NCBI GenBank assembly: GCA_945860285.1
Contig: CAMAQB010000001.1
Location: 62,001-126,000, forward strand
Length of the DNA stretch: 64,000 nt
Direction: 5' to 3'
DNA from: Akkermansia muciniphila
GTDB taxonomy: Bacteria > Verrucomicrobiota > Verrucomicrobiia > Verrucomicrobiales > Akkermansiaceae
The notes under the pieces were generated by a model. The model did no database searches, had not been told where the DNA came from, and saw only the letters and a program-made list of their open reading frames with translations. The position numbers and the translations under genes are program-made. This document shows positions 1-64,000 of the stretch, piece after piece. Position 1 is the stretch's first letter. Each line of letters opens with the position of its first letter.

Positions 1-2721
1 GTGGACATCGATGGTGGGAATGTTCGGAGTGTATTCCCGATCCTGCCAAGCGGCCGTACCGTTGTCGACGGCGGGTCCTGCGGTGGACTGGCTCACCAGC
101 CGGGAGACAACGGTGGCATTGCGGGTGATGTTGAAAATTTCAAAATTGACCGACCACACATTCCCGGCTCCACGGGTGGCGAGCATGCGGAAGCGAAGTT
201 TGTCCGAGATGTCCGCCGATCCACAGCCGCTGAAACCGAGTGCTGATTTCAAATCGACCTGAGGCGTTCCAAAATCGGCAAGGTAAATATTGCTGCCTGG
301 TTCACTCGAACCGCTGAAGGCTTCATTGGCGAATGATTCGAATCGATAGGTAACAATGCCGCCCTCCGCAAGCAAGCGCATGTCGAGGCTCCGCTGCGAA
401 CCGACCTGGGGATTGCCGACAGGCGTTTTGGTGTTGCCGACAAAAAAGGCCACTAGCGTGTCGCCGTAATATCCATCGCGACCACCGGCGGCACCGCTGC
501 CGTGATCCCAGACCAACTGAACGGGTTCGATTTTCCATTCCCACTTGGCGGGCGAGTCGGTGAAAGAAGGAGTCCAGCCAGTGAAACCCGCGCCGCCGGA
601 TGGGTTGACTGCCGGGCCCATGCCCAGGGATTTTTCCTGTTTATCAGACAAGCCATCACCGTCGCTGTCAATGAGATTGGGATTGCTCGGCAACGCAGCA
701 GTGACTTCCGCATAGTCACTCAAACCATCCCCGTCGCTGTCAATCTTCAGGGAATTTGCCGCCAACTCCTGATTGTCCGCCAAGCCGTCGCCATCGGTGT
801 CCGCTTTTTTCGGATCAGAGCCACGCTGGAATTCTTCGAAGTTGGTCAAGCCATCGCTATCGGGGTCTGTCGCCGCAGTATCAGGTCCCGCGGGCTCCAG
901 GCCGTATTGCATTTCATACCAATCGGGAATCCCCGATGCATCGCTGTCCAGATTCGAGTCCACGATTTGCAGCGCGTGCAGGCCGACGGAATATCCATCA
1001 ATGCTGTTGACATGAATGGTCAGCGATGACCCCGTGCGGTTTGCATAGTGGGCGAAATTTGCGTAGGGAAAGAGAACGGCGGGCGAGAAAGCCGGGATTT
1101 CAATCCACTCCTGCTGGGGGGGCGTGGTCGTTGTCGCAAATGTTTTCAAGGTTTCCGGCTCATCGTTGAGCGTCACCGATGCCTGCTGACCATCATAATC
1201 TCCACCAACATAGGCAAAGACATGGTAGTTGGCAAAAGGGATGCCCTGAACTGTCAGCGACAGGCTTTGCTCATAACTCGCGCGAATGTAGCCGTTCATC
1301 AATTTTTGATCGGCGCTCCCATTGCTGAAGGTGTAGCCGATGTCATTGGAAGACCACTGCACGGTCATGGCTGGCAGGGGCTGTCCGTCGGATCGCGACA
1401 GCACACCTGCTAAAGGAGATCCGACCAGCGCCGTGTTTCCGGTCGAACGATCATAGTTGCGGAGGGGAATGGTGTTATTCCAGCGGATTTGTGGCACCAC
1501 CCCGGCCGGGGCGAACCAGGGCACCGAGCCGCTGGGATCGGAGGAACTGACAAAATTGAGGCCGATGGCTCCCGCAAATGACGTGGGGACGCTGGACGAA
1601 GAACTTGGATTGGAGCCGACGCGCTTTTCCCACGCATCGGGAGCACCGTCGCCGTCTGTATCGATCATGAGCGGTGAAGAAAAAGGTGCTTTTGTAATTT
1701 CGTCCTGATCCTGAAGTCCGTCGCCGTCAGTGTCAAAGAGGTTGGGGTTGCTCCCCGCCGCCAACTCTGCCGCATCAGACACCCCGTCGCCATCGGTGTC
1801 GCGACGGTGGGGGTCGCTGGACATGACCCCGCCGTGGTATTCCAGCAACGCGGTGAGTGTGTCGCCATCCTCATCCAACTGGGCATCGGCAGGATTGGTG
1901 TCGCTGAGATGATTGTCATTTTCCCACCAACGCGGAAGTCCATCGCCATCGCCGTCGGCCATGCCGTCGGCATCCACCTCCATTTTGACAAAATCAAACT
2001 GGATCCACGAATACGCGTTCGCAGGCGGCGCGGGACCGGTTCGTGAGAATTCAATCGTATTCGCTCCGGCGACCGCCTGTACGCTGGCGGCGGGAATGTC
2101 GATGGTGAACCGGGTGTCGCGGTCCAAACCATTTCGTTCGAAAATCAAGGTGTTGGATGTCGCGGTTTTGAAGCGTACCGTGATGTCATGCGTGCCGAAG
2201 TTTTCGCCGTTGCCTGTCAAGGCCGACCAAGATCCGCCCCAGATTAATTCGAATGTCAATCGCAGCCTCGATTGGGCACCGGCTTGGGAGGCATTCATAA
2301 TGAAATGAACAAGTTTTTTGGTGTCCGTGTTGCTCATGGCGCGCTCGAACGCCGATGTCGGCTCCGGATTGGGGACAACCAACTGACTCGACAGGCCGTT
2401 GAAGCCGATTGGGTAGGTGCCCGCCTGGTAAAAATGATCATCGCGATCAGGATTGTTCGCCGCATTGTAGAGCGGATCGCCGGGGATTCGGGTGATATAT
2501 CCCGGCGCGGCGTTGCTGCCGCCCGATTCTTGCGAAAATTCGCCGGTAGGCTCGTAGTTGCTGCCGAGAGGATCCTCGTCATCACCGATCTCCCACAAGG
2601 TCAGCGATGTTGCAGATGCGAGAAACGGTACTGCGCAGAGGAGAAAGTAGGCCGTGCCCAGATTCCCAGTCATCGCCCGAAGCAAAGCACAAAGCCGAAA
2701 TCGGCAATGCTGCGGGAGCAT
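1..2721 (-). CDS. Exported protein with thrombospondin type 3 (calcium-binding) repeats, 3' end outside window
   Basis: An uninterrupted minus-strand reading frame of about 907 codons runs off the left edge, so the C-terminus is missing. A hydrophobic segment near the N-terminus (LGTAYFLLCAVPFLASA) looks like a signal peptide. The chosen ATG at 2721 gives it a basic n-region; in-frame ATGs at 2778 and 2673 are alternatives. The middle and C-terminal parts contain many acidic repeats such as DTDGDGVSDAAEL, DTDGDGLQDQDE, DTDGDGLADNQEL and DSDGDGLSDKQE, the thrombospondin type 3 pattern that binds calcium. Beta-rich non-repeat stretches lie between them. A surface or secreted role is inferred; no catalytic domain was recognised. 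It lies 199 bp downstream of engB on the same strand. The AT-rich stretch around 2750-2770 may hold its own promoter. Confidence 0.8.
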   Translation of the reverse strand, partial: MLPQHCRFRLCALLRAMTGNLGTAYFLLCAVPFLASATSLTLWEIGDDEDPLGSNYEPTGEFSQESGGSNAAPGYITRIPGDPLYNAANNPDRDDHFYQAGTYPIGFNGLSSQLVVPNPEPTSAFERAMSNTDTKKLVHFIMNASQAGAQSRLRLTFELIWGGSWSALTGNGENFGTHDITVRFKTATSNTLIFERNGLDRDTRFTIDIPAASVQAVAGANTIEFSRTGPAPPANAYSWIQFDFVKMEVDADGMADGDGDGLPRWWENDNHLSDTNPADAQLDEDGDTLTALLEYHGGVMSSDPHRRDTDGDGVSDAAELAAGSNPNLFDTDGDGLQDQDEITKAPFSSPLMIDTDGDGAPDAWEKRVGSNPSSSSSVPTSFAGAIGLNFVSSSDPSGSVPWFAPAGVVPQIRWNNTIPLRNYDRSTGNTALVGSPLAGVLSRSDGQPLPAMTVQWSSNDIGYTFSNGSADQKLMNGYIRASYEQSLSLTVQGIPFANYHVFAYVGGDYDGQQASVTLNDEPETLKTFATTTTPPQQEWIEIPAFSPAVLFPYANFAHYANRTGSSLTIHVNSIDGYSVGLHALQIVDSNLDSDASGIPDWYEMQYGLEPAGPDTAATDPDSDGLTNFEEFQRGSDPKKADTDGDGLADNQELAANSLKIDSDGDGLSDYAEVTAALPSNPNLIDSDGDGLSDKQEKSLGMGPAVNPSGGAGFTGWTPSFTDSPAKWEWKIEPVQLVWDHGSGAAGGRDGYYGDTLVAFFVGNTKTPVGNPQVGSQRSLDMRLLAEGGIVTYRFESFANEAFSGSSEPGSNIYLADFGTPQVDLKSALGFSGCGSADISDKLRFRMLATRGAGNVWSVNFEIFNITRNATVVSRLVSQSTAGPAVDNGTAAWQDREYTPNIPTIDVH

Positions 2722-2920
2722 GGGCACCAATGCAGACAAGCGGTCCGAAATGAAATAAATTTTATTTAGAGAATTCATTAAACGTATACCTATCTGTTCT
2801 GCTATCCAGTTCAAGATGTTTTTGTCGGTCATTCAAGGCGACAGCAACAATGTGCGATGTTTGCTTGGCAGGCGGAACATGGTTTTCACTTGTCTCAAAG
2901 CGAAAGTGACTGCCTTGGCC

Positions 2921-3505
2921 TCACAGCTTTTGCATGCATTCCACCAGCGCCCCGGCGCCGCTGCCGGTCTTGGCAGACACCGGAAAGATGCGGGGTTTCG
3001 CGCTGGTCCAGGCCGTGATCTCCGCCTCAAACAGGGCGATGTTCCGGGTCACGACGCTTTGTTTGCCTTTGTCGATTTTGTTGAAAACCAGAGCGAAGGG
3101 GAGCCGACACTGGACCAGCCATTGCACGAACTGCAGGTCGATTTGCTGCGGTGGGATGCTGGAGTCGATGATGACAAAAACACACGACAACCCCTCGCGA
3201 CCGGAGATGTAGTTGGCGATGACATCGTGGAAGTAGTCGCGCTTTTCCTTGAGCACCTTCGAATAGCCATAGCCCGGCAGATCGACAAGCCGCCATTTTT
3301 TGTTGATGATGAAAAAATTGATCAGCTTGGTATGTCCCGGTGTCGCGGACACCTTGGCAAGATCTTTTTTCCCGGTAAGCATGTTCAGCAGCGATGACTT
3401 GCCGACGTTCGAGCGGCCGATGAACGCGCATTCGGGCATGATGACCGGCGGGCATGACTCCAAGTCCGGCGCGCTGATTTCAAAAGTGGCGGATTGAATT
3501 CTCAT
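2921..3505 (-). CDS. engB: Ribosome biogenesis GTPase EngB (YsxC/YihA)
   Basis: A 194-residue TRAFAC GTPase needed for large-subunit ribosome assembly in the cytoplasm. All nucleotide-binding motifs are visible: G1 GRSNVGKS at 30-37, the G2 threonine in ATPGHT near 55, G3 DLPG at 75-78, G4 NKID at 142-145 and G5 SAKTG at 177-181. The YGYSK motif after G3 is typical of EngB rather than Era or Der. The start MRIQSATFEIS matches the family's usual N-terminus; an upstream in-frame TTG at 3544 would add 13 atypical residues and was rejected. Length is normal for the family. The gene is divergent from the exported-protein operon that starts at 3613. Confidence 0.96.
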   Translation of the reverse strand: MRIQSATFEISAPDLESCPPVIMPECAFIGRSNVGKSSLLNMLTGKKDLAKVSATPGHTKLINFFIINKKWRLVDLPGYGYSKVLKEKRDYFHDVIANYISGREGLSCVFVIIDSSIPPQQIDLQFVQWLVQCRLPFALVFNKIDKGKQSVVTRNIALFEAEITAWTSAKPRIFPVSAKTGSGAGALVECMQKL

Positions 3506-3612
3506 CTTACTGCCGGAGAATGGATTTTTCTGTTTTGCTGACAAGGTTTAAATCTTTTCTCACTGCGCAAAACCCGCTTGCATTCAAGGCGGTGGACACC
3601 ATACTCACTCGT

Positions 3613-4170
3613 ATGAAATTCATGCTTCTTGCCGTTCTGACCACACAGTTGGTTACTGCGCGGCTTCACGCCCAGGTGATGAATGACATCGACCCCACCA
3701 AGGCGAAGGACACCCAGTATGTCCGGGTGATGCGCAACCAGGACGGCTCGACGGCGATTTTTCGTCGCACTCCCAGCAACGAGGTTTTGGAAAAACGCAC
3801 CTTCAATGCTTCATCGGTGCTGACCATGCTGACCGTCTATCGCATGGACCGCAGCGGCAATCCGCTCGGATGCAAAATTTACGATGGTCTGAAACAGGAA
3901 TTGTTCAAGGCCCGTTACGGCTATGACGGCGCCACCGGACGATTGGTCGAGGAGCAGTTGTTCGATGCCCGGGTGAAGCGCATGGATCCTACTGGAAAGG
4001 CGGAGATGCCGGTGCGGCGCTTCATTTACACTTACGATGCGAATGGCAAGCAGAACAAACCGATTTCGATCGTCCTCCGGGCGGGAAAAACCTCGGAGGA
4101 AATGTATGCGCGTCCTTCCGCACTGGGCAAAAATCCTTTCGACAAGGATCCAGGCAAGAATGGGAAATGA
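3613..4170 (+). CDS. Exported protein of unknown function
   Basis: A 185-residue protein with a clear signal peptide (MKFMLLAVLTTQLVTARLHA followed by Q). The frame stays open back to an ATG at 3520, but that start would overlap engB and put 31 residues before the signal peptide, so ATG 3613 is preferred. The mature part is polar and contains the segments YVRVMRNQDGSTAIFRRTP and RFIYTYDANGKQNKPISIVL, which suggest a small beta-rich domain with weak resemblance to YD-type repeats. No family was recognised. Its stop overlaps the next start in an ATGA, so the two are probably translationally coupled. It is the first gene of a likely three-gene operon. Confidence 0.75.
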   Translation: MKFMLLAVLTTQLVTARLHAQVMNDIDPTKAKDTQYVRVMRNQDGSTAIFRRTPSNEVLEKRTFNASSVLTMLTVYRMDRSGNPLGCKIYDGLKQELFKARYGYDGATGRLVEEQLFDARVKRMDPTGKAEMPVRRFIYTYDANGKQNKPISIVLRAGKTSEEMYARPSALGKNPFDKDPGKNGK

Positions 4171-5471
4171 GCTGGCTGTCGCCAAAACAGTTGCTGCCTG
4201 TCCTGCTGGGCGCCGCGATGGCCGCGGGTGGCTGGATCCAACTTCAGCAAGCCGGGCACCTGGCGAAAGATCACTCCGCCCTCGACTCGGATGAAGTCGC
4301 CGCATTGCAGCAGCAGGTGGATCAGTTGACCAGGGATAACCAGGCACTGCGGGCTCTCGCGCAGGGAACCGGGGAGTTTGTCGTGCCCGCTGAAATGATC
4401 GCACGGATCGAATCACAAGTCGGCCTCACCTTTCGCACGCCGCCCTTGGTTCATCGCCTGGGCCGCGAACATTTGCGCGACCGCGTTGAGGCATCGCAGG
4501 AATCGCGCCGCGGACCGGGCGGCTTGGAAGACCGGCAGATCGCCTATCAACTCATCGGCTGGCTGGGAATGAATGATAAGCTTGGTGCGCAGATTGCCGC
4601 GCTTCAAACGACCGGGGCAGTGTGCTGGTTTGATGAAGTCAGCGGCGAAGGCTGGGTGACAGACCGTTTTCAGCAGGACAGCATTCCGGATCAGGCTTCG
4701 CTGCTGCGTTGTCTAACGAGAATCCTGCTCAACCAGAATTTTGCCGCTCCCGTTGATGATTATCAAGATGATGCCATTCGCGCGCGCGATGCCCTCCACA
4801 GCGGTGTGGCAGCCGGAGTGGAAACAAAATTTTTCCAGGACGCGGCGCGTTCCTTCGGTTTTCTATCGTTGAAGGGCGACAACGAAGCCAATCAGTTGTT
4901 GCTTGGCTTGCCACCTTTCGTCAAAGGACTCGCGGCCTTTCAATCGATGGAAGGAAAAACCTATGCCGACAGCCTGCTCGGAAAGGGTCGGGATGCATTG
5001 CTGGCGAAACTTCAGAACCCGCCGCGCAGAACAGCGGAGATCATGTATCTCTCCAATCCTGTCCATCCACGAAAAATAGCGGCCATCACTGATCCTCCCG
5101 GTGAATCAGTGATCGATGATTCAGGTGGGGCCCTGGGGTTGCGTCTGTGGCTTGACCCGGAGGGAAAAAATCAGATGAACCGCGAGTTGGCGACAAAACT
5201 GGTGCACGACCGCTGGCACTTGTTTGCCACCGGCGACCATACCTATCATTTGCTCTGGACCTTGGAACTGGCCGATGAAGAATCGACCAATGCCACAGAA
5301 AAAGCCTTTTGCCTCAAGGCTGCTGAGATGGCGGGGACCGGTGAGGGGATGGTGACTGGTACTCCCGCGAAAACCGCCGAAGGTCGGATTCTGCGGGTTG
5401 ACCGCGTCGGAAAAACCATCCTTCGACTGCTCAACTGCGCTGATCGAGAGACGGCTGACGCAGTGAAATAA
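4167..5471 (+). CDS. Hypothetical N-terminally anchored protein with a coiled coil
   Basis: A 434-residue protein that starts in the ATGA overlap with the preceding gene. Residues 7-27 (KQLLPVLLGAAMAAGGWIQL) form a hydrophobic signal or anchor. A short coiled coil rich in Gln and Leu follows at about 43-65 (VAALQQQVDQLTRDNQALRAL). The rest is soluble, with alpha-helical character in the middle and an Asp/Glu-rich segment DDYQDDAIRARDALHSG. The C-terminus contains HTYHLLWTLELADEES. It has no motif I can assign to a known enzyme. The operon context (exported protein before it, exported hydrolase after it) suggests an envelope role. Function is unknown. Confidence 0.72.
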   Translation: MSWLSPKQLLPVLLGAAMAAGGWIQLQQAGHLAKDHSALDSDEVAALQQQVDQLTRDNQALRALAQGTGEFVVPAEMIARIESQVGLTFRTPPLVHRLGREHLRDRVEASQESRRGPGGLEDRQIAYQLIGWLGMNDKLGAQIAALQTTGAVCWFDEVSGEGWVTDRFQQDSIPDQASLLRCLTRILLNQNFAAPVDDYQDDAIRARDALHSGVAAGVETKFFQDAARSFGFLSLKGDNEANQLLLGLPPFVKGLAAFQSMEGKTYADSLLGKGRDALLAKLQNPPRRTAEIMYLSNPVHPRKIAAITDPPGESVIDDSGGALGLRLWLDPEGKNQMNRELATKLVHDRWHLFATGDHTYHLLWTLELADEESTNATEKAFCLKAAEMAGTGEGMVTGTPAKTAEGRILRVDRVGKTILRLLNCADRETADAVK

Positions 5472-5517
5472 CGCGCCGTCCTTGACAGAAAACATCGGAC
5501 AGAATACGAAGCTGATA

Positions 5518-6636
5518 GTGAAACGTTTGCCTCATCCGCTCATCACCGCCGTGCTGGTTGTCTCGATCAGCCATGCGAATGCCAAAACCATCGTTATCGA
5601 AGACCAGCTGCCCGCAAATCTTCCCGCTGCTCCTTTTGCTAACGTCGCGCCGACGGAGCCCGGCGGACAATTACCGGCACTTGAAACTGACGTGTTGAAA
5701 AAGCGCATCGTCGAGTTGAAAAAGAAGCAGGGTGCGGAGCAGGAATTGTTAGAAGCAATGACGTTGCTTGCGGGAAAAACGAATCCGCCTTCGTGGTGCT
5801 ACGATTTGGCTTCAGCGAATGCCCGGCGCGGCAAAATCGATGCTGCGATATACTGGCTGCAGCGTGCCGCCCTCGAGGACGAATGCTCCGCCGCAGCTGT
5901 CGAAAAAAATGCCGCATTCAGGGAAATCGTCACCGACCCGCGCTGGGGGAAAATGAAAACCTTTCTGGATGAGACGGAAAAAGCCTGGCAGCAGGCGACG
6001 TTTCATCGCGATGTCTTGACGCTGCCGAAGGGCTACGATGGCGCAACGGAAATTCCACTGATCCTCGGTCTCCACGGCTTTGGCTCGCTGCCCGAGGATT
6101 TTTCCGGTGACGATCATCAGAAGATCTGTGACGATCTGAACGTTGCGATTTTAGCGGTCAGCGGCACAATTCCGCTCGGCCGGAATTCGTTCATGTGGTC
6201 GGCGAAATTCGAGGACGACTGGGAGCGGATTTGCCAGGCGATCAAAAAATCGGAACCTAACATCAAGGTCTTGCCCGGTAAAATGGTCGCCATTGGATTC
6301 TCCCAAGGCGGACAACTGGCGGCCGAGCTTTGCGCGGCTTATCCTCAGTCTTTTGCGGGTTGCGTCGTCATGAGCCCGGGATCGCGATCCGGGAACCGCC
6401 TTGGCGACGCTCTCAAGTTCGGCAATAATCGTGCTGCCGTACAACACTACTTTTTTTCCTGGATCAGCGGGGAGGGGGATGGCCCTAAGATCCGTTCGCG
6501 CGATAGTAAAAAAATGTTAGAACAGGCGGGGGCTGCGTTGTATCTCCATGAGTTTCCCGGCAAAAGCCATTCCTTCCCCGATTGCTACGCCGATTATTGT
6601 TCCATTGCCCTGCAAGTAATCCTGAAGGGGCGCTAG
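5518..6636 (+). CDS. Exported alpha/beta-hydrolase (esterase-like)
   Basis: A GTG start gives MKRLPHPLITAVLVVSISHANA, a convincing signal peptide; an upstream TTG at 5482 is less likely. The 372-residue product has a 150-residue N-terminal region that may be helical, with a TPR-like stretch (SANARRGKIDAAIYWLQRAA), then an alpha/beta-hydrolase domain. The oxyanion-side motif is LILGLHGFGS. The nucleophile elbow is GFSQGG with Ser near 262, and the likely catalytic His is in GKSHSFPDCY close to the C-terminus. This resembles the phospholipase/carboxylesterase or Esterase D-like groups; the substrate cannot be told. The gene starts 46 bp after the preceding one and probably ends the operon. Confidence 0.82.
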   Translation: MKRLPHPLITAVLVVSISHANAKTIVIEDQLPANLPAAPFANVAPTEPGGQLPALETDVLKKRIVELKKKQGAEQELLEAMTLLAGKTNPPSWCYDLASANARRGKIDAAIYWLQRAALEDECSAAAVEKNAAFREIVTDPRWGKMKTFLDETEKAWQQATFHRDVLTLPKGYDGATEIPLILGLHGFGSLPEDFSGDDHQKICDDLNVAILAVSGTIPLGRNSFMWSAKFEDDWERICQAIKKSEPNIKVLPGKMVAIGFSQGGQLAAELCAAYPQSFAGCVVMSPGSRSGNRLGDALKFGNNRAAVQHYFFSWISGEGDGPKIRSRDSKKMLEQAGAALYLHEFPGKSHSFPDCYADYCSIALQVILKGR

Positions 6637-6911
6637 CGGGGGGTGGCGTTTGGATCAAGCGGTCAACAACACGGCTTCAAATGCCATGTCTAACAAGGTC
6701 ATCACCCCCTCAGGCGCATGCGTGGCAAGGCTGCGGCGGCATCTGATACGCTGTGGAGCGCGAGAGACCTGCGCCTGCGGGTTTAGAAATCTTGTATTGA
6801 AAACCAGCCTTGTAAATCAAACCAATAACACTTCCATTACATTGAATTAAGTTCACTTGAACTTAGCAAGATCGGATGTGCGTAGTTTGGTCCCGATAGC
6901 TTCCCCAACAA
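6637..6911. other. 275-bp convergent intergenic region
   Basis: This spacer lies between the 3' ends of the hydrolase gene and the Gfo/Idh/MocA gene. It contains an inverted repeat, CAGGCGC near 6711 and GCGCCTG near 6772, about 50 bp apart, which could form a stem. Neither arm is followed by a clear T-tract. A 66-codon TTG-start frame inside it shows no protein-like features. No tRNA or standard terminator was seen. Confidence 0.3.
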
Positions 6912-7988
6912 TCATAACTCAACTGTTTTTCCGGTACGGAAACTTTCATCGGCGGCAGCGACGATGCGCATCGATTGGATTGCGTCGTTCATGTGGTCTG
7001 TCAAATCGAGGTCTTCGCGAATCGCCCGCAGGAAAAACTCCTGCTCGCGGCGGCACAGTCCATCGTGATCCGGTTCGTCATCGAGCCGAACAATTTCATC
7101 GGATCTAACGAATTTTCCCTCCTCGTTCAAAGCCGAATGGTGGAGTTTCAGTGCCTGGGTTTGCGTGTGCGCGTTGACATCCGCACTGTTGCCTTCAGCG
7201 GCGGCTTTTTCGGCAACGATGCTCACGCAACCTTTTGGCCCGACCACGTCCTTCACAAAAAAAGCGACCTCGCTCATCATCGGGCCCCAGCCGGCTTCAT
7301 ACCAACCGACCGAACCATCGGCAAACGTGACTTGCAGATGCCCGTAGTTGATTTTTCCCTCCGGCAACTCGTCAGTGAGACGCGCGCCGATGCCCGAAAC
7401 GCGGATCGGGCGGGAACGGGTCATCTGGCACATCACATCGACGTAATGCACGCCGCAGTCGACGATGGGGGAAATCGACGACATCAGGTTCTTGTGGGTG
7501 TTCCAGTTTGCTCCCGAAGACTGCTGGTTAAGGTTCATTCGCATCACCAGCGGTTTGCCGAGGTTCCGTGCCATCTCGATGAAGTGGATCCAGCTCGGAT
7601 GATGGCGGAGGATATACCCGATTGTTAGTTTCCGCTTTGTCTCGGCTGCTTTGGCAACAATGCGCTGGGCATCCTCCACCGTCTCGGCGAGAGGTTTTTC
7701 TATGAACACATGGCATCCGGCATCAAGCGCCGCAATCGCATAAGCCGCATGGGTGTCTGGATAAGTGGATATCGAAACCGCGTCCGGCTTGGTCTCTGCA
7801 AGAGCCTGATGGAAATCGCTAAACAGCGGATAGCTGCCGCCGAGTTCCTGATTCAAGGATTCGCGCGACGAGGACGAGCGGGTGACAATGCCGCAGATTT
7901 CGAATCCCTCGAGTTGATGGTAGGCCAGGGCATGCGAGCGACCCATGTGGCCCGCACCGACGCAGAGAATTTTCACGGTTTGTTGCAT
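6912..7988 (-). CDS. Gfo/Idh/MocA family NAD(P)-dependent oxidoreductase
   Basis: A 358-residue protein with the N-terminal Rossmann motif GAGHMGRSHALAYH at 11-24 and the family's EKPLAE motif near 97, whose lysine takes part in catalysis. The C-terminal alpha/beta domain includes CGVHYVDVMC, the position of the substrate-binding histidine and aspartate in related sugar dehydrogenases. Members oxidise or reduce sugars, inositols and related polyols with NAD(P). There is no signal peptide, so it is expected to be cytoplasmic. The gene stands alone on the minus strand, divergent from the flavin oxidase gene across a 133-bp spacer. The substrate cannot be inferred. Confidence 0.88.
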   Translation of the reverse strand: MQQTVKILCVGAGHMGRSHALAYHQLEGFEICGIVTRSSSSRESLNQELGGSYPLFSDFHQALAETKPDAVSISTYPDTHAAYAIAALDAGCHVFIEKPLAETVEDAQRIVAKAAETKRKLTIGYILRHHPSWIHFIEMARNLGKPLVMRMNLNQQSSGANWNTHKNLMSSISPIVDCGVHYVDVMCQMTRSRPIRVSGIGARLTDELPEGKINYGHLQVTFADGSVGWYEAGWGPMMSEVAFFVKDVVGPKGCVSIVAEKAAAEGNSADVNAHTQTQALKLHHSALNEEGKFVRSDEIVRLDDEPDHDGLCRREQEFFLRAIREDLDLTDHMNDAIQSMRIVAAADESFRTGKTVEL

Positions 7989-8121
7989 GGGCGGAAGCTA
8001 CAGGGACAACCCCGCCTTGTCGAGCGGAGCTTTAACCCGTTCGATGATTCGAGGCTCGTTGTTTTTACGGAAAGTTCCTCGACATCAGGGGATGCTCGGG
8101 TATTTTTAAGCCAGTCAGCCC

Positions 8122-9585
8122 ATGAATCAGCTCAACAAGAGAGACTTCCTCAAATCCACGGTGATGGCGGGGATCGGCGCCTCGGTTTTCCATCCCGATA
8201 GCGCTCGATTGGAAGCCGCCGAAGAAACCAAGACCGCTGCCGCACAGAAGCCTCGCACGACCAAGAAAGTCGTGGTCGGTGGCGCGGGCATTGCAGGGAT
8301 GTGTTGTGCCTACGAATTGATGAAAAAAGGGCATGAGGTGGTGGTCCTTGAAGCATCGGGCCGCCATGGAGGCCATGTCTTCACCACCCGCGACGGATTG
8401 TCCGACGGACTCTATGCGGACTTCGGACAAGAGCACATCACCAAACCCGGCTACGAAAGATACTGGCAATACATCGAGGAATTCAAGCTCACCGCGCTTC
8501 CCTATCCGAGGCGTCGGAACCTGATGCGGCGCTTCAACAACAAATACTATTCGGAGGAAATGCTGCGCGATCCTGCCGAGTTGAAAAATCTTGGATTCAG
8601 TGAAAAGGAGGTCAAATATCTCTCCGAGCATCCCTTCTGGGACCTCAAGTCACTTTACTTGAATCCCTACCTCGATCAATTCACCGATGAATATCAGCCA
8701 TTCGGGATTGGCTATGACGACTTGGACAAGATGTCGGTCGCCGATCTTTACAAAAAAGACGGTGCGTCCAAAGCAGCCTTGGGGCAGATGGAAGGTCACG
8801 GTTCCTCGGCTTTGTATGAGCTGTGGATGGCCGCGATTCTGAAGCTCCGCGGTGTGCCGTTGTTCCCGCCGGAATTGTTCCGCTTGAAGGATGGCAATCA
8901 GATGCTGCCAAATACTTTTGCCAAAAAACTGGGCGACCGGGTGTGGCTGAATTGCCCGATCGTTTCGATCCTGAATGGCGAATCAGGCGTAACCGTGACA
9001 TACAAACAGAACAACGAACAAAAGGAGATTTCCGCGGATTATTTCGTCAACTGCATTCCCTTGCCCGCATTCAGGAACATCCCGGTCGAACCGCCCCTGC
9101 CTGCGGAACGGCAGTATATTGTCGACAACGTCAGCTATGACTCCTATCAGCGGTTTGTTTTTCAGGCGAGTTCCCAATTCTGGAAAGACGACGGTGTGAG
9201 CATCAATCTCGACACCAATCATGCGGATCTCTGGGCGGTCTGGCAGTCGGCGGAGGAAGTGGACACGCATCGCGTGATCGTGCTGGGAACCGGTCCCGGC
9301 GGGATATCTCCCCAGCGGGCATTGGCCGCGTTCCGTGAAGTTTATCCCGGGAAAAAGGACACCATCGAACAGGTGGTCGGCAAGGACTGGACCAAGGAGA
9401 AATTCTCGCCCACCTGCGAACGTCTGGCATTTCCGATAGGTGAGCTTGCGAAATTCTGGCCGCATTTGATGAAGTCACAGGGGCGGATTCATTTTGCGGG
9501 TGCCTACGCCGACAATCTCAACTGGGGCACCGAGGCCGCCACCCGCTCGGCGAACCGGGTGGCCACCGAGATTGACAAGGCCTGA
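8122..9585 (+). CDS. Exported FAD-dependent amine oxidase-like protein
   Basis: A 487-residue flavoprotein. The N-terminus NKRDFLKSTVMAGIGASVF is Tat-like but has KR in place of twin RR. The dinucleotide-binding motif VVGGAGIAGMCCAYELM is followed by VVVLEASGRHGGHVFTT, the flavin-containing amine oxidase pattern. The C-terminus has IHFAGAYADNLNWGTEAATRS, where FAD-contacting residues lie in the family. It probably oxidises an amine or similar substrate outside the cytoplasm. A c-type cytochrome gene begins 17 bp downstream, so transfer of electrons from the reduced flavin to that cytochrome is a reasonable inference. The substrate is unknown; a role as an isomerase or desaturase cannot be excluded. 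Confidence 0.85.
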   Translation: MNQLNKRDFLKSTVMAGIGASVFHPDSARLEAAEETKTAAAQKPRTTKKVVVGGAGIAGMCCAYELMKKGHEVVVLEASGRHGGHVFTTRDGLSDGLYADFGQEHITKPGYERYWQYIEEFKLTALPYPRRRNLMRRFNNKYYSEEMLRDPAELKNLGFSEKEVKYLSEHPFWDLKSLYLNPYLDQFTDEYQPFGIGYDDLDKMSVADLYKKDGASKAALGQMEGHGSSALYELWMAAILKLRGVPLFPPELFRLKDGNQMLPNTFAKKLGDRVWLNCPIVSILNGESGVTVTYKQNNEQKEISADYFVNCIPLPAFRNIPVEPPLPAERQYIVDNVSYDSYQRFVFQASSQFWKDDGVSINLDTNHADLWAVWQSAEEVDTHRVIVLGTGPGGISPQRALAAFREVYPGKKDTIEQVVGKDWTKEKFSPTCERLAFPIGELAKFWPHLMKSQGRIHFAGAYADNLNWGTEAATRSANRVATEIDKA

Positions 9586-9602
9586 TCGATCATTGCACCA
9601 TC

Positions 9603-10340
9603 ATGCGCTCCCAAGCTCTTTCCTTCCTTGGTCTCTCCGCGCTGGTTCTTTCCACGCCCGCCGCCGATTCTCCAAAGCCCGTTGCAGCGGAAAACAAAGC
9701 GCCGGAAGTGAAAATCACGGCCCCGCTGGAGAAGACCGGGTTTCAATGGAATTCGCTGCTCACGTATTCCATCGATGTCGCTGATCCGGAAGATGGGAAA
9801 TCGGAATTCAGCGAGATCACTGCCAACGAGGCGTTCCTGTGGGTTGCGTATCTCCCCGATGCCGCACAGACGGAGAAATATCTGGACGTCGTTGCGAAGA
9901 TCGACAACGCGCCGGTGCGAAAGATGAGCGCATCGAATTGTTTCACCTGTCATACGGCAGCGACCAAATTGATCGGTCCTTCCTTCGACCTGATTGCCCG
10001 ACGCTATGAGCACACCCCGGATGCGGTTGAGTCACTCGCGAAAAAAGTGCTTGGTGGGGCTTCGGGAACATGGGGTGCCGTGCCGATGCCGCCGCATCCC
10101 GATCTGACGATCGAACAGGCCAAGGAAATGGTCGCCTGGATTCTCAAGAACAATCTCGATCCCAACCGCAGTTTCGTTGTCGGCCTGGAAGGCGCGTTCC
10201 GCAGCAGGGAAAAGCCGCAGCAGGAAAGCAGTGACTGGACCTGTGTGTTGACGGCGACCTACACGGATCACGGAGCGAAGGATGCTCCGGAGACTGCCGT
10301 GCAGGGTGCGCACAGCGTTGTGCTGAAACACAAAAAGTGA
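9603..10340 (+). CDS. Exported c-type cytochrome domain protein
   Basis: A 245-residue protein with a signal peptide (RSQALSFLGLSALVLSTPAA). It carries one heme c attachment site, CFTCH at 113-117, and a likely distal methionine ligand at M162 in WGAVPMPPHP, as in class I cytochromes. Residues 33-100 form a separate beta-sandwich-like segment (KITAPLEKTGFQWNSLLTYS), often found beside such cytochromes in Planctomycetes and Verrucomicrobia. It follows the flavin oxidase by 17 bp and is probably cotranscribed with it and serves as its electron acceptor (inference from context). The C-terminal 80 residues have no motif I recognise. Confidence 0.85.
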   Translation: MRSQALSFLGLSALVLSTPAADSPKPVAAENKAPEVKITAPLEKTGFQWNSLLTYSIDVADPEDGKSEFSEITANEAFLWVAYLPDAAQTEKYLDVVAKIDNAPVRKMSASNCFTCHTAATKLIGPSFDLIARRYEHTPDAVESLAKKVLGGASGTWGAVPMPPHPDLTIEQAKEMVAWILKNNLDPNRSFVVGLEGAFRSREKPQQESSDWTCVLTATYTDHGAKDAPETAVQGAHSVVLKHKK

Positions 10341-10455
10341 TGTTACGGATGGCGGCTTGTTTGAATGGGAGCCGGATTGAGCGGCAGGGCAAATCGAAAG
10401 CAAGCCGGTCCGCATTTACGGTTGACTCCGCTGTTGTTGATACGAAGCTGGGCTG

Positions 10456-11103
10456 GTGAAATCGGCACTGCAACAGGCGAAACTTTATGGCATCATCGAC
10501 CTCGGCTATGTCCGGCAAGACCGCTTGCGCGAAACGACGGCCGCGTTGTGCCGCGGTGGTGTCGAGATCCTGCAACTGCGCGCCAAAGGATTTTCGAGCG
10601 CGGAGATTCTGCCGATGGCGCGCTTGATCCAACCGCTGGCAGCCGACGCGGGCATACCTTTTGTGATCAATGATTTCGCCCGTCTTGCGGCGGAGATCGG
10701 TGCCGATGCCGTGCACATCGGTCAGGACGACGGGACGCTGGCCGAGGCGCGGAAAATTGTCGGGCCATCGATGCTGGTGGGGCGCTCCACGCATTCCCCT
10801 GCCCAGGCGCAGGCCGCGCTGGCCGAGGGCTTCGACTACATCGGCTTCGGTCCCTTGTTTCCCACACCCACCAAACGGGGTCGGCCGGGCATTGGCCTGG
10901 ACAACGTGCCACTCGTCAATCAATCGGTGGGAGAAAAAATCCCGGTGTTCTGCATCGGCGGCATCAACCTGGACAATCTAACGGAAGTCATCCGTGCGGG
11001 TGCCGAACGGGTGGTGATCGTTTCGGCATTGCTAACAGCCGCCGACATCGCCGCGACGGTGCGTCAGGCGAAAATCTTTCTGGACGAAGACCGTCGTGTG
11101 TGA
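10456..11103 (+). CDS. thiE: Thiamine-phosphate synthase
   Basis: A 215-residue TIM-barrel enzyme that joins hydroxymethylpyrimidine pyrophosphate and thiazole phosphate to give thiamine phosphate. Family motifs are QLRAK at 40-44, the IND motif at 71-73, HIGQDD at 87-92 (metal and diphosphate binding), GRSTHS at 109-114 and GPLFPTPTK at 132-140. The start is GTG. No other thiamine genes and no recognisable TPP riboswitch lie in the 115-bp leader. The stop lies just before a CvfB-like gene, so both may share one transcript. Confidence 0.95.
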   Translation: MKSALQQAKLYGIIDLGYVRQDRLRETTAALCRGGVEILQLRAKGFSSAEILPMARLIQPLAADAGIPFVINDFARLAAEIGADAVHIGQDDGTLAEARKIVGPSMLVGRSTHSPAQAQAALAEGFDYIGFGPLFPTPTKRGRPGIGLDNVPLVNQSVGEKIPVFCIGGINLDNLTEVIRAGAERVVIVSALLTAADIAATVRQAKIFLDEDRRV

Positions 11104-11156
11104 GTTTCGCGATGGAAAAGCATTGCCGTTCCCGTCATACTTGCGCATCGTTCGAC

Positions 11157-11984
11157 ATGGCCAACTTGGGAGAATGGTGTTCCCTGCGCATCATCAAATC
11201 GCGCAGCGCCGGAATGTATCTGGATGCCCGTGATCTCGGCGAAATCCTTTTGCCCGGCAACGAACTGACTCCGGACCTTCACGTGGGTGCCGATGTCGAG
11301 GTGTTTCTCCATCTTGATTCCGCCGACCGCCTGATCGCCACGCGGAAAAAACCGCTGGCCATGCCCGGCGACATCGCCTTGCTCACCTGCACCGCCAACA
11401 ACGATGTCGGTGCGTTTCTCGACTGGGGCCTGCCGAAGGAACTGTTGGTTCCCTATCGCGAACAAACCAAGCCGATGATTCCCGGTCGGCATTATATTGT
11501 GAAAATTTTGATCGATGAAAAAAGCGGACGCTTCATCGGCAGTCAGCGCATCACCTGCGCCCTCATCAGCGCCGCGGCCCGCTATCGCGACGGCGATGCG
11601 GTCACAGCCTTGTTGTGGGGAAAAACCGTGCTGGGTTACAAAGCCGTGGTCGATGGCAAATACAACGGGCTGTTTTTCAGCAATCAGGTTTTTCAAAAAC
11701 TCGAATACGGCCAGACCGTAACCGCGTATGTCACAGAAACCCGCAGCGACGGCAAACTTGATCTCAGCCTGACGCCCGTCGGTCGCAAAAAAATCTCCCC
11801 GCTGGCCACCCAGTTCATGGAAAAACTGCAGCTGACCGGCACCTTGATGCTGAGTGACAAAAGCCCGGCGGTGACGATCAAAAGCCAGCTCAACATGAGC
11901 AAAAAGACCTTCAAACAGGTGGTCGGCCAGCTTTACAAGCAGAAGAAAATCCTCATCCACGAGGACCGCATCACGCTGGCCTGA
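11157..11984 (+). CDS. S1-domain RNA-binding protein, CvfB family
   Basis: A 275-residue protein. The chosen start MANLGEWCSLRIIKSRS matches the usual CvfB/YitL N-terminus; in-frame starts at 11100 (GTG) and 11112 (ATG) would overlap or adjoin thiE. Family signatures include GMYLDARDLGEILLPG, VFLHLDSADRLIATRKKP and the C-terminal winged-helix segment MSKKTFKQVVGQLYKQKKI. CvfB proteins carry tandem S1-like domains followed by a winged helix and bind RNA; in Firmicutes they influence virulence gene expression. Here a general RNA-binding role is the safest reading. It lies 53 bp after thiE. Confidence 0.9.
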   Translation: MANLGEWCSLRIIKSRSAGMYLDARDLGEILLPGNELTPDLHVGADVEVFLHLDSADRLIATRKKPLAMPGDIALLTCTANNDVGAFLDWGLPKELLVPYREQTKPMIPGRHYIVKILIDEKSGRFIGSQRITCALISAAARYRDGDAVTALLWGKTVLGYKAVVDGKYNGLFFSNQVFQKLEYGQTVTAYVTETRSDGKLDLSLTPVGRKKISPLATQFMEKLQLTGTLMLSDKSPAVTIKSQLNMSKKTFKQVVGQLYKQKKILIHEDRITLA

Positions 11985-12019
11985 AGCAACCCTATTGCGA
12001 CGGTCCCTGCAATCCGGGG

Positions 12020-12418
12020 TCAAGGAACACGGAACATTTTTCCGCTCGAGGGATCACGCGCGAGGGACCCCGGGCGCAAGCCGCGCACATCCATGACGTT
12101 GTAAGGCGAGTAGGGGCTCAGCACTTCCCCCGGGGTGCTGGTGCGCTCGGCATAAGGGTAGTCGTTGTTGCGGGGAGCGCGATAGGGCTCGTTGTAGCCG
12201 CTGTTTTGGTTGCGGCTGCTTTCCTGCAGCGCGGCGGCTGTTGCGCCAATTCCCGCACCCAGCAAGGCACCTTGTGCGGTGGACGTTCCGCTGCCTCCGG
12301 CGATCGCACCCACGGCGGCACCGGCGACCCCGCCCACGGCGGCACCTTGTTGCTGGTTGGGAGTGCATGACACGGCGGACAATCCAGCGATCAGCAGTGC
12401 GGTCAATTGGTATTTCAT
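12020..12418 (-). CDS. Glycine-zipper lipoprotein
   Basis: A 132-residue predicted lipoprotein. The start MKYQLTALLIAGLSAVSC gives a compact signal peptide with the lipobox SAVSC; a start at 12439 would only add seven residues. After the cysteine comes a Gly/Ala repeat (GAAVGGVAGAAVGAIAGGSG) and a second GALLGAGIGATAAAL stretch, a glycine-zipper pattern that can pack in or against a membrane. The C-terminal half is polar with Tyr, Pro and Arg and ends GSLARDPSSGKMFRVP. It resembles YMGG- or OmpA-associated zipper lipoproteins of the outer membrane. The function is unknown. Confidence 0.78.
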   Translation of the reverse strand: MKYQLTALLIAGLSAVSCTPNQQQGAAVGGVAGAAVGAIAGGSGTSTAQGALLGAGIGATAAALQESSRNQNSGYNEPYRAPRNNDYPYAERTSTPGEVLSPYSPYNVMDVRGLRPGSLARDPSSGKMFRVP

Positions 12419-12472
12419 ACTTCCGCTATGACGCATCAATCACCCGGAACATTCAAGCCCGGAATCGGAAAT

Positions 12473-13291
12473 TTACGGGATCATGTGTTTTGCCAGGATC
12501 GCCATTTTTTTCCATGCCGGCAGGCTGTAGCGTTTTTCAAAAACGCGGAAATCATCGGCGCGCATCTGCCGGAGCAGGGTTTGATAAATCTCCCGCATCA
12601 CCTCTGCGGCTGTCAGCGACTTGCGATCATCTTCGGGAAGTGACTCCGCCGCCTGACGGAACAAAGTTTCGGCGCGATCGGCTTGAAACGACATCATGGC
12701 CTGGAAGCGGCTGTCGTCAACCCGTCGGATCAAGTTGTGCTCGCTGTATTGAAAGCGTGCGAAATCGTCCAGTGGCAGATAGATGCGCGATCCGTTGCGC
12801 AGGTCTTCATCGATGTCGCGGAGAATATTGGTCAATTGCAGGGCCTGGCCCAGCTGCACCGCGTAGCTTTCCGAGGCGGGATTCGAGGCACCGAGCAGTT
12901 TGAGAGAGACTAGGCCCACCGAACTGGCGACCTTCCAGGAGTATTGTTGCAGTTCCTCCCAGGTGCCGAAGCGCTGTACTTCGGTATCCATCAGGCAGCC
13001 GTCGATGAGGGCTGCCATCAACTCGCCCGGGATTCCGTGTTTCGTCTGCAAGTCAGCCACTTCCCTCTGGAAATCATTTGGATCGGCGAAACCTGCTAGA
13101 ACACCCTCACGCCAGACCAACAATGCGGTTTTTCTTTGCTGCACGGCCACGGTTTCGTCATCGGCGATGTCGTCGATCACGCGGCAATAGGCATAATAAA
13201 CCACCATGTCGTCCCTGCGCTCCTTAGGCAGGAGTTTGAGCGCGAGGGCGAGATTGGATTTTGCCTTGCTGGTGATTTCCGATGATCTCAT
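12473..13291 (-). CDS. Squalene/phytoene synthase family protein
   Basis: A 272-residue isoprenoid condensing enzyme. Both Asp-rich diphosphate-Mg sites are present: DDIADD at 40-45 and LTNILRDIDED at 153-163. The segment SRIYLPLDDFARF is also typical of the family. Such enzymes condense two farnesyl or geranylgeranyl diphosphates to squalene, presqualene diphosphate or phytoene. Bacterial HpnC or HpnD roles in hopanoid synthesis are possible but cannot be separated here. Start ATG 13291 overlaps the lepB stop in an ATGA, so the two are coupled. The partial polyprenyl synthetase gene at the right end of the window could supply its substrate. Confidence 0.9.
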   Translation of the reverse strand: MRSSEITSKAKSNLALALKLLPKERRDDMVVYYAYCRVIDDIADDETVAVQQRKTALLVWREGVLAGFADPNDFQREVADLQTKHGIPGELMAALIDGCLMDTEVQRFGTWEELQQYSWKVASSVGLVSLKLLGASNPASESYAVQLGQALQLTNILRDIDEDLRNGSRIYLPLDDFARFQYSEHNLIRRVDDSRFQAMMSFQADRAETLFRQAAESLPEDDRKSLTAAEVMREIYQTLLRQMRADDFRVFEKRYSLPAWKKMAILAKHMIP

Positions 13292-14469
13292 TTGATCAGA
13301 CCCCAATGACCCGTGGTGAACGGCCACAGGGAAATGAGTGCCGGGCCGACGACGTTGAATTCCTTCACGGTGCCCCAGTAGCGCGAGTCGAGCGAGTTGC
13401 CGGAATTGTCGCCGAGGGCCGCATATTCGCGCATGCCCATCGGGGCTTGTTTCGCCAGAACAAGCTCATCACCCGCCTGGATCAATTGCGAATTCGGATG
13501 CGGTTCGGCGTAGGAATATCCCATGCCGCCGTTCCTGCCGCGATTCGGCATTTCCATTACTTTGCTGATGCCTTTTTCGGTGGCGACCGTGCCGTTCACG
13601 TACAAGTAAGGACTTTCGATCCTAAGGGTGTCACCCGGCACGCCGCATAGCCTCTTGATGTAATGGGTCGCCTTGGCCTGATCGGACCCGCTGAACTTGG
13701 CGATTCTTTTCTCGATGCCCCGGGTGTCGAAAACGAACACCTCGCCGCGTATCGGATTGCGGAAGTGATAGGAAATTTTATCGACCAACACCAGGTCGCC
13801 GCCGTCGACAGTGCCTTGGAAAAGTAACTGGCCTTTCTTGTAACTGCGGCCGATGCAGGAGGACTGGCGATCATTGCCGTTGATGGCTTGGTTGGTTTCG
13901 CTGGCCGGTGCAGGAAAGGTCACCGAGTCACCACTGTCGAACACGATCTTCGTGCGTGAGAAAAACATCCATGACTTGTCCTCCAGTCGGATGATCCGTC
14001 CATCGGCCGGGGCTTCAATGTGTTTCCACACCCGACCGCGCGACGCCCAGTCGTACAGTTGTTTGCCGGCCCATGGCGACTTGTATTCACCGGAGGGAAT
14101 GCTGGTCGCGATGATCCCGTTCAGGCTGGGATGCATGGAATTGGTCGGAATGCGGAACGGCTGGATCACATAGGAACGCAGGCCGAGCGCCACCACCAGG
14201 GCGACGAAAATCACCTCGACGTTCTCTTCGAACCAGCGCGGTTTTGCGGTGCTGGGCAGGGCGTTTTCACAGGTGGCCCGCAGTTGTTTCGCGCATTCCT
14301 CCGCTGTGTTGCGGTCGCCGGATTTTGTCGCAGCCTTGAGGTCCGTGATCCGCGACTCGATTTCATCGATGCGATCCTGTTTCAATAAATCCCTCTTGTA
14401 ATGAATGAATTTCCTCGCCCCTTTGAGCAGAACATCGGTGTCTTGCTTCCATTTCGGTGTAAAAAACAT
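13288..14469 (-). CDS. lepB: Signal peptidase I
   Basis: A 393-residue membrane serine protease that removes signal peptides from exported preproteins. An N-terminal cytoplasmic, charged region of about 80 residues is followed by a membrane segment (VEVIFVALVVALGL, near 84-98). The catalytic Ser111 lies in TNSMHP and the catalytic Lys272 in YIKRLCGVPGD. Box E, ALGDNSGNSLDSRYWG, lies near the C-terminus. It is longer than E. coli LepB because of the N-terminal extension and an insert after the serine motif. Many exported proteins in this window would be its substrates. ATG 14469 was preferred to a start at 14517, which adds an unusual Cys/Trp-containing leader. Confidence 0.94.
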   Translation of the reverse strand: MFFTPKWKQDTDVLLKGARKFIHYKRDLLKQDRIDEIESRITDLKAATKSGDRNTAEECAKQLRATCENALPSTAKPRWFEENVEVIFVALVVALGLRSYVIQPFRIPTNSMHPSLNGIIATSIPSGEYKSPWAGKQLYDWASRGRVWKHIEAPADGRIIRLEDKSWMFFSRTKIVFDSGDSVTFPAPASETNQAINGNDRQSSCIGRSYKKGQLLFQGTVDGGDLVLVDKISYHFRNPIRGEVFVFDTRGIEKRIAKFSGSDQAKATHYIKRLCGVPGDTLRIESPYLYVNGTVATEKGISKVMEMPNRGRNGGMGYSYAEPHPNSQLIQAGDELVLAKQAPMGMREYAALGDNSGNSLDSRYWGTVKEFNVVGPALISLWPFTTGHWGLIK

Positions 14470-14598
14470 CGGAGGGAACCTGCACCATCGAATGGGTGCT
14501 GACAAGCCAAAGCTCAAAAATCAGCAATCTTTCCAGTGCCAAGGGCCAAACAAGATTCGCTTTTCGCGGCGTTACATGGTAGAGAATCGTCCCACGCC

Positions 14599-15576
14599 AT
14601 GCTTTCGAAGAAATCCATGCCCATCCTGGCCGCCGTGTTTGGATTTTTGCTTGCCTGGTTTCTCAAGCCCGTTGGCAGCGGCGCTGCCGCGGCCAGCGCT
14701 GCCGCTCATGCCGACGCCGGAGGCAAAATCACCCGCAGTGCGAATTCGATCGATCCACGATCTCCGTCCGTGCCGGGGAAGTTCGATGAAAACACGCAGA
14801 CCCCCGACGGGAATCCGCTGCCCCCGGAGTTGATCGCCGCCCGCGCTGCGATTGCGGATAACGCCCGCAACAGCCTGGCAATCAAGGATCATGGCTATGT
14901 TCAACGGCTGGCCGAATTGTTGAATCTCACGTTGGATCAACAGCAGGTTTATTTAGGACTCTTTGAACAGAAGCGTGCCGCCCTTAACATCTTCGCTCCC
15001 GGCAAAGGCATCAGCCGTGATAAAATTCTAGAACAGGCAGAAGCCGCCGAGACGAAATTCAACGACTCCCTCTCGAAAATGCTGAGTGCGGAACAGATCG
15101 ACAAGCTCAATGCCTTTCGCAAACAACAGGCCGCGAACCGGGCCCTTGCCGGCGCGCAAAAGGAATATGCCGATGTGCTGGAAAAAATCGACATCACCCC
15201 CGAACAGCAGGAAGCAGTACTCAATGCCTTGCGCGACACTGTTTCAGGCTCGGCGGCAAAACTTGTCGACAAGACCGGGTTGTTTTCGGAAACCTACGAC
15301 ATCATGGGACTCGGCGAGCTTGGCAATGAGATGAGCGACCTTGCGGCAGCCAATGCCGCCGTTCTCCTGGCGGGCAACCGATCGGAGGTCATGAACACCC
15401 TGATCGAAAACCGCAAAAAAGTGAGCGCTGAAAAAATCGAACGCCTGCGGCCCCATCTCACGCCGGCGCAACTGGAACAATACAACAGCATTCTCCAGGC
15501 GCGCGATGAATCTTTCTTCGCCTCCATGGCTCCGCACCTTCAGGCTCCGGTCCCGGCGGGATTGAATGAAAAGTAA
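14599..15576 (+). CDS. Membrane-anchored hypothetical protein
   Basis: A 325-residue protein whose start MLSKKSMPILAAVFGFLLAWFLKP gives a single N-terminal membrane anchor; an upstream frame start at 14536 would place 21 extra residues before it. An Ala/Pro-rich linker follows to about residue 75. The remainder is largely helical and charged, with repeated segments of the type LNLTLDQQQVYLGLFEQKRAAL and IDITPEQQEAVLNALRDT. These are reminiscent of Spy/CpxP-like or Zn-sensor helical bundles, but no LTxxQ motif is clear enough to assign a family. It is divergent from lepB and overlaps the PpiC-like gene by one base, so the two products may act together. Confidence 0.72.
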   Translation: MLSKKSMPILAAVFGFLLAWFLKPVGSGAAAASAAAHADAGGKITRSANSIDPRSPSVPGKFDENTQTPDGNPLPPELIAARAAIADNARNSLAIKDHGYVQRLAELLNLTLDQQQVYLGLFEQKRAALNIFAPGKGISRDKILEQAEAAETKFNDSLSKMLSAEQIDKLNAFRKQQAANRALAGAQKEYADVLEKIDITPEQQEAVLNALRDTVSGSAAKLVDKTGLFSETYDIMGLGELGNEMSDLAAANAAVLLAGNRSEVMNTLIENRKKVSAEKIERLRPHLTPAQLEQYNSILQARDESFFASMAPHLQAPVPAGLNEK

Positions 15577-16454
15577 TGGCCACATCCTTTCCCATGCTCA
15601 TCGTCAACAATGAACCCGTCGATCCCTCGTTGATCGAAGATGCATTTCAACGAATCAAAACCACCGCCGAGATGCTGACGGAAGTTTCCTGCTGCGAGCG
15701 CGATGGCGAGTTTTATGCCGAAGCGGAGCAGGAGGTGATCGATGGCATATTGCTCGCGCAGGAAGCGGAACGCAGACATCCGCAAATCAACGATTTGGTC
15801 TTTCGTCCCGCTTTCGAGCAAGTGCTGCGGCAGTGGCGTGAAAACGGCGCGTCATGGGAATTGATCGAAGCGCACACGTTGCAAATCCGCCAGGAAACCA
15901 CCGCTACACTGAGGATGGAGCTTTTTACCCAGGAACTTTTCGCGGATGTCGCCGAGCCGACGCAGGAGGAAATCGCCGCATTTTACGAAGCCCATCGCGA
16001 GGACTACTTCATTCCTCCTGCCGTACACGCGTTGCATTTGATCCGTTTTGCCGACCGCTCGCAAGCGTGGCAGGACTTTTCCTTGCTGGTGAAAATCCGC
16101 GAGGATGTGATGGAGGGGAAATCGGACTTTGCCGAACTCGCCCGACAGCACACGCAGAAAAAAAGCGGCGACATTGATCTCAACTGGATCACCATGGAGC
16201 GTCCCACGAATGCCTTTGAAGCGGTGTTGTTCTCCCTGCGCGAGCGCGAGTGCAGTCCGGTATTGTCCTACGACAACGCCCTGCATTTGGTCTATCCGCT
16301 GGAAGTGAAGCTCGCCGTGCGGATTCCGCTGGAAGAGAAAAAGGAAGAGATCGCCCAGTTGGTCACGCGTCTGAAAAAACAGGCGGTTCTGCGCGCGCTT
16401 GCTTCGGATCTGCGGGAAACCGCCGTGGTCAGCGGAACCAGGGAAAATTGTTAG
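15576..16454 (+). CDS. PpiC-type peptidyl-prolyl isomerase-like protein without a signal peptide
   Basis: A 292-residue protein that combines an N-terminal SurA-like helical region with a parvulin domain at about 140-250. The domain includes AVHALHLIRFADRS, SDFAELARQHTQKKSGDIDLNWI and AFEAVLFSLRERECSPVL, matching the parvulin pattern of an early HI(L)I strand, the FAELA helix and a GDLGW-like turn. Here that turn is degenerate (GDIDLNW). Most family members of this shape are periplasmic chaperones, yet no signal peptide is visible, so the location is uncertain. The start codon overlaps the stop of the anchored protein before it (TAATG). Its 3' end overlaps the ABC permease gene by four bases. 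Confidence 0.75.
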   Translation: MATSFPMLIVNNEPVDPSLIEDAFQRIKTTAEMLTEVSCCERDGEFYAEAEQEVIDGILLAQEAERRHPQINDLVFRPAFEQVLRQWRENGASWELIEAHTLQIRQETTATLRMELFTQELFADVAEPTQEEIAAFYEAHREDYFIPPAVHALHLIRFADRSQAWQDFSLLVKIREDVMEGKSDFAELARQHTQKKSGDIDLNWITMERPTNAFEAVLFSLRERECSPVLSYDNALHLVYPLEVKLAVRIPLEEKKEEIAQLVTRLKKQAVLRALASDLRETAVVSGTRENC

Positions 16455-17290
16455 ATCGTTTTGCGGCGGGTCAGCACTCCGTATTTCGGGCTGAACAACC
16501 AGCCCAGGATGAACAGCACGCCGAGGACCATGACGATCGCCGGTCCCGGAGTGAGATGCAGCGGCGCGGCCAACAGCAAGGCCAGAACCGCGCCGACGGC
16601 ACCGAGCAGACCGCCGCCCCAGAACAACCAGGCGGTGCGGTCGGTGAACAGCGACACCGTCGCGGCCGGTGTCACCAGCAGTCCGACGGAAAGCACGCAA
16701 CCGACAGCCTGAAGAGACGCCACCAGCGACATCACCATGAGAGCAAACAGCAGATACTGCACAAAGCGCACCGGCACACCCTGAGCGGCGGCCACATTCG
16801 GCTCGAACAATGCAACCAGAATCGGGCGCATCATCAGATTGGCCAGCACCAGGGTGACGGCACCGATGCCGAATACCGTCCACAAGTCCGCATTGGACAC
16901 CGCATTGATGTCGCCAAAGAGCCAGTGTTCGAGTTCCTGCCGGACCCCCAGGTGCGGAAGCAGGGCGACACCGCCGGCAAACGCCGAAGTATAGAGAACC
17001 GCGAGCGCCGTGCCTTGCGCCACCCGGTTTCCGCGCGAGATCGCCACGGAACCGAGACCGACGATCAGCGCTGCAATCAGGGCTCCGAGAAACGCGTTCA
17101 ACTGCGTGAGTGCACCGGTGATGAAGATCGCCAGCGCAATGCCGGGCAACATCGTGTGCGACAACGCGCTCACCGAAAGTGCGGTGCGCCGCAGGATCAC
17201 AAAACCGCTGAAAAAGCCGTTGGTAAATCCCACCAACGCGGCCGTCGCCAGTGCTCTTTGGAAAAACGGGTTGTCAAGCACTTCAAACAT
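16451..17290 (-). CDS. Metal ABC transporter permease (ABC-3 family)
   Basis: A 279-residue polytopic protein with seven to nine hydrophobic segments, a ZnuB/MntB/TroC-type permease for zinc, manganese or iron. Typical features are NGFFSGFVILRRTALSVSALSHTMLPGIALA near the N-terminus and VGCVLSVGLLVTPAATVSLFTDR in the C-terminal half, where the coupling helix and the SxGxLLxxPAA motif lie. ATG 17290 was chosen; the frame also opens from a TTG at 17326. The ATPase and the substrate-binding protein are not adjacent: the next gene upstream is a DUF1552 protein 57 bp away. It must work with partners encoded elsewhere, or be a remnant. Confidence 0.88.
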   Translation of the reverse strand: MFEVLDNPFFQRALATAALVGFTNGFFSGFVILRRTALSVSALSHTMLPGIALAIFITGALTQLNAFLGALIAALIVGLGSVAISRGNRVAQGTALAVLYTSAFAGGVALLPHLGVRQELEHWLFGDINAVSNADLWTVFGIGAVTLVLANLMMRPILVALFEPNVAAAQGVPVRFVQYLLFALMVMSLVASLQAVGCVLSVGLLVTPAATVSLFTDRTAWLFWGGGLLGAVGAVLALLLAAPLHLTPGPAIVMVLGVLFILGWLFSPKYGVLTRRKTI

Positions 17291-17347
17291 CCACCGCAAT
17301 CCTAACAGGGTTGCCAAGGCATTCAAGCACGACTTGCCGTGCGCTCT

Positions 17348-18646
17348 TCAGATCGCCAGCTTGCCAGTGGAGTCTCCGACCCGTTCCGCATCGACCCCCA
17401 TGCGTTCAAGCAAGGAAAGGTGCAGGTTCGTCAGAGGGGTGTTGTCCTTGACATCCAACAAACGGTCGGCTGACAAAGTGCCGTTGCCATGGCCGGCGAG
17501 AATCAGCGGAAGTTGATCGTGGTTGTGGCGGTCGCCATCGCTGATGCCACCCCCGAAAACGATCATCGAATGGTCAAGCAGGCTGCCATTGCCTTCTTTG
17601 GCGTTTTTCATCCTGTCCAGAAATCGTGCGAATTCCGCCGCGTAAAACATGTCGATTTTGGCGATCAATCCCAGCCGCCGCTCGTCGTGCTGGTGATGCG
17701 AAATGCCGTGATGGGCTTCGTTCACGCCAATCTCGGGAAAGGTCCGGTTGGAGCCGTCGTGGGCCAGCATGAAAGTCGCAATGCGTGTGGTGTCGGTCTG
17801 AAAAGCCACGAACATCAGGTCATACATCATCCGGATGTGCTCGCGGTAGCTTTCCGGCACGCCGTCGGGCATGTCCATCTCGGGTTTCTGCTTGCGATGG
17901 GTTTCCGCGCCCTCGATGCGCTTCTCAATCTCGCGAACCGAGGTGAAATAGTCGTCCAGTTTGTTTTTGTCCGCTCCGGTGGCGCGCTGTTGCAGGCGTT
18001 TGGCATCGGCCATGACAAAATCCAGCACGGATTTTTTCCGCTGCAAACGCTCGGCATTGCCTTTCGGGTCGGCCGCTCCGAACAGCGATTCGAACACCGC
18101 ACGGGGATCGCGCACCGGCGGTGCGGGGGTGGTTTCGGAGCGCCAGGAAAGATTGAATTGATAGGCGCAGGAGTAGCCGGAATCACAATTGCCCGAGCGA
18201 CGGGGTTCGTCGGTGGAGAGTTCCAGCGAGGGGATGCGGGTCAGGTGGCCGATTTGTTTTGCGGCGATCTGATCCGCCGAGATGCCGATTTTGATATCGG
18301 CACCCGCCGTTTTGCGGGCCTGGCAGCCGGTGAGATAAGTGGCGATGGCGCGCGCATGGTCGCCCGGGCCGTCGCCATTGGCCCGCGCTTTGTCGAGCGC
18401 GAGTCCTTTGATCACTTGAAAATGTTCCCGCAAGCCGGCCAGCGGTTCGAGGGAAGGCGAAAGTTTGTAATTTTTCCCCGAGCCTTGGGGGAACCACAGA
18501 TTGGTGTTCACGCCATTCGGCAGGTAAACATAGGCAAGTCGGGTCGGCGCACCCGGTGCCGCCGGCAGCGCGGCGCGCAACGGCTCCAACATCGGCAAGG
18601 CCAATGTCGATGCCAGACTTTTCAGAAAGATCCGCCGGGAGTGCAT
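17348..18646 (-). CDS. DUF1552 family exported protein
   Basis: A 432-residue protein with a Tat-type signal (HSRRIFLKSLASTLALPMLEPL). It has the DUF1552 signatures LAYVYLPNGVNTNLWFPQG, PSLEPLAGLREHFQVIKGL and TDTTRIATFMLAHDGSNRTFP, and a late segment HDQLPLILAGHGNG. The family is common in Planctomycetes and Verrucomicrobia, resembles the sulfatase-like DUF1501 group, and is normally encoded beside a DUF1592/DUF1588 cytochrome c protein. That partner is missing here. Start ATG 18646 places the twin-arginine motif right at the N-terminus; an upstream in-frame start at 18727 was rejected. Its biochemical role is not known. Confidence 0.86.
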   Translation of the reverse strand: MHSRRIFLKSLASTLALPMLEPLRAALPAAPGAPTRLAYVYLPNGVNTNLWFPQGSGKNYKLSPSLEPLAGLREHFQVIKGLALDKARANGDGPGDHARAIATYLTGCQARKTAGADIKIGISADQIAAKQIGHLTRIPSLELSTDEPRRSGNCDSGYSCAYQFNLSWRSETTPAPPVRDPRAVFESLFGAADPKGNAERLQRKKSVLDFVMADAKRLQQRATGADKNKLDDYFTSVREIEKRIEGAETHRKQKPEMDMPDGVPESYREHIRMMYDLMFVAFQTDTTRIATFMLAHDGSNRTFPEIGVNEAHHGISHHQHDERRLGLIAKIDMFYAAEFARFLDRMKNAKEGNGSLLDHSMIVFGGGISDGDRHNHDQLPLILAGHGNGTLSADRLLDVKDNTPLTNLHLSLLERMGVDAERVGDSTGKLAI

Positions 18647-18810
18647 GGAAGATGTTGAAGCCGAAAATACACGATTTTCGGGATGTTGCAAATTGCCATT
18701 ACGCATTGCCATTCCCAAACCTGTCAATTCAACCCGGGAGCGGGGGATTTTTTCTCAGTGTCTTTGAATACAGATCCACGCGCTCTCATGCCGGATTGAT
18801 GTTTCACCGC

Positions 18811-20127
<1,317 letters not shown>

Positions 20128-20133
20128 TCATTT

Positions 20134-20168
20134 GACAAGCCCGGAATTGGCCGCCGGGCAAACTTGTC
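20134..20168 (-). promoter_or_regulatory. Hairpin in the metY leader
   Basis: An 11-bp interrupted stem lies 40 bp upstream of metY. Arms GACAAG + CCCGG (20134-20144) pair with CCGGG and CTTGTC (20154-20168) around a nine-base loop, with a four-base bulge. There is no T-run on the metY strand, so it is not a simple terminator. It does not match the SAM riboswitch consensus that I can check by eye. A role in regulation of metY is only a guess. The remaining 20095-20373 spacer is shared with the divergent esterase gene and has no other clear feature. Confidence 0.35.
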
Positions 20169-20373
20169 GATTAGAAAAATCGACCGATTTCTCGATTCCC
20201 GGGCATCGGAGATTTCGACGAGCACGGAAGTGACGAGACTTAGGAGGGATTCTTCAATGGGGAAGAGCCCTACGACGCGAGTGCGGCGTTTGATGAGGCT
20301 ATTATGGAATTGCCACCAAGCCTGCTTGACACGGCTTGCTGCCATGCTGCAGGATGTGACGCGCGCGATCATA

Positions 20374-21186
20374 ATGAAAACGATCTTATTTCTTTTTGCA
20401 ACTGTTCCATTTTTCTCCCAAGCAGCCGAAAAACTGCAATGGCAGGTGTTGAAGAGCTCGGTGTTTGCCGGAACGGTGAGGCAGTATGCGTTTCACAAAA
20501 CCCCGGGGCTGGACGCGGCAAAAGCGGCGGCACTGATGGTTTTTCAGGATGGACATTCCTACGTGGAAGGGAATTTTCATGCGCCCGAGGTGATTGACAA
20601 ACTGGTGCAAAGCGGTGCGGTGCCGCCGATGTTGCTGGTGTTTGTCAACCCCGGCGTGTTTGCCGATGATCTCGCGGAGCCGCAGGGGTGGAATACGCCG
20701 AAGGGATTGAAAAGCAATCGCTCGGTGGAGTACGACACCCTTTCCCCGCTCTATGCGGAAATGCTCGAAAAGGAAATCCTGCCGCTGGCGGGCAAAGTGC
20801 AATTGCTCAGTGCCGACCCCACACAGCGCGCCATTTGCGGCACCTCATCGGGTGGCATCTGCGCCTTCACCGTGGCCTGGGAACGGCCTGATTTGTTTGC
20901 CAAGGTGATGAGCCATGTCGGCAGTTTCACCAACATCCGCGGCGGGCACGTCTATCCCTCGTTGATTCGCAAGGAAAAGAGCCGTCCGCTGCGGGTGTTC
21001 CTGCAGGATGGCACAAACGATCTCGACAATGAGCATGGCAACTGGTTTCTGGCAAACCAACAGATGGCTGCGGCACTGAAATTCCGCCATTACGACTATA
21101 CTTTTGTCACCGACGACAGTGAGCATGGCGGCAAGGGCGGCGGAAAAATTTTTGCGGACAGCGTGAAATGGCTGTGGCGCAAATAA
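20374..21186 (+). CDS. Exported esterase (EsteraseD/Fes-like alpha/beta-hydrolase)
   Basis: A 270-residue protein with a signal peptide (KTILFLFATVPFFSQAA). It fits the putative esterase family that contains enterochelin esterase and feruloyl esterases: ALMVFQDGHSY early, MLLVFVNPGVFAD in the core, a nucleophile elbow CGTSSGG with Ser158, an acid near DGTNDLDNEHG and a C-terminal His in SEHGGKGGG. The chosen ATG follows a long open frame that would otherwise run back through the metY region on the other strand. The substrate is unknown; siderophore, xylan-ester or phenolic ester hydrolysis are options for this fold. It lies 49 bp before a HAD hydrolase gene. Confidence 0.85.
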   Translation: MKTILFLFATVPFFSQAAEKLQWQVLKSSVFAGTVRQYAFHKTPGLDAAKAAALMVFQDGHSYVEGNFHAPEVIDKLVQSGAVPPMLLVFVNPGVFADDLAEPQGWNTPKGLKSNRSVEYDTLSPLYAEMLEKEILPLAGKVQLLSADPTQRAICGTSSGGICAFTVAWERPDLFAKVMSHVGSFTNIRGGHVYPSLIRKEKSRPLRVFLQDGTNDLDNEHGNWFLANQQMAAALKFRHYDYTFVTDDSEHGGKGGGKIFADSVKWLWRK

Positions 21187-21235
21187 GCGTTTCCCGGGGT
21201 TGCCCGCTGCCCATTCTTCCGCTAGGTATTTGGTC

Positions 21236-22030
21236 GTGAGGACGCTGCCCATCGATGGTTCACCTGCTTTGTTGCTGTCATTCGACTTCGACGGCACATT
21301 GCATGATCCATCAGGAAATCCTCCGGTGGCATTGTCATTTTTCGAAGCGATCCAATTGCTGAGAACCACGCGCAATGCGTTTTGGGGAATCAACACCGGA
21401 CGCTCGATGGAACATCTGAGGCAGGGATTGATCGAAAGCCGCTTTCCATTTCTGCCCGATTTTGTTGTCGTGCGCGAGCGGGAGATTTTTCTTCCCAATC
21501 CCGTCGGGCGCTTTGTTCCGGTGTTGCCATGGAATGCAAAATGCGATGTCGATCTGCAAAAACTGCTGAAAAAATCACGCAAGATCCTGAAGCAGATTCG
21601 CGGAGAGATTGCCGAGCACACCGGCGCCGAATGGATCGAGCAGGCCGGTGAGCCGGCGGGGATCATCTCGCGCACCGACCTCGAAATGGATTGGATTGTC
21701 TCACGCATTCGCGAGATCATCGCGCCTGCCAGCGAACTGGGATGGCAGCGCAATTCGATTTACCTGCGCTTCGGCCACAAGGGCTATCAGAAAGGCAGCA
21801 GCCTTGCCGAGGTGGCGCGGATGTTCGGGCTCGGCGCCGAACAGACCTTCGCCATGGGCGACAGCCACAACGACCTGGAGATGCTTGATGTTGCGGTCGC
21901 CCGCTTCATTGCTTGTCCGATGAACTCGGTCGAGGAAGTAAAACAACATGTGCTGGCTCAGCAGGGATACCTCAGCAACAGCTCCTACAGCGTCGGAGTT
22001 GTTGAGGCATTGGGTCACTTTTTTCAGTGA
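21236..22030 (+). CDS. HAD-family hydrolase (Cof/sucrose-phosphatase-like)
   Basis: A 264-residue phosphatase-like protein. The HAD motif I is SFDFDGTLHD with Asp17 and Asp19. Motif II is probably GINTGRS (Thr/Ser), the motif III lysine lies near GHKGYQKGSSL and motif IV is GDSHNDLEML. The cap between motifs II and III places it in the type IIB group with Cof and sucrose-phosphatase. The start is uncertain: GTG 21236 gives MRTLPIDGSPALLLSFDFDGT, while a TTG at 21200 would add 12 residues. Sugar phosphates are typical substrates of the group. It probably follows the esterase on the same transcript. Confidence 0.83.
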   Translation: MRTLPIDGSPALLLSFDFDGTLHDPSGNPPVALSFFEAIQLLRTTRNAFWGINTGRSMEHLRQGLIESRFPFLPDFVVVREREIFLPNPVGRFVPVLPWNAKCDVDLQKLLKKSRKILKQIRGEIAEHTGAEWIEQAGEPAGIISRTDLEMDWIVSRIREIIAPASELGWQRNSIYLRFGHKGYQKGSSLAEVARMFGLGAEQTFAMGDSHNDLEMLDVAVARFIACPMNSVEEVKQHVLAQQGYLSNSSYSVGVVEALGHFFQ

Positions 22031-22050
22031 CACAATCCATTTCTTTCGAC

Positions 22051-22578
22051 TCAGGAATCGTCGTCGAACCGGTATTCGCGTTTGGCGATTTCCTTTTTCT
22101 TGCCGCGGGCTTCACGGAAAAACTCCTGCAGCAATTCCAGGCACTCGTCACCGAGCACGCCATGGGATATGTCACAGGCATGATTCAGCGGCGGGTTCGA
22201 CTGGAGCAGGTTGATCCATCCGCCGGCCGCACCGGCCTTGGCATCGGCGCAGCCGTAAACCACGCGGGTGGGACGGCAGTGAACGATCGCACCGGCGCAC
22301 ATCGGGCAGGGTTCCTTGGTGACATACAATGTGCAGCCCTCAAGCCGCCAGTCGCCGATGGCATTTTGCGCGGCGGTCAGACACAGCATCTCGGCATGGG
22401 CCGTGGCATCCTTCAATGTTTCCACCTGGTTCCAGGCGCGGGCAATGATCCTGGCTTCGTGAACCATTACCGCACCAACAGGAACTTCACCAGCGGCGCG
22501 GGCTTTCCATGCCTCGCGCAGAGCCTGACGCATGTAATACTCGTCGCTCTGGATGTCGATGATCGGCGGTTCTTCCAT
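22051..22578 (-). CDS. tadA: tRNA-specific adenosine deaminase
   Basis: A 175-residue zinc-dependent deaminase that converts A34 to inosine in tRNA-Arg(ACG). Zinc and catalytic residues are visible in HAE at 61-63 (His61, catalytic Glu63) and PCPMC at 90-94 (Cys91, Cys94). The family's N-terminal pattern YYMRQALREAWKA and the VPVGAVMV strand are present. The C-terminal tail GKKKEIAKREYRFDDDS is basic then acidic. A free-nucleoside deaminase is less likely given the overall match. It lies 15 bp downstream of icd on the same strand. Confidence 0.93.
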   Translation of the reverse strand: MEEPPIIDIQSDEYYMRQALREAWKARAAGEVPVGAVMVHEARIIARAWNQVETLKDATAHAEMLCLTAAQNAIGDWRLEGCTLYVTKEPCPMCAGAIVHCRPTRVVYGCADAKAGAAGGWINLLQSNPPLNHACDISHGVLGDECLELLQEFFREARGKKKEIAKREYRFDDDS

Positions 22579-22593
22579 GGCAGGCGAGTCCGC

Positions 22594-23886
<1,293 letters not shown>

Positions 23887-24011
23887 AGTGTTATGAGAGG
23901 CGAATTGCTGGCAGAGTCGAGCAGTTTTGGCTGCCAAGGGCAAGCATGGATATCGCCAGCCTGGCGATTGTTTTTTCCGCCCGATGACAAGTTTCACGCT
24001 TGTGCGAGCAA

Positions 24012-24327
24012 TGTGAATAACTTGCGAAAAGATTCCGGAGGTTCTCGTGCCGTTTTGAACACTATGTGACAAAATTGACAGATTACAATGTGAAGATTAC
24101 GTAACAAAGCGTGATTGCGCTGATGTTTTATGGAGTTATTAATAATCCCAATCGTTTCAGGGATGAAATAAGTTGTTCATAGTCAATGGTTTATTGAATT
24201 CGTTTCGGTTATTCCGTATTTACCCACAACTTATTCACAATGTGACACAAGGCGTTGATTTATCTCAGATTTGGCCTGGCGAGGGTGGAAAAACAGCCAT
24301 CGATTTTTGGTCTCTCGCTGTGAATAA
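24012..24327. promoter_or_regulatory. Cluster of DnaA-box-like sites; candidate replication origin or DnaA-regulated region
   Basis: Within the 668-bp non-coding stretch between icd and lpxI (23887-24554) there are three exact copies of TTATTCACA, which fits the DnaA box TTATNCACA: minus strand 24012-24020, plus strand 24231-24239, minus strand 24319-24327. A further TTACCCACA (one mismatch to TTATCCACA) sits at 24220-24228, in the same orientation and 11 bp from the second box. The segment 24060-24220 is clearly more AT-rich than the flanks. Chance expectation for three exact 9-mers in about 670 bp on both strands is well under one. No dnaA, dnaN or gidA gene is in the window, so origin function is unproven. 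Confidence 0.45.
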
Positions 24328-24554
24328 CCCGTGGAAAACTCAATTTTTGTAGGTGAATGATGCGCATAATTCCCTGTTGGGACTGAGGCTGTTTGGTGGG
24401 GACCCGTCAAGTGCATGGGGAGATGCATGGTTGTTGAACTCGCCGGTGCTTGTCGCGGTGAAACAGTTCGATGGGCCGCAAATCCCAGAGGAGGGTGAAA
24501 TTTCTCAAAAAAAGATTGTCGGGCGGTTAATTCCTGCGAAGAAATGCTGCTGTC

Positions 24555-25376
24555 ATGGAGGCAACGCGCAACATCGGCGTCATCGCCGGCAATGGAATTT
24601 ATCCCGTCACTTTTGTCCGCGCCGCACGAAGGCAAACATTCCCGTGCAAGCTCAGTGTGGCCGCATTTCTGCAGGAGACCGATGAAGCCGCCTTGGAGGG
24701 GATGATTGACGCGCTTGAATGGTTCCGCGTCGGCCAATTGGGGAAGATGATTCGTTTTTTCAAGGAGCAGGGTGTGACGGAGGCGATCATGGTGGGACAG
24801 ATTTCACCCAAAAATCTTTTCGATCTTCGTCCCGACATGCGCACCTTGCTGATGCTGGCGCGATTGAAAGAACGCAATGCGGAAAGCCTGTTCGGCGCGG
24901 TGGCGAATGAACTCGCCAAGGATGGCATCACACTCCTGCCCGCCACTACCTTCATGGAAGAACTGTTGGCGCCGATCGGGCATATTTGCGGGCCGGCACT
25001 CAAAAGCCGGTCCTGGGAGGATGTTCGCTTTGGGCAGAAAATCGCCAAGGAAACGTCACGTCTCGACATCGGTCAGACGGTGCTTGTCCGCCATGGCACG
25101 GTTCTTGCCGTGGAGGCGTTCGAGGGAACCAATGCCTGCATCATTCGCGGCGGCGAGTTGGGGCGCGGCAAAGCGGTCACGATGGTGAAGGTGTCCAAGC
25201 CGGGTCAGGATTTCCGCTTCGACATTCCGGTCATCGGCGCGCAAACCATTCTCACCTGCGCAGGTGCAGGGGTTTCGGTCGTTGCCGTGGAAGCGGGAAA
25301 AACATTGCTGCTGGAGAAGGAGCGCATCTTCGAACTCTGTAAGGAAAAGCAGGTGAGTCTGGTCGCGTTCGAGTGA
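24555..25376 (+). CDS. lpxI: UDP-2,3-diacylglucosamine pyrophosphatase LpxI (DUF1009)
   Basis: A 273-residue protein of the LpxI family, which hydrolyses UDP-2,3-diacylglucosamine to lipid X in lipid A synthesis and replaces LpxH in many bacteria. Recognised segments are IGVIAGNGIYPVTFVRAAR at the N-terminus, FFKEQGVTEAIMVGQISPKNLF in the first domain, and in the C-terminal domain IGQTVLVRHGTVLAVEAFEGT, GKAVTMVKVSKPGQDFRFDIPVIG and GVSVVAVEAGKTLLLEKE. The enzyme acts at the inner face of the cytoplasmic membrane. Its presence implies that the organism makes lipid A. The gene stands alone downstream of the DnaA-box region. Confidence 0.92.
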   Translation: MEATRNIGVIAGNGIYPVTFVRAARRQTFPCKLSVAAFLQETDEAALEGMIDALEWFRVGQLGKMIRFFKEQGVTEAIMVGQISPKNLFDLRPDMRTLLMLARLKERNAESLFGAVANELAKDGITLLPATTFMEELLAPIGHICGPALKSRSWEDVRFGQKIAKETSRLDIGQTVLVRHGTVLAVEAFEGTNACIIRGGELGRGKAVTMVKVSKPGQDFRFDIPVIGAQTILTCAGAGVSVVAVEAGKTLLLEKERIFELCKEKQVSLVAFE

Positions 25377-25394
25377 GGGACAAGCTGTCCGGCA

Positions 25395-27056
25395 TTACAG
25401 ATAGATTTTTTCGTAGTACTCGCGTGCCATGCGGTCGGCGTCAAAGTACGGGGACACCTCATTCATCGAGCGCATCGTCATCTCCCACCATGCTTCTTTG
25501 TTCTGATAATACAACGGACAGATTCTCTCGTTGAGAATCCGGTAAATGTTGCTCATGTCTTCGAGGTCGCGCGGGATCTCGCCGTGGGTTGCATCGGCGG
25601 GAGGCACAACAAAGGAGTTTACGCCGTCCTTGCCAAACTCGCAAAACCATCCGTCCCAAGTGGAGAGGTTGATCGACGCATTCATCGCCGCCGTCATTCC
25701 GGATGTCCCGGACGCCTCGCGGGTGACGATGGGATTGTTCAACCACACGTCACTGCCTTTTTTCAGGTCGTGCGAAAGTTCCAGTTCGTAGCCCACCAGA
25801 ACCGAGGCGTTTGGATAGGGTGCGGTCAGGTTGATGAGGTTGTTGAATGTTTCGATAGCGCCGTAGTCGAACGGATATGGCTTGCCCGCCCAGATGATTT
25901 GCACAGGCGTGTCATTGCGGTTCAGGAGTTCGCGAAAAAGTTGCTTGTCGCGTGTGATCAAATCGGGGCGCTTGTAACCGGCAAAACGCCGGGCCCAGAC
26001 GACGGTCAGCACCTCGGGGTCCATCAGCTTGCCCGTCTGGTCGGCGACAATCCGGAACAACCGCTCTTTCAGCTCGCGTTTGCGATTTTTCAGCATTTCG
26101 GTATCGCCGACAAGCCGCGCGGTTTCCAAAATCGGGTCGGCCCAGTATTTTTTGTTCTGGGCGTTGGTGACATGATCGATGGGGCAAATGCCCGGATACG
26201 GCTTCCACATGTCGCGAGAGACCTCGCCATGCAGTTTCGAAACCGCATTCGCCTTGTGACACATCCGCAATGCCGCCAGTGAGTGGTTGAAGGTGTCGTC
26301 GCGCAAATCGATCAATTCGCGGATTTCCTGCAAATCCACGGCACCGAAAAATCCGGCTTGCTGGAGCTGATGCAAGCTGGATTTTTCATTTCCCGCCTCT
26401 TCAGGCGTATGGGTGGTGAAAACAAATTTTTTCCGGACGAGTTCCTTGTCGCGGGTGCGTTCGTAGAAGCGGAACAAAGCCGATAAACCATGCGCTTCGT
26501 TCAGGTGGCAGACATCGGGATCGACGCCGAGTTCCTCCAGCAGCCGGGCGCCACCGAGGCCCAGCACCATGTACTGGGCGATGCGCATTGGCTGATCGTG
26601 GTCATAGAGCCGCTGGGTGATGCTCCTGCTGAACCCCCCGTTCTCCTCCAGATCGGTCGATAGAAAAAACATCGGCACGGTGCCGAAAACATCGCCGGGC
26701 AGATACAGCGCGCGCACCCAGACATCCTGATCAAAGATGCGGATGGTGAATTGCAACCCGGTCTCGCGCAGGAAGGCGGGATGTTTCCGGCGGAACTGCA
26801 CGGCCATCTCACCACCATCCCCGCGGGTTTGGTTGTAGTAACCGCAAGTCCAGAAAATGCCGATCCCGAAAAGATTTTGCCGCAGTGCTTTTGCGGACCG
26901 CATGTGCGAGCCGGCCAAAAATCCGAGTCCGCCGGAGTAGATTTTAAAGGCCTGGTCAATGGCGAATTCCATCGAGAAATACGCGACGCTCTTTGCGAAA
27001 GTGGGATTGATCTCGTAGTTGTGAGCGAATTTTTCGGGTAGGAATGACGGGGTCAT
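25395..27056 (-). CDS. Short alpha-glucan phosphorylase-like GT35 protein lacking the usual PLP lysine
   Basis: A 553-residue protein related to short bacterial glucan phosphorylases. The N-terminus has VAYFSMEFAIDQ and IYSGGLGFLAGSHMRSAK; the middle has VCHLNEAHGLSALF, FTTHTPEEAGNE and VWARRFAGYKRPDL; the C-terminal Rossmann domain has IIWAGKPYPFDYGAIETFN. In canonical GT35 enzymes the motif EASGTSGxKAAxNG carries the lysine that binds pyridoxal phosphate. Here the sequence reads EASGTSGMTAAMNA, with Thr455 at that position. Glucan phosphorolysis by the standard PLP mechanism is therefore doubtful. Related clades may share the change. It could be a different retaining glycosyltransferase or phosphorylase of storage glucan. 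It lies 28 bp downstream of tdh. Confidence 0.83.
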   Translation of the reverse strand: MTPSFLPEKFAHNYEINPTFAKSVAYFSMEFAIDQAFKIYSGGLGFLAGSHMRSAKALRQNLFGIGIFWTCGYYNQTRGDGGEMAVQFRRKHPAFLRETGLQFTIRIFDQDVWVRALYLPGDVFGTVPMFFLSTDLEENGGFSRSITQRLYDHDQPMRIAQYMVLGLGGARLLEELGVDPDVCHLNEAHGLSALFRFYERTRDKELVRKKFVFTTHTPEEAGNEKSSLHQLQQAGFFGAVDLQEIRELIDLRDDTFNHSLAALRMCHKANAVSKLHGEVSRDMWKPYPGICPIDHVTNAQNKKYWADPILETARLVGDTEMLKNRKRELKERLFRIVADQTGKLMDPEVLTVVWARRFAGYKRPDLITRDKQLFRELLNRNDTPVQIIWAGKPYPFDYGAIETFNNLINLTAPYPNASVLVGYELELSHDLKKGSDVWLNNPIVTREASGTSGMTAAMNASINLSTWDGWFCEFGKDGVNSFVVPPADATHGEIPRDLEDMSNIYRILNERICPLYYQNKEAWWEMTMRSMNEVSPYFDADRMAREYYEKIYL

Positions 27057-27084
27057 GGGCTGCGGTACAATGGTGATGAACGGA

Positions 27085-28113
27085 TCAGTCGGACCAGTCG
27101 AGAACTACTTTGCCGGACTGGCCGGAGATCATGGTTTGAAATGCTTTCTCAAATTCGGAATAGTGATAGCGATGGGTTATGACGGGCGATACATCGAGTC
27201 CCGCCCGGATCATGCTGCTCACCTTGTACCAGGTCTCAAACATTTCCCTGCCGTAAATACCTTTCAGGACCAGACCCTTGAAAATCACCTTGTCCCAGTC
27301 GATCGCGACGCTCTCCGGAAAAATACCCAACAGGGAGACTTTGGCACCGTTCGAGGTATGTGTTAGAATATCCTGCAGGCCGGAAGGATGGCCGGACATC
27401 TCCAGCGCCACATCGAATCCCTCTTTCATGCCCAGGTCGTTTTTGACATGCTCCAGCGTTTCCACACGCACGTCAACCGTGCGGGTGGCACCGAGTTTTT
27501 TCGCCAGTTCCAGACGCCAGGGGTTGACATCGGTCACGACAACATGACGCGCCCCGGCAAACCGGCATACTGCGGCGGCCATGCAACCGATCGGCCCGGC
27601 ACCGGTGATCAGGACATCCTCCGCCACCAGATCCCAGGACAAGGCGGTATGAACGGCATTGCCAAGAGGGTCGAAGGTGGAAATCACTTCCTCGGAAATT
27701 CCGGGGTCGATATTGTATACATTGCGTGCCGGGATGGAGAGAAATTGAGCGAACGCTCCCTGTCGGTTCACCCCCACGCCAAGCGTGTTCGGGCACAGGT
27801 GCTGTCGACCGCCGAGACAGTTGCGGCAGCGCCCGCAGACGATGTGTCCTTCTCCGGAAACCAGATCGCCGGGCTTCAAGTCGGACACCCCGGAACCAAC
27901 GGCTTCAACAACTCCACAGAATTCATGCCCGACCGCCATCGGCACGGGGATTGTGCGACGCGCCCACGCATCCCATTTGTAAATGTGCACATCGGTGCCG
28001 CAGATCGATGTTTTGCGAATGCGGATCAGTGCATCCATCGGACCGATTTCCGGTTCGGGAATGTCCTGCAACCAGATTCCCGGTTCCGATTTGGCTTTGA
28101 CGAGTGCTTTCAT
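27085..28113 (-). CDS. tdh: L-threonine 3-dehydrogenase
   Basis: A 342-residue zinc-dependent medium-chain dehydrogenase that oxidises threonine to 2-amino-3-oxobutanoate with NAD. The catalytic zinc ligands Cys38, His63 and Glu64 and the structural zinc ligands Cys93, Cys96, Cys99 and Cys107 fall at the same positions as in E. coli Tdh. The Rossmann motif is [15 protein letters not shown]. The segments [11 protein letters not shown] and [16 protein letters not shown] are typical of the family and separate it from sorbitol dehydrogenase. No kbl gene, its usual partner, is adjacent; the next gene downstream is the glucan phosphorylase-like gene. Confidence 0.96.
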
Positions 28114-28217
28114 GAGGCATGGCGCCGAGACAAAGACGCACCAGAAGGTTTGTCAGAGGGCATGCACAATCAAGCGCATAATGAGTGTATGACGCTTTGC
28201 CGGGTGAGTGTCGCAGT

Positions 28218-29225
28218 TCATGACTGGAATTTTTTCTCGATGAAACGATCACACAGCAGGGTCAGCACCCAGGTGATGAAGATATAGCAGGGGATTCTCA
28301 GGATGGTCGCGACGTGGGCATCAAGCTGAGGGTTCCAGAGAAACCAGAAAATTTTCCCCGCCATCAACGGCGCGAAGTTGTGGAAGAGATAGATGCCGTA
28401 GGACATGTGGCCTATCTTGACGAGGCGCGGGTTTTCGAGAAGTCGCGCGAGTATTCCGGTGCGGCCGGATGCGGCTCGTGCGATCAGCGATGCGAAGGCG
28501 ACAGCCAGCAGTGTTTGCTGAAAATAGCCGCCGCCGTGCGAGGGAACGTTCATTTGCCATAGACGATAGAAATAAAAATAGCCGCACAATGCCAGCATGC
28601 CCGCGATGTCGGTCGAGCGGTTGGGGAGTATCACACCGCGGCGCATCCACACCGCCAGCAGCGAGCCGATGGCGAAATCGTCGATCATTTTCAAAGGATT
28701 CAAATTGATGGAGGGTACCTTTCCTTCCTCGATCAGATAGCGGGACAGCGGTGATATGCAAACCAGCAGCGGCAAGGCGGTCGTCATCCACCGTCTGGGG
28801 CAGAGCAGGATCACCAGTGGCCAGAAAATGTAATACTGCTGTTCAATCGCGAGTGTCCAGAAATGCGAAACGCTGTCGGGCCAGTAAGCAAGCTTCTGGA
28901 TAAGAAAGTTCTGCGTGTTGGTCAGCCAGTAGAGCGGATGATGAAGAATCGCCTCGCTCCCGCAGAGGGCGGCAACGGCGAGCGCCGCATAGTAGGCGGG
29001 GTAGATCCGCTTCAGCCTCTTGATGTGGAATTTTTTCAGGATGGCTCCGATCGACATGCGATCCCTTTCATGCAGCAGTCCACGGGTCATGAGAAATCCG
29101 CTGAGCACGAAAAAGAAAAACAATCCTGCTTCGGTCGGGAAGCCCATTCGCCACGAAGCCGGCAACCAGTGGTGATAGACCACCCCGAACATCGCCACCG
29201 CACGCAGGCTGTCCAACTGCGGCAT
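28218..29225 (-). CDS. Acyltransferase 3 family membrane protein (OafA/YrhL-like)
   Basis: A 335-residue integral membrane protein with about ten hydrophobic segments. The start MPQLDSLRAVAMFGVVYHHWLP carries the family's RAxA(I/M)xxVxxHH catalytic motif, with His near the end of the first membrane helix. Other family marks are LFFFFVLSGFLMTRGLL and HFWTLAIEQQYYIFWPL. Such enzymes move acetyl or other acyl groups to sugars of O-antigens, exopolysaccharides or peptidoglycan. ATG 29225 has an AGGA about eight bases upstream; a GTG at 29246 would add seven residues. There is no neighbouring polysaccharide cluster, so the acceptor is unknown. Confidence 0.9.
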   Translation of the reverse strand: MPQLDSLRAVAMFGVVYHHWLPASWRMGFPTEAGLFFFFVLSGFLMTRGLLHERDRMSIGAILKKFHIKRLKRIYPAYYAALAVAALCGSEAILHHPLYWLTNTQNFLIQKLAYWPDSVSHFWTLAIEQQYYIFWPLVILLCPRRWMTTALPLLVCISPLSRYLIEEGKVPSINLNPLKMIDDFAIGSLLAVWMRRGVILPNRSTDIAGMLALCGYFYFYRLWQMNVPSHGGGYFQQTLLAVAFASLIARAASGRTGILARLLENPRLVKIGHMSYGIYLFHNFAPLMAGKIFWFLWNPQLDAHVATILRIPCYIFITWVLTLLCDRFIEKKFQS

Positions 29226-29344
29226 ATGATTCCTGGTATCGCTCACACCGGAAGCCTGACAACAATTTTCGCGCTGACAAGCCGCGCTTTGTCCGTGGAT
29301 TTTTTTTCATTTCATCAGCCCTTGAAACATGCCACTCTTTTGCC

Positions 29345-29893
29345 ATGAGTGACAAGGGGATGAAAGTCCACAATATTGTATTGATCGGTTTCATGGGTTG
29401 TGGGAAATCAACCATAGGCCGTGAAATCAAACGCGCACTGGGCTTCCAGCTCATCGACACCGATGCCGAAATCGAGGCCCGCGCGGGCTGCAGGATCCCG
29501 GCGATCTTCGCTGCCGAGGGCGAACATGGTTTTCGCGAAAGGGAAAGCGCCCTGCTTGAGGAATTGCGCGCAAAGGACCTGCAGGGCACGGTGGTTTCCA
29601 CCGGCGGTGGGGCGATTCTCCGCGCCAAGAACCGCGATACTCTCCGCCAGATTGGCTATGTGGTTTGGTTGCGCGCCAACGCGGATACCATTTATCAGCG
29701 CACCAAAAACAGCCGCAGCCGACCCATCCTGCAAACGGCCGATCCGCGCCAGGTGATCGAGGAGCTGTTGACGCAACGAACACCGCTCTATCGGGATTGC
29801 GCGCATCTGGTCATCGATGTCGGCGGTCTCAATCGCGCGGAGATCGTCACCGGGATCGTCGAAAGCGCCCGCTATTTTTACTCCCAGTTGTAG
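29345..29893 (+). CDS. aroK: Shikimate kinase
   Basis: A 182-residue kinase of the shikimate pathway. The Walker A motif is GFMGCGKST at 15-23. DTDAEIE at 38-44 binds shikimate and magnesium, FRERES is the conserved shikimate-contact segment, and VVSTGGGAIL contains the glycine-rich loop. The lid arginine lies in SRSRPIL. Length is normal. An internal ATG at 29360 is an alternative start. The gene is followed after two bases by queG. Another shikimate pathway gene, a type I aroD, lies separately at 56741. Confidence 0.95.
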   Translation: MSDKGMKVHNIVLIGFMGCGKSTIGREIKRALGFQLIDTDAEIEARAGCRIPAIFAAEGEHGFRERESALLEELRAKDLQGTVVSTGGGAILRAKNRDTLRQIGYVVWLRANADTIYQRTKNSRSRPILQTADPRQVIEELLTQRTPLYRDCAHLVIDVGGLNRAEIVTGIVESARYFYSQL

Positions 29894-29895
29894 CA

Positions 29896-30933
29896 ATGAA
29901 GATGCCCGAAAATCATTCCCTGGAAAGCCAGGTTCGTGCGATGGCCGATCGGGCCGGGTTTGACGATTGTCGGTTTGCAAAAGCATCCCGCGCCACCCAT
30001 GCGGATTCCTATCTTGAATGGATCAATGCCGGGATGCACGGAGAGATGGCTTGGATGGAGCGCGGTCAGGACCGCCGCTGTGATCCACGGGTCGTTCTGA
30101 AAGACTGTGAGTCGGTCATCTGTCTGGCTCTGAATTACTACCCAGGTAGTAATTCAGGCAACGAAGGTTACCGCATCGCCCGCTACGCCTGGAACGAGGA
30201 CTATCATGAAATCATCGGCGGCATGCTGCGGCAGATCGACGGGGGATTGCAGTCTCTCGGCGGGGTGCAGCGGTATTATGTCGACACCGGACCGGTGCTG
30301 GAGCGCGATTTCGCCACGGACGCGGGATTGGGCTGGAATGGCAAAAGCACGGTGCAGATCCACCGCCGCTTCGGCACCTGGCTGTTTCTCGCGGAGATCC
30401 TAACAACACTGGAACTGCCCCCCGACCCGCCCGCGGTCGATCACTGCGGAAAATGCGTGCGATGCATCACGGCATGCCCCACGCAGGCAATCGTTAGCCC
30501 CCATCGCGTCGATGCCCGGCGCTGCATTTCCTATTTGACCATCGAACACAAGGGTTCCATTCCCGTGGAATTCCGCAGCGCCATCGGCGACCGGATTTAC
30601 GGCTGCGACGAGTGTCTGAACGTATGTCCCTGGAACCGCTTCGCTCAAGTCTCCCGGCAGGCCCGGTTCCACGCGCGGGCGGAAATTTTCCAGCACAAAC
30701 TTCGCGATTTTCTAAGCATTGATGACGGGGAGTTCCGTCGCATCTTTGCGAATTCCCCGATCAAACGCATCAAGCGCAATCGTTTCCTCCGCAATGTCTG
30801 TGTGGCGCTGGGCAATGTTGGCGACGCAGACGACTTGCCAGCCCTGCAACATGCCGCGAAGGACCCCGACCCTCTGATTGCCGAGCACGCGATGTGGGCG
30901 CTTGATCAGGTCGGTCAGCGCTGCGCGCCTTGA
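29896..30933 (+). CDS. queG: Epoxyqueuosine reductase
   Basis: A 345-residue cobalamin and iron-sulfur enzyme that performs the last step of queuosine synthesis in tRNA. The first 4Fe-4S cluster motif is CGKCVRCITACP with Cys184, 187, 190 and 194; the second lies around RCISYLTIEHKG and GCDECLNVCPWN. Asp130 in YYVDTGPVLER corresponds to the catalytic acid region. The C-terminus has HEAT-like helices (DPDPLIAEHAMWALDQVG). Start ATG 29896 lies two bases after the aroK stop, which suggests coupling. The product may act on the tRNA modified by genes elsewhere; no tgt or queA is in the window. Confidence 0.95.
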   Translation: MKMPENHSLESQVRAMADRAGFDDCRFAKASRATHADSYLEWINAGMHGEMAWMERGQDRRCDPRVVLKDCESVICLALNYYPGSNSGNEGYRIARYAWNEDYHEIIGGMLRQIDGGLQSLGGVQRYYVDTGPVLERDFATDAGLGWNGKSTVQIHRRFGTWLFLAEILTTLELPPDPPAVDHCGKCVRCITACPTQAIVSPHRVDARRCISYLTIEHKGSIPVEFRSAIGDRIYGCDECLNVCPWNRFAQVSRQARFHARAEIFQHKLRDFLSIDDGEFRRIFANSPIKRIKRNRFLRNVCVALGNVGDADDLPALQHAAKDPDPLIAEHAMWALDQVGQRCAP

Positions 30934-30939
30934 ACCCGG

Positions 30940-31548
30940 CTATTTTCGCATCGGCGCGGGAACTTCCACAACCCTCATGCCGGCAGCCTTTGCGGAGTCG
31001 ATCCCTGCGGGAGCATCCTCAAATGCCACACAGCTTTCGGGGGCGACACCCAAACGTCGTGCCGCTTCCAGGTAAATGTCGGGCGCCGGTTTGCCGTTGA
31101 TGACATCATCGGCGGTGATCACCTCGTCAAACCAGTCGGACACACCGACGATGTGCAGGGTTTTTTCAATGACAAATCGCGATCCACCGGTCGCGATGGC
31201 CATGGGCACCTTGCCGCGCAGACTGCGGGCGATTTCGGCGACTTCCTCGATCAACTCGATGCTGTGAAGCTTGCGCAGGAATGCCTCGCGTTTCGAAAGC
31301 GCAACCCGGGCGGGGTCCAGTTTCAATCCGTATTCGGCATTCAAATCCATCACGATGTCCTTGGTGGGCCTGCCACCCATGGCGTAGAAAACATCCTCCG
31401 CGAGCACGTTCGCCGCACCGTAGATCGCCAACGCCTCACACCAGGCCTCGAAATGCGCCGGCATGGTGTCGACGAGCGTGCCATCGCAGTCAAAAATTAC
31501 CGCTGCATAGTCTTGGTAGGGATTGATCAGGGAATCGATAGTCGCCAT
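30940..31548 (-). CDS. HAD-family phosphatase, beta-phosphoglucomutase-like
   Basis: A 202-residue HAD subfamily IA protein. Motif I is IFDCDGTLVDT (Asp20, Asp22). The cap helices include HFEAWCEALAIYG. Motif II is IATGGS, motif III has the lysine in INGKPAPDIYLEA and motif IV is AFEDAPAGIDSAKAAGM. This set fits beta-phosphoglucomutases and sugar-phosphate phosphatases such as YqaB. Phosphatase activity on a hexose or pentose phosphate is likely; the mutase role requires a second active-site Asp, which is the Asp22 seen. The gene is convergent with queG and is separated by six bases. Confidence 0.88.
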   Translation of the reverse strand: MATIDSLINPYQDYAAVIFDCDGTLVDTMPAHFEAWCEALAIYGAANVLAEDVFYAMGGRPTKDIVMDLNAEYGLKLDPARVALSKREAFLRKLHSIELIEEVAEIARSLRGKVPMAIATGGSRFVIEKTLHIVGVSDWFDEVITADDVINGKPAPDIYLEAARRLGVAPESCVAFEDAPAGIDSAKAAGMRVVEVPAPMRK

Positions 31549-31658
31549 GGCAGCAATCGGTCTATCAGAGAATCGAAAGTTGACAAGCGCCTGTTGGGGA
31601 AAATTCTTGAACGGAATCGGGACGGCGCATTTTTTGCTTCTGCAACGCCTCGTTCGTC

Positions 31659-31908
31659 CACGGCGATCAAGCTAGGGAAAGGATTGACAAGAAATGTCGC
31701 AATCAAAAGGCAGGGAACGATCTCCGAGCGTTCCGGTGGGGGACGGTCGCGGATCACCCTAACCTGATCTCCCTTCACCCCACGCCCTCGTGCGCCAAAA
31801 ACGCCGATGAGTCAGGAAGGAAGATGACCCGTCAACCATCCTGCCCCCACCGGATCGCCAGGAACAGCGATCCCTGCCTTTGAGCATCTCCCTGGCTTGA
31901 TCGCCGTG
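31659..31908. mobile_element. MITE-like element, copy 1
   Basis: A 250-bp non-coding element. Its left end CACGGCGATCAAGCTAGGGA is an inverted repeat (19 of 20 bases) of its right end. It is flanked by a perfect 10-bp direct repeat, CTCGTTCGTC, at 31649-31658 and 31909-31918, as expected for a target duplication made by transposition. Internal arms such as CCGGTGGGGG near 31732 and CCCCCACCGG near 31844 also pair, so the whole element could fold into one long imperfect hairpin. A second copy at 42887 is about 95 percent identical (13 differences). No transposase is encoded. The element sits 60 bp upstream of ispH and may affect its expression. Confidence 0.85.
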
Positions 31909-31968
31909 CTCGTTCGTCTCGTTTTCTTTGCTGGCAATTTCCCCGTTCTGGTCTACAAGTGCCCTGTC

Positions 31969-33216
31969 ATGTCGCAAACCACTGATCAAGCCACCAAACG
32001 CTCCCGGGTCAATGTGCGCAGGTCGGATGTGATGGAACTGGTGACCGCAGAGGTCGCGAGCCATTACAAATCATCGATGGTCGAGCGCCTGCGCGACATG
32101 CACGGGGAATTGGTCATTGGCAACACCACCCTGCGTCTCGCCCAGCAGTTCGGTTTTTGTTACGGCGTCGAGCGCGCCATCGATCTCGCCTACGCATCCC
32201 GCAAGGTGTTTCCGGAAAACCGCATTTACCTGATCGGCGAGATCATCCACAACCCGGAGGTCAACCGCCAGTTGGTGGACATGGGCATTGTCTCGCTGCC
32301 CTGGCAGGAGCTGAGCGAGGACTATGACAATCTGAACGCGGATGATGTCGTGATCGTGCCGGCCTTCGGAGCGCCAACTTCCTTCATGGATAAAATCGAT
32401 GCCAAGGGGTGTTACGTAGTTGACACCACTTGCGGCGATGTGATGAAAGTCTGGCGTCGGGTGCGCAGTTACGCGAAGGACAACTTCACCAGCGTCATCC
32501 ACGGCAAAGCGGTTCACGAGGAGACCCGGGCCACGGCATCGCGAGCCCTCGGCGAAAACGGCTGCGGGAATTATCTGATCATCCTGACTCTGGCGGATAC
32601 CGATTTTGTCTGCGAATACATTGCCGGAAAAGTCTCGCGTGAGGAATTCCTAAAGCGGTTCGATGGCGCGATTTCCCCTGGATTCGATCCCGATCTTCAT
32701 TTGGACCGCGTGGGCATCGCCAATCAGACGACCATGTTGAAAAGCGAGACGGAGGAGATCCAGAACCGGATCAAGTCCGCGATTCTGTCGCGCGACGGCG
32801 ACACGGGCCGGTTTCAAATGTTCGACACCATCTGCGGCGCGACCCAGGAGCGTCAGGACGCGCTATTTGACATGCTGCGCAAACCACTGGACCTGCTGCT
32901 GGTGGTGGGAGGATACAACAGTTCCAACACCGCCCATCTGGTGGAGATTGGCGAACAATCATTGCCTACGTTTTTCATCCGCAATGCCGAGTGTCTGGCG
33001 TCGTTGGAGAAGATCATCCATTACGATCTTCACGCGAAGCAGGAGATCGCCAGTTGCTATCCGGAAATCTTTTCCGGAGACAAGAGTGCCGTGATCGGCA
33101 TCACCGCCGGTGCCTCATGCCCTAACAATTTGATCGAAGACACCATAGTAAAGGTCTTTTTGATGCGGGGAATTCCGATAGAGCAGATTCACAACGCGCT
33201 TGTTGCCTCTGCTTGA
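31969..33216 (+). CDS. ispH: 4-hydroxy-3-methylbut-2-enyl diphosphate reductase
   Basis: A 415-residue iron-sulfur enzyme, the last step of the MEP isoprenoid pathway. The first cluster ligand is Cys64 in QQFGFCYGVERAID; the others lie in DTTCGDV and ASCPNN. The segments IIHNPEVNRQL and VVVGGYNSSNTAHLVEI-like (here LLVVGGYNSSNTAHL) are family marks. It is longer than E. coli IspH (about 316 residues) and resembles the long type found in cyanobacteria and plants, with an extended N-terminus and extra middle segment. Start ATG 31969 was preferred to an upstream start at 31897, which would lie inside the MITE. Its last 28 bases overlap rsmD tail to tail. Confidence 0.94.
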   Translation: MSQTTDQATKRSRVNVRRSDVMELVTAEVASHYKSSMVERLRDMHGELVIGNTTLRLAQQFGFCYGVERAIDLAYASRKVFPENRIYLIGEIIHNPEVNRQLVDMGIVSLPWQELSEDYDNLNADDVVIVPAFGAPTSFMDKIDAKGCYVVDTTCGDVMKVWRRVRSYAKDNFTSVIHGKAVHEETRATASRALGENGCGNYLIILTLADTDFVCEYIAGKVSREEFLKRFDGAISPGFDPDLHLDRVGIANQTTMLKSETEEIQNRIKSAILSRDGDTGRFQMFDTICGATQERQDALFDMLRKPLDLLLVVGGYNSSNTAHLVEIGEQSLPTFFIRNAECLASLEKIIHYDLHAKQEIASCYPEIFSGDKSAVIGITAGASCPNNLIEDTIVKVFLMRGIPIEQIHNALVASA

Positions 33217-33752
33217 TAAAGCAGAATCGCCGAGCTTCCATATTGTCGACGGTCAACCAGTTTCCAGTCGGGGTTTTCCGGCGCGGGAGTTTTTGACGAG
33301 ACCTCGGCATACAACATTCCGCCCTTTTCGAGGCGCGGCAGCAACAAGCCGGAGTCGAGGATTTTGCCGACCCATTCGGTGTCGAGAGGATGTTTCACAT
33401 ACGGTGGATCGGCGAAAATCAAATGATAGCGGATCAGGTCTTTTTTCAGGAAAGAAACCACCTCGGAATTGACCACCCGGCCATTTTGCAGTCGTGTCGT
33501 GTTCAGGTTCTCGCGGATGGTTTTGACAGCGTGTGTGCTTTCGTCCACAAAAGTGCATGATCCTGCCCCCCGGCTCAAGGCCTCCAGTCCGAGGGCCCCG
33601 GAGCCGGCGAAGAGATCGGCGACGCATGCGTCGATGACCAGATCGCCGAGTATTGAAAACATTCCCTGGCGCACGAAATCGGTCGTGGGCCGGGCTACGG
33701 CATGGGGTACTTTGATTGTCATCCGGCCCGCTTTTCCCGCAATGATTCTCAT
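33189..33752 (-). CDS. rsmD: 16S rRNA (guanine-N2)-methyltransferase RsmD
   Basis: A 187-residue SAM-dependent methyltransferase that modifies G966 of 16S rRNA. The N-terminus MRIIAGKAGRMTIKVP and RPTTDFVRQGMFSIL are typical. The SAM site is VADLFAGSGALGLEALSRGA starting near 44, and the catalytic motif is DPPY at 115-118. The start codon overlaps the stop of the upstream AsmA-like gene in an ATGA, so translation is coupled. The 3' end overlaps ispH on the opposite strand by 28 bp. Confidence 0.95.
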   Translation of the reverse strand: MRIIAGKAGRMTIKVPHAVARPTTDFVRQGMFSILGDLVIDACVADLFAGSGALGLEALSRGAGSCTFVDESTHAVKTIRENLNTTRLQNGRVVNSEVVSFLKKDLIRYHLIFADPPYVKHPLDTEWVGKILDSGLLLPRLEKGGMLYAEVSSKTPAPENPDWKLVDRRQYGSSAILLYQAEATSAL

Positions 33753-35197
33753 GGCCCGGTGACTGGGGTTTGTTGTTGGTAATGGGCGAAAATTTTCCGC
33801 ACATCCAACGGGGTTTTGCCAAGATCGAGGGAGATGAAAGGTTCTTCGATGCCCCCTCCTAACAGGAAATCGGCAACCCGCCGGTCCTCGTTCATGAAAT
33901 TTCCCATGGCAAATTTTACTCCGGGAATGATTTTCCCCACTCCTTCTTCCAGTACGCCGGCGGTGCTGCGCGAAGCGGTCAAGCGCACGATTCCGGCGAG
34001 CCGGCCATCGGCCAGAACCATGCCGTTGCCGAGCACCGCCATGTCGTCGCCCAGCGCCCGGAATTCAGTGCACTGGAGAATACCACGCGACAGGATCGTG
34101 CGGTATCGGGCAGTGATGAATTCGGCGCGATGGTTCTGCCACTGAGCGGACAGGCCGGTTGCTTGGGCGATCGATTCGCCATTCCATGTTGACGGTGCGA
34201 GCAGGTATCCGCCGATGCGATGGACTGATTCCATGCTGGAGGCGGTCAATGGCGCATCGGGAGTTTTCCACTCGGCGTTTTTTTGCAGTACTACCAACTG
34301 GAATGGCACGCCAGCGACGCGGGCGACCTGGGCTTTTGTTTGCCATGGCAATCCGAGGAAAGGAAATTCTAGCACGGGTGTTTCCAGCAAGGGTGCTTTC
34401 CATTGCAGTGGGATCTGTCGATTTTCTGCGAGGGGATTTTCAAAGGAAGCAATCCGGCCGATGGCCAGATTTCCCGCCGCCTCCTTGCCTTCAAAGGGCA
34501 CTGAGGCCTGAATGGAGGTGGCATCCACCAGCGCGCGGGCCGATTGTGCGTGGAAAATCGTCAACCGGGCATTGTTGACATGCAGCCATGTGGTTGGTTT
34601 TTGGATTGCGCTTGCTTGTGCCGATGGCTGTTGTGGAGGGGCAGCGGCGGGCGGGGTTGGAGGTGATGCCTGCGGCTTGGTTTCAGCAACCGCGCTCGTT
34701 GGTTCGGCGGCGGGAACACCCGGTGCTTTCGGCGCGGGCTCGGGCAGCAATGGAAGATTCGGTGTGTTTCGCCGCAATAAATCCACCAGCAGTTCAACGC
34801 TGATCATTAACTCCGGCGAGTCGACAGTGACGCGGGTGACATCGCGACGACCCTTGACCAGTTCGCCCCAAACCGGTTGCAGGGAAATTTTTTTCACGTG
34901 CAACAGCGGCGTGGGTATGAGTCCGCGAAGGGGCGCGGGCTGCTGCACGGCCAGATCCTCCAGCCAGAACTCTCCACCCGGCATCCAACCGGCGCGGACA
35001 AATGACGTTTCCAGGCCGATTTTTTTGCTGACTTTTGCGGAAATCCACCCGCAGCACCAGGGAATGCGCAACAGCGCGTTGCTCATTAGAAAAAACAGCA
35101 GCGGCAGCAAAAACAGACAGAGGGCGAGCCGGCGGGGCCATTTGCGGCCTCGCTTGCCTTGTTGCGCGGCTTCCACTGATTCCGTCGATTCATGCAT
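33749..35197 (-). CDS. AsmA-like membrane-anchored protein
   Basis: A 482-residue protein with a single N-terminal membrane helix (LALCLFLLPLLFFLMSNALL, about 25-44). A first beta-rich domain follows (GLETSFVRAGWMPGGEFWLEDLAV, PLLHVKKISLQPVW), with a pattern like AsmA/TamB N-terminal regions. Residues around 150-205 form a Pro/Ala/Gln-rich linker, then a second beta-rich domain ends with LLGGGIEEPFISLDLGKTPLDV. The architecture suggests an envelope protein that spans from the inner membrane into the periplasm, perhaps in lipid transfer, but similarity is by pattern only. It overlaps rsmD by four bases and may be cotranscribed with the exported protein gene upstream. Confidence 0.7.
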   Translation of the reverse strand: MHESTESVEAAQQGKRGRKWPRRLALCLFLLPLLFFLMSNALLRIPWCCGWISAKVSKKIGLETSFVRAGWMPGGEFWLEDLAVQQPAPLRGLIPTPLLHVKKISLQPVWGELVKGRRDVTRVTVDSPELMISVELLVDLLRRNTPNLPLLPEPAPKAPGVPAAEPTSAVAETKPQASPPTPPAAAPPQQPSAQASAIQKPTTWLHVNNARLTIFHAQSARALVDATSIQASVPFEGKEAAGNLAIGRIASFENPLAENRQIPLQWKAPLLETPVLEFPFLGLPWQTKAQVARVAGVPFQLVVLQKNAEWKTPDAPLTASSMESVHRIGGYLLAPSTWNGESIAQATGLSAQWQNHRAEFITARYRTILSRGILQCTEFRALGDDMAVLGNGMVLADGRLAGIVRLTASRSTAGVLEEGVGKIIPGVKFAMGNFMNEDRRVADFLLGGGIEEPFISLDLGKTPLDVRKIFAHYQQQTPVTGP

Positions 35198-35215
35198 GCG
35201 ACAATCGAAAACCGA

Positions 35216-36004
35216 TTATTTTTTCTTTGGTTTTGCTGGTGCCGGGGCGGTTTTTTTCGGAGCGGTTGCAGGAGCGGCTTTTGGCGGAGTGACGGGTTCT
35301 TTGGGAGCGGTCAACGCAACCCTGACCACTATGCTTTTGTCCAGCAACCGCGTTCCGGTCGAGGTGATCTCCTGGGCGCGATAGACGAGCAGCGCGTATT
35401 TGCCGTCGCTTGTTTTGCCCAGTGCGTAATTCTCCTTCACTTTGCTCAAACTCGTTTCTTCATCATACCGCCATTCCTGTCCCTTCCAGCCGCCGAGGAT
35501 GCTCATCGGGTCGGCCTCGATGTCGTCCAGTCGCTTGAGGATGCCGTTCGACGACTTCCAGTTGTCTTCCTTCGCGGAAAACCGCAGGGTGGAAAGTGGT
35601 GCCGCCGCGCCAGTGCCGATGATGTTCCAGCGATCGTTGGATGAGGGGCGCAGCAGCAGTCCGACTTCCTGGGCGACCTTGTATTCGCGTTTGTTCCAGA
35701 GTTCGATGTAAGCGGCGTATTCCTCCTTGGTGAGTCCGAGGTTTTCGTGAAAGGGCAGGGGCACGCCTGGTTTGGATGCCTTGGAGTATTCCGCAAACCA
35801 TTTGGGATTTTTTGTGGCGCTTTGTTCGACCTTGCTGATATATTTTTCGATGTCTGGCGGCGGCACCACAATCACAATTTCGGCCTTTGTGGGTTCGTTG
35901 GGTTTTAGAATCCCCTTGAACAACAGAGGTGCTTCCTGCGCGCGGGCGGTCAAGCAAAGGACCAAAGTCACTAGGAAATTGCAAGCGGTTTTTTTCATCA
36001 TCAT
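35216..36004 (-). CDS. Exported protein of unknown function with a Pro/Lys-rich tail
   Basis: A 262-residue protein with a signal peptide (KKTACNFLVTLVLCLTARAQ); three consecutive ATGs at 36004, 36001 and 35998 are possible starts. An upstream in-frame start at 36154 was rejected because it would put 50 residues before the signal. The mature part has a conserved-looking segment PFHENLGLTKEEYAAYIELWNKR and a C-terminal Ala/Pro/Lys tail (PKKTAPAPAKPKKK), which may bind a polyanion or membrane surface. No family was recognised. It lies 18 bp upstream of the AsmA-like gene and is divergent from the DUF1080 gene across 194 bp that should hold both promoters. Confidence 0.72.
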   Translation of the reverse strand: MMMKKTACNFLVTLVLCLTARAQEAPLLFKGILKPNEPTKAEIVIVVPPPDIEKYISKVEQSATKNPKWFAEYSKASKPGVPLPFHENLGLTKEEYAAYIELWNKREYKVAQEVGLLLRPSSNDRWNIIGTGAAAPLSTLRFSAKEDNWKSSNGILKRLDDIEADPMSILGGWKGQEWRYDEETSLSKVKENYALGKTSDGKYALLVYRAQEITSTGTRLLDKSIVVRVALTAPKEPVTPPKAAPATAPKKTAPAPAKPKKK

Positions 36005-36198
36005 AACACCTGTCACAGCGGACGGGGCCACTGTGGTGCAGGATTCTTTACAACTCAAGACACAATTCACACGAAAGATCATTGGTGTCCGCAGGCGGGC
36101 TGGTGTCCGCATCGGTTTAAACTCCCATCGACAATTCCATGGAAATTTTTTCACTATTGCATTGCAAATTCTCCACCGCGCTTTTTACTGAACGTGCA

Positions 36199-36993
36199 AT
36201 GAAACAATCTTTTTATATCTCAGTTTGTTCCCTCGGTGTCATGGCAGGCATTGTTCTTGCCGATGGGTTTGGGGTGAAGTCGGGCAATCCCAAACTTCCC
36301 GATTCTCCCTACGAAGTTCATGACGGTACGCGGCCGCAACCACGGGTGGTGGAAAATGCCGGAGCAGTGGTAGTGAAGCCGCCCGCCGATGCGAAAGTGT
36401 TGTTCGACGGCAAGAATCTTGATGCCTGGTCATCGGGCAAGGACGCGGCTGCCTGGCAGATCGTGGACGGTGCCATGGTTGCCGCAAAAACGGATGTTTC
36501 GACAAAAGAATCATTCGGTGCGATCCAGTTGCATGCCGAGTGGCGCTGTCCCGCCGGTCGGAAGGTGCACGACCAAGGCGGCGGCAACAGCGGGATTTTC
36601 CTGATGGGTCTCTATGAAGTGCAGGTCCTGCAAAGCCACAACAACAAAACCTATCCGGACGGCCAGGCCGCGTCGCTGTACGGGCAGTGTCCGCCGCTGG
36701 TGAATGCGACGACCAAACAGGGCGACTGGCAGAGTTACGACATCATCTTCACTCCGCCTGTTTATGATGGGGAAACCGTCAAGGAACCGGCCCGGGTGAC
36801 AATTCTTCACAACGGCATCGTGGTGCAGAACAACAAAGCATACCTCGGTCCTACTCAGCATAAGACATTGGCGAGTTATCCGAAAACACACCCGGCTACG
36901 GCACCGATCCGCCTCCAGTTCCACGGCGACTCCATGGAATACCGCAACTTCTGGGTCCGGCCCCTCGGCACATACGATCAAACGACCCCCTGA
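36199..36993 (+). CDS. Exported DUF1080 (3-keto-disaccharide hydrolase-like) protein
   Basis: A 264-residue protein with a signal peptide (MKQSFYISVCSLGVMAGIVLA). From about residue 75 it is a DUF1080 concanavalin-like jelly roll: KVLFDGKNLDAWSSG, AIQLHAEWRCPAGR, GGGNSGIFLMGLYEVQVLQS and PIRLQFHGDSMEYRNFWVRPL. The family is abundant in Planctomycetes and Verrucomicrobia and includes enzymes that cleave 3-keto-glycosides. Direct evidence for that activity here is lacking. ATG 36199 puts the signal peptide first; a start at 36139 would add 20 residues. The gene is 41 bp before the large lipoprotein gene and may share its transcript. Confidence 0.88.
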   Translation: MKQSFYISVCSLGVMAGIVLADGFGVKSGNPKLPDSPYEVHDGTRPQPRVVENAGAVVVKPPADAKVLFDGKNLDAWSSGKDAAAWQIVDGAMVAAKTDVSTKESFGAIQLHAEWRCPAGRKVHDQGGGNSGIFLMGLYEVQVLQSHNNKTYPDGQAASLYGQCPPLVNATTKQGDWQSYDIIFTPPVYDGETVKEPARVTILHNGIVVQNNKAYLGPTQHKTLASYPKTHPATAPIRLQFHGDSMEYRNFWVRPLGTYDQTTP

Positions 36994-37034
36994 TTTTTTC
37001 CCTGTACCCGATCCACCAAAGTTCCCCACATCTC

Positions 37035-39275
37035 ATGAAACATCAGTCGATCCTCCTGACCGCTCCGCTGGCTCTGGCACTCTGCATCTCTTCCTGTCAG
37101 AAAAAGCCGGTCGTCGCTCCGGTCAACAATCCTGACCCGCGCGTCAAGGCTGTCGGACCGGCATCCCCGGATCAGCCTGCGACTCCTCCTGTCGTGGCGA
37201 ATCCGACCGCCCGTGCGGCGAAACTCGGCTTCGCTCAGATGCTGAGCAAGGACACCGAGACTCTCGTGCTGGTGCAGAATGGAGCCGAAGTTGCCAAGCG
37301 CTTCAAGGGTTCGAAACTCTGGTCGTTCATCAAGGAACAGAACCCCGCACTCGGTGAGACAGGAAACGGCGCGGAAGCCGATGGGGCCGATGTGACGGAA
37401 GCGGTGACTCCCATGGATTTCATGGGTCGGGAGTTTTTCATCGCCACCGGCAAAGCCAGCAGCGTGCAGGCGGGCAATCTTGTGACCTTCTCCAATCGGA
37501 CTAACTATTTCCAGTTCCGCAGCACCTTGAAAATGTTGATCACCTCGATGACCGGTGATACAGGCATGGCGGAGGTGGAGCCAGCCAACCCGCTGGCCTC
37601 GATGGCCGAATTAGTCAAAGACCCCGAAAGCGGTGTCAAGCTGATGGAGAAAATGGACATGCCGCCGGTGTTCGTTGGTTTCAAGACCACTTCGGAAAAC
37701 AAGGAAAAAGTCGGCAAAGCGCTCACCGGGATGGTGGCGAATCTCGCTTCGGCGGGATCTTCGGTCGAGGAAATCAGCTTCGAGGTCGATGGCAGGGCCT
37801 TTGCGGGCAATCAACTCTCCGGCAAAAAGCTCGCGGAGGATCTTCAGGCGGATGAATCGGCGATCGAAGAAATGGACGAGCAATTCGGTGCCGAAACAAG
37901 GAAGGATCTTCTCAAGGTTCTAGCGAAAAAAAATCTGATTGCCGTAAGTGGCATGGTCAATGACTACGCCGTGTTGTTCATCGGCACGAACAAGGAAGAT
38001 TTGAAGTTCGCCGCAAGCCCTGCCGAGTCCATGGCGGGGTCGGCCGCGCTTGCATTTGTGGACCCCTACTTGGAAAAAAATCCGGTGGCGGTGATGTACA
38101 GTGACAAAGGGGTGCTTCAGTCTCTTGCCGTTGGCAGCGGAATCAGCAATCTCGCCCACGCCGTTCGCGACGCCATTTCCGGAAACGGCAAGGTCGACAC
38201 CCGGGAGATTGAAGCACTACTCGATGTCGTCGCCGAGCGTGAAAAAGACCTGCTGGGCATGAACAAGTTCAGCAACTTTGGCGCGGTGGCCCTGCTCGAC
38301 GAGGGATTCAAGTTGGAAACTTTCGGCGGTGGCAACCTTCCCAATCTCATGGCCGAGACATCCAACAAACTTGGTGGGCTGGGAGAGGCCCCGGATGTGG
38401 CGATGTTTGCCAACTGGACCTCCAACGAAGCATACGGCACGAAGGTGAAATCCTATCTGGAGGCGATTGTCGAAACCTCTTACTCGATCGCCAAGAATGT
38501 CAGCACCTGGGATGTGAAGGAGCAGGAGTCGTTCAAACAGTTCAAGGGCGGATTTGCCATGTTTGAAGAGAATTTCAGCAAGGATGCCGCGCAAGTGTGG
38601 GACACGCTCAGTGGCAATGTTGGCGAAGGACTCGGCAATGAAACCGCTCTGGTTGTCGATCTCAACGGCGAAATGCCGGCCATCCCCAACGTCCCGCAGG
38701 AACTTGTCAAGGACGGCAAGTTTCCGAGAATTTCCTGGGTGAAACCTGTCGTGAATCGCGCCAAGTTGGCGGGCGCTTGGGAAAAGTTGAACAGCTCGGG
38801 CGAAAACATCATGAAGCAAGTCAGCAAAATGATGGAGAAGGAGCAGGCGATGCCCAAGCCGATGAAATCGGAGAAAAACGATCTCACGACATGGTTTTTC
38901 TCGCTGCCGCTGATGACCGAGGACTTCTCGCCTTCGATCACACTCAATGATAAATGGTTCATCGCCTCCACTTCGAAACTCCACGCGGTTTCCCTGGTCG
39001 GGCTGGCGGATAAATCCCAAAAGGGGAAAACCGGCGCCCATCTATCCATGGATTTCGACGCGCTGCGCAAATGCGCCAATCACTGGCTCGAGTCGGTCGG
39101 CAAAAACAAGGAGGTCATTTTCAAGGACAACACCGACGCAGCAGATGATTTTTCGGCAAATCAGGAGATGTTCAAGAGTGGCATCGAGGCGTTCAGCGAT
39201 CTCGATCAATTGACCATCCACACCCGCCGGGAGGGAGGCACGGAACGCAGTTCACTTCATCTCAAAACGCAGTAA
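37035..39275 (+). CDS. Large lipoprotein of unknown function
   Basis: A 746-residue predicted lipoprotein. The signal peptide KHQSILLTAPLALALCISSC ends in a lipobox at Cys21, followed by a Pro-rich linker to about residue 60. The rest is a mixed alpha/beta soluble protein. It has long acidic and lysine-rich helical segments and repeated themes such as ETLVLVQNGAEVAKRFKG, NLIAVSGMVNDYAVLFIGTNKED and WFFSLPLMTEDFSPSITLNDKWFIAS. The last resembles DUF3352-like proteins, in which internal halves repeat a beta-sheet unit, but this is only an impression. It is probably attached to a membrane by the modified cysteine. Confidence 0.75.
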   Translation: MKHQSILLTAPLALALCISSCQKKPVVAPVNNPDPRVKAVGPASPDQPATPPVVANPTARAAKLGFAQMLSKDTETLVLVQNGAEVAKRFKGSKLWSFIKEQNPALGETGNGAEADGADVTEAVTPMDFMGREFFIATGKASSVQAGNLVTFSNRTNYFQFRSTLKMLITSMTGDTGMAEVEPANPLASMAELVKDPESGVKLMEKMDMPPVFVGFKTTSENKEKVGKALTGMVANLASAGSSVEEISFEVDGRAFAGNQLSGKKLAEDLQADESAIEEMDEQFGAETRKDLLKVLAKKNLIAVSGMVNDYAVLFIGTNKEDLKFAASPAESMAGSAALAFVDPYLEKNPVAVMYSDKGVLQSLAVGSGISNLAHAVRDAISGNGKVDTREIEALLDVVAEREKDLLGMNKFSNFGAVALLDEGFKLETFGGGNLPNLMAETSNKLGGLGEAPDVAMFANWTSNEAYGTKVKSYLEAIVETSYSIAKNVSTWDVKEQESFKQFKGGFAMFEENFSKDAAQVWDTLSGNVGEGLGNETALVVDLNGEMPAIPNVPQELVKDGKFPRISWVKPVVNRAKLAGAWEKLNSSGENIMKQVSKMMEKEQAMPKPMKSEKNDLTTWFFSLPLMTEDFSPSITLNDKWFIASTSKLHAVSLVGLADKSQKGKTGAHLSMDFDALRKCANHWLESVGKNKEVIFKDNTDAADDFSANQEMFKSGIEAFSDLDQLTIHTRREGGTERSSLHLKTQ

Positions 39276-39321
39276 CACCGCTGTCTTCGCGCGAGCATTC
39301 CGCGTCGGCGCCGGCAACATG

Positions 39322-40059
39322 TTAGAGCAGCGACGCTGACTCGTGGTCGAGGTGGAAACTGGTGTGCTCGTGGTTCTGCAGATAACTCGCGCTGATCTGG
39401 CTTGAAACCGGTCCGCGCAGCGCTTTTCTGACAATGGCTGCCTTTGCAGTGCCGAATGCCAGCAGGGCGATGTGCCGGGCTTCCATGATCGTGCCGCAGC
39501 CCATGGTGATCGCATGGGTGGGCACATGGTCCAGATCCCCGAACGCGGGTGCGGCATCCTCGCGGGTGAGTTGATCGAGAAGAATCCGCCGCGTTCTGCA
39601 ATCCGGAGGCGATCCCGGTTCATTGAAGCCGATATGACCCGTGCGGCCGATGCCGAGAATTTGATAGTCGATGCCGCCATGCACGGTGATCAATTCCTCA
39701 TAGCGTTTGCAGTAATCCGCCAGTTCCAGACTCGGAACCCTCGTGCCCGGTATGTGGATGTTGGCGGCGGGGATGTCGATGTGGTCGAACAAATGACGGT
39801 GCATGAAATTCCAATACGACTCCGGATGGCTGAGGTCGATTCCCTGGTACTCATCCAAGTTGAAGGTGCAAACCTGACGAAAGGAAAGTCCCTCCTGGTG
39901 ATGCAGGCGCACCAGTTCCTCATACACGCCGATCGGAGTCGAACCGGTGGCCAGGCCAAGCACGGCGTGGGGTTTGGCACGGATCAATTCGGCGATTTCG
40001 CGGGCCACTTTTTTATTGGCCGTTTCCCGGGTCGCATGGATGTGCAGCGTGATGCTCAT
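39322..40059 (-). CDS. nagB: Glucosamine-6-phosphate deaminase
   Basis: A 245-residue enzyme that converts glucosamine 6-phosphate to fructose 6-phosphate and ammonia. Catalytic residues align with the E. coli enzyme: Asp69 in FNLDEY (E. coli Asp72), His142 and Glu147 in GHIGFNEPGS (E. coli His143 and Glu148). The phosphate-binding loop is GLATGSTP at 35-42. It is somewhat shorter than E. coli NagB at the C-terminus and lacks part of the allosteric region. Start ATG 40059 begins the conserved fold; an upstream start at 40188 was rejected. No nagA or transporter gene is next to it. Confidence 0.93.
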   Translation of the reverse strand: MSITLHIHATRETANKKVAREIAELIRAKPHAVLGLATGSTPIGVYEELVRLHHQEGLSFRQVCTFNLDEYQGIDLSHPESYWNFMHRHLFDHIDIPAANIHIPGTRVPSLELADYCKRYEELITVHGGIDYQILGIGRTGHIGFNEPGSPPDCRTRRILLDQLTREDAAPAFGDLDHVPTHAITMGCGTIMEARHIALLAFGTAKAAIVRKALRGPVSSQISASYLQNHEHTSFHLDHESASLL

Positions 40060-40147
40060 GTTTTTGTATGTCTTCAATCCTCCCCAACTGATCTGAACAA
40101 TCAAGCAGGATTTTGATTCGTGCCTACTGTGCAGCTGATGCTGTGAA

Positions 40148-40681
40148 TTAACGCATGGAATTTTTCCACAGTATGACCTCACCGGCAAGCCCTGATTTTT
40201 CCAATAGCACGGCGATGTCGGCGGCTTCCCGTTCCGGACAGGTCGGGTCGCTGGGCAACTGCGGTCGGACCCGGCATACGATGGCCCAAAGTGCCCAGGC
40301 CCGGGCGGATCGAATTTCTCTCCGCAGACCGCGGATGCGGCAGGCCTGATGCTGGAAGCTCAGCCGGGGGTTACCCGGAAAGTCATCACTGTGGTGGTTC
40401 TCGACAATCCAGCGGAATGCGTCATAAGGCAGCGGCCAGGCCAGCAGGTCCGGTTCGTCGCCATTCAGGTCGGCATACAGCGCTCTTGTCAGCGCCAACA
40501 GCGCCCTGCCCGCATGACCGGAGCGCCAGAGCTGCTGAGCGTAACAAAGGGCGGAAAAATAAAACCCGCCATCGCGACGATGCTCGTGACGTCGCAATTC
40601 ACGATAGTCGAGCTCGATCCGCAGTTCCGGAAGTAGAGGGCATGCGCTGCGCATCTGCGGACTGTTCACAACGGCAAGCAT
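40148..40681 (-). CDS. Conserved-looking small protein of unknown function
   Basis: A 177-residue protein starting at ATG 40681 (MLAVVNSPQMRSACPLLPEL). It is helical and rich in Arg, Trp and Leu (HEHRRDGGFYFSALCYAQQLW, AGRALLALTRALYADL, YDAFRWIVENHHSDDFPGNPRLSFQHQA). There is no signal peptide or membrane segment. The coding-like composition and the tight divergent arrangement with the transglutaminase gene (starts only 49 bp apart) support a real gene. The short shared region must contain both promoters. No family was recognised and the frame continues upstream, so the start is moderately certain. Confidence 0.65.
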   Translation of the reverse strand: MLAVVNSPQMRSACPLLPELRIELDYRELRRHEHRRDGGFYFSALCYAQQLWRSGHAGRALLALTRALYADLNGDEPDLLAWPLPYDAFRWIVENHHSDDFPGNPRLSFQHQACRIRGLRREIRSARAWALWAIVCRVRPQLPSDPTCPEREAADIAVLLEKSGLAGEVILWKNSMR

Positions 40682-40730
40682 GCTTTTTCCGCGCTTGCTT
40701 GCAAGGAGATCGTGTGCCATCGTGGCGAGA

Positions 40731-42881
40731 ATGCACGCAGTGGAAACACCTGGTGTCGCGCCGCTTTTTCCCCGCTGGTTGCTGGGTGCCGCACTGATTT
40801 TTTGGGGCTTCACTTCGGACATTCCTTTTATCGGTCTGACGATGGCTGTCGTCATCGAATCCCGGCAGTGGCTTAACATCCGTTGGAACTTCGGTGACAA
40901 GGCCTACGTGAGGGCGTGGAGCCTGTCGGTGTCTGCGATGCTTGTTACCGGTTTGCTTCTCTGGATGGATGGTCTGCAACCGGAGACGGTGAGAAAATTC
41001 ACCTCATGGATGCCGTTGTTTCTTTTCAGCGTCCAGTTCACCCAGTCCTACGGGATCGAAGGCAAACTTCCTCTGCATACCTTTTCCTACTTTTCGCGGA
41101 AAAAGTTCCTGTTTGATCAAAAAATGGGAATTGCCAGCCGTCCGCTTTCGCTTGCCTTCACTCCGGTATACTTTGTGATCTGTCTGTTGTTTTCGGCAAC
41201 GGGACTGAACGCCTATGCCCTGTGGTTTTTTCCCGCTTTGTTGCTGCTCACGGTGTGGTGTTTGTGGGGTGAGTGCTGCAATCACGGCAGACGCAAGGCA
41301 GTGCTGGGTGTGGCGCTTGCGATGTTGGTGGGTCTGGCGGTGATCGCCCAATGGGGATTGCACAACGGCATCGAGTTGTTGACGGGACAAAGGATGGAAT
41401 ACTATGATTCGAAAGAGGACGGAACGCTCTGGCAGCGAAGCAATACGAGAATCGGCCAGGTCGGCCAGATCAAACAATCGTCGCGCATTTTTTGGAGGCT
41501 CAAAACCGAACAGGGTCCTGCACCGGTGCTGTTGCGCACCGCTTCCTACAACCGCTATTTTTCCAGTGGCCACTGGCGATACGATCCTCCTCTCGACACC
41601 GCGCAGGAGGAGGACTTCAACGGCTTGTTTGTAACCGGCCGGGCCGATCGCACGCTGGATGCAACAGTCGACGAGTTCCTTTATCGCTCCGTCGGCGAGG
41701 TCCCCGCCGGACAGGAAGCCCGCGATGATTTGCCGCGCTACTCGATGCGCGGGGGGGTGAAAGCCGCATCGCTGCTGCCTCTGCCGGGGGCGCTCCACAC
41801 CATCCATCTCTCGGCACAGGATTTGGAAAAAAACAGCGTCGGCAGCATCCGCATTACGCCCCGTCATGCGGTTCTGGATGCCAAGGTGCGCTGGAATAGT
41901 GAATTCGACAGCGACGGCCCGGCGTTTGCGAATGAGGGCGGAGACATATCGACCGATCTCGCCGTGCCGGTTCAGGAACGCGTGGTGCTGCGCGAAATCG
42001 CCGCTTCTCTTGCCCTGGACACCCTGAGTTTTGAAGAAAAAATCGCCGCGTTGCGGAGGTATTTTTCGCGGAACTTCACCTATTCCACCTATCTGACAAT
42101 CAACTCACAATTGAACCGCAAATGGAATGCCGAACGAAGCAAGGGAAAAAACCGTACTATCAGCGGACGCGATAGCGCGCTGGCACAGTTTCTGTTGGAG
42201 GAAAAAACCGGCCACTGTGAATACTTCGCCACGGCGACAACCCTCCTCTTGCGGAGCGCTGGATTGAAAGCGCGTTACTGCGTGGGATTTGCCGTGCAGG
42301 AAAAAAATCCCCAAAGCGGCGAGTTGATTCTCCGCGGCACTCACGGTCATGCGTGGTGCCGGGCCTGGAACGACAGCACACGCCGCTGGGTTGATGTCGA
42401 TCTAACACCTCCGACCTGTTTCCTCGTGGATCAGCCGGAAACAGGTTGGCAACGCGGTGTGGTGGACTTTTTCCAGCGCTTGCGCGAGGACTTCACGGTA
42501 TGGCGGACGCTGCCGCAAAACCAACGGACTGTGATGCTGTCGTTTTCCTTTTTCGGTCTGGCCCTGCTGGCATGGATTGGGCGCTCGCTCTGGAAAACCC
42601 GGACACGCGCCGTTCAAAACGTCCCGCAGCAAGTGTTTCCCCGGCTCAGCACGCCCTTGTCGGATTTGGATCGCTGGCTCAACAAACAGATAGGCCCGCG
42701 GCCCCCCGGCATGCCCTACGGCCTGTGGGTGGGTCGTTTGAGTGACACTGTTGATCCCCATTTGGTCGCGGAGGCCGTGGCGGTTCACAATAGACTTCGC
42801 TATGACCCCGTTCCCCTTGAGCCGGATCTTCGCGAACGACTTCGTTTGCTTTGTCGCGATTTGATAGCATCATTGCGATAG
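40731..42881 (+). CDS. Membrane protein with a transglutaminase-like protease domain
   Basis: A 716-residue protein. The N-terminal half has about five to six membrane segments (RWLLGAALIFWGFTSDIPFI, VSAMLVTGLLLWMDG, YALWFFPALLLLTVWCLWG and VALAMLVGLAVIAQWG). A periplasmic transglutaminase-like domain follows with Cys496 in EEKTGHCEYFATA, His540 in GTHGHAWCRAW and Asp555 in RWVDVDLTPP, the full Cys-His-Asp triad. One more membrane helix near 600 (VMLSFSFFGLALLAWIG) precedes a soluble tail. This TgpA-like layout is common in bacteria. The stop codon TAG overlaps the left target duplication of MITE copy 2, so the insertion sits directly at the 3' end. Confidence 0.88.
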   Translation: MHAVETPGVAPLFPRWLLGAALIFWGFTSDIPFIGLTMAVVIESRQWLNIRWNFGDKAYVRAWSLSVSAMLVTGLLLWMDGLQPETVRKFTSWMPLFLFSVQFTQSYGIEGKLPLHTFSYFSRKKFLFDQKMGIASRPLSLAFTPVYFVICLLFSATGLNAYALWFFPALLLLTVWCLWGECCNHGRRKAVLGVALAMLVGLAVIAQWGLHNGIELLTGQRMEYYDSKEDGTLWQRSNTRIGQVGQIKQSSRIFWRLKTEQGPAPVLLRTASYNRYFSSGHWRYDPPLDTAQEEDFNGLFVTGRADRTLDATVDEFLYRSVGEVPAGQEARDDLPRYSMRGGVKAASLLPLPGALHTIHLSAQDLEKNSVGSIRITPRHAVLDAKVRWNSEFDSDGPAFANEGGDISTDLAVPVQERVVLREIAASLALDTLSFEEKIAALRRYFSRNFTYSTYLTINSQLNRKWNAERSKGKNRTISGRDSALAQFLLEEKTGHCEYFATATTLLLRSAGLKARYCVGFAVQEKNPQSGELILRGTHGHAWCRAWNDSTRRWVDVDLTPPTCFLVDQPETGWQRGVVDFFQRLREDFTVWRTLPQNQRTVMLSFSFFGLALLAWIGRSLWKTRTRAVQNVPQQVFPRLSTPLSDLDRWLNKQIGPRPPGMPYGLWVGRLSDTVDPHLVAEAVAVHNRLRYDPVPLEPDLRERLRLLCRDLIASLR

Positions 42882-42886
42882 GCTTG

Positions 42887-43136
42887 CACGGCGATCAAGC
42901 TAGGGAAAGGATTGACAAGAAATGTCGCAAACAAAAGGCAGGGAACGATCTCCGAGCGTTCCGGTGGGGGACGGTCGCGGATCACCCTAACCTGATCTAC
43001 CTTCACCCCACGCTCTCCTGTGCCAACAACGCTGGTGAGTTAGGAAGGATGATTACCCGTCAACCATCCTGCCCCCACCGGATCGCTAGGGACAGCGATC
43101 CCTGCCTTTGAGCATCTCCCTGGCTTGATCGCCGTG
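42887..43136. mobile_element. MITE-like element, copy 2
   Basis: A second 250-bp copy of the element at 31659, about 95 percent identical and in the same orientation. The ends carry the same 20-bp inverted repeats. The flanks are GATAGGCTTG (42877-42886) and GATAGGCTCG (43137-43146), a 10-bp direct repeat with one mismatch, as expected for an older target duplication. The left duplication contains the stop codon of the transglutaminase gene, and murI starts 58 bp beyond the right end, so the element is a spacer between the two genes. It may act as a terminator-like hairpin or provide an outward promoter; neither is proven. Confidence 0.84.
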
Positions 43137-43194
43137 GATAGGCTCGCGGCTTTTCCGGCTTGGCGCCTTCGTCGATCTGGTATAAGTAGGGCGC

Positions 43195-43992
43195 GTGAAA
43201 GATGGTGCGCTGGGGATTTTTGATTCGGGAGTGGGTGGCTTGACCGTGGTGCGCGCGGTGCAGGAACTGCTGCCGTCGGAAAACATCGTCTATCTGGGCG
43301 ATACCGCACGGGTGCCCTATGGCTCGAAGTCCCCGGAAACGATCCGGCGTTTTGCCGATGAAGATGCCCGCCATCTGCTCGGCAGGGATGTCAAGGCGAT
43401 CGTCGTGGCCTGCAATACCGCAACCGCTCACGCACTGCCTTTTTTGCAGAAACAATATCACATCCCGGTGATCGGTGTGATCGAAGCCGGCGTCGAAGCG
43501 GTGCTGGCGGATCGCACAGCCATGCGCATCGGCATCATCGCCACGCGCGGAACGATCGCCTCGCACGCCTATCAGCACGCCCTCGCCCTGCGCCGCACGG
43601 GAATGATGATTGTCGAGCAATCGACCCCCTTGCTGGTGCCGCTGATCGAGGAAAACTGGCTCGATCACCCGGCCACCACAATGATCCTGCAAAGCTACCT
43701 GCAACCGATGTTGGACAAGGGCATCGACACCCTGCTGCTGGCCTGCACTCATTACCCGTTGCTGGTGCCGCTGTTGAAAAAGATGATCGGTGCGGATGTG
43801 CGGATCGTTGACTCTGCCAGCACCTGTGCGTTGCACTTGCGCAATGAACTCGAACGCCTCGACATGCTGGCATCCCAGGATCGACAGGGGATCCTGCGGA
43901 TCGGCCTGACCGACCTCTCGGACCAGTTCGAAATTCTTGCCAGACAGTTTCTCCACAAATCACCCCCTCGCATCGAACGGGTGGAGTTGTAG
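43195..43992 (+). CDS. murI: Glutamate racemase
   Basis: A 265-residue cofactor-independent racemase that provides D-glutamate for peptidoglycan. Both catalytic cysteines are present: Cys73 in VVACNTAT and Cys184 in LACTHYPLL. IFDSGVGGLTV at the N-terminus, LGDTARVPYGSKS and the C-terminal VDSA motif complete the family pattern. The start is GTG 43195, which gives MKDGALGIFDSG. It lies just after MITE copy 2, and its stop is eight bases from the convergent PEP-CTERM gene. Confidence 0.96.
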   Translation: MKDGALGIFDSGVGGLTVVRAVQELLPSENIVYLGDTARVPYGSKSPETIRRFADEDARHLLGRDVKAIVVACNTATAHALPFLQKQYHIPVIGVIEAGVEAVLADRTAMRIGIIATRGTIASHAYQHALALRRTGMMIVEQSTPLLVPLIEENWLDHPATTMILQSYLQPMLDKGIDTLLLACTHYPLLVPLLKKMIGADVRIVDSASTCALHLRNELERLDMLASQDRQGILRIGLTDLSDQFEILARQFLHKSPPRIERVEL

Positions 43993-44000
43993 GCGCAGCA

Positions 44001-45725
44001 TCAGCGACGGCGGCGCAACAGGGCCAGGGAACCGAAAGCTCCGAGCAGCAGACTGGAGCTTGGCTCGGGCACGTAGGAAATCACACCCGAGGTCGCGAAT
44101 GCCGAAGTATCCCTAGCACCGTATTGTTGCACCGAGGCACCGCTGAAGTCGAAGGTCGGGGTGCCCGTGAAGCTGCCAAAGTCCACAATGTCGAAGCTGG
44201 TGTTGTAGGCGACCGTGTAAGCGCTTGTTTTGAATGCGATGGTGCCGCCGGTGACCGCCAGGGCACCGGTGCTGATCAGCTTGTCGTAGGTCAATGCCCC
44301 CGTGGCCCCGAATTCCAGTGTTCCGCTCAGCGCCATGCTGCCGACCGTGACCGAACCAAGGGTGCTGGTCGTGTCATCCGCACCGACAGCCATTTTCCCG
44401 CTGCTGGCGATCGACACTCCATTGGCAATGGTGCCATTGGCCGCAAGGATGGCATCGGCGGATACGCTGGTGCTCGTTGTGTTGGCGAGTGAGCCGTTGA
44501 CGAAAAGTGAACCTGCGGAAACAGAGGTCGCACCGGAATAGGTGTTGCTGGCTGCCGTGAGGCTGACCGTACCGAGACCTGATTTGGTCAAGCCCGCGCT
44601 GCCGGTGATTTGCGAACTGATGGTTGCGGCGACACTGACATCGGCATCCACGGCAGGGGCCGTCCCTGTCAGGTTGATGCTGTTGTTTTGCAGCGTGTAG
44701 CCGGTTGTGGTGAATGAAAGGCCGCTTGCCGTCACTCCACCCGAAGCAACGCTCACCGTGCCTGCCGTGCCGCCGAACACAGCGGTGTGGTCGTTGTTGG
44801 TGGAGGAGTCGACCCAGCGGAAGTAGGTGGTGCCCGAAGCACCGTTCTTGAAGCGGTCATTGGTGGTGGCATCCCAGGTGCCGGTGCCGCCGTCGTTTGC
44901 TGTACTGCCGTTGGCATCCCAATGGATCGAAGCCGAGTTGCCGATGGTGAAGCTGGTGGTGCGGTCAAAACCAGCAGTCGCTGAGTTGGAGAAGCTGAAG
45001 TTGGTGGTGTTGGTGGTTGCAGCCCTGAATAACGCATTCGAGAGTCCGGTCCGGGTTCCGTTGTAGTAGCCATTGTCGAAATTGCCGCCATTCACCCAGG
45101 CATTGCCATTCACGAGGGAAGTCGGTGCGTAGGTTCTATTGGAATCAGCTGCGCCCGAAGTTATCAATATCCCGAAGTTAATACCGGACACCAGCGTTCC
45201 ACTGAACGCGGACGGATTACCACTTGGGAAGTTCGCTCCTGTCCCAGTTCCTTGATACACAAATAGTTGGTCGCCACTCGTGCTAAGGCCTGAATTCGTG
45301 TATCCGGTTAAATTGGCGGAAGTCGTTCCGCTTGCTGGGCCGTTCCACTTGCCTGTGGTCGGATTGTTGTAGCCGAAATTCAGCGTCGTGCCAGCCGCGA
45401 TGGGAGATGCGCCGACCGTAAAGGTCCAGACGTGTTCGGTATTGTTGATCGAAGTTCCCGCAGCATTCTCAAGGCCGTTGTCGGTAAACTTCAAAACTGT
45501 ACCGGCGGCAAGGCTGGTCCATGTTACGATACTATAACCGTCGTCGACGCTGCCGACAGTGTCTCACTCAGCGGAAATGAAGGAAATATCCCCCACGCCC
45601 AGAGTCGTCTGTGCGCTGGCATGGAACGATGTCAGAGCGGTTAGGGCAACACACAGCGTAAGACAACCGGTCCGCACGAGGGACGGGAAGTTGGGAGAAT
45701 TCTCAAATGGATGTTTAGCTTTCAT
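44001..45725 (-). pseudogene. PEP-CTERM beta-strand repeat protein gene interrupted by an in-frame TGA
   Basis: From ATG 45725 the frame encodes a signal peptide (CLTLCVALTALTSFHASA), then LGVGDISFISAE, a TGA at 45566-45564 (codon 54), and continues in the same frame with DTVGSVDDGYSIVTWTSLAAG through to the stop at 44001. The downstream part has the lamin-tail-like start and at least one autotransporter-type beta-strand repeat (GSAGLTKSGLGTVSLTAASNTY). It ends in the sorting signal VPEPSSSLLLGAFGSLALLRRRR. Without read-through, no exported full protein is made. A nonsense mutation or a sequencing error is the simplest reading; restart from the TTG at 45494 would lack a signal peptide. Confidence 0.75.
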
Positions 45726-45938
45726 TCAATCGGGGGTGGTGTGATTTTGAATCAATAAGGCAAATTGCTGCGGCGGGATGAAGTGGTAGCATGATCTGGA
45801 CCATTGACGGTGCCCATTCGTGTGACGGTTTTGCCATGAAAACAGATGGTGGCAGCCCTCGGAAAAACAAGCAGGAGGCGTTGCACGGTAGCCAGGTATT
45901 CAGTTCGATGAGAAAGTTTCATGATTTGCTGGATTACT

Positions 45939-46169
45939 TCATTTCCGACGGCGGCGAAGCAGCGCAAGCAAGCCAAAAGCACCGATCAAACTGGCGGCAT
46001 TTGGTTCGGGTACCCTGGATGCTTTGGCGGGATCGGTATCAGGGTCTGCCGGGTTCACAGCAACCGGGGCTTTGTTGAGGCTGCTGACATTATGGGATGG
46101 GCGGGATGATTCTGTCGCTGCAGCAATGGCAACGAAGGCGAGCATCGGGAGTAGGCAGAATATTTTCAT
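45939..46169 (-). CDS. Very small exported PEP-CTERM protein
   Basis: A 76-residue protein made almost only of targeting signals. A signal peptide (KIFCLLPMLAFVAIAAA) is followed by some 30 polar residues (TESSRPSHNVSSLNKAPVAV, then NPADPDTDPAKASR). The C-terminus is VPEPNAASLIGAFGLLALLRRRRK, with the PEP motif, a hydrophobic helix and an arginine cluster, as in the gene upstream at 44001. The sorted mature peptide would be about 30 residues. It may be a genuine micro-protein or the remnant of a larger gene. The codon pattern and intact signals favour a real gene. Confidence 0.65.
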   Translation of the reverse strand: MKIFCLLPMLAFVAIAAATESSRPSHNVSSLNKAPVAVNPADPDTDPAKASRVPEPNAASLIGAFGLLALLRRRRK

Positions 46170-46386
46170 TGCGTTGGGGGCGGGGCGATGTGGATCGGTG
46201 GCGGCTGACTTCTAGCACTTTTGCAAGTCTGGAGTCGTAACATTTATTGTGGCATAATCGTCAGATATTCCGACTCATTAATCATTACACTCATGATCAA
46301 GCAGATTGCGCGCCAAAGCCGGGCCATTCGTGCCGGATGATGAAGTTTCATGACACGCGCAAAAACGTCGTGCCCGCACTGCCGCT

Positions 46387-48951
46387 TCAATGTTTGAACA
46401 TCGCATGGGCCTTATCGCCCCCGCTGAGGATGTAGGCCAGAAGGTCGAGGATTTCCTCTTTTTTCAGCATGCTCAGCAGCATCGGCGGCATCGGCGAGAT
46501 TTTGCTGGGCTCTATGCTCTTGATTTCCTTGCGATTGATTTCCACCTGTTGGTTCGGATTGGCAAGGTCGGTGTTGAGCATCACGTTGTCGCCGTTGAGA
46601 TTGCAGACCACACCGGCGATTGTTTCGCCATTGGTCTTGGTGACGATCACCGGAGCGAACTGCTCATTGATTTCCTTGCTGGGATTGATGATCTGGTCGA
46701 GAAGGTCGTGGGCGCTGTAGCGTCCGCCCGCGCCGGTGAGGTCGGGACCGGTCATGCCGCCTTCATTGCCGAAACGATGGCAGGCGAAGCAGGCCGCCGC
46801 GCCGAAAAGTTTGCGGCCGTTGTCGAAATCTCGCGCCTTCAATCCGGTCTTCGCGGCATCGCTGAGTTCTTCCAATGTCCATTGCGTCGGGGTGCGGCCG
46901 GAAAACATCGCGCCGAAGTTTTCGATGGTCGATTTCTGTTCCGGCTTCTTCGCAATCAGCTCGGCAAGCTCCGTTTTTTCCTCGTCGGTGAAAGTGGCCA
47001 GCGCGTCGTTGCGGATGAATTCGATGAATTTCGAGAAACTCGCGCCACCGCGGTAGTTGGCGGCCTTGAGGAACCATTCGAGGTAGGCGGTCCGGAGTTC
47101 CCTGGTCCAACCGGTTTTCAACATGCGCAGACTGCGTGCGTATTCGATCTGTGGTTCCTGACTCGGGGTGTTCTTGATCAGGGTCATCGCTTTGGCGGCG
47201 ACGGTGGGGCTTTGCAGATACACCAGGGTCTCGCAGAGCAGCCAGTTCTGTTCAAACGATGCGGCGGGGAAGAGGGGGTCGAGCTTTTTGATCAACTGTG
47301 TCACCGTGGCTTCATCGGGCCGGTCAAAGCGGTTCAGGGTGATCTCTAGGGCCCGCAGGGCGTTGAGCTGGGACGGCAGGGGCAGTGCTGCGAGGTCGAG
47401 TTTCAAAAAGGCATCGATCATCCGGGCGCGCAGTGCGGTGTCGGGTGCCTTGGTGTCGGGCGTGCGGTGCGTGGGGCACACGCCAGCAGCACGGGCCAGG
47501 GCGAGCAGTGCTTCCACCTGTTTCGCCGGATTGGTCTCGGCCAATGCCTTGACGCTCCACGAAGCCACCGGCTGATGTTCGATCGCGGTGCGGGCGGCCC
47601 AGCGGATGAAGCGGTCCGAATTGTCGAGATGTGGCCATGCCGTGGTGATGGCTTGCGGATTTTCCACGCCGTAAAAGGCCTCGAGCTCACGTCGCAAATC
47701 GCGGCCCGCGCTGTGGATTGGTTTTTTTTCCACGGCAGCCGTCGATTCGCTGCCGATGTAAGTAACGCGGTACAAGCCCGATTGCACGCGGCGTCCACCG
47801 ATCGTGAAATACATGGCGCCGTCGCGAGGATGAATGATCGCATCGCTGACAGGCAGAGGTGAACCGCTGAGGAATTCTTCCTTTGTTGCCGTGTAGCTGG
47901 ACCCGCTGTCATTCGGCGATAGATGGATGGCGTACATTTTGCCCCAGCTCCAATCGAGGGCGAACAATGCGTTTTGATATTTCGCCGGGAACTTGGCACC
48001 GTAACCGAAGGTGAGACCGGTGGGCGAACCGGGGCCTACATCGAGAACCGGTGGAAGGGAGTCAGCATAGAACACGGGACGTTTGCCCGCGCCGTTCCTC
48101 CAGCCGAATTCCGCGCCGCTGACGACATGACAGATCCGCGTCGGTCGATACCAGGACGTGTTGAAATCGTATTCCATGTCGGCATCGAAAGTGAACAAAT
48201 CACCTTCGTGATTGATCGCGGCATCGAAAATATTGCGAAAGCCGGAAGCGAAGCGTTCGAACTTTTTTCCATCGGGTGAAACGCGGTAAATCGCTCCGCC
48301 CGGGGCCATCACATCGCGCATGAAACCGCGACCGTCGGGCATGCGGGGCAACAAGTGGTCTTCGCCGAAAATCGCGGGCACCGGCGAGCTGCGCAGCACT
48401 TCAGTGGGCTTGGCGCCATTGCCCGTGACCAGATACAGGCCTTTGCCATCTTCTGTCGGCAAAACGGCATGAACCCCGTGGTCACCCCGGGTGGTGATGT
48501 CGCGCAACAATTCCACCTTGTCGGGCATCTCATCGCCATTGCTGTCGCTGATCCGATAGAGACCGCCGGCGATTTTTTTGTCGTAGTCATTCACTCCGAC
48601 GTAGAGTGCGCCGAAGGCGAAGACCATGCCATTGACCGCGCGGATTTGGGAGGGAACTTTTTCCACTTTGCTCGCATCGAGGCTTTGTCCCGGCGCGGGG
48701 GGGGTGAAGCGCAACAGTCCGCCGTATTGATCACTCGCATAGATGCGGCCCTTGTCATCGCTACAAAGATTGATCCACGAACCCTGTTCGCCGCCGGGAA
48801 CCGAGTAGAGCAATTCCACTTGAAACCCCTTCGCGACCCGGATGTTCGACAAAGGAGTGGCTTTGATCGCATTGGCTGTGGCGTTTTGCGCGTGCAAGCC
48901 GGTGGCGACAAACGCGGTGATGAGGAAGGATGTCAGAACGACGGATTTCAT
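46387..48951 (-). CDS. Exported membrane-bound dehydrogenase-like protein fused to a heme-binding domain
   Basis: An 854-residue protein with a signal peptide (MKSVVLTSFLITAFVATGLHA). Residues 25-400 form a sugar-dehydrogenase-like beta-propeller (GFQVELLYSVPGGEQGSWI, DKGRIYASDQYGGLLRF, RNIFDAAINHEGDLFTFDADMEYD and GPGSPTGLTFGYGAKFP). A helical HEAT-like middle follows. The C-terminus is a c-type cytochrome with CFACH in GRKLFGAAACFACHRFGNEGGMTGPDLTGAG and a distal region near MPPML. This architecture (TIGR02604 plus TIGR02603 style) is typical of Planctomycetes and Verrucomicrobia. Oxidation of a sugar or alcohol with electron transfer to the heme is inferred. A start at 48966 would only add five residues. 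Confidence 0.88.
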   Translation of the reverse strand: MKSVVLTSFLITAFVATGLHAQNATANAIKATPLSNIRVAKGFQVELLYSVPGGEQGSWINLCSDDKGRIYASDQYGGLLRFTPPAPGQSLDASKVEKVPSQIRAVNGMVFAFGALYVGVNDYDKKIAGGLYRISDSNGDEMPDKVELLRDITTRGDHGVHAVLPTEDGKGLYLVTGNGAKPTEVLRSSPVPAIFGEDHLLPRMPDGRGFMRDVMAPGGAIYRVSPDGKKFERFASGFRNIFDAAINHEGDLFTFDADMEYDFNTSWYRPTRICHVVSGAEFGWRNGAGKRPVFYADSLPPVLDVGPGSPTGLTFGYGAKFPAKYQNALFALDWSWGKMYAIHLSPNDSGSSYTATKEEFLSGSPLPVSDAIIHPRDGAMYFTIGGRRVQSGLYRVTYIGSESTAAVEKKPIHSAGRDLRRELEAFYGVENPQAITTAWPHLDNSDRFIRWAARTAIEHQPVASWSVKALAETNPAKQVEALLALARAAGVCPTHRTPDTKAPDTALRARMIDAFLKLDLAALPLPSQLNALRALEITLNRFDRPDEATVTQLIKKLDPLFPAASFEQNWLLCETLVYLQSPTVAAKAMTLIKNTPSQEPQIEYARSLRMLKTGWTRELRTAYLEWFLKAANYRGGASFSKFIEFIRNDALATFTDEEKTELAELIAKKPEQKSTIENFGAMFSGRTPTQWTLEELSDAAKTGLKARDFDNGRKLFGAAACFACHRFGNEGGMTGPDLTGAGGRYSAHDLLDQIINPSKEINEQFAPVIVTKTNGETIAGVVCNLNGDNVMLNTDLANPNQQVEINRKEIKSIEPSKISPMPPMLLSMLKKEEILDLLAYILSGGDKAHAMFKH

Positions 48952-49071
48952 GATGTGAACAAGCAATAGATTTTACGTGGCAAAGCGTTGCGCTGCAACC
49001 ACTACACGATTACTGCTTTGCCGTGGTAGAAAAATCGGCGGGTTTGCAAAAAAACGCAAGTCGCCTGAAAC

Positions 49072-49103
49072 AAAAAAAAACGGACGGATTTGCATCCGTC
49101 CGT
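49072..49103 (-). terminator. Rho-independent terminator of the pilus operon
   Basis: A 10-bp perfect stem, ACGGACGGAT (49080-49089) and ATCCGTCCGT (49094-49103), with loop TTGC. On the minus strand it is followed by an unbroken T-run (49072-49079 read as A on the plus strand). It lies 27 bp downstream of the secretin stop, at the end of the minus-strand pilus operon. The plus strand side has a weaker T-tract (TTAATTTTTG), so it could work in both directions. Confidence 0.9.
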
Positions 49104-49129
49104 TAATTTTTGTCGTCTTTGACGAATTG

Positions 49130-51760
49130 TTACTGAGTGGGAGGCAGAGGCAGAACGCCTGGCCCGTCAATGGATAGTCCGGCTCCGGGCAATGCCGCAG
49201 CGGCAGGGTTCGCGGTGTCCTTGAGAATGCGACCTGTGGCATCGATGATTTGAGCGGTGACAAAGATGATCAGATTGCTCTTGATGCGGTTTTCCGCCTT
49301 GGTTTGGAACAGACGCCCGATGAGCGGGATGTCTCCCAAAATCGGCACCTTGTCTTCCACGTTCTGCACATCTTCGCGCATCAAGCCGCCGACTGCCACG
49401 GTGTGGCCATCATAGATCGACAAGGCCGTGGAGACCCGGCGGACCGAAAACACCGGCATTTCAATGCGGTTTTCCGTCACCGTTACTGTGGTGGGATTGC
49501 CCAAGGCATCAGAAGAAGGCGACTGAATTGGGCTGCCGTAGTTGATAAATCCTTCGAACTCCACGATCTCCGGGGCGAAGCGCAGGTCGATCACCGTGCC
49601 GTTAGTGCCGAGAGTCGGCTCGATCTCCAGGGTGACACCGGTATTCCGCGGTTCGAAGGCCGTTGGTGTGGCCGGGGTCACCGGGAAGGAGCCGCCGCCG
49701 CCGCCGCCGCCGAGAAATCCGCCGCCTTGGTTGCCGCCGCCGACGTTTTGTGGCAGTTCGGGGGGCTCGTATTCGGTGGGGTAGATGAATTCGCGAATGA
49801 TCTCAATCGTGGCTTTCTGGCCCGACTTCGCGAGCACGCTGGGAGCCGTCATGATGTCGGCACCTTTTTTCTGGGAAAGTCCGCGCATGATCATCTGCAC
49901 CTGTCCGTCGGTAAACAACCCGGTCAGACTGAGGATGCCCGGAGCCACTGCGGTGTTTTGGGCGGTGCGGCTCGGGTTGTTCAGGATCGAGTCGATGCTG
50001 TCGCGGGTGATTGCCTGGGAACCCGAGCGGGTGCCACCGGTCATGATGTTTGAAACATTCTGCCCTGGAGCGAGGGGCACGCCGGGGATGGTCGTGTTGT
50101 TCACGGTGCCGAGGAAGTCCTGATTGGTGCGCGGTGTGCCGCTGCCGATCGTGCCGCCACCCGCGAAGAGGTCGCCGCCGATGCCGAAGGGCGTGATGAT
50201 CCAGTCAAAGCCGAGTTCCTCGTTGTTCTCCTGGCTGATCTCCACGAACTTGGTCATGATCTTGATCTGCTTGGGACTGGATTCCTCCATCGCCTTCACG
50301 ATCCCTTCGATCAAGTCCATGTTCGAAGGAGTGTTGTTCACCACCAGCGTGCTGTTGGTTGCGATGAATTGGGCCGAAGCGCGATCAGGAAATGGAACGC
50401 CTTTTTTCTTCAACAAATCCTGCACGTTGCCGCGCTTTTTCAAACCAGCTCCCCCGCCGGTCTCGGCTTTGCTGGCGAAGGGGTCGCTTGACTCTTCCTC
50501 TGCGGCTCCACCGTCGCCAAGTTGATCGAGGAAGTCGGGCGGCACGATGAACGAGCGGGTAACGATGTCCTCGCGGTCGTCGCTGGCAGGAACCAAGGTC
50601 ACCGCGAAGTCATCGACCTTGTACTTGAGCCGGGTGCTGTCGCAGATGTACTTGAGTGCGGTGGCAATCGGAACGTTGGTGAGGCGCAGTTCCTTGACGC
50701 GCAGGGCACCCGGATCGGGAGCAACGGTCAGCGCCGGTGCGGCGGCAGGTTCAAGACCACCGGCAAGATCCGCTGCTGGCGTCGCGGCCGCTGTGGGCGC
50801 CTGGGGTTTGCGAATTACGAAGTTGAGACCTTTCAGGGACGGATCGGTGGTGGTGTTGTCCAGCTCGCGGGAGCGAGTGCGCAGGAAGTCGACCGCCTCT
50901 TCCACAGAGGTGTCTTCAAAGTCGATCACCGGAATCATGATCGTCCGAAGTTTTTCCATGATCAATGCCGATCCGGAAGTCAGGGTGGGATCCTTGAAAT
51001 CAGCACCGGGACCCGTCGGGGCTTCCATCGGAATGGCAAGCTCCCATGCCTTGTCCACTTCCATGAGCAATTCAGCGCGGGTGTGGTCATATGCCGAACG
51101 GTAGTAGTCCGACTTGGCGCTGGCCATGCGCTCCAACCAGCGGCGGGCCGCTTTGTTGTAAGGGTCGATCCGCAGCGCGTTTTCGAACTCGCGCTTGGCA
51201 TCGTCGTATTTGCCGAGATTGTAGTGACCCTCACCCATGTAAAGGGCGCGACGCACCTTGTCCACATTCTGGGTGTGCTCGTAAGTCAGCGCCGGATTGG
51301 TGCGGATCGGGTCGTCGAGGTTGTTCAACTCGTGCTGTGCCAGCCCGTTGTTCGGGTCCACATCGGCGGAGAGAACGAATTCAAGAAGTCCGCGGGCTTC
51401 GGTGTATTTGCCGACTTTCCGGTATTGCGCAGCGAGGGCGATCGAACCATCGACAAGATGTTGTTTGATCACGGCGCGGCGGTCATCCAGAACGGGGGCA
51501 ACCGGCAGGGTCGAGAGCGCTTGTTTGTACTTGGCCACGGCTTTTTCGTAATCGCGGGCGGCATACGCGGTGCGACCGTCCTTGAGATACTGGTCTGCTT
51601 CGGTTACTGCTTGTTGACGGCGGATGGCTTCACGCTGGGCGAGTCCTGACATTCCGTAGGAGTCCTCGCCGCTGTGAGCAGAAATCACGGGCATCAAGGT
51701 TGCTACGGCCATCAAGGCGGCTGCGGTGCGACTGGTGTTGTGCGCTGGTTTTATTTGCAT
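49130..51760 (-). CDS. Secretin (PilQ/GspD-like), Amuc_1098-type
   Basis: An 876-residue outer-membrane secretin. A signal peptide (TAAALMAVATLMPVISAHS) is followed by TPR-like repeats at about 35-220 (YEKAVAKYKQALSTLPVAP, YDDAKREFENALRIDPYNKAA). Next comes a STN/N0-like segment (IDFEDTSVEEAVDFLRTRS), N-domains (FIATNSTLVVNNTPSNMDLI) and the secretin core. The core ends with VRRVSTALSIYDGHTVAVGG and KVPILGDIPLIGRLFQ. A Gly-rich stretch (NQGGGFLGGGGGGGSF) interrupts the core. The N-terminal TPR region is unlike standard PilQ and matches the Akkermansia Amuc_1098 layout. It is the last gene of the operon and would form the outer-membrane channel. Confidence 0.92.
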   Translation of the reverse strand: MQIKPAHNTSRTAAALMAVATLMPVISAHSGEDSYGMSGLAQREAIRRQQAVTEADQYLKDGRTAYAARDYEKAVAKYKQALSTLPVAPVLDDRRAVIKQHLVDGSIALAAQYRKVGKYTEARGLLEFVLSADVDPNNGLAQHELNNLDDPIRTNPALTYEHTQNVDKVRRALYMGEGHYNLGKYDDAKREFENALRIDPYNKAARRWLERMASAKSDYYRSAYDHTRAELLMEVDKAWELAIPMEAPTGPGADFKDPTLTSGSALIMEKLRTIMIPVIDFEDTSVEEAVDFLRTRSRELDNTTTDPSLKGLNFVIRKPQAPTAAATPAADLAGGLEPAAAPALTVAPDPGALRVKELRLTNVPIATALKYICDSTRLKYKVDDFAVTLVPASDDREDIVTRSFIVPPDFLDQLGDGGAAEEESSDPFASKAETGGGAGLKKRGNVQDLLKKKGVPFPDRASAQFIATNSTLVVNNTPSNMDLIEGIVKAMEESSPKQIKIMTKFVEISQENNEELGFDWIITPFGIGGDLFAGGGTIGSGTPRTNQDFLGTVNNTTIPGVPLAPGQNVSNIMTGGTRSGSQAITRDSIDSILNNPSRTAQNTAVAPGILSLTGLFTDGQVQMIMRGLSQKKGADIMTAPSVLAKSGQKATIEIIREFIYPTEYEPPELPQNVGGGNQGGGFLGGGGGGGSFPVTPATPTAFEPRNTGVTLEIEPTLGTNGTVIDLRFAPEIVEFEGFINYGSPIQSPSSDALGNPTTVTVTENRIEMPVFSVRRVSTALSIYDGHTVAVGGLMREDVQNVEDKVPILGDIPLIGRLFQTKAENRIKSNLIIFVTAQIIDATGRILKDTANPAAAALPGAGLSIDGPGVLPLPPTQ

Positions 51761-51827
51761 GTGTGTCGGGGCTGTTATGGCTAGTTTGTAGGAATTGGAA
51801 AGAGAAATTTGTAGAAATGAGACTTTT

Positions 51828-52916
51828 TCAGTTTTTCTTGATGTCGATGGTGGCGGTCTTGCCGGATGCGTCCTTGTATTCCACAGTAATACTGTTTGCT
51901 GTGACGGTTTTGAGGAGGTATTTCTTCTCGGAGTTGCTGAAGGGAAGGGCGAACGGGGTGTTCTCAGTCACCTTGAATTCCTTGCCCTGTTCGCCGGCGG
52001 CGTTGAGCGCCAGCACGGCGGTGCGGTCGTAGCGAACCGTGGCCGGGCGTTCTTTGGTTTTCGGAGCGCGAGGGATTTCAAATGCTTCCTTTTTGTTAGG
52101 ACTGAGGTCTTCGATGGTGGCGAATTCGACCGTGCTGGTGAGCTTGGTCGCCTCGTTGGTGACTTCCTTGGCAACGACGGATTTCAGCTTGAAGCGATCC
52201 TTGTACGGTCCCTCTTCGAAAATGTTGGCGCCCGAGCCGATGTAGTCCCTGGTGCGGACCAGCTGCAGAGTGGAGCCGCTCAGGAAGGCTTCCTTGTCAT
52301 TCTGCGCCGCAGCTTCGAACGCAGCGGGGAGCTGGGCGATTTTGAATTGGTATTTTTCCGGGCCCAGGGCGCTGGAGAACCAGAGGAAATAGCCGATCGA
52401 TTCCTGTTTCACGAACTGAAGTTTGTTGATCAGGCCGGGGAAACTCTGCGCGTCATTGGGCAGCGTTTTGGCCTCGAATTCCTCCAGGTTGGAGAAGCCG
52501 TCATTGTCTTCATCGCGAGCGGGCGAATCCGCAAAACCGAGATTGACGTTGTTTTCCAGCCACCATGTGTTGGGGATCGGCGGATGCACCGGCGGATCGA
52601 GGATCGGATCCACGGGTTTGGCGATTTCGTTGCCTTCAGGTTTTTTGGCGTAGAGAGCGACACCGACAAAATTGTCCACCGGGCGCTTCGTTTCATCGAT
52701 CACGGCGGATTCGAGCAAGGCGGGTTTGGCCATGGACTCCATGGTCGCAGCCAGTTTGTCGGCACCTGCCACCGCCGTGTCGTTTTTGCCGCCGCTCACT
52801 GACTCGCTGACAAAATCCTGCGCAACAGCGGAGAGTTTGGTGAAGCCCATGAAGGCAAGGCCTGCGGCAGCGAGAACGGCAATGATCAGGACGATTTTTT
52901 CGTAGCTTTTATTCAT
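51828..52916 (-). CDS. Amuc_1099-like membrane-anchored protein, PilP-like position
   Basis: A 362-residue protein with an N-terminal anchor (IVLIIAVLAAAGLAFMGFT, residues 8-26). A calcium-binding-like loop DEDNDGFSNLEEF at 135-147 matches EF-hand or dockerin-type loops. The C-terminal 60 residues form a beta-rich domain (EKKYLLKTVTANSITVEYKD) that resembles the PilP homology domain, which docks onto the secretin. Gene order (between the PilO-like and secretin genes) agrees with pilP in the classical pilMNOPQ operon. The assignment rests on order and short patterns, not on overall identity. Confidence 0.75.
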   Translation of the reverse strand: MNKSYEKIVLIIAVLAAAGLAFMGFTKLSAVAQDFVSESVSGGKNDTAVAGADKLAATMESMAKPALLESAVIDETKRPVDNFVGVALYAKKPEGNEIAKPVDPILDPPVHPPIPNTWWLENNVNLGFADSPARDEDNDGFSNLEEFEAKTLPNDAQSFPGLINKLQFVKQESIGYFLWFSSALGPEKYQFKIAQLPAAFEAAAQNDKEAFLSGSTLQLVRTRDYIGSGANIFEEGPYKDRFKLKSVVAKEVTNEATKLTSTVEFATIEDLSPNKKEAFEIPRAPKTKERPATVRYDRTAVLALNAAGEQGKEFKVTENTPFALPFSNSEKKYLLKTVTANSITVEYKDASGKTATIDIKKN

Positions 52917-52949
52917 AGCAAAATGATGGTGGATTGAGGATCGCGGTGT

Positions 52950-54008
52950 TTAGTTAGGCCTCGGTTTTTTCTTCTTGGGCACTTCGGCTTTCGCTTCGTC
53001 GGCAAAAAGCAGGATGTCGATGCGCAGGAATACCTCGATGTTTTCGCTGCCGAGCACTTGTTCCAAAATCTTTCCGGTATCGTTGCTCTTGGGAGCCGGT
53101 GCGGGAGCGGGTGTCGCTCCCGGGGCGGAGGAGGGCGGTGTTTCAGGAGCTGGTGCTTTTTTGGCAGGCTCTTCGCCGGGAAGCACGAAAGCGGTGTCGA
53201 AAATTCCTCCCGCCGGAGCGGCGCCAGCACCTGAGGCGGTGCTTGCTTTGCCAAACTGCACGTCCGATGCCTTCGGAGCGCTTTGTTTCTCATTGAGAAT
53301 CCGCATGCTGCGCACCAGGTAGAAATGTTTCTTGGACGTTTGCAGGCTGTTGACGAATTCGCGCAGCGATTTTTCCGATCCGCTGAAGGCGACTTCAATC
53401 GGCATCACACGGTAGGGCAGGCCGGGGGTGGGGACGTAGGCTTTGCCCGATTCCTCGGCGAGTGCTTCGCGGTGGAAATTGAGCAGACGATGCGGCTTCG
53501 CGGCAGCGAGTGAGGCGTGCAGTTCGCTGATGGCACCGAGTTCGTAGGCAAGAAGTCCCGTGGCTTCGCCCTTGGCCTGGGTGTCGGTGTAGGCTTCAAA
53601 GCCCAGGTAAAAGGTCTTGGGAATGCCGGAATTCTCGCCCTCGGCCTTCAGTCCGATGTCCTCGTATGCTTTCTTGGTTTCACCCGCCACCTTGACCAGA
53701 GTGTCGGTGAACGTCTGCGGGTCGGTATTGGTCAGCGCCTCGGGACGGAATGCGTTGAGTTTTGCGGCAAGCTCTGTGGCGGACGATTTGTATTCCGTCA
53801 GCGCCTTGCTCTTGCCGGCGAGATTTTCCGCTGTGGGGGACGGCGACATTTTTGTCATCCGGGCGATGTCCGCCGAAACCGTGGCAAATTTGTCCTTGGC
53901 TTCATCGTAGCGCGATGCTCCTTTGCTGGCCCAGAAGTAGAGACCGCCGATGCAGGCGATGCTGATGCCGGCAAGCACGCCGATGAAACTTTTTTCCTTG
54001 GATGTCAT
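52950..54008 (-). CDS. Amuc_1100-like inner membrane protein, PilO-like position
   Basis: A 352-residue protein with one N-terminal membrane helix (FIGVLAGISIACIGGLYFW, residues 8-26). A coiled-coil region and two probable ferredoxin-like domains follow. Hallmarks shared with Akkermansia Amuc_1100 are MPIEVAFSGSEKSLREFVNS, FYLVRSMRILNEKQSAPKAS and the C-terminal strand GSENIEVFLRIDILLF. An Ala/Pro/Gly-rich linker (about 265-315) lies before that strand, also as in Amuc_1100. The topology (short cytoplasmic tail, TM, coiled coil, periplasmic domains) and the operon position fit PilO of the alignment subcomplex. Amuc_1100 is known as an immunomodulatory outer-surface protein; here only homology is claimed. 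Confidence 0.82.
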   Translation of the reverse strand: MTSKEKSFIGVLAGISIACIGGLYFWASKGASRYDEAKDKFATVSADIARMTKMSPSPTAENLAGKSKALTEYKSSATELAAKLNAFRPEALTNTDPQTFTDTLVKVAGETKKAYEDIGLKAEGENSGIPKTFYLGFEAYTDTQAKGEATGLLAYELGAISELHASLAAAKPHRLLNFHREALAEESGKAYVPTPGLPYRVMPIEVAFSGSEKSLREFVNSLQTSKKHFYLVRSMRILNEKQSAPKASDVQFGKASTASGAGAAPAGGIFDTAFVLPGEEPAKKAPAPETPPSSAPGATPAPAPAPKSNDTGKILEQVLGSENIEVFLRIDILLFADEAKAEVPKKKKPRPN

Positions 54009-54049
54009 GGTAGGTGAAATGAGTGGAATGGGAAAAAGGGAAAGGGGGA

Positions 54050-55921
54050 TTATTTTACGGCAACCGGGTGCGCCAACGGGATGATGATTTCAAAGGGCCA
54101 GGCGTAGTCATCCTTGTTCTCGTCGGTGGTAGCCTGGAGGATTTTGACAATCTGCTGCTCATCCTTCAATGCAATATCCTTGCCGTCGGTACCCTTGATA
54201 TTGAAGCGCAGATGACCGGAATTGCTTTCGCGCAACTGTTTGATCAGATTGTTGACCGCGTTTTGGTTCGCGGGGTTTTGACGCCAGAGTCCCTTGATGC
54301 GCACCGCGTCGGCCATCGGCACCGAGCTTGCGGGCGCGGCGACGGCAGCCGGCCTTGGCCTGCCGGCGGCTGCGTCCGGCTTGTCCATTTTGATTTCGCT
54401 CAGCAGCGACGAGCCGTAGTCATTGGCGAACTCCGGTTTCACCACGCTCTCGCCGTTTTTGATTTTCGGATCGTTGGGTTTTGTCGGATCGTAATTGAAG
54501 AGCGGATCAAGGTCGGTTATCCAGGTGAACTCGCTGGTGAAGTGGTTGCGCAGGTCAATGAGCAGTCCGGGCCAGAATTGCTGGTCGTCCTTGGCCTGCA
54601 CGTAGGCATTCGCCATGTTCTTGACGTCTTTTTCCTCCTTGAGGAGTTTTTCCATCGGCACGGCCGTTTCCGCAAGTTCCTTTTGCTTGGTCTCCAGGGC
54701 ATCGACTTCCTTTTCCGCCTTGCCCGCCGCGAGATTTCCCAGCAGGGCGTAAGCGGCAAAACCTCCTACAAGAACAGCGGCGGAGGCAATCATCAGCGGG
54801 CGGCGTTTGTCAGCAGCGCGCGCGGATTCCACACTCGAAGGCACCAGATCGATGTTGATGGTCGATTTACCGGTGCTGCGCAGTCCGAGTCCGATCAGCT
54901 CTCCCATCGTGTGGGCTTCCTTCTGAATGACTTCCGGATTCACGCCCTTGGCCACCGTGACGTGTTGCAGCGGGTTGAAGTACTCCACCGACAGGCCGAG
55001 TTTCTCCTCGAAAAATTCCTTGGCGTAGGGCAAATTGGCCCCGCCTCCTGCCAGCAGAACCCGACGTGGCGCGTTGCCGCTGTGGTTGCTGCGGTAGTAG
55101 TTGGTGGTGCGCGCGATTTCGGTGGGCAGCCGGGTCATCGCATTGCGCAGGACCGTGCCCATCGCGGCTACGGCCTCGTCCAGATGGGCCGTGTGCCCGC
55201 CGCCGAGAGTGATGATGCCGTTGGTGACCTTTTGTCCCTCCGCCTCGGCAAAATTGATGCCGTATTCCTTGGCGATCGCCGTGGTCAGTGACGCTCCGCC
55301 CACCGGAATGCTGCGGGTGAAAAAGCGCTTGCCTTCGATATAGAGCAGGTTGCTGGTCTTCGCGCCGACATCGATCAGCAGCACCGGTTCGACCACTTCC
55401 GGATAGGCGTTGCGGAATGCGTTGTACAAGGCCATCGGCGCGATGTCGATCTCCGCCGTGGTCATGCCCGCCCCAACCACACAGCTGTTGATTTCATCAA
55501 GCGCATCGGATTTGATGGCCACCAGAGCCACTTCCTTCTCGCCGGGGCCGCCTTCGAGCAACTCGTAGTCCCAGACCACGGTGTCGATCGGAAACGGAAA
55601 CTGCTGCTGGGCTTCGAAGGTGACGAGCTGTTCGATGTTGTCACTGTCGAGCGCGGGAAGTTTCACGAAGCGGGTGAATACCGACTGACCCGACACCGCA
55701 TAGCGCACCTTGGTTTTGCCCACCTTGAGTTTTTGGGCGAGTTCGAGGATTGCCAGGCGGGTTTGCGGCATGCGCACCGCCTCGGTGGCGGGATCGGCCA
55801 GCAGGGAAGTGCTTTCAAACGCCTTGAGAACGAGACCTCCCGATTTGGAGGGTTCGAACACAGCCATGCTGATGCGCTGTGATCCGATATTGAGTGTGAC
55901 GATGCTCTGGTTTTCAGCCAT
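54050..55921 (-). CDS. PilM-PilN fusion protein, Amuc_1101-type
   Basis: A 623-residue protein. Residues 1-345 are PilM, an actin-like ATPase: IVTLNIGSQRISMAVFEP (phosphate 1), LLIDVGAKTSNLLYIEGKRF (phosphate 2), TRSIPVGGASLTTAIAKEYG and LLAGGGANLPYAKEF (adenosine). The sequence then has INIDLVPSS at 355-363, like the N-terminal motif of PilN, a membrane helix at about 376-394 (MIASAAVLVGGFAAYALLGN), a coiled coil to 440 and a periplasmic domain with FWPGLLIDLRNHFTSEFTWI. Classical systems encode PilM and PilN separately. Here they are one chain, so the ATPase is tethered to the inner membrane covalently. Confidence 0.88.
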   Translation of the reverse strand: MAENQSIVTLNIGSQRISMAVFEPSKSGGLVLKAFESTSLLADPATEAVRMPQTRLAILELAQKLKVGKTKVRYAVSGQSVFTRFVKLPALDSDNIEQLVTFEAQQQFPFPIDTVVWDYELLEGGPGEKEVALVAIKSDALDEINSCVVGAGMTTAEIDIAPMALYNAFRNAYPEVVEPVLLIDVGAKTSNLLYIEGKRFFTRSIPVGGASLTTAIAKEYGINFAEAEGQKVTNGIITLGGGHTAHLDEAVAAMGTVLRNAMTRLPTEIARTTNYYRSNHSGNAPRRVLLAGGGANLPYAKEFFEEKLGLSVEYFNPLQHVTVAKGVNPEVIQKEAHTMGELIGLGLRSTGKSTINIDLVPSSVESARAADKRRPLMIASAAVLVGGFAAYALLGNLAAGKAEKEVDALETKQKELAETAVPMEKLLKEEKDVKNMANAYVQAKDDQQFWPGLLIDLRNHFTSEFTWITDLDPLFNYDPTKPNDPKIKNGESVVKPEFANDYGSSLLSEIKMDKPDAAAGRPRPAAVAAPASSVPMADAVRIKGLWRQNPANQNAVNNLIKQLRESNSGHLRFNIKGTDGKDIALKDEQQIVKILQATTDENKDDYAWPFEIIIPLAHPVAVK

Positions 55922-55974
55922 ATTGGTTTTCTAAAAAATGATCTCCTGATGAACGATGCTTGGTGGTATGACTG

Positions 55975-56589
55975 TTACTTTTCCAACTTCACTTCCGCGT
56001 AGCGATCCCACCACATGTTGGCGAAAGGCGTCTCGTGCTTGGAGAGCAGTGGCACGGAGGTGGAGGCGGAGATCTTTTCGCTGCTTGCCTTCCACCAGCC
56101 GACCTTGCCCTTGTTGGTGTCGGCCGCCTTGATTTCGCCGCCGATGAGAACTTCATATCCGACGAACTCCACCGCGTTCTTGCCGCCCTTGGCACTGCCC
56201 GTGAGCCTCATGATCGATGCCGGGCTGAGATACACCGATGAAAAGATTTCTTCATTCAACGGCACGTTGATGTGCGTAATGGACTTGGTAAGCAGGAAAA
56301 AGTAGCCGGCCTTTTCCGGGTTTTTCACTGCCACATACCACTTGATCATAATCTCTTCGGCGGTTTTCGACGCTGGCTCCGGAGCCAACTGGACTTTGAT
56401 CTTGGTCTCCATCTCCAACCAGTCCTTGGGTTTGAAGGCTTTCTGCTTGCCTCCGGAAAACTCGGGGGAAAGAATGTCGTCAAAAACGGGCTTTTCCGCC
56501 TCCACCTTGGATTGCTGGGAAAACGCGCTGCCGATGCAGGTCAAAGAGATGGCAAGCAGGGTGAATTTTTTGATACGGTTTTTTTTCAT
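55975..56589 (-). CDS. Amuc_1102-like exported pilus-locus protein
   Basis: A 204-residue protein with a signal peptide (KKNRIKKFTLLAISLTCIGSAFSQ) that starts at ATG 56589; an upstream in-frame start at 56769 was rejected. The mature part has IKVQLAPEPASKTAEEIMIKWYVA, INVPLNEEIFSSVYLSPASIM and WWDRYAEVKLEK at the C-terminus. It is beta-rich in the second half. It occupies the place of Amuc_1102, the first gene of the locus in Akkermansia, for which I recall a pilin-like fold. No prepilin peptidase motif (a G followed by FTLxE) is clear here. It is the likely first gene of the operon; the promoter should lie in the 151 bp before aroD. Confidence 0.75.
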   Translation of the reverse strand: MKKNRIKKFTLLAISLTCIGSAFSQQSKVEAEKPVFDDILSPEFSGGKQKAFKPKDWLEMETKIKVQLAPEPASKTAEEIMIKWYVAVKNPEKAGYFFLLTKSITHINVPLNEEIFSSVYLSPASIMRLTGSAKGGKNAVEFVGYEVLIGGEIKAADTNKGKVGWWKASSEKISASTSVPLLSKHETPFANMWWDRYAEVKLEK

Positions 56590-56694
56590 ATGTTCTGTCG
56601 GCAACTTTTCAGAAATTAAAAAAAGGGTCCGGCTTTGACCAGACAAAAACTCGTTCGTTTTAAATATTTCTTTTTCGTCAATGCGACAAATTGA

Positions 56695-56722
56695 TTTGAC
56701 ATATTGACAATGACAATGATGA
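56695..56722. promoter_or_regulatory. TGACA direct repeats in the divergent pilus/aroD promoter region
   Basis: The segment reads TTTGACATATTGACAATG then ACAATGATGA, with three TGACA units and two spaced as a heptamer (TGACAA T). It lies in the 151-bp spacer between the pilus operon and aroD, close to the aroD start. The first TTTGACA could serve as a -35 element for aroD. On the minus strand, TTGACG with ATTTAAA about 17 bases later might form the operon promoter. A repeat of this kind may be an operator; no regulator is encoded nearby. Confidence 0.3.
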
Positions 56723-56740
56723 GCGCATGGTTTCGCGCGG

Positions 56741-57457
56741 ATGTATTCCCTTTCCCCATTCATTACCAACGGTCATCCGCTGGTTGTCGGCAGCTTCGGT
56801 AGTCTAACAGATTTGTTGTACGCGCCCTTGTCGCAGGTGCGCGACTGTTGTGATGTGGTGGAAATCCGTTTGGACATTCTGTGCTCATGTGGATGGCAGG
56901 AGGGGGAGCGTCCGTGGCGTCATCTGGATTTGCTGCCGTTACTGTTTACGGCGCGTTGTCGGTCCGAAGGAGGTGTGATGGAATTGCCCGCGCTGAGGCG
57001 TAAGAAGATGTACGAAGCGGTGGTTGATGATGCGGCTCTTGTGGATATCGAACTGTCATCGTTGACTGATCTGGTCGATACCGTGCGGCTCTGTCAGAAC
57101 AAAAATGTTCCGTGGTTGGCGTCGTATCATCGATTTGACGCGATGCCCTTGTCCGGGGAATTGATCAATCTTCGCGATCAGGCTCGCGGTGCCGGCGCCG
57201 CTCTGTTCAAAGTGGCCGCCATGGTGGGGAGCGACGGGGACATAGATTTGCTCGAAGACTTCCAGCGCGCGTCCCACGGTTTTCCGGTTTCCACAATGGG
57301 CATGGGGCCGCTTGCCGCGGTTTCGCGCGTGCGCTGCGCCCTTGCCGGATCGATCCTCAATTACGGTTACCTCGGCACCGCTCCCACGGCTCCGGGGCAG
57401 TGGCCGGCCGGTCAATTGCGCGAGGCGATTCATGACGGTTTGCAGGGAAAATCTTAG
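56741..57457 (+). CDS. aroD: 3-dehydroquinate dehydratase, type I
   Basis: A 238-residue class I dehydroquinase, which uses a Schiff-base lysine. Key residues align with the E. coli enzyme: EIRLD at 41-45, the His130 in ASYHRFD (E. coli His143) and Lys157 in FKVAAM (E. coli Lys170). The motif MGPLAAVSRV near 190 binds substrate. It makes 3-dehydroshikimate in the shikimate pathway, alongside aroK at 29345. The start MYSLSPFITNGHPLVVGSF fits the family. It is divergent from the pilus operon and 37 bp before the next gene. Confidence 0.92.
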   Translation: MYSLSPFITNGHPLVVGSFGSLTDLLYAPLSQVRDCCDVVEIRLDILCSCGWQEGERPWRHLDLLPLLFTARCRSEGGVMELPALRRKKMYEAVVDDAALVDIELSSLTDLVDTVRLCQNKNVPWLASYHRFDAMPLSGELINLRDQARGAGAALFKVAAMVGSDGDIDLLEDFQRASHGFPVSTMGMGPLAAVSRVRCALAGSILNYGYLGTAPTAPGQWPAGQLREAIHDGLQGKS

Positions 57458-57494
57458 CTTGATTCATAAGGGTGGATCGCTCATCTTTCCCTCG

Positions 57495-58877
57495 ATGAGG
57501 CGAAAATGGCGGGTCTTGATTTTTTGTACGTGGTGTTGCCACGCGCAGGAACCTGTCGCGCCCGTGCCCGTGCCGACACCCGCTGCAGAGGCGCCGACTC
57601 AGGAGTGGCCCGACAAGCCCGCTGCTGGCCAGGACGTGACGCGCAGCAAGAGCCTGCAATTTCGCATCAGCGGGGCCGATCCGAAACTCCGTGGCACGGT
57701 TTCGTTCCTGGCAGAGCAGGCGAAAACGGATTTCCTGGGTCTGACCGGGGAAAAAGACGAGTGGAAGATACCGGTAACAGTCGTGCTCCACGGCAAGCAG
57801 GGCGACCTCATCCCCAAGCGAACTCTCGCCATGGATCTCCATTATGGCGAGGACGGGTTCAAACTGATCATCAACGCGCATCTGGCACAGGGGATCGAAC
57901 AGCAGCGCTTCCATTCCGCGGTGCTCAGCGCGCTGGTCTATGAACGCTCGCTGCGCACCATGAAAAGCGGTCCGCTCGAAGAACGACTGCTGGTGCGCCC
58001 CTGGCTGGTTGAGGGCATGTCCGAAGTTTTGGCCTGGAAGCGCGGCGACGGCGACCGTCGTCTCTATCAGGCGGTTTTCCAAGCGGGCGGACTGTACGAC
58101 CTCGAGGACATGCTCGGCGTTTCCCAGTCCAATTACGATGATTACGATTCCGCCATGCGCGCGGCTTTCCGGGTTTCCGCCGGCGGGCTGATGATGGCCT
58201 TGATCGAGCAGCCGTCGGGACACGAGGCCTTCCGCTCCTTTCTCGCCGAGTCCGCACGTTTCGGTGGCGAGATGCCGCTGCTGCTGCGCAAACATTTTCC
58301 CGGACTCAATCTATCGAAAAAAAGCCTCGAAAAATGGTGGGCCCTGCAGATGGCCAACCAATCGCGCTTTTCCCTCAGCGAGGTGATGAGCATTGCCGAG
58401 ACCGAACTGATGTTGGCAGACGCGCTGAAACTTCGTTACCGCAACGAGGAAGGTCTGGCAGTCGATCGCGACATCAATTCATGGGCTGAGCTCGCGGCTC
58501 TCGACGAGGGTGCCCGGCTCTTCGGCGTGCGCCATGCCGAGGAGGCCCTGGTGCGACTCAGTTACCGTTGCTTTCCTTCCTACCGACCCCTGTTGCAGGA
58601 TTACCAGCGGGTGCTTCATGAAATCGTCAAACACTCGAAAAAATTCGACATCGCCGCCAAGCTCAACGAACTTGAGGAAAGCCGCCTGTTGATGAGCCAG
58701 CGGGGCAAACGTGCGGCCGATTATCTCGACTGGTTTGAAATCACCCGCGCCCGGGAAACCAGCGGTGTGTTCGACGACTACATGAAGCTCAAGCAGCGGC
58801 TCGACCAGGGATTGATGCAGAACGACGATCACATTTCAAAGTATCTGGATCGGGCGGAAAAGTTGTACAAGAGATGA
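57495..58877 (+). CDS. Exported protein of unknown function
   Basis: A 460-residue protein. MRRKWRVLIFCTWCCHAQEPVA is a short signal peptide, and a Pro/Ala-rich linker (PVAPVPVPTPAAEAPTQEWP) follows. The body has beta-rich then helical character: WKIPVTVVLHGKQGDLIP, LVRPWLVEGMSEVLAWKRGDG, then GLYDLEDMLGVSQSNYDDYD, and a charged helical C-terminus. The GLVEGMSE-like piece (WLVEGMSEV) and the YERSLRT segment before it recall gluzincin-type peptidase-like proteins such as DUF2268, but the HExxH zinc motif is absent. No enzyme can be named. An upstream in-frame start at 57312 was rejected because it lies inside aroD. Confidence 0.72.
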   Translation: MRRKWRVLIFCTWCCHAQEPVAPVPVPTPAAEAPTQEWPDKPAAGQDVTRSKSLQFRISGADPKLRGTVSFLAEQAKTDFLGLTGEKDEWKIPVTVVLHGKQGDLIPKRTLAMDLHYGEDGFKLIINAHLAQGIEQQRFHSAVLSALVYERSLRTMKSGPLEERLLVRPWLVEGMSEVLAWKRGDGDRRLYQAVFQAGGLYDLEDMLGVSQSNYDDYDSAMRAAFRVSAGGLMMALIEQPSGHEAFRSFLAESARFGGEMPLLLRKHFPGLNLSKKSLEKWWALQMANQSRFSLSEVMSIAETELMLADALKLRYRNEEGLAVDRDINSWAELAALDEGARLFGVRHAEEALVRLSYRCFPSYRPLLQDYQRVLHEIVKHSKKFDIAAKLNELEESRLLMSQRGKRAADYLDWFEITRARETSGVFDDYMKLKQRLDQGLMQNDDHISKYLDRAEKLYKR

Positions 58878-58913
58878 GGCGCCGGGAATCCTCGCGGAAG
58901 GTGATGGTGGTTG

Positions 58914-59720
58914 TTAGGGAACCGATCGTTTCAATTCATCGAGCAATGCGGCATCCATCTCCGTGAGATGATCGCGCCCGGGGAAGCGGTCTTCTTTTAC
59001 GTCGGCGATGTATTCGCTGAAGGCCGCGATGCGTTCGTTTTGCAGGCGGCGGTATTCTGCGGCGAAGTTGCGATAGGACTTCGCGTGGCGCGGGATCCGT
59101 TCGTCGTAGTCGCCGAGAATGTCGCAGGAGAACAGGAACTGCGTGTCGCAGCCACTGCCGGAGCCGAGGGACATCAGCAGCATCGTTGTTTGCTTGCAGA
59201 GCCACGAAGCAAGGTTGTGTGGTACAATCTCGATCTCTGCGGCATAGGCACCGGCGTTCTCGAGGTCCTTCATTTTCCGATAGAGAGCCTTGGCCTCTTC
59301 GACCGTCTTGCCGATGCTGCGGTATCCGGTCCAGGTCACGTGACGCGGCACCATGCCGATGTGGCCGACGACCGGTATGCCTTCGCGAGCCATGGCTTCG
59401 ATGAGAAACGCACTGACGGAGCAATACACCGAGCTGGCACCCAATTCGAGGGCGCGAAATCCCGTGCGGATGGCTTCTTCCGGCGAGGCCATGCCGTGTG
59501 GAGTGGAACCGGAAAAAAACGCAGTGGGGGCCGCGGCAACAAGCAGAGGCAGTCGCGCCTGCGCCTCCGGCGAATCAAAACTACAGCTCATCAGGTCGAT
59601 GCCCGCCGCATCGGCTGCCGCAGCCTCCTCAGGTGATTTCACATGAATGTGGGTGAGGCAGCGTTGGCCCTTGAGCTTGCGGAGATCGTGAACGGTGAGT
59701 TTTTTGCGCGGTCGGACCAT
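58914..59720 (-). CDS. Divergent PanB-like (ketopantoate hydroxymethyltransferase family) protein
   Basis: A 268-residue TIM-barrel protein. The start MVRPRKKLTVHDLRKLKG, the strand GIPVVGHIGMVP and the C-terminal half (RHAKSYRNFAAEYRRLQNE) match PanB. However, the GDS-Mg site (VGDSLG in E. coli) is replaced by SCSFDS near 45-50, and the second metal-binding Asp (LLADLPF) by AFFSGSTP. The catalytic glutamate position is kept (Glu164 in AEIEIVP, E. coli Glu181). PanB requires Mg, so classical ketopantoate synthesis is doubtful; it may be a paralogue with a new C-C bond reaction. An upstream start at 59810 adds 30 residues without family similarity. Confidence 0.78.
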   Translation of the reverse strand: MVRPRKKLTVHDLRKLKGQRCLTHIHVKSPEEAAAADAAGIDLMSCSFDSPEAQARLPLLVAAAPTAFFSGSTPHGMASPEEAIRTGFRALELGASSVYCSVSAFLIEAMAREGIPVVGHIGMVPRHVTWTGYRSIGKTVEEAKALYRKMKDLENAGAYAAEIEIVPHNLASWLCKQTTMLLMSLGSGSGCDTQFLFSCDILGDYDERIPRHAKSYRNFAAEYRRLQNERIAAFSEYIADVKEDRFPGRDHLTEMDAALLDELKRSVP

Positions 59721-59910
59721 GGCTGCCGAAGCAATATCGGAGAGTGACGGCGGACGCAACACACAATGCAAATGTTCAAGCGGCATTGTGGGATGCGGAG
59801 AGATCTGCAAATGATAGGGTCATCAGGGCGGGGAATGTTTCCTGTCGGGGAATGTTTCCGTGACATTGCCGGTTATCTGCCACATGTTTTTCTCGTTCTT
59901 CATTGATGTC

Positions 59911-61173
59911 ATGAAAATGCCCGTTCTCCTCGCCGTGATGGCCTGCTCCTTTGTGCCGAGCGCTGCAGTATCATTTGCCATCGATGTGCCGGCTTACACT
60001 GCCTACACGCTTCCGAATCCCGATGCCTTCGAAATTTCGCAACGGGATGGCATCACCCGGTGGAACGATCCCACAACCACCATTCATTGGTACGGCCAAT
60101 TTTCCAAGACGGGCACTCTGAAGCTCGGATTGGTTCTGCGCTTGAACAAGGGTGCCGTGAGCAAACTGCGGATGAGTGTGGGCAAACAGACTCGTGACAT
60201 TGCCATCAAGGGTATCGGGTCACCGCTGAAAATTGATTTCGGCGACTTCTCCATCGCGTCTGCCGGTTATCAGGATTTCACACTCACTTCGCTCAATGCT
60301 GCGGGCACCGGCGCGGGTGACATTACCGCTCTCGTGATCGATGGTCCTGCCGCCGATTCGGCGCACTTCAATCTCAAGGAACGACGCAATGCCGCTTCCA
60401 TCCACCTTGGTTATCCGGTTCCCAAGGATGTGAACGTGGCGGGCTTTTACAAGGAGGTCACCGGTATCACCGATCCCCCGGCCACTTTTTACATGGCCTG
60501 TGGTTTTCATCGGGGCTACTTCGGCATGCAGGTCAACAGCGCTACGGAGCGCCGGATCATTTTTTCCGTATGGGACAGCGGTGGGGAAGAAATCGATCGC
60601 AGCAAGGTGCGTGATGCCGACCGCGTGACGCTCGTCGCCAAGGGGGGAAATGTTTTCACTGGTGATTTTGGCAATGAAGGAACCGGGGGACACAGCCATC
60701 TGAAATACCTGTGGAAGACCGGCGAAAAACAACGTTTCTATCTCACCGCCAAGCCGGTCGATGGCACGCACACGATTTTCACCGGTCACTATTTTAATCC
60801 CGATCAAAAGAAATGGACGCTCATCGCTTCCTGGAAGGCACCGAAGGAGGGCGGTTGGCTGCGCGAGCTTCACGGATTCAGCGAAAACTTTTCGGGCAGC
60901 AGCGGCCACCTCGTGCGAAAATCCCTCCACGCCAATGAGTGGATCCGCACCGATGAGGGAAAGTGGATCGAACTGACCAGGGCATCATTCACTCACGACG
61001 AAACGGGAAAGAGCGACAGGCTCGACCGTTTCATGGGAGTGGAAAATGGTTCGTTCTTCCTGAACCACGGCGGCTTTGTGGAAGGAAGCACCACCTATGG
61101 CGCGGAGTTCGAGAGACCAGCCAGGGGCAAGGCGCCCGACGATCTCGTGCTGCCCGTGTTGATGGAAAAATAG
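59911..61173 (+). CDS. Exported DUF3472/DUF5077-like protein
   Basis: A 420-residue protein with a signal peptide (MKMPVLLAVMACSFVPSAAVSFA). The N-terminal 160 residues contain a DUF5077-like beta domain (ITRWNDPTTTIHWYGQFSKTG, LKLGLVLRLNKG). From about 175 the DUF3472 domain is clear: ATFYMACGFHRGYFGMQVNS, ERRIIFSVWDSGGEE and NEGTGGHSHLKYLWKTGEK. Such domains bind carbohydrates or sit on secreted proteins in Bacteroidetes and Verrucomicrobia; activity is unknown. ATG 59911 was chosen over a start at 59860 for the signal peptide. It is divergent from the PanB-like gene. Confidence 0.85.
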   Translation: MKMPVLLAVMACSFVPSAAVSFAIDVPAYTAYTLPNPDAFEISQRDGITRWNDPTTTIHWYGQFSKTGTLKLGLVLRLNKGAVSKLRMSVGKQTRDIAIKGIGSPLKIDFGDFSIASAGYQDFTLTSLNAAGTGAGDITALVIDGPAADSAHFNLKERRNAASIHLGYPVPKDVNVAGFYKEVTGITDPPATFYMACGFHRGYFGMQVNSATERRIIFSVWDSGGEEIDRSKVRDADRVTLVAKGGNVFTGDFGNEGTGGHSHLKYLWKTGEKQRFYLTAKPVDGTHTIFTGHYFNPDQKKWTLIASWKAPKEGGWLRELHGFSENFSGSSGHLVRKSLHANEWIRTDEGKWIELTRASFTHDETGKSDRLDRFMGVENGSFFLNHGGFVEGSTTYGAEFERPARGKAPDDLVLPVLMEK

Positions 61174-61197
61174 CCGCTTCAGGTTGTTCCTGTCATC

Positions 61198-63660
61198 CTA
61201 GGGTTGGCTGACCCGCGCACGCAGGAATCCCTTGTTGGGCAGTCCATTGGAGGCATCCAATCGGAAGCGTCGGTATTCCCAGCCGCTGGGAAGAGCGGGC
61301 AGGCCGGTGGGTACGGTGGTCTCGGTCACGACACTGCCGGGGAAAACAAGACTCAATGAGCCTTCGATGGCATACGTGATGCCGTCAATGCCGGCTGCGG
61401 GCGAGGGACTGCCCGCGAAAACCGGCGAACCCGAGCCGTTGCGCACGGCGATTGTTAGAGTAAGTTCTTTCAAGTTGTCGCTGTTGGTGTCCTCGATGTT
61501 GAAACGGAAGTAACCGTTGTCCGCGCCGCTGAGTGGATTGCCGTTGAAGGCGAATTCCGCCAGGTTGTTGTTGCCATCTTTGTCCGGATCGTCGTCGGGA
61601 TCGGCATCCGGACTGACGAGTCCCTTGGAGTCGGCCCAGTTGGAAAATGGAGTTCCCCCTGCCACCGCGAGCACGAGTTTTCCATCGGTCTCGGTGAAGG
61701 TCCACGCCTTGGTTCCTTCGATTTTGGTCCAAGTGACACCATCCACGTTCGGGGTGAATCCGACCACGGTGAAGTTGCTTGTGAACGATTCGTTGAGGGT
61801 GGCGCAATTGACCAGTGTCCAGGTTCCGGTGCTGAGCGTCACCGCAGAGGTGTTGATGGTGAAATCGCCTTCCAGTGTGGCGGTGCCTGTTCCACCGAGG
61901 CTCGTGCTGGTGGCGTCGGTGACGGCAAACGCCATCGCCGCATCGTCGGCGAGAATCAAGGTGCCGGCCGACACGGTGGTGTTGCCGGTGTAGGTGTTCG
62001 CAGCGGACAACTTGAGTGAACCGTTGCCGGATTTCGTTAGACCGCCGCTGCCGGAGAGAACTCCGCTCAGCGTCGCGACGTTGTAATCGACCAGAATCGA
62101 GCGGATCGAGCCACCGAGGTTGATCGGATTGCGGAAGTCAATGGTGTTGCCGATGGTTGAAGTGTAGCCGCCCAGATTCGGCCAGGTTTTGTTCAGGACA
62201 AAGCTGCTGTTGCTGGGCTGGAAACTTCCGCTGCCCCAGGTGAGCGGCGTCGGGCTGGCGAGGGTGCCGAAGCACACCACCACGGGAGCGCTGACCGCAT
62301 TGAAGCCGCTGTTGGAATCGTTAGGTCCGGGGATGAGCTGCATCTGCCCCGGCCCGCTGCCGGCAGGGCGCACCAGGTTGGCGCTGGTTTCGAACACCGA
62401 ACGCCCGCTGATCGTCAACAGGCTGTTCGCAGGCAGTCCCACGCCGTCGTTGGCGCGGAGAATGCCGAACTGCACCCGGGTCTCGCCGGTGTAGGTGTTG
62501 GTGCCGGTGAGAATGGCCAGATGGTCGTTCTGCCAGTGGTTGTTGAGGACCGAGATTTTTCCGCCGGTGCTGCCGTCGCTGATGTTGCCGCTGAAGGTGT
62601 CGCCCTTCCTGTAATCGCTGCCATCATACATGAAAAGCCGCTGCGTTCCCGAACTGGCTCCGCTGCTGATATTGCCGGTGACCTGGCCGCTGGTGTTGCT
62701 CGATTGATACGCGATGGTGGCATCGGCGAGCAACGTGATATTGCCGCCGAGCGTGCCGCTGTATTTAATGGAAGCCGGGCCGACGTTGGGATCGAAGCCC
62801 GAAACCGTGATGCCTTTGGTAAAGGTGGCGGTGCCCACGCTGAGCTGGGTGCCGCTGCCGATCACCAGTGCGGACGGGTAGGTGCCGTTGGCGGTTTGCC
62901 AAATGCAGGTGTTGCCGTTGACTTTGGACAACTGGATGGAGCCCGTGATGCCGCTGACGTTGTTGGTGGTGATCGTTCGATTTCCACTGCTGTTGAAACT
63001 GATCTTGAGCGTGCCCGCGCCGCTGAAGGTGTTGGCGAAGGTCGCGTTAGTGGAAAGGTTGGCATAGACAATGTTGAGTGTGGAGCCCGTGCCGATGGCT
63101 ACCGCCCCGCTACCCAGACCCGGATTGCTGGTGCTGGTGGTGTTGGTCTGGAGCGTTCCGGAGTTGTCGTTGATGACCGTGCCTCCGCTATAGGTGTTGA
63201 GCCCCGAGAGAACCAGAGTTCCTAAACCATCCTTGGTGAGGCCCGCTGTGCCTTCGATGATCGCACTGACGGTCGCGGATTTGTTCAAGCCGAGCCCGTT
63301 GACCGTGATGCCCGGTGAGGTCCCGGCAAGGATCAGGTTGTTCGTGGCCGAGCCGTTGTTGTCGAGCGTCCAACCCGAAGCGCTGGCGGTGTCCGTATCA
63401 CCGAAAGTCAGGCGGGTGAGGGAACGGTCGCTGTCGAGGCTGACGACCCTGTCCGAGCCGATGTCGAGACTGTTGAAATCTGCACTGAAGCCGGCACCGT
63501 CGGCAATGTTGCCGCCATTCCAGTTGGCGGGTGTTGACCAGAGATTGTCAGTGGATCCATTCCACACGCCATCGGCGGCACGGGCCGGATCAATGACGAG
63601 CAGCAAGGCCAGGGTTGCGGAGGCGGAGGCGAGGCGTGGGAGTTTGGGTTGGTTTTTCAT
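61198..63660 (-). CDS. Autotransporter-type beta-strand repeat protein
   Basis: An 820-residue exported protein with a signal peptide (RLASASATLALLLVIDPARA). The N-terminal domain has ADGVWNGSTDNLWSTPANWN, and repeats of the autotransporter-associated beta-strand type follow, for example IEGTAGLTKDGLGTLVLSGL and LSGSGGLTKSGNGSLKLSAA. Near the C-terminus is a verrucomicrobial segment (WADSKGLVSPDADPDDDPDK, then GNNNLAEFAFNGNPLSG) that ends with RRFRLDASNGLPNKGFLRARV. It has no PEP-CTERM signal, unlike its relative at 44001, so its retention mechanism must differ. The 246 bp upstream (63661-63906) hold its probable promoter and nothing else I can identify. Confidence 0.85.
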   Translation of the reverse strand: MKNQPKLPRLASASATLALLLVIDPARAADGVWNGSTDNLWSTPANWNGGNIADGAGFSADFNSLDIGSDRVVSLDSDRSLTRLTFGDTDTASASGWTLDNNGSATNNLILAGTSPGITVNGLGLNKSATVSAIIEGTAGLTKDGLGTLVLSGLNTYSGGTVINDNSGTLQTNTTSTSNPGLGSGAVAIGTGSTLNIVYANLSTNATFANTFSGAGTLKISFNSSGNRTITTNNVSGITGSIQLSKVNGNTCIWQTANGTYPSALVIGSGTQLSVGTATFTKGITVSGFDPNVGPASIKYSGTLGGNITLLADATIAYQSSNTSGQVTGNISSGASSGTQRLFMYDGSDYRKGDTFSGNISDGSTGGKISVLNNHWQNDHLAILTGTNTYTGETRVQFGILRANDGVGLPANSLLTISGRSVFETSANLVRPAGSGPGQMQLIPGPNDSNSGFNAVSAPVVVCFGTLASPTPLTWGSGSFQPSNSSFVLNKTWPNLGGYTSTIGNTIDFRNPINLGGSIRSILVDYNVATLSGVLSGSGGLTKSGNGSLKLSAANTYTGNTTVSAGTLILADDAAMAFAVTDATSTSLGGTGTATLEGDFTINTSAVTLSTGTWTLVNCATLNESFTSNFTVVGFTPNVDGVTWTKIEGTKAWTFTETDGKLVLAVAGGTPFSNWADSKGLVSPDADPDDDPDKDGNNNLAEFAFNGNPLSGADNGYFRFNIEDTNSDNLKELTLTIAVRNGSGSPVFAGSPSPAAGIDGITYAIEGSLSLVFPGSVVTETTVPTGLPALPSGWEYRRFRLDASNGLPNKGFLRARVSQP

Positions 63661-63906
63661 GGCGGTTTTTTAATTCAAAGAGGCAGCTAAATGGATCGCG
63701 ACCCTCCTTTGCCCGCGCTGCCCCATGGAAACAGGACATCGGGAAAATGAGCCGTCGCGACTGGATTTATGACGCTCTTTCGAGTGTGATTCTAGGATAA
63801 TTCGAAGCGCTTCTGCAAGCATTTTTCCAGATGCTCTCGGCAATGGTACAGAACCGGTTTGTGACCGGGCGTCTCGGGAATGCTCATCCACGCAACTGCG
63901 GATGGC

Positions 63907-64000
63907 TCAGTAACTCCGCACCAGCAGGAAGTCGGCGATTTGATGCAGGCGTTTCGCTTTTGTTCCGAACACCGTGAGGGCTTCCATGGCTTTTTTGGTT
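63907..64000 (-). CDS. C-terminal end of a probable polyprenyl synthetase, partial
   Basis: Only the last 30 residues are inside the window (from ACC at 63999 to TGA at 63907), reading TKKAMEALTVFGTKAKRLHQ then IADFLLVRSY. The pattern of a helical tail ending in ADFLLxRxY is typical of the C-terminus of farnesyl or geranylgeranyl diphosphate synthases. The rest lies beyond the right edge. Given the squalene/phytoene synthase at 12473, an isoprenoid role would fit, but 30 residues give only weak support. Confidence 0.45.
   Translation of the reverse strand, partial: TKKAMEALTVFGTKAKRLHQIADFLLVRSY

What the first reader, a model, noticed from the sequence alone, without database searches (positions are those of the whole stretch)
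31649..31918. MITE-like element with perfect 10-bp target duplication (copy 1)
The 250-bp element has 20-bp terminal inverted repeats (CACGGCGATCAAGCTAGGGA, 19 of 20 matching) and a perfect 10-bp flanking repeat (CTCGTTCGTC). It is non-coding and about 95 percent identical to a second copy 11 kb away. This is strong evidence of movement in trans by an unknown transposase. Its entire length is imperfectly self-complementary. It lies between a HAD gene and ispH, and it may alter ispH expression.
Basis: seen in the sequence. Interest (0 to 1): 0.78.

Follow-up and report, generated by a model that had tools for sequence, protein, structure and literature searches.

The report
ISAs1-driven MITE carrying a REP pair
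A 250-base non-coding jumping element sits beside the gene ispH; its mover can now be named (an ISAs1-family transposase in the same genome with identical ends), and its inside is a pair of hairpin repeats that also occur on their own, so the element looks like one kind of repeat riding on the ends of another.

Summary
In detail: a 250-bp element at 31659-31908, 20-bp terminal inverted repeats (19/20), perfect 10-bp duplication, a 95% identical copy at 42887-43136. The genome holds about 25 two-ended relatives; 19 of 23 testable ones have 8-10 of 10 matching flanking bases. The transposase is not unknown: an intact 1276-bp ISAs1-family insertion sequence in the same genome has the identical 20-bp ends, and a 68% identical transposase in a Verrucomicrobiaceae MAG is bounded by the same ends plus a perfect 10-bp duplication. 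Five congeners with the same HAD-ispH arrangement lack the element. So it is an ISAs1-type MITE. Beyond the finding, its body is an inverted pair of a covarying REP-like hairpin that also occurs as free singles, pairs and tandem arrays in this genome, and as pairs without ISAs1 ends in a congener. Single-unit MITE bodies form one clade inside the free-pair diversity, which suggests one capture. Some elements carry two or three tandem units between one pair of ends. No RAYT gene lies near these REPs in this genome or the congener. A conserved promoter-like block of ispH lies intact downstream of the insertion, so an effect on ispH is unproven.

The parts
31649..31658 (.). target site duplication, left copy (CTCGTTCGTC)
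31659..31908 (+). MITE copy 1, 250 bp
31659..31678 (+). left 20-bp terminal inverted repeat, identical to both ends of the ISAs1 element on contig 106
31709..31741 (+). REP hairpin 1 (GGCAGGGAACGATCTCCGAGCGTTCCGGTGGGG)
   Evidence: C1:93709-93741 + minus 62000; covariation
31742..31844 (+). spacer of the REP doublet (start-to-start 138 bp, as in free doublets)
31845..31878 (-). REP hairpin 2 (GGCAGGGATCGCTGTTCCTGGCGATCCGGTGGGG on the minus strand)
   Evidence: C1:93845-93878 -
31889..31908 (-). right 20-bp terminal inverted repeat (19/20 to the left one)
31909..31918 (.). target site duplication, right copy (CTCGTTCGTC)
31924..31959 (+). block conserved upstream of ispH in congeners (TTCTTTGCTGGCA...17...TACAAG), undisturbed by the insertion; promoter role inferred
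30940..31548 (-). HAD-family hydrolase gene, divergent neighbour (named from its sequence)
31969..33216 (+). ispH-like gene (named from its sequence), 60 bp downstream of the MITE
42887..43136 (+). MITE copy 2, 250 bp, TSD GATAGGCTTG (42877-42886) / GATAGGCTCG (43137-43146), just upstream of a murI-like gene

Best explanation
The element is a non-autonomous ISAs1-family MITE. Its 20-bp ends are the ends of a resident ISAs1 insertion sequence, whose 388-aa DDE transposase (inferred to act in trans) cuts at those ends and inserts the DNA into staggered cuts, leaving a 10-bp duplication. Its body is not a deletion remnant of the IS; it is a REP doublet, two inverted copies of an extragenic hairpin repeat about 138 bp apart, that was already dispersed in this lineage and became enclosed between ISAs1 ends, probably once. 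Since then the composite has spread as a unit, and some copies have gained or lost tandem REP-doublet units between the ends. Shown: ends, duplications, copy number, presence of the IS, the REP family inside and outside the element, the clade of MITE bodies, empty sites in congeners. Inferred: trans action, capture order, unit gain and loss by recombination.
For: Own genome: 84 matches to the element and 94 TIR hits against 1 in the reversed-pattern control. Of 23 testable two-ended REP-body elements, 19 have at least 8/10 matching flanks and 12 have 10/10. IS at C106:4639-5914, 1276 bp, with CACGGCGATCAAGCTAGGGA at both ends, encodes a 388-aa protein hitting NF033564 ISAs1 transposase at E 6e-108 and PF13808/PF01609. 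Further IS ends at contig ends C9, C68 and C161, one with a different left subterminus, mean more than one IS copy. L159, Verrucomicrobiaceae MAG JAIXQH010000008.1, holds a 68% identical transposase bounded by the same TIRs and a perfect 10-bp duplication GCCTGATCCA. Outside the first ~31 and last ~26 bp the MITE has no blastn similarity to the IS. REPs: 95 strict matches in the genome, control 0; stem covariation 28 double-changed cells against 9.8 +/- 2.4 shuffled, 0/500. Free doublets of the same spacing in this genome and in congener G009 without TIRs. All 13 single-unit MITE bodies plus the terminal unit of the three-unit element form one 100/100 clade nested among free doublets, G009 outside. 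Five congeners have HAD-ispH spacers without the element.
Against: No transposition was observed. The intact IS on C106 has flanks that do not match (4/10), so the resident IS itself shows no duplication; the assembly is a fragmented 162-contig draft and may be misjoined there. The MITE-body clade owes part of its long stem to a distinctive right-arm REP. Which came first, single-unit or multi-unit elements, is not settled.
Confidence: 0.85

Rival explanations
1. Ordinary ISAs1 MITE whose internal palindromes arose within the element; the free REP doublets are decayed MITEs that lost their ends, so no capture took place.
For: Some arrays still keep one TIR (C40:28581), so loss of ends happens.
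Against: Congener G009 has doublets of the same spacing with different, covarying stems and no TIRs; free doublets are more diverse and MITE bodies are one nested clade; solitary REPs exist.
Confidence: 0.12
2. The element is primarily a REPIN or BIME moved by a RAYT (Y1) transposase, and the ISAs1-like ends are incidental.
For: The genome has 16 Y1_Tnp matches; the body has REPIN architecture.
Against: No RAYT in this genome or in G009 lies within 1.5 kb of this REP. The boundaries of copies with 10-bp duplications are the ISAs1 ends, and HUH transposases of the IS200/IS605 type do not leave such duplications (established knowledge).
Confidence: 0.03
3. The element is kept for a function as a regulatory or RNA element of neighbouring genes such as ispH, and mobility is secondary.
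For: Intergenic, strongly structured; copy 2 also lies just upstream of a gene start.
Against: Absent from the same spacer in five congeners; no sigma-70-like promoter or terminator found; conserved ispH upstream block unbroken.
Confidence: 0.05

Closest known systems
ISAs1-family insertion sequences (and their internally deleted derivatives)
   Same: TIR sequence identical to the resident ISAs1 IS; 10-bp duplication, in line with the 8-10 bp known for the family (own knowledge of ISfinder); the same genome also has a true 332-bp IS deletion derivative (C21:27453-27784, 88% to the IS 3' end)
   Different: no transposase remnant in the body; body is a REP doublet
REPINs / REP doublets (Bertels and Rainey 2011, PMC3116915) and GTAG/CGTC REP dimers (PMC3733652)
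   Same: inverted pair of REP hairpins forming one long hairpin, plus singles and tandem clusters; PMC3733652 reports REP dimers sitting inside longer palindromes in A. variabilis and H. neapolitanus
   Different: no GTAG or CGTC tag (feet GGCAG/GGYGG), no linked RAYT found, long (about 100 bp) spacer, and here enclosed by DDE-transposase ends with target duplications
BrickBuilt and MITE464/PgRS of Porphyromonas gingivalis (PMC4596501)
   Same: tandem repeats enclosed in a MITE whose ends match a resident IS
   Different: 23- or 41-nt minisatellites and IS5-type ends, against 182-184-bp REP-doublet units and ISAs1 ends here
BOX elements of Streptococcus pneumoniae (PMC3049150)
   Same: modular: fixed ends around a variable number of internal tandem modules, with TIRs and duplications
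   Different: unrelated sequence; boxB modules are not reported there as REP hairpins with a free existence

Membership tests
MITE (bacterial) | short, non-coding, terminal inverted repeats | tested here: met
   250 bp, TIR 19/20, no gene inside
MITE (bacterial) | multiple dispersed copies with constant-length target duplications | tested here: met
   19 of 23 testable copies at least 8/10, 12 of them 10/10, always length 10
MITE (bacterial) | ends shared with an autonomous element in the same genome | tested here: met
   ISAs1 IS at C106:4639-5914 with identical TIR
MITE (bacterial) | mobilised in trans by that transposase | not testable with these tools
   needs an assay
ISAs1 family (the autonomous partner) | transposase matches the ISAs1 family model | tested here: met
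   NF033564 360.7 bits against cut-off 70; PF13808 and PF01609 over cut-off
ISAs1 family (the autonomous partner) | 8-10 bp target duplication | tested here: met
   10/10 at the relative IS L159; not seen at the C106 copy, flanks 4/10
REPIN / REP doublet (the body) | two inverted REP hairpins at fixed spacing, dispersed in the genome | tested here: met
REPIN / REP doublet (the body) | REPs flank or lie by a RAYT gene | tested here: not met
   none of 16 Y1_Tnp loci in the genome, none of 4 in G009; one lone REP about 0.85 kb from a RAYT in G015. Hence called REP-like, not filed as a RAYT-driven REPIN
REPIN / REP doublet (the body) | GTAG or CGTC tag at the hairpin foot | tested here: not met
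   feet are GGCAG and GGYGG

The most novel reading that the evidence does not exclude
A REP family without a recognisable RAYT of its own is being spread by a DDE transposase: ISAs1 ends act as a reusable carrier that encloses extragenic palindromic repeats, moves them with 10-bp duplications, and lets the enclosed repeats expand to tandem units between one pair of ends. The congeners' ISAs1-ended MITEs with other bodies (157-377 bp in G003 and G007, about 300 bp with CCACAGATTAC repeats in this genome) would be further cases.
Probability: 0.3. Interest if true: 0.6.

Novelty: new variant of a known kind. Interest (0 to 1): 0.42.

Why it matters
How REP repeats without a linked RAYT transposase spread is open (PMC3733652 makes the point for CGTC REPs). 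An element in which a REP doublet is carried by defined DDE-transposase ends, with free relatives in the same genome as controls, makes one route testable. It also gives a usable, named MITE/IS pair for this verrucomicrobial lineage and explains many of the draft genome's contig breaks.

Tried and rejected
Rfam: nothing in 31000-43500 except a sub-threshold CRISPR-repeat match inside the HAD gene, taken as chance. RAYT flanks carrying the REP: none in this genome. First unit tree was wrong because palindromic units were not oriented: two false clusters; repeated with orientation by the spacer. G003 palindromes (CGTCCCNNNGGGACG) as an independent second capture: most of the sites seen lie in or look like that species' own ISAs1-ended MITEs, so no claim is made. 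Solved structures of the transposase: none by sequence. Structure prediction was not used, as the family is clear from profiles.

Full report
Observation. The element, its ends and its duplication are as described. It is 250 bp (31659-31908), the ends match 19/20, and CTCGTTCGTC flanks it on both sides. Copy 2 at 42887-43136 is 95% identical and has its own 10-bp duplication (9/10). Chance is excluded by shuffles and by register-matched controls. The folded strand is far more stable than shuffles (z = -8.7).

Genome context. The window is part of a 3.70-Mb, 162-contig draft genome (98% complete). The element has 84 blast-level matches there. The 20-bp end occurs 94 times with up to 3 mismatches, against 1 for the reversed pattern. 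Pairing the ends gives 25 two-ended elements with this body. Leaving out the two halves of the tandem dimer on contig 10, 23 can be tested for duplications: 12 match 10/10, 4 match 9/10, 3 match 8/10. Many copies sit at contig ends, so true copy number is higher.

The mover. One pair of identical ends, 1276 bp apart on contig 106, encloses a 388-aa open frame. The protein matches the NCBIfam ISAs1 transposase model at E 6e-108 and the Pfam pair DDE_Tnp_1_assoc plus DDE_Tnp_1. Truncated IS ends at contigs 9, 68 and 161 show that it is multicopy. The C106 copy lacks matching flanks, so the duplication was sought elsewhere: a 68% identical transposase in a Verrucomicrobiaceae MAG (JAIXQH010000008.1) has the same 20-bp ends and a perfect 10-bp duplication GCCTGATCCA. 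That makes the ISAs1 transposase the best candidate for moving the MITE; trans action itself is inferred.

Empty sites. In five congeners (G001, G002, G004, G006, G007; ispH 78-82% identical) the HAD gene and ispH are divergent neighbours with a spacer lacking the element. The spacers are too diverged to show the single 10-mer. A block TTCTTTGYTGG... upstream of ispH is conserved and lies intact at 31924-31959, between the MITE and the start codon at 31969. So the insertion need not disturb ispH.

The body. Outside the ends the MITE has no blastn similarity to the IS. It consists of two inverted copies of a hairpin, GGCAG-(9-bp stem, often one mismatch)-TCC-stem-GGYGG, 138 bp apart start to start. 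The hairpin occurs 95 times by a strict pattern in this genome and the reversed pattern never; a looser pattern finds 111 here and 18 in congener G009. Stems differ between copies with compensating changes (28 double-changed cells, 9.8 expected from shuffles, 0/500; slid registers fall away). These are REP-like by build. They occur singly, as doublets of the same spacing, and as tandem arrays of 182-184 bp, mostly without ISAs1 ends. No Y1/RAYT gene in this genome or G009 lies within 1.5 kb of one, and the GTAG and CGTC tags are absent, so they are not filed as RAYT-driven REPINs.

Order of events. On a tree of 46 oriented doublets the G009 doublets fall outside, this genome's free doublets are diverse, and all 13 single-unit MITE bodies plus the last unit of the three-unit MITE form one 100/100 clade nested among them. 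Inner units of multi-unit elements group with free doublets. The simplest reading is one enclosure of a REP doublet or array between ISAs1 ends, followed by spread; unit number then changed. Part of the clade's stem rests on its special right-arm hairpin, and bootstrap values had not settled.

Multi-unit and dimer forms. Elements of 430, 458, 460 and 613 bp carry two or three units between one pair of ends and have perfect 10-bp duplications; a fifth, 447 bp, has 8/10. On contig 10 two complete MITEs separated by 10 bp share one outer duplication (GACAGGTTGG), as expected if a tandem dimer moved as a unit. On contig 60 the spacer of such a dimer equals its right flank.

Known relatives. ISAs1 gives the ends; REP dimers and REPINs (PMC3116915, PMC3733652) give the plan of the body; BrickBuilt (PMC4596501) and BOX (PMC3049150) are precedents for tandem modules in MITEs. 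I found no paper in the held library describing an ISAs1 MITE with a REP doublet as its body; the library is partial.

Verdict. An ordinary mobile-element type with a named mover, made more interesting by its composite body. New variant of a known kind.

Noticed in passing
G000 C106:4639-5914 (L048 1040-2315): The only intact ISAs1 IS interrupts a carbonic-anhydrase-like gene, and its two flanks do not match; an assembly misjoin or IS-IS recombination is possible.
   Followed up: partly
G000 C21:11759-12050, C140:4530-4831, C70:664-1019: A second MITE family (292-356 bp) with similar ISAs1-type ends and 10-bp duplications, whose body carries CCACAGATTAC-CAGATT repeats.
   Followed up: partly
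G003 (L034, L041, L044) and G007 (L037): Congeners have their own ISAs1-ended MITEs (157-377 bp) with unrelated, palindrome-rich bodies, most with 9-10 of 10 duplication matches.
   Followed up: partly
G000 C10:54802-55313 and C60:1-409: Tandem MITE dimers joined by 10 bp; the C10 dimer is flanked by one shared 10-bp duplication, suggesting it moved as a unit.
   Followed up: partly
L118, L119, L121 (G000 C39, C112, C107): Three Y1/RAYT loci share a different palindrome (GGCCYGGARGGCC...ATTAGCCGGTGG) at the same place in or by the gene.
   Followed up: no
G015 C3, L141 2704-2734: One REP of the same type lies about 0.85 kb from a RAYT gene in another genus of the family, with a guanylate-kinase-like gene between.
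   Followed up: partly
G000 C143:5228-5845 and C151:4172-4846: Parts of a second, diverged ISAs1-type transposase (37-39% identity) at contig ends.
   Followed up: no
window 42877-43146: Copy 2 lies between a transglutaminase-like membrane protein gene, whose stop codon is in the duplication, and a murI-like gene.
   Followed up: no
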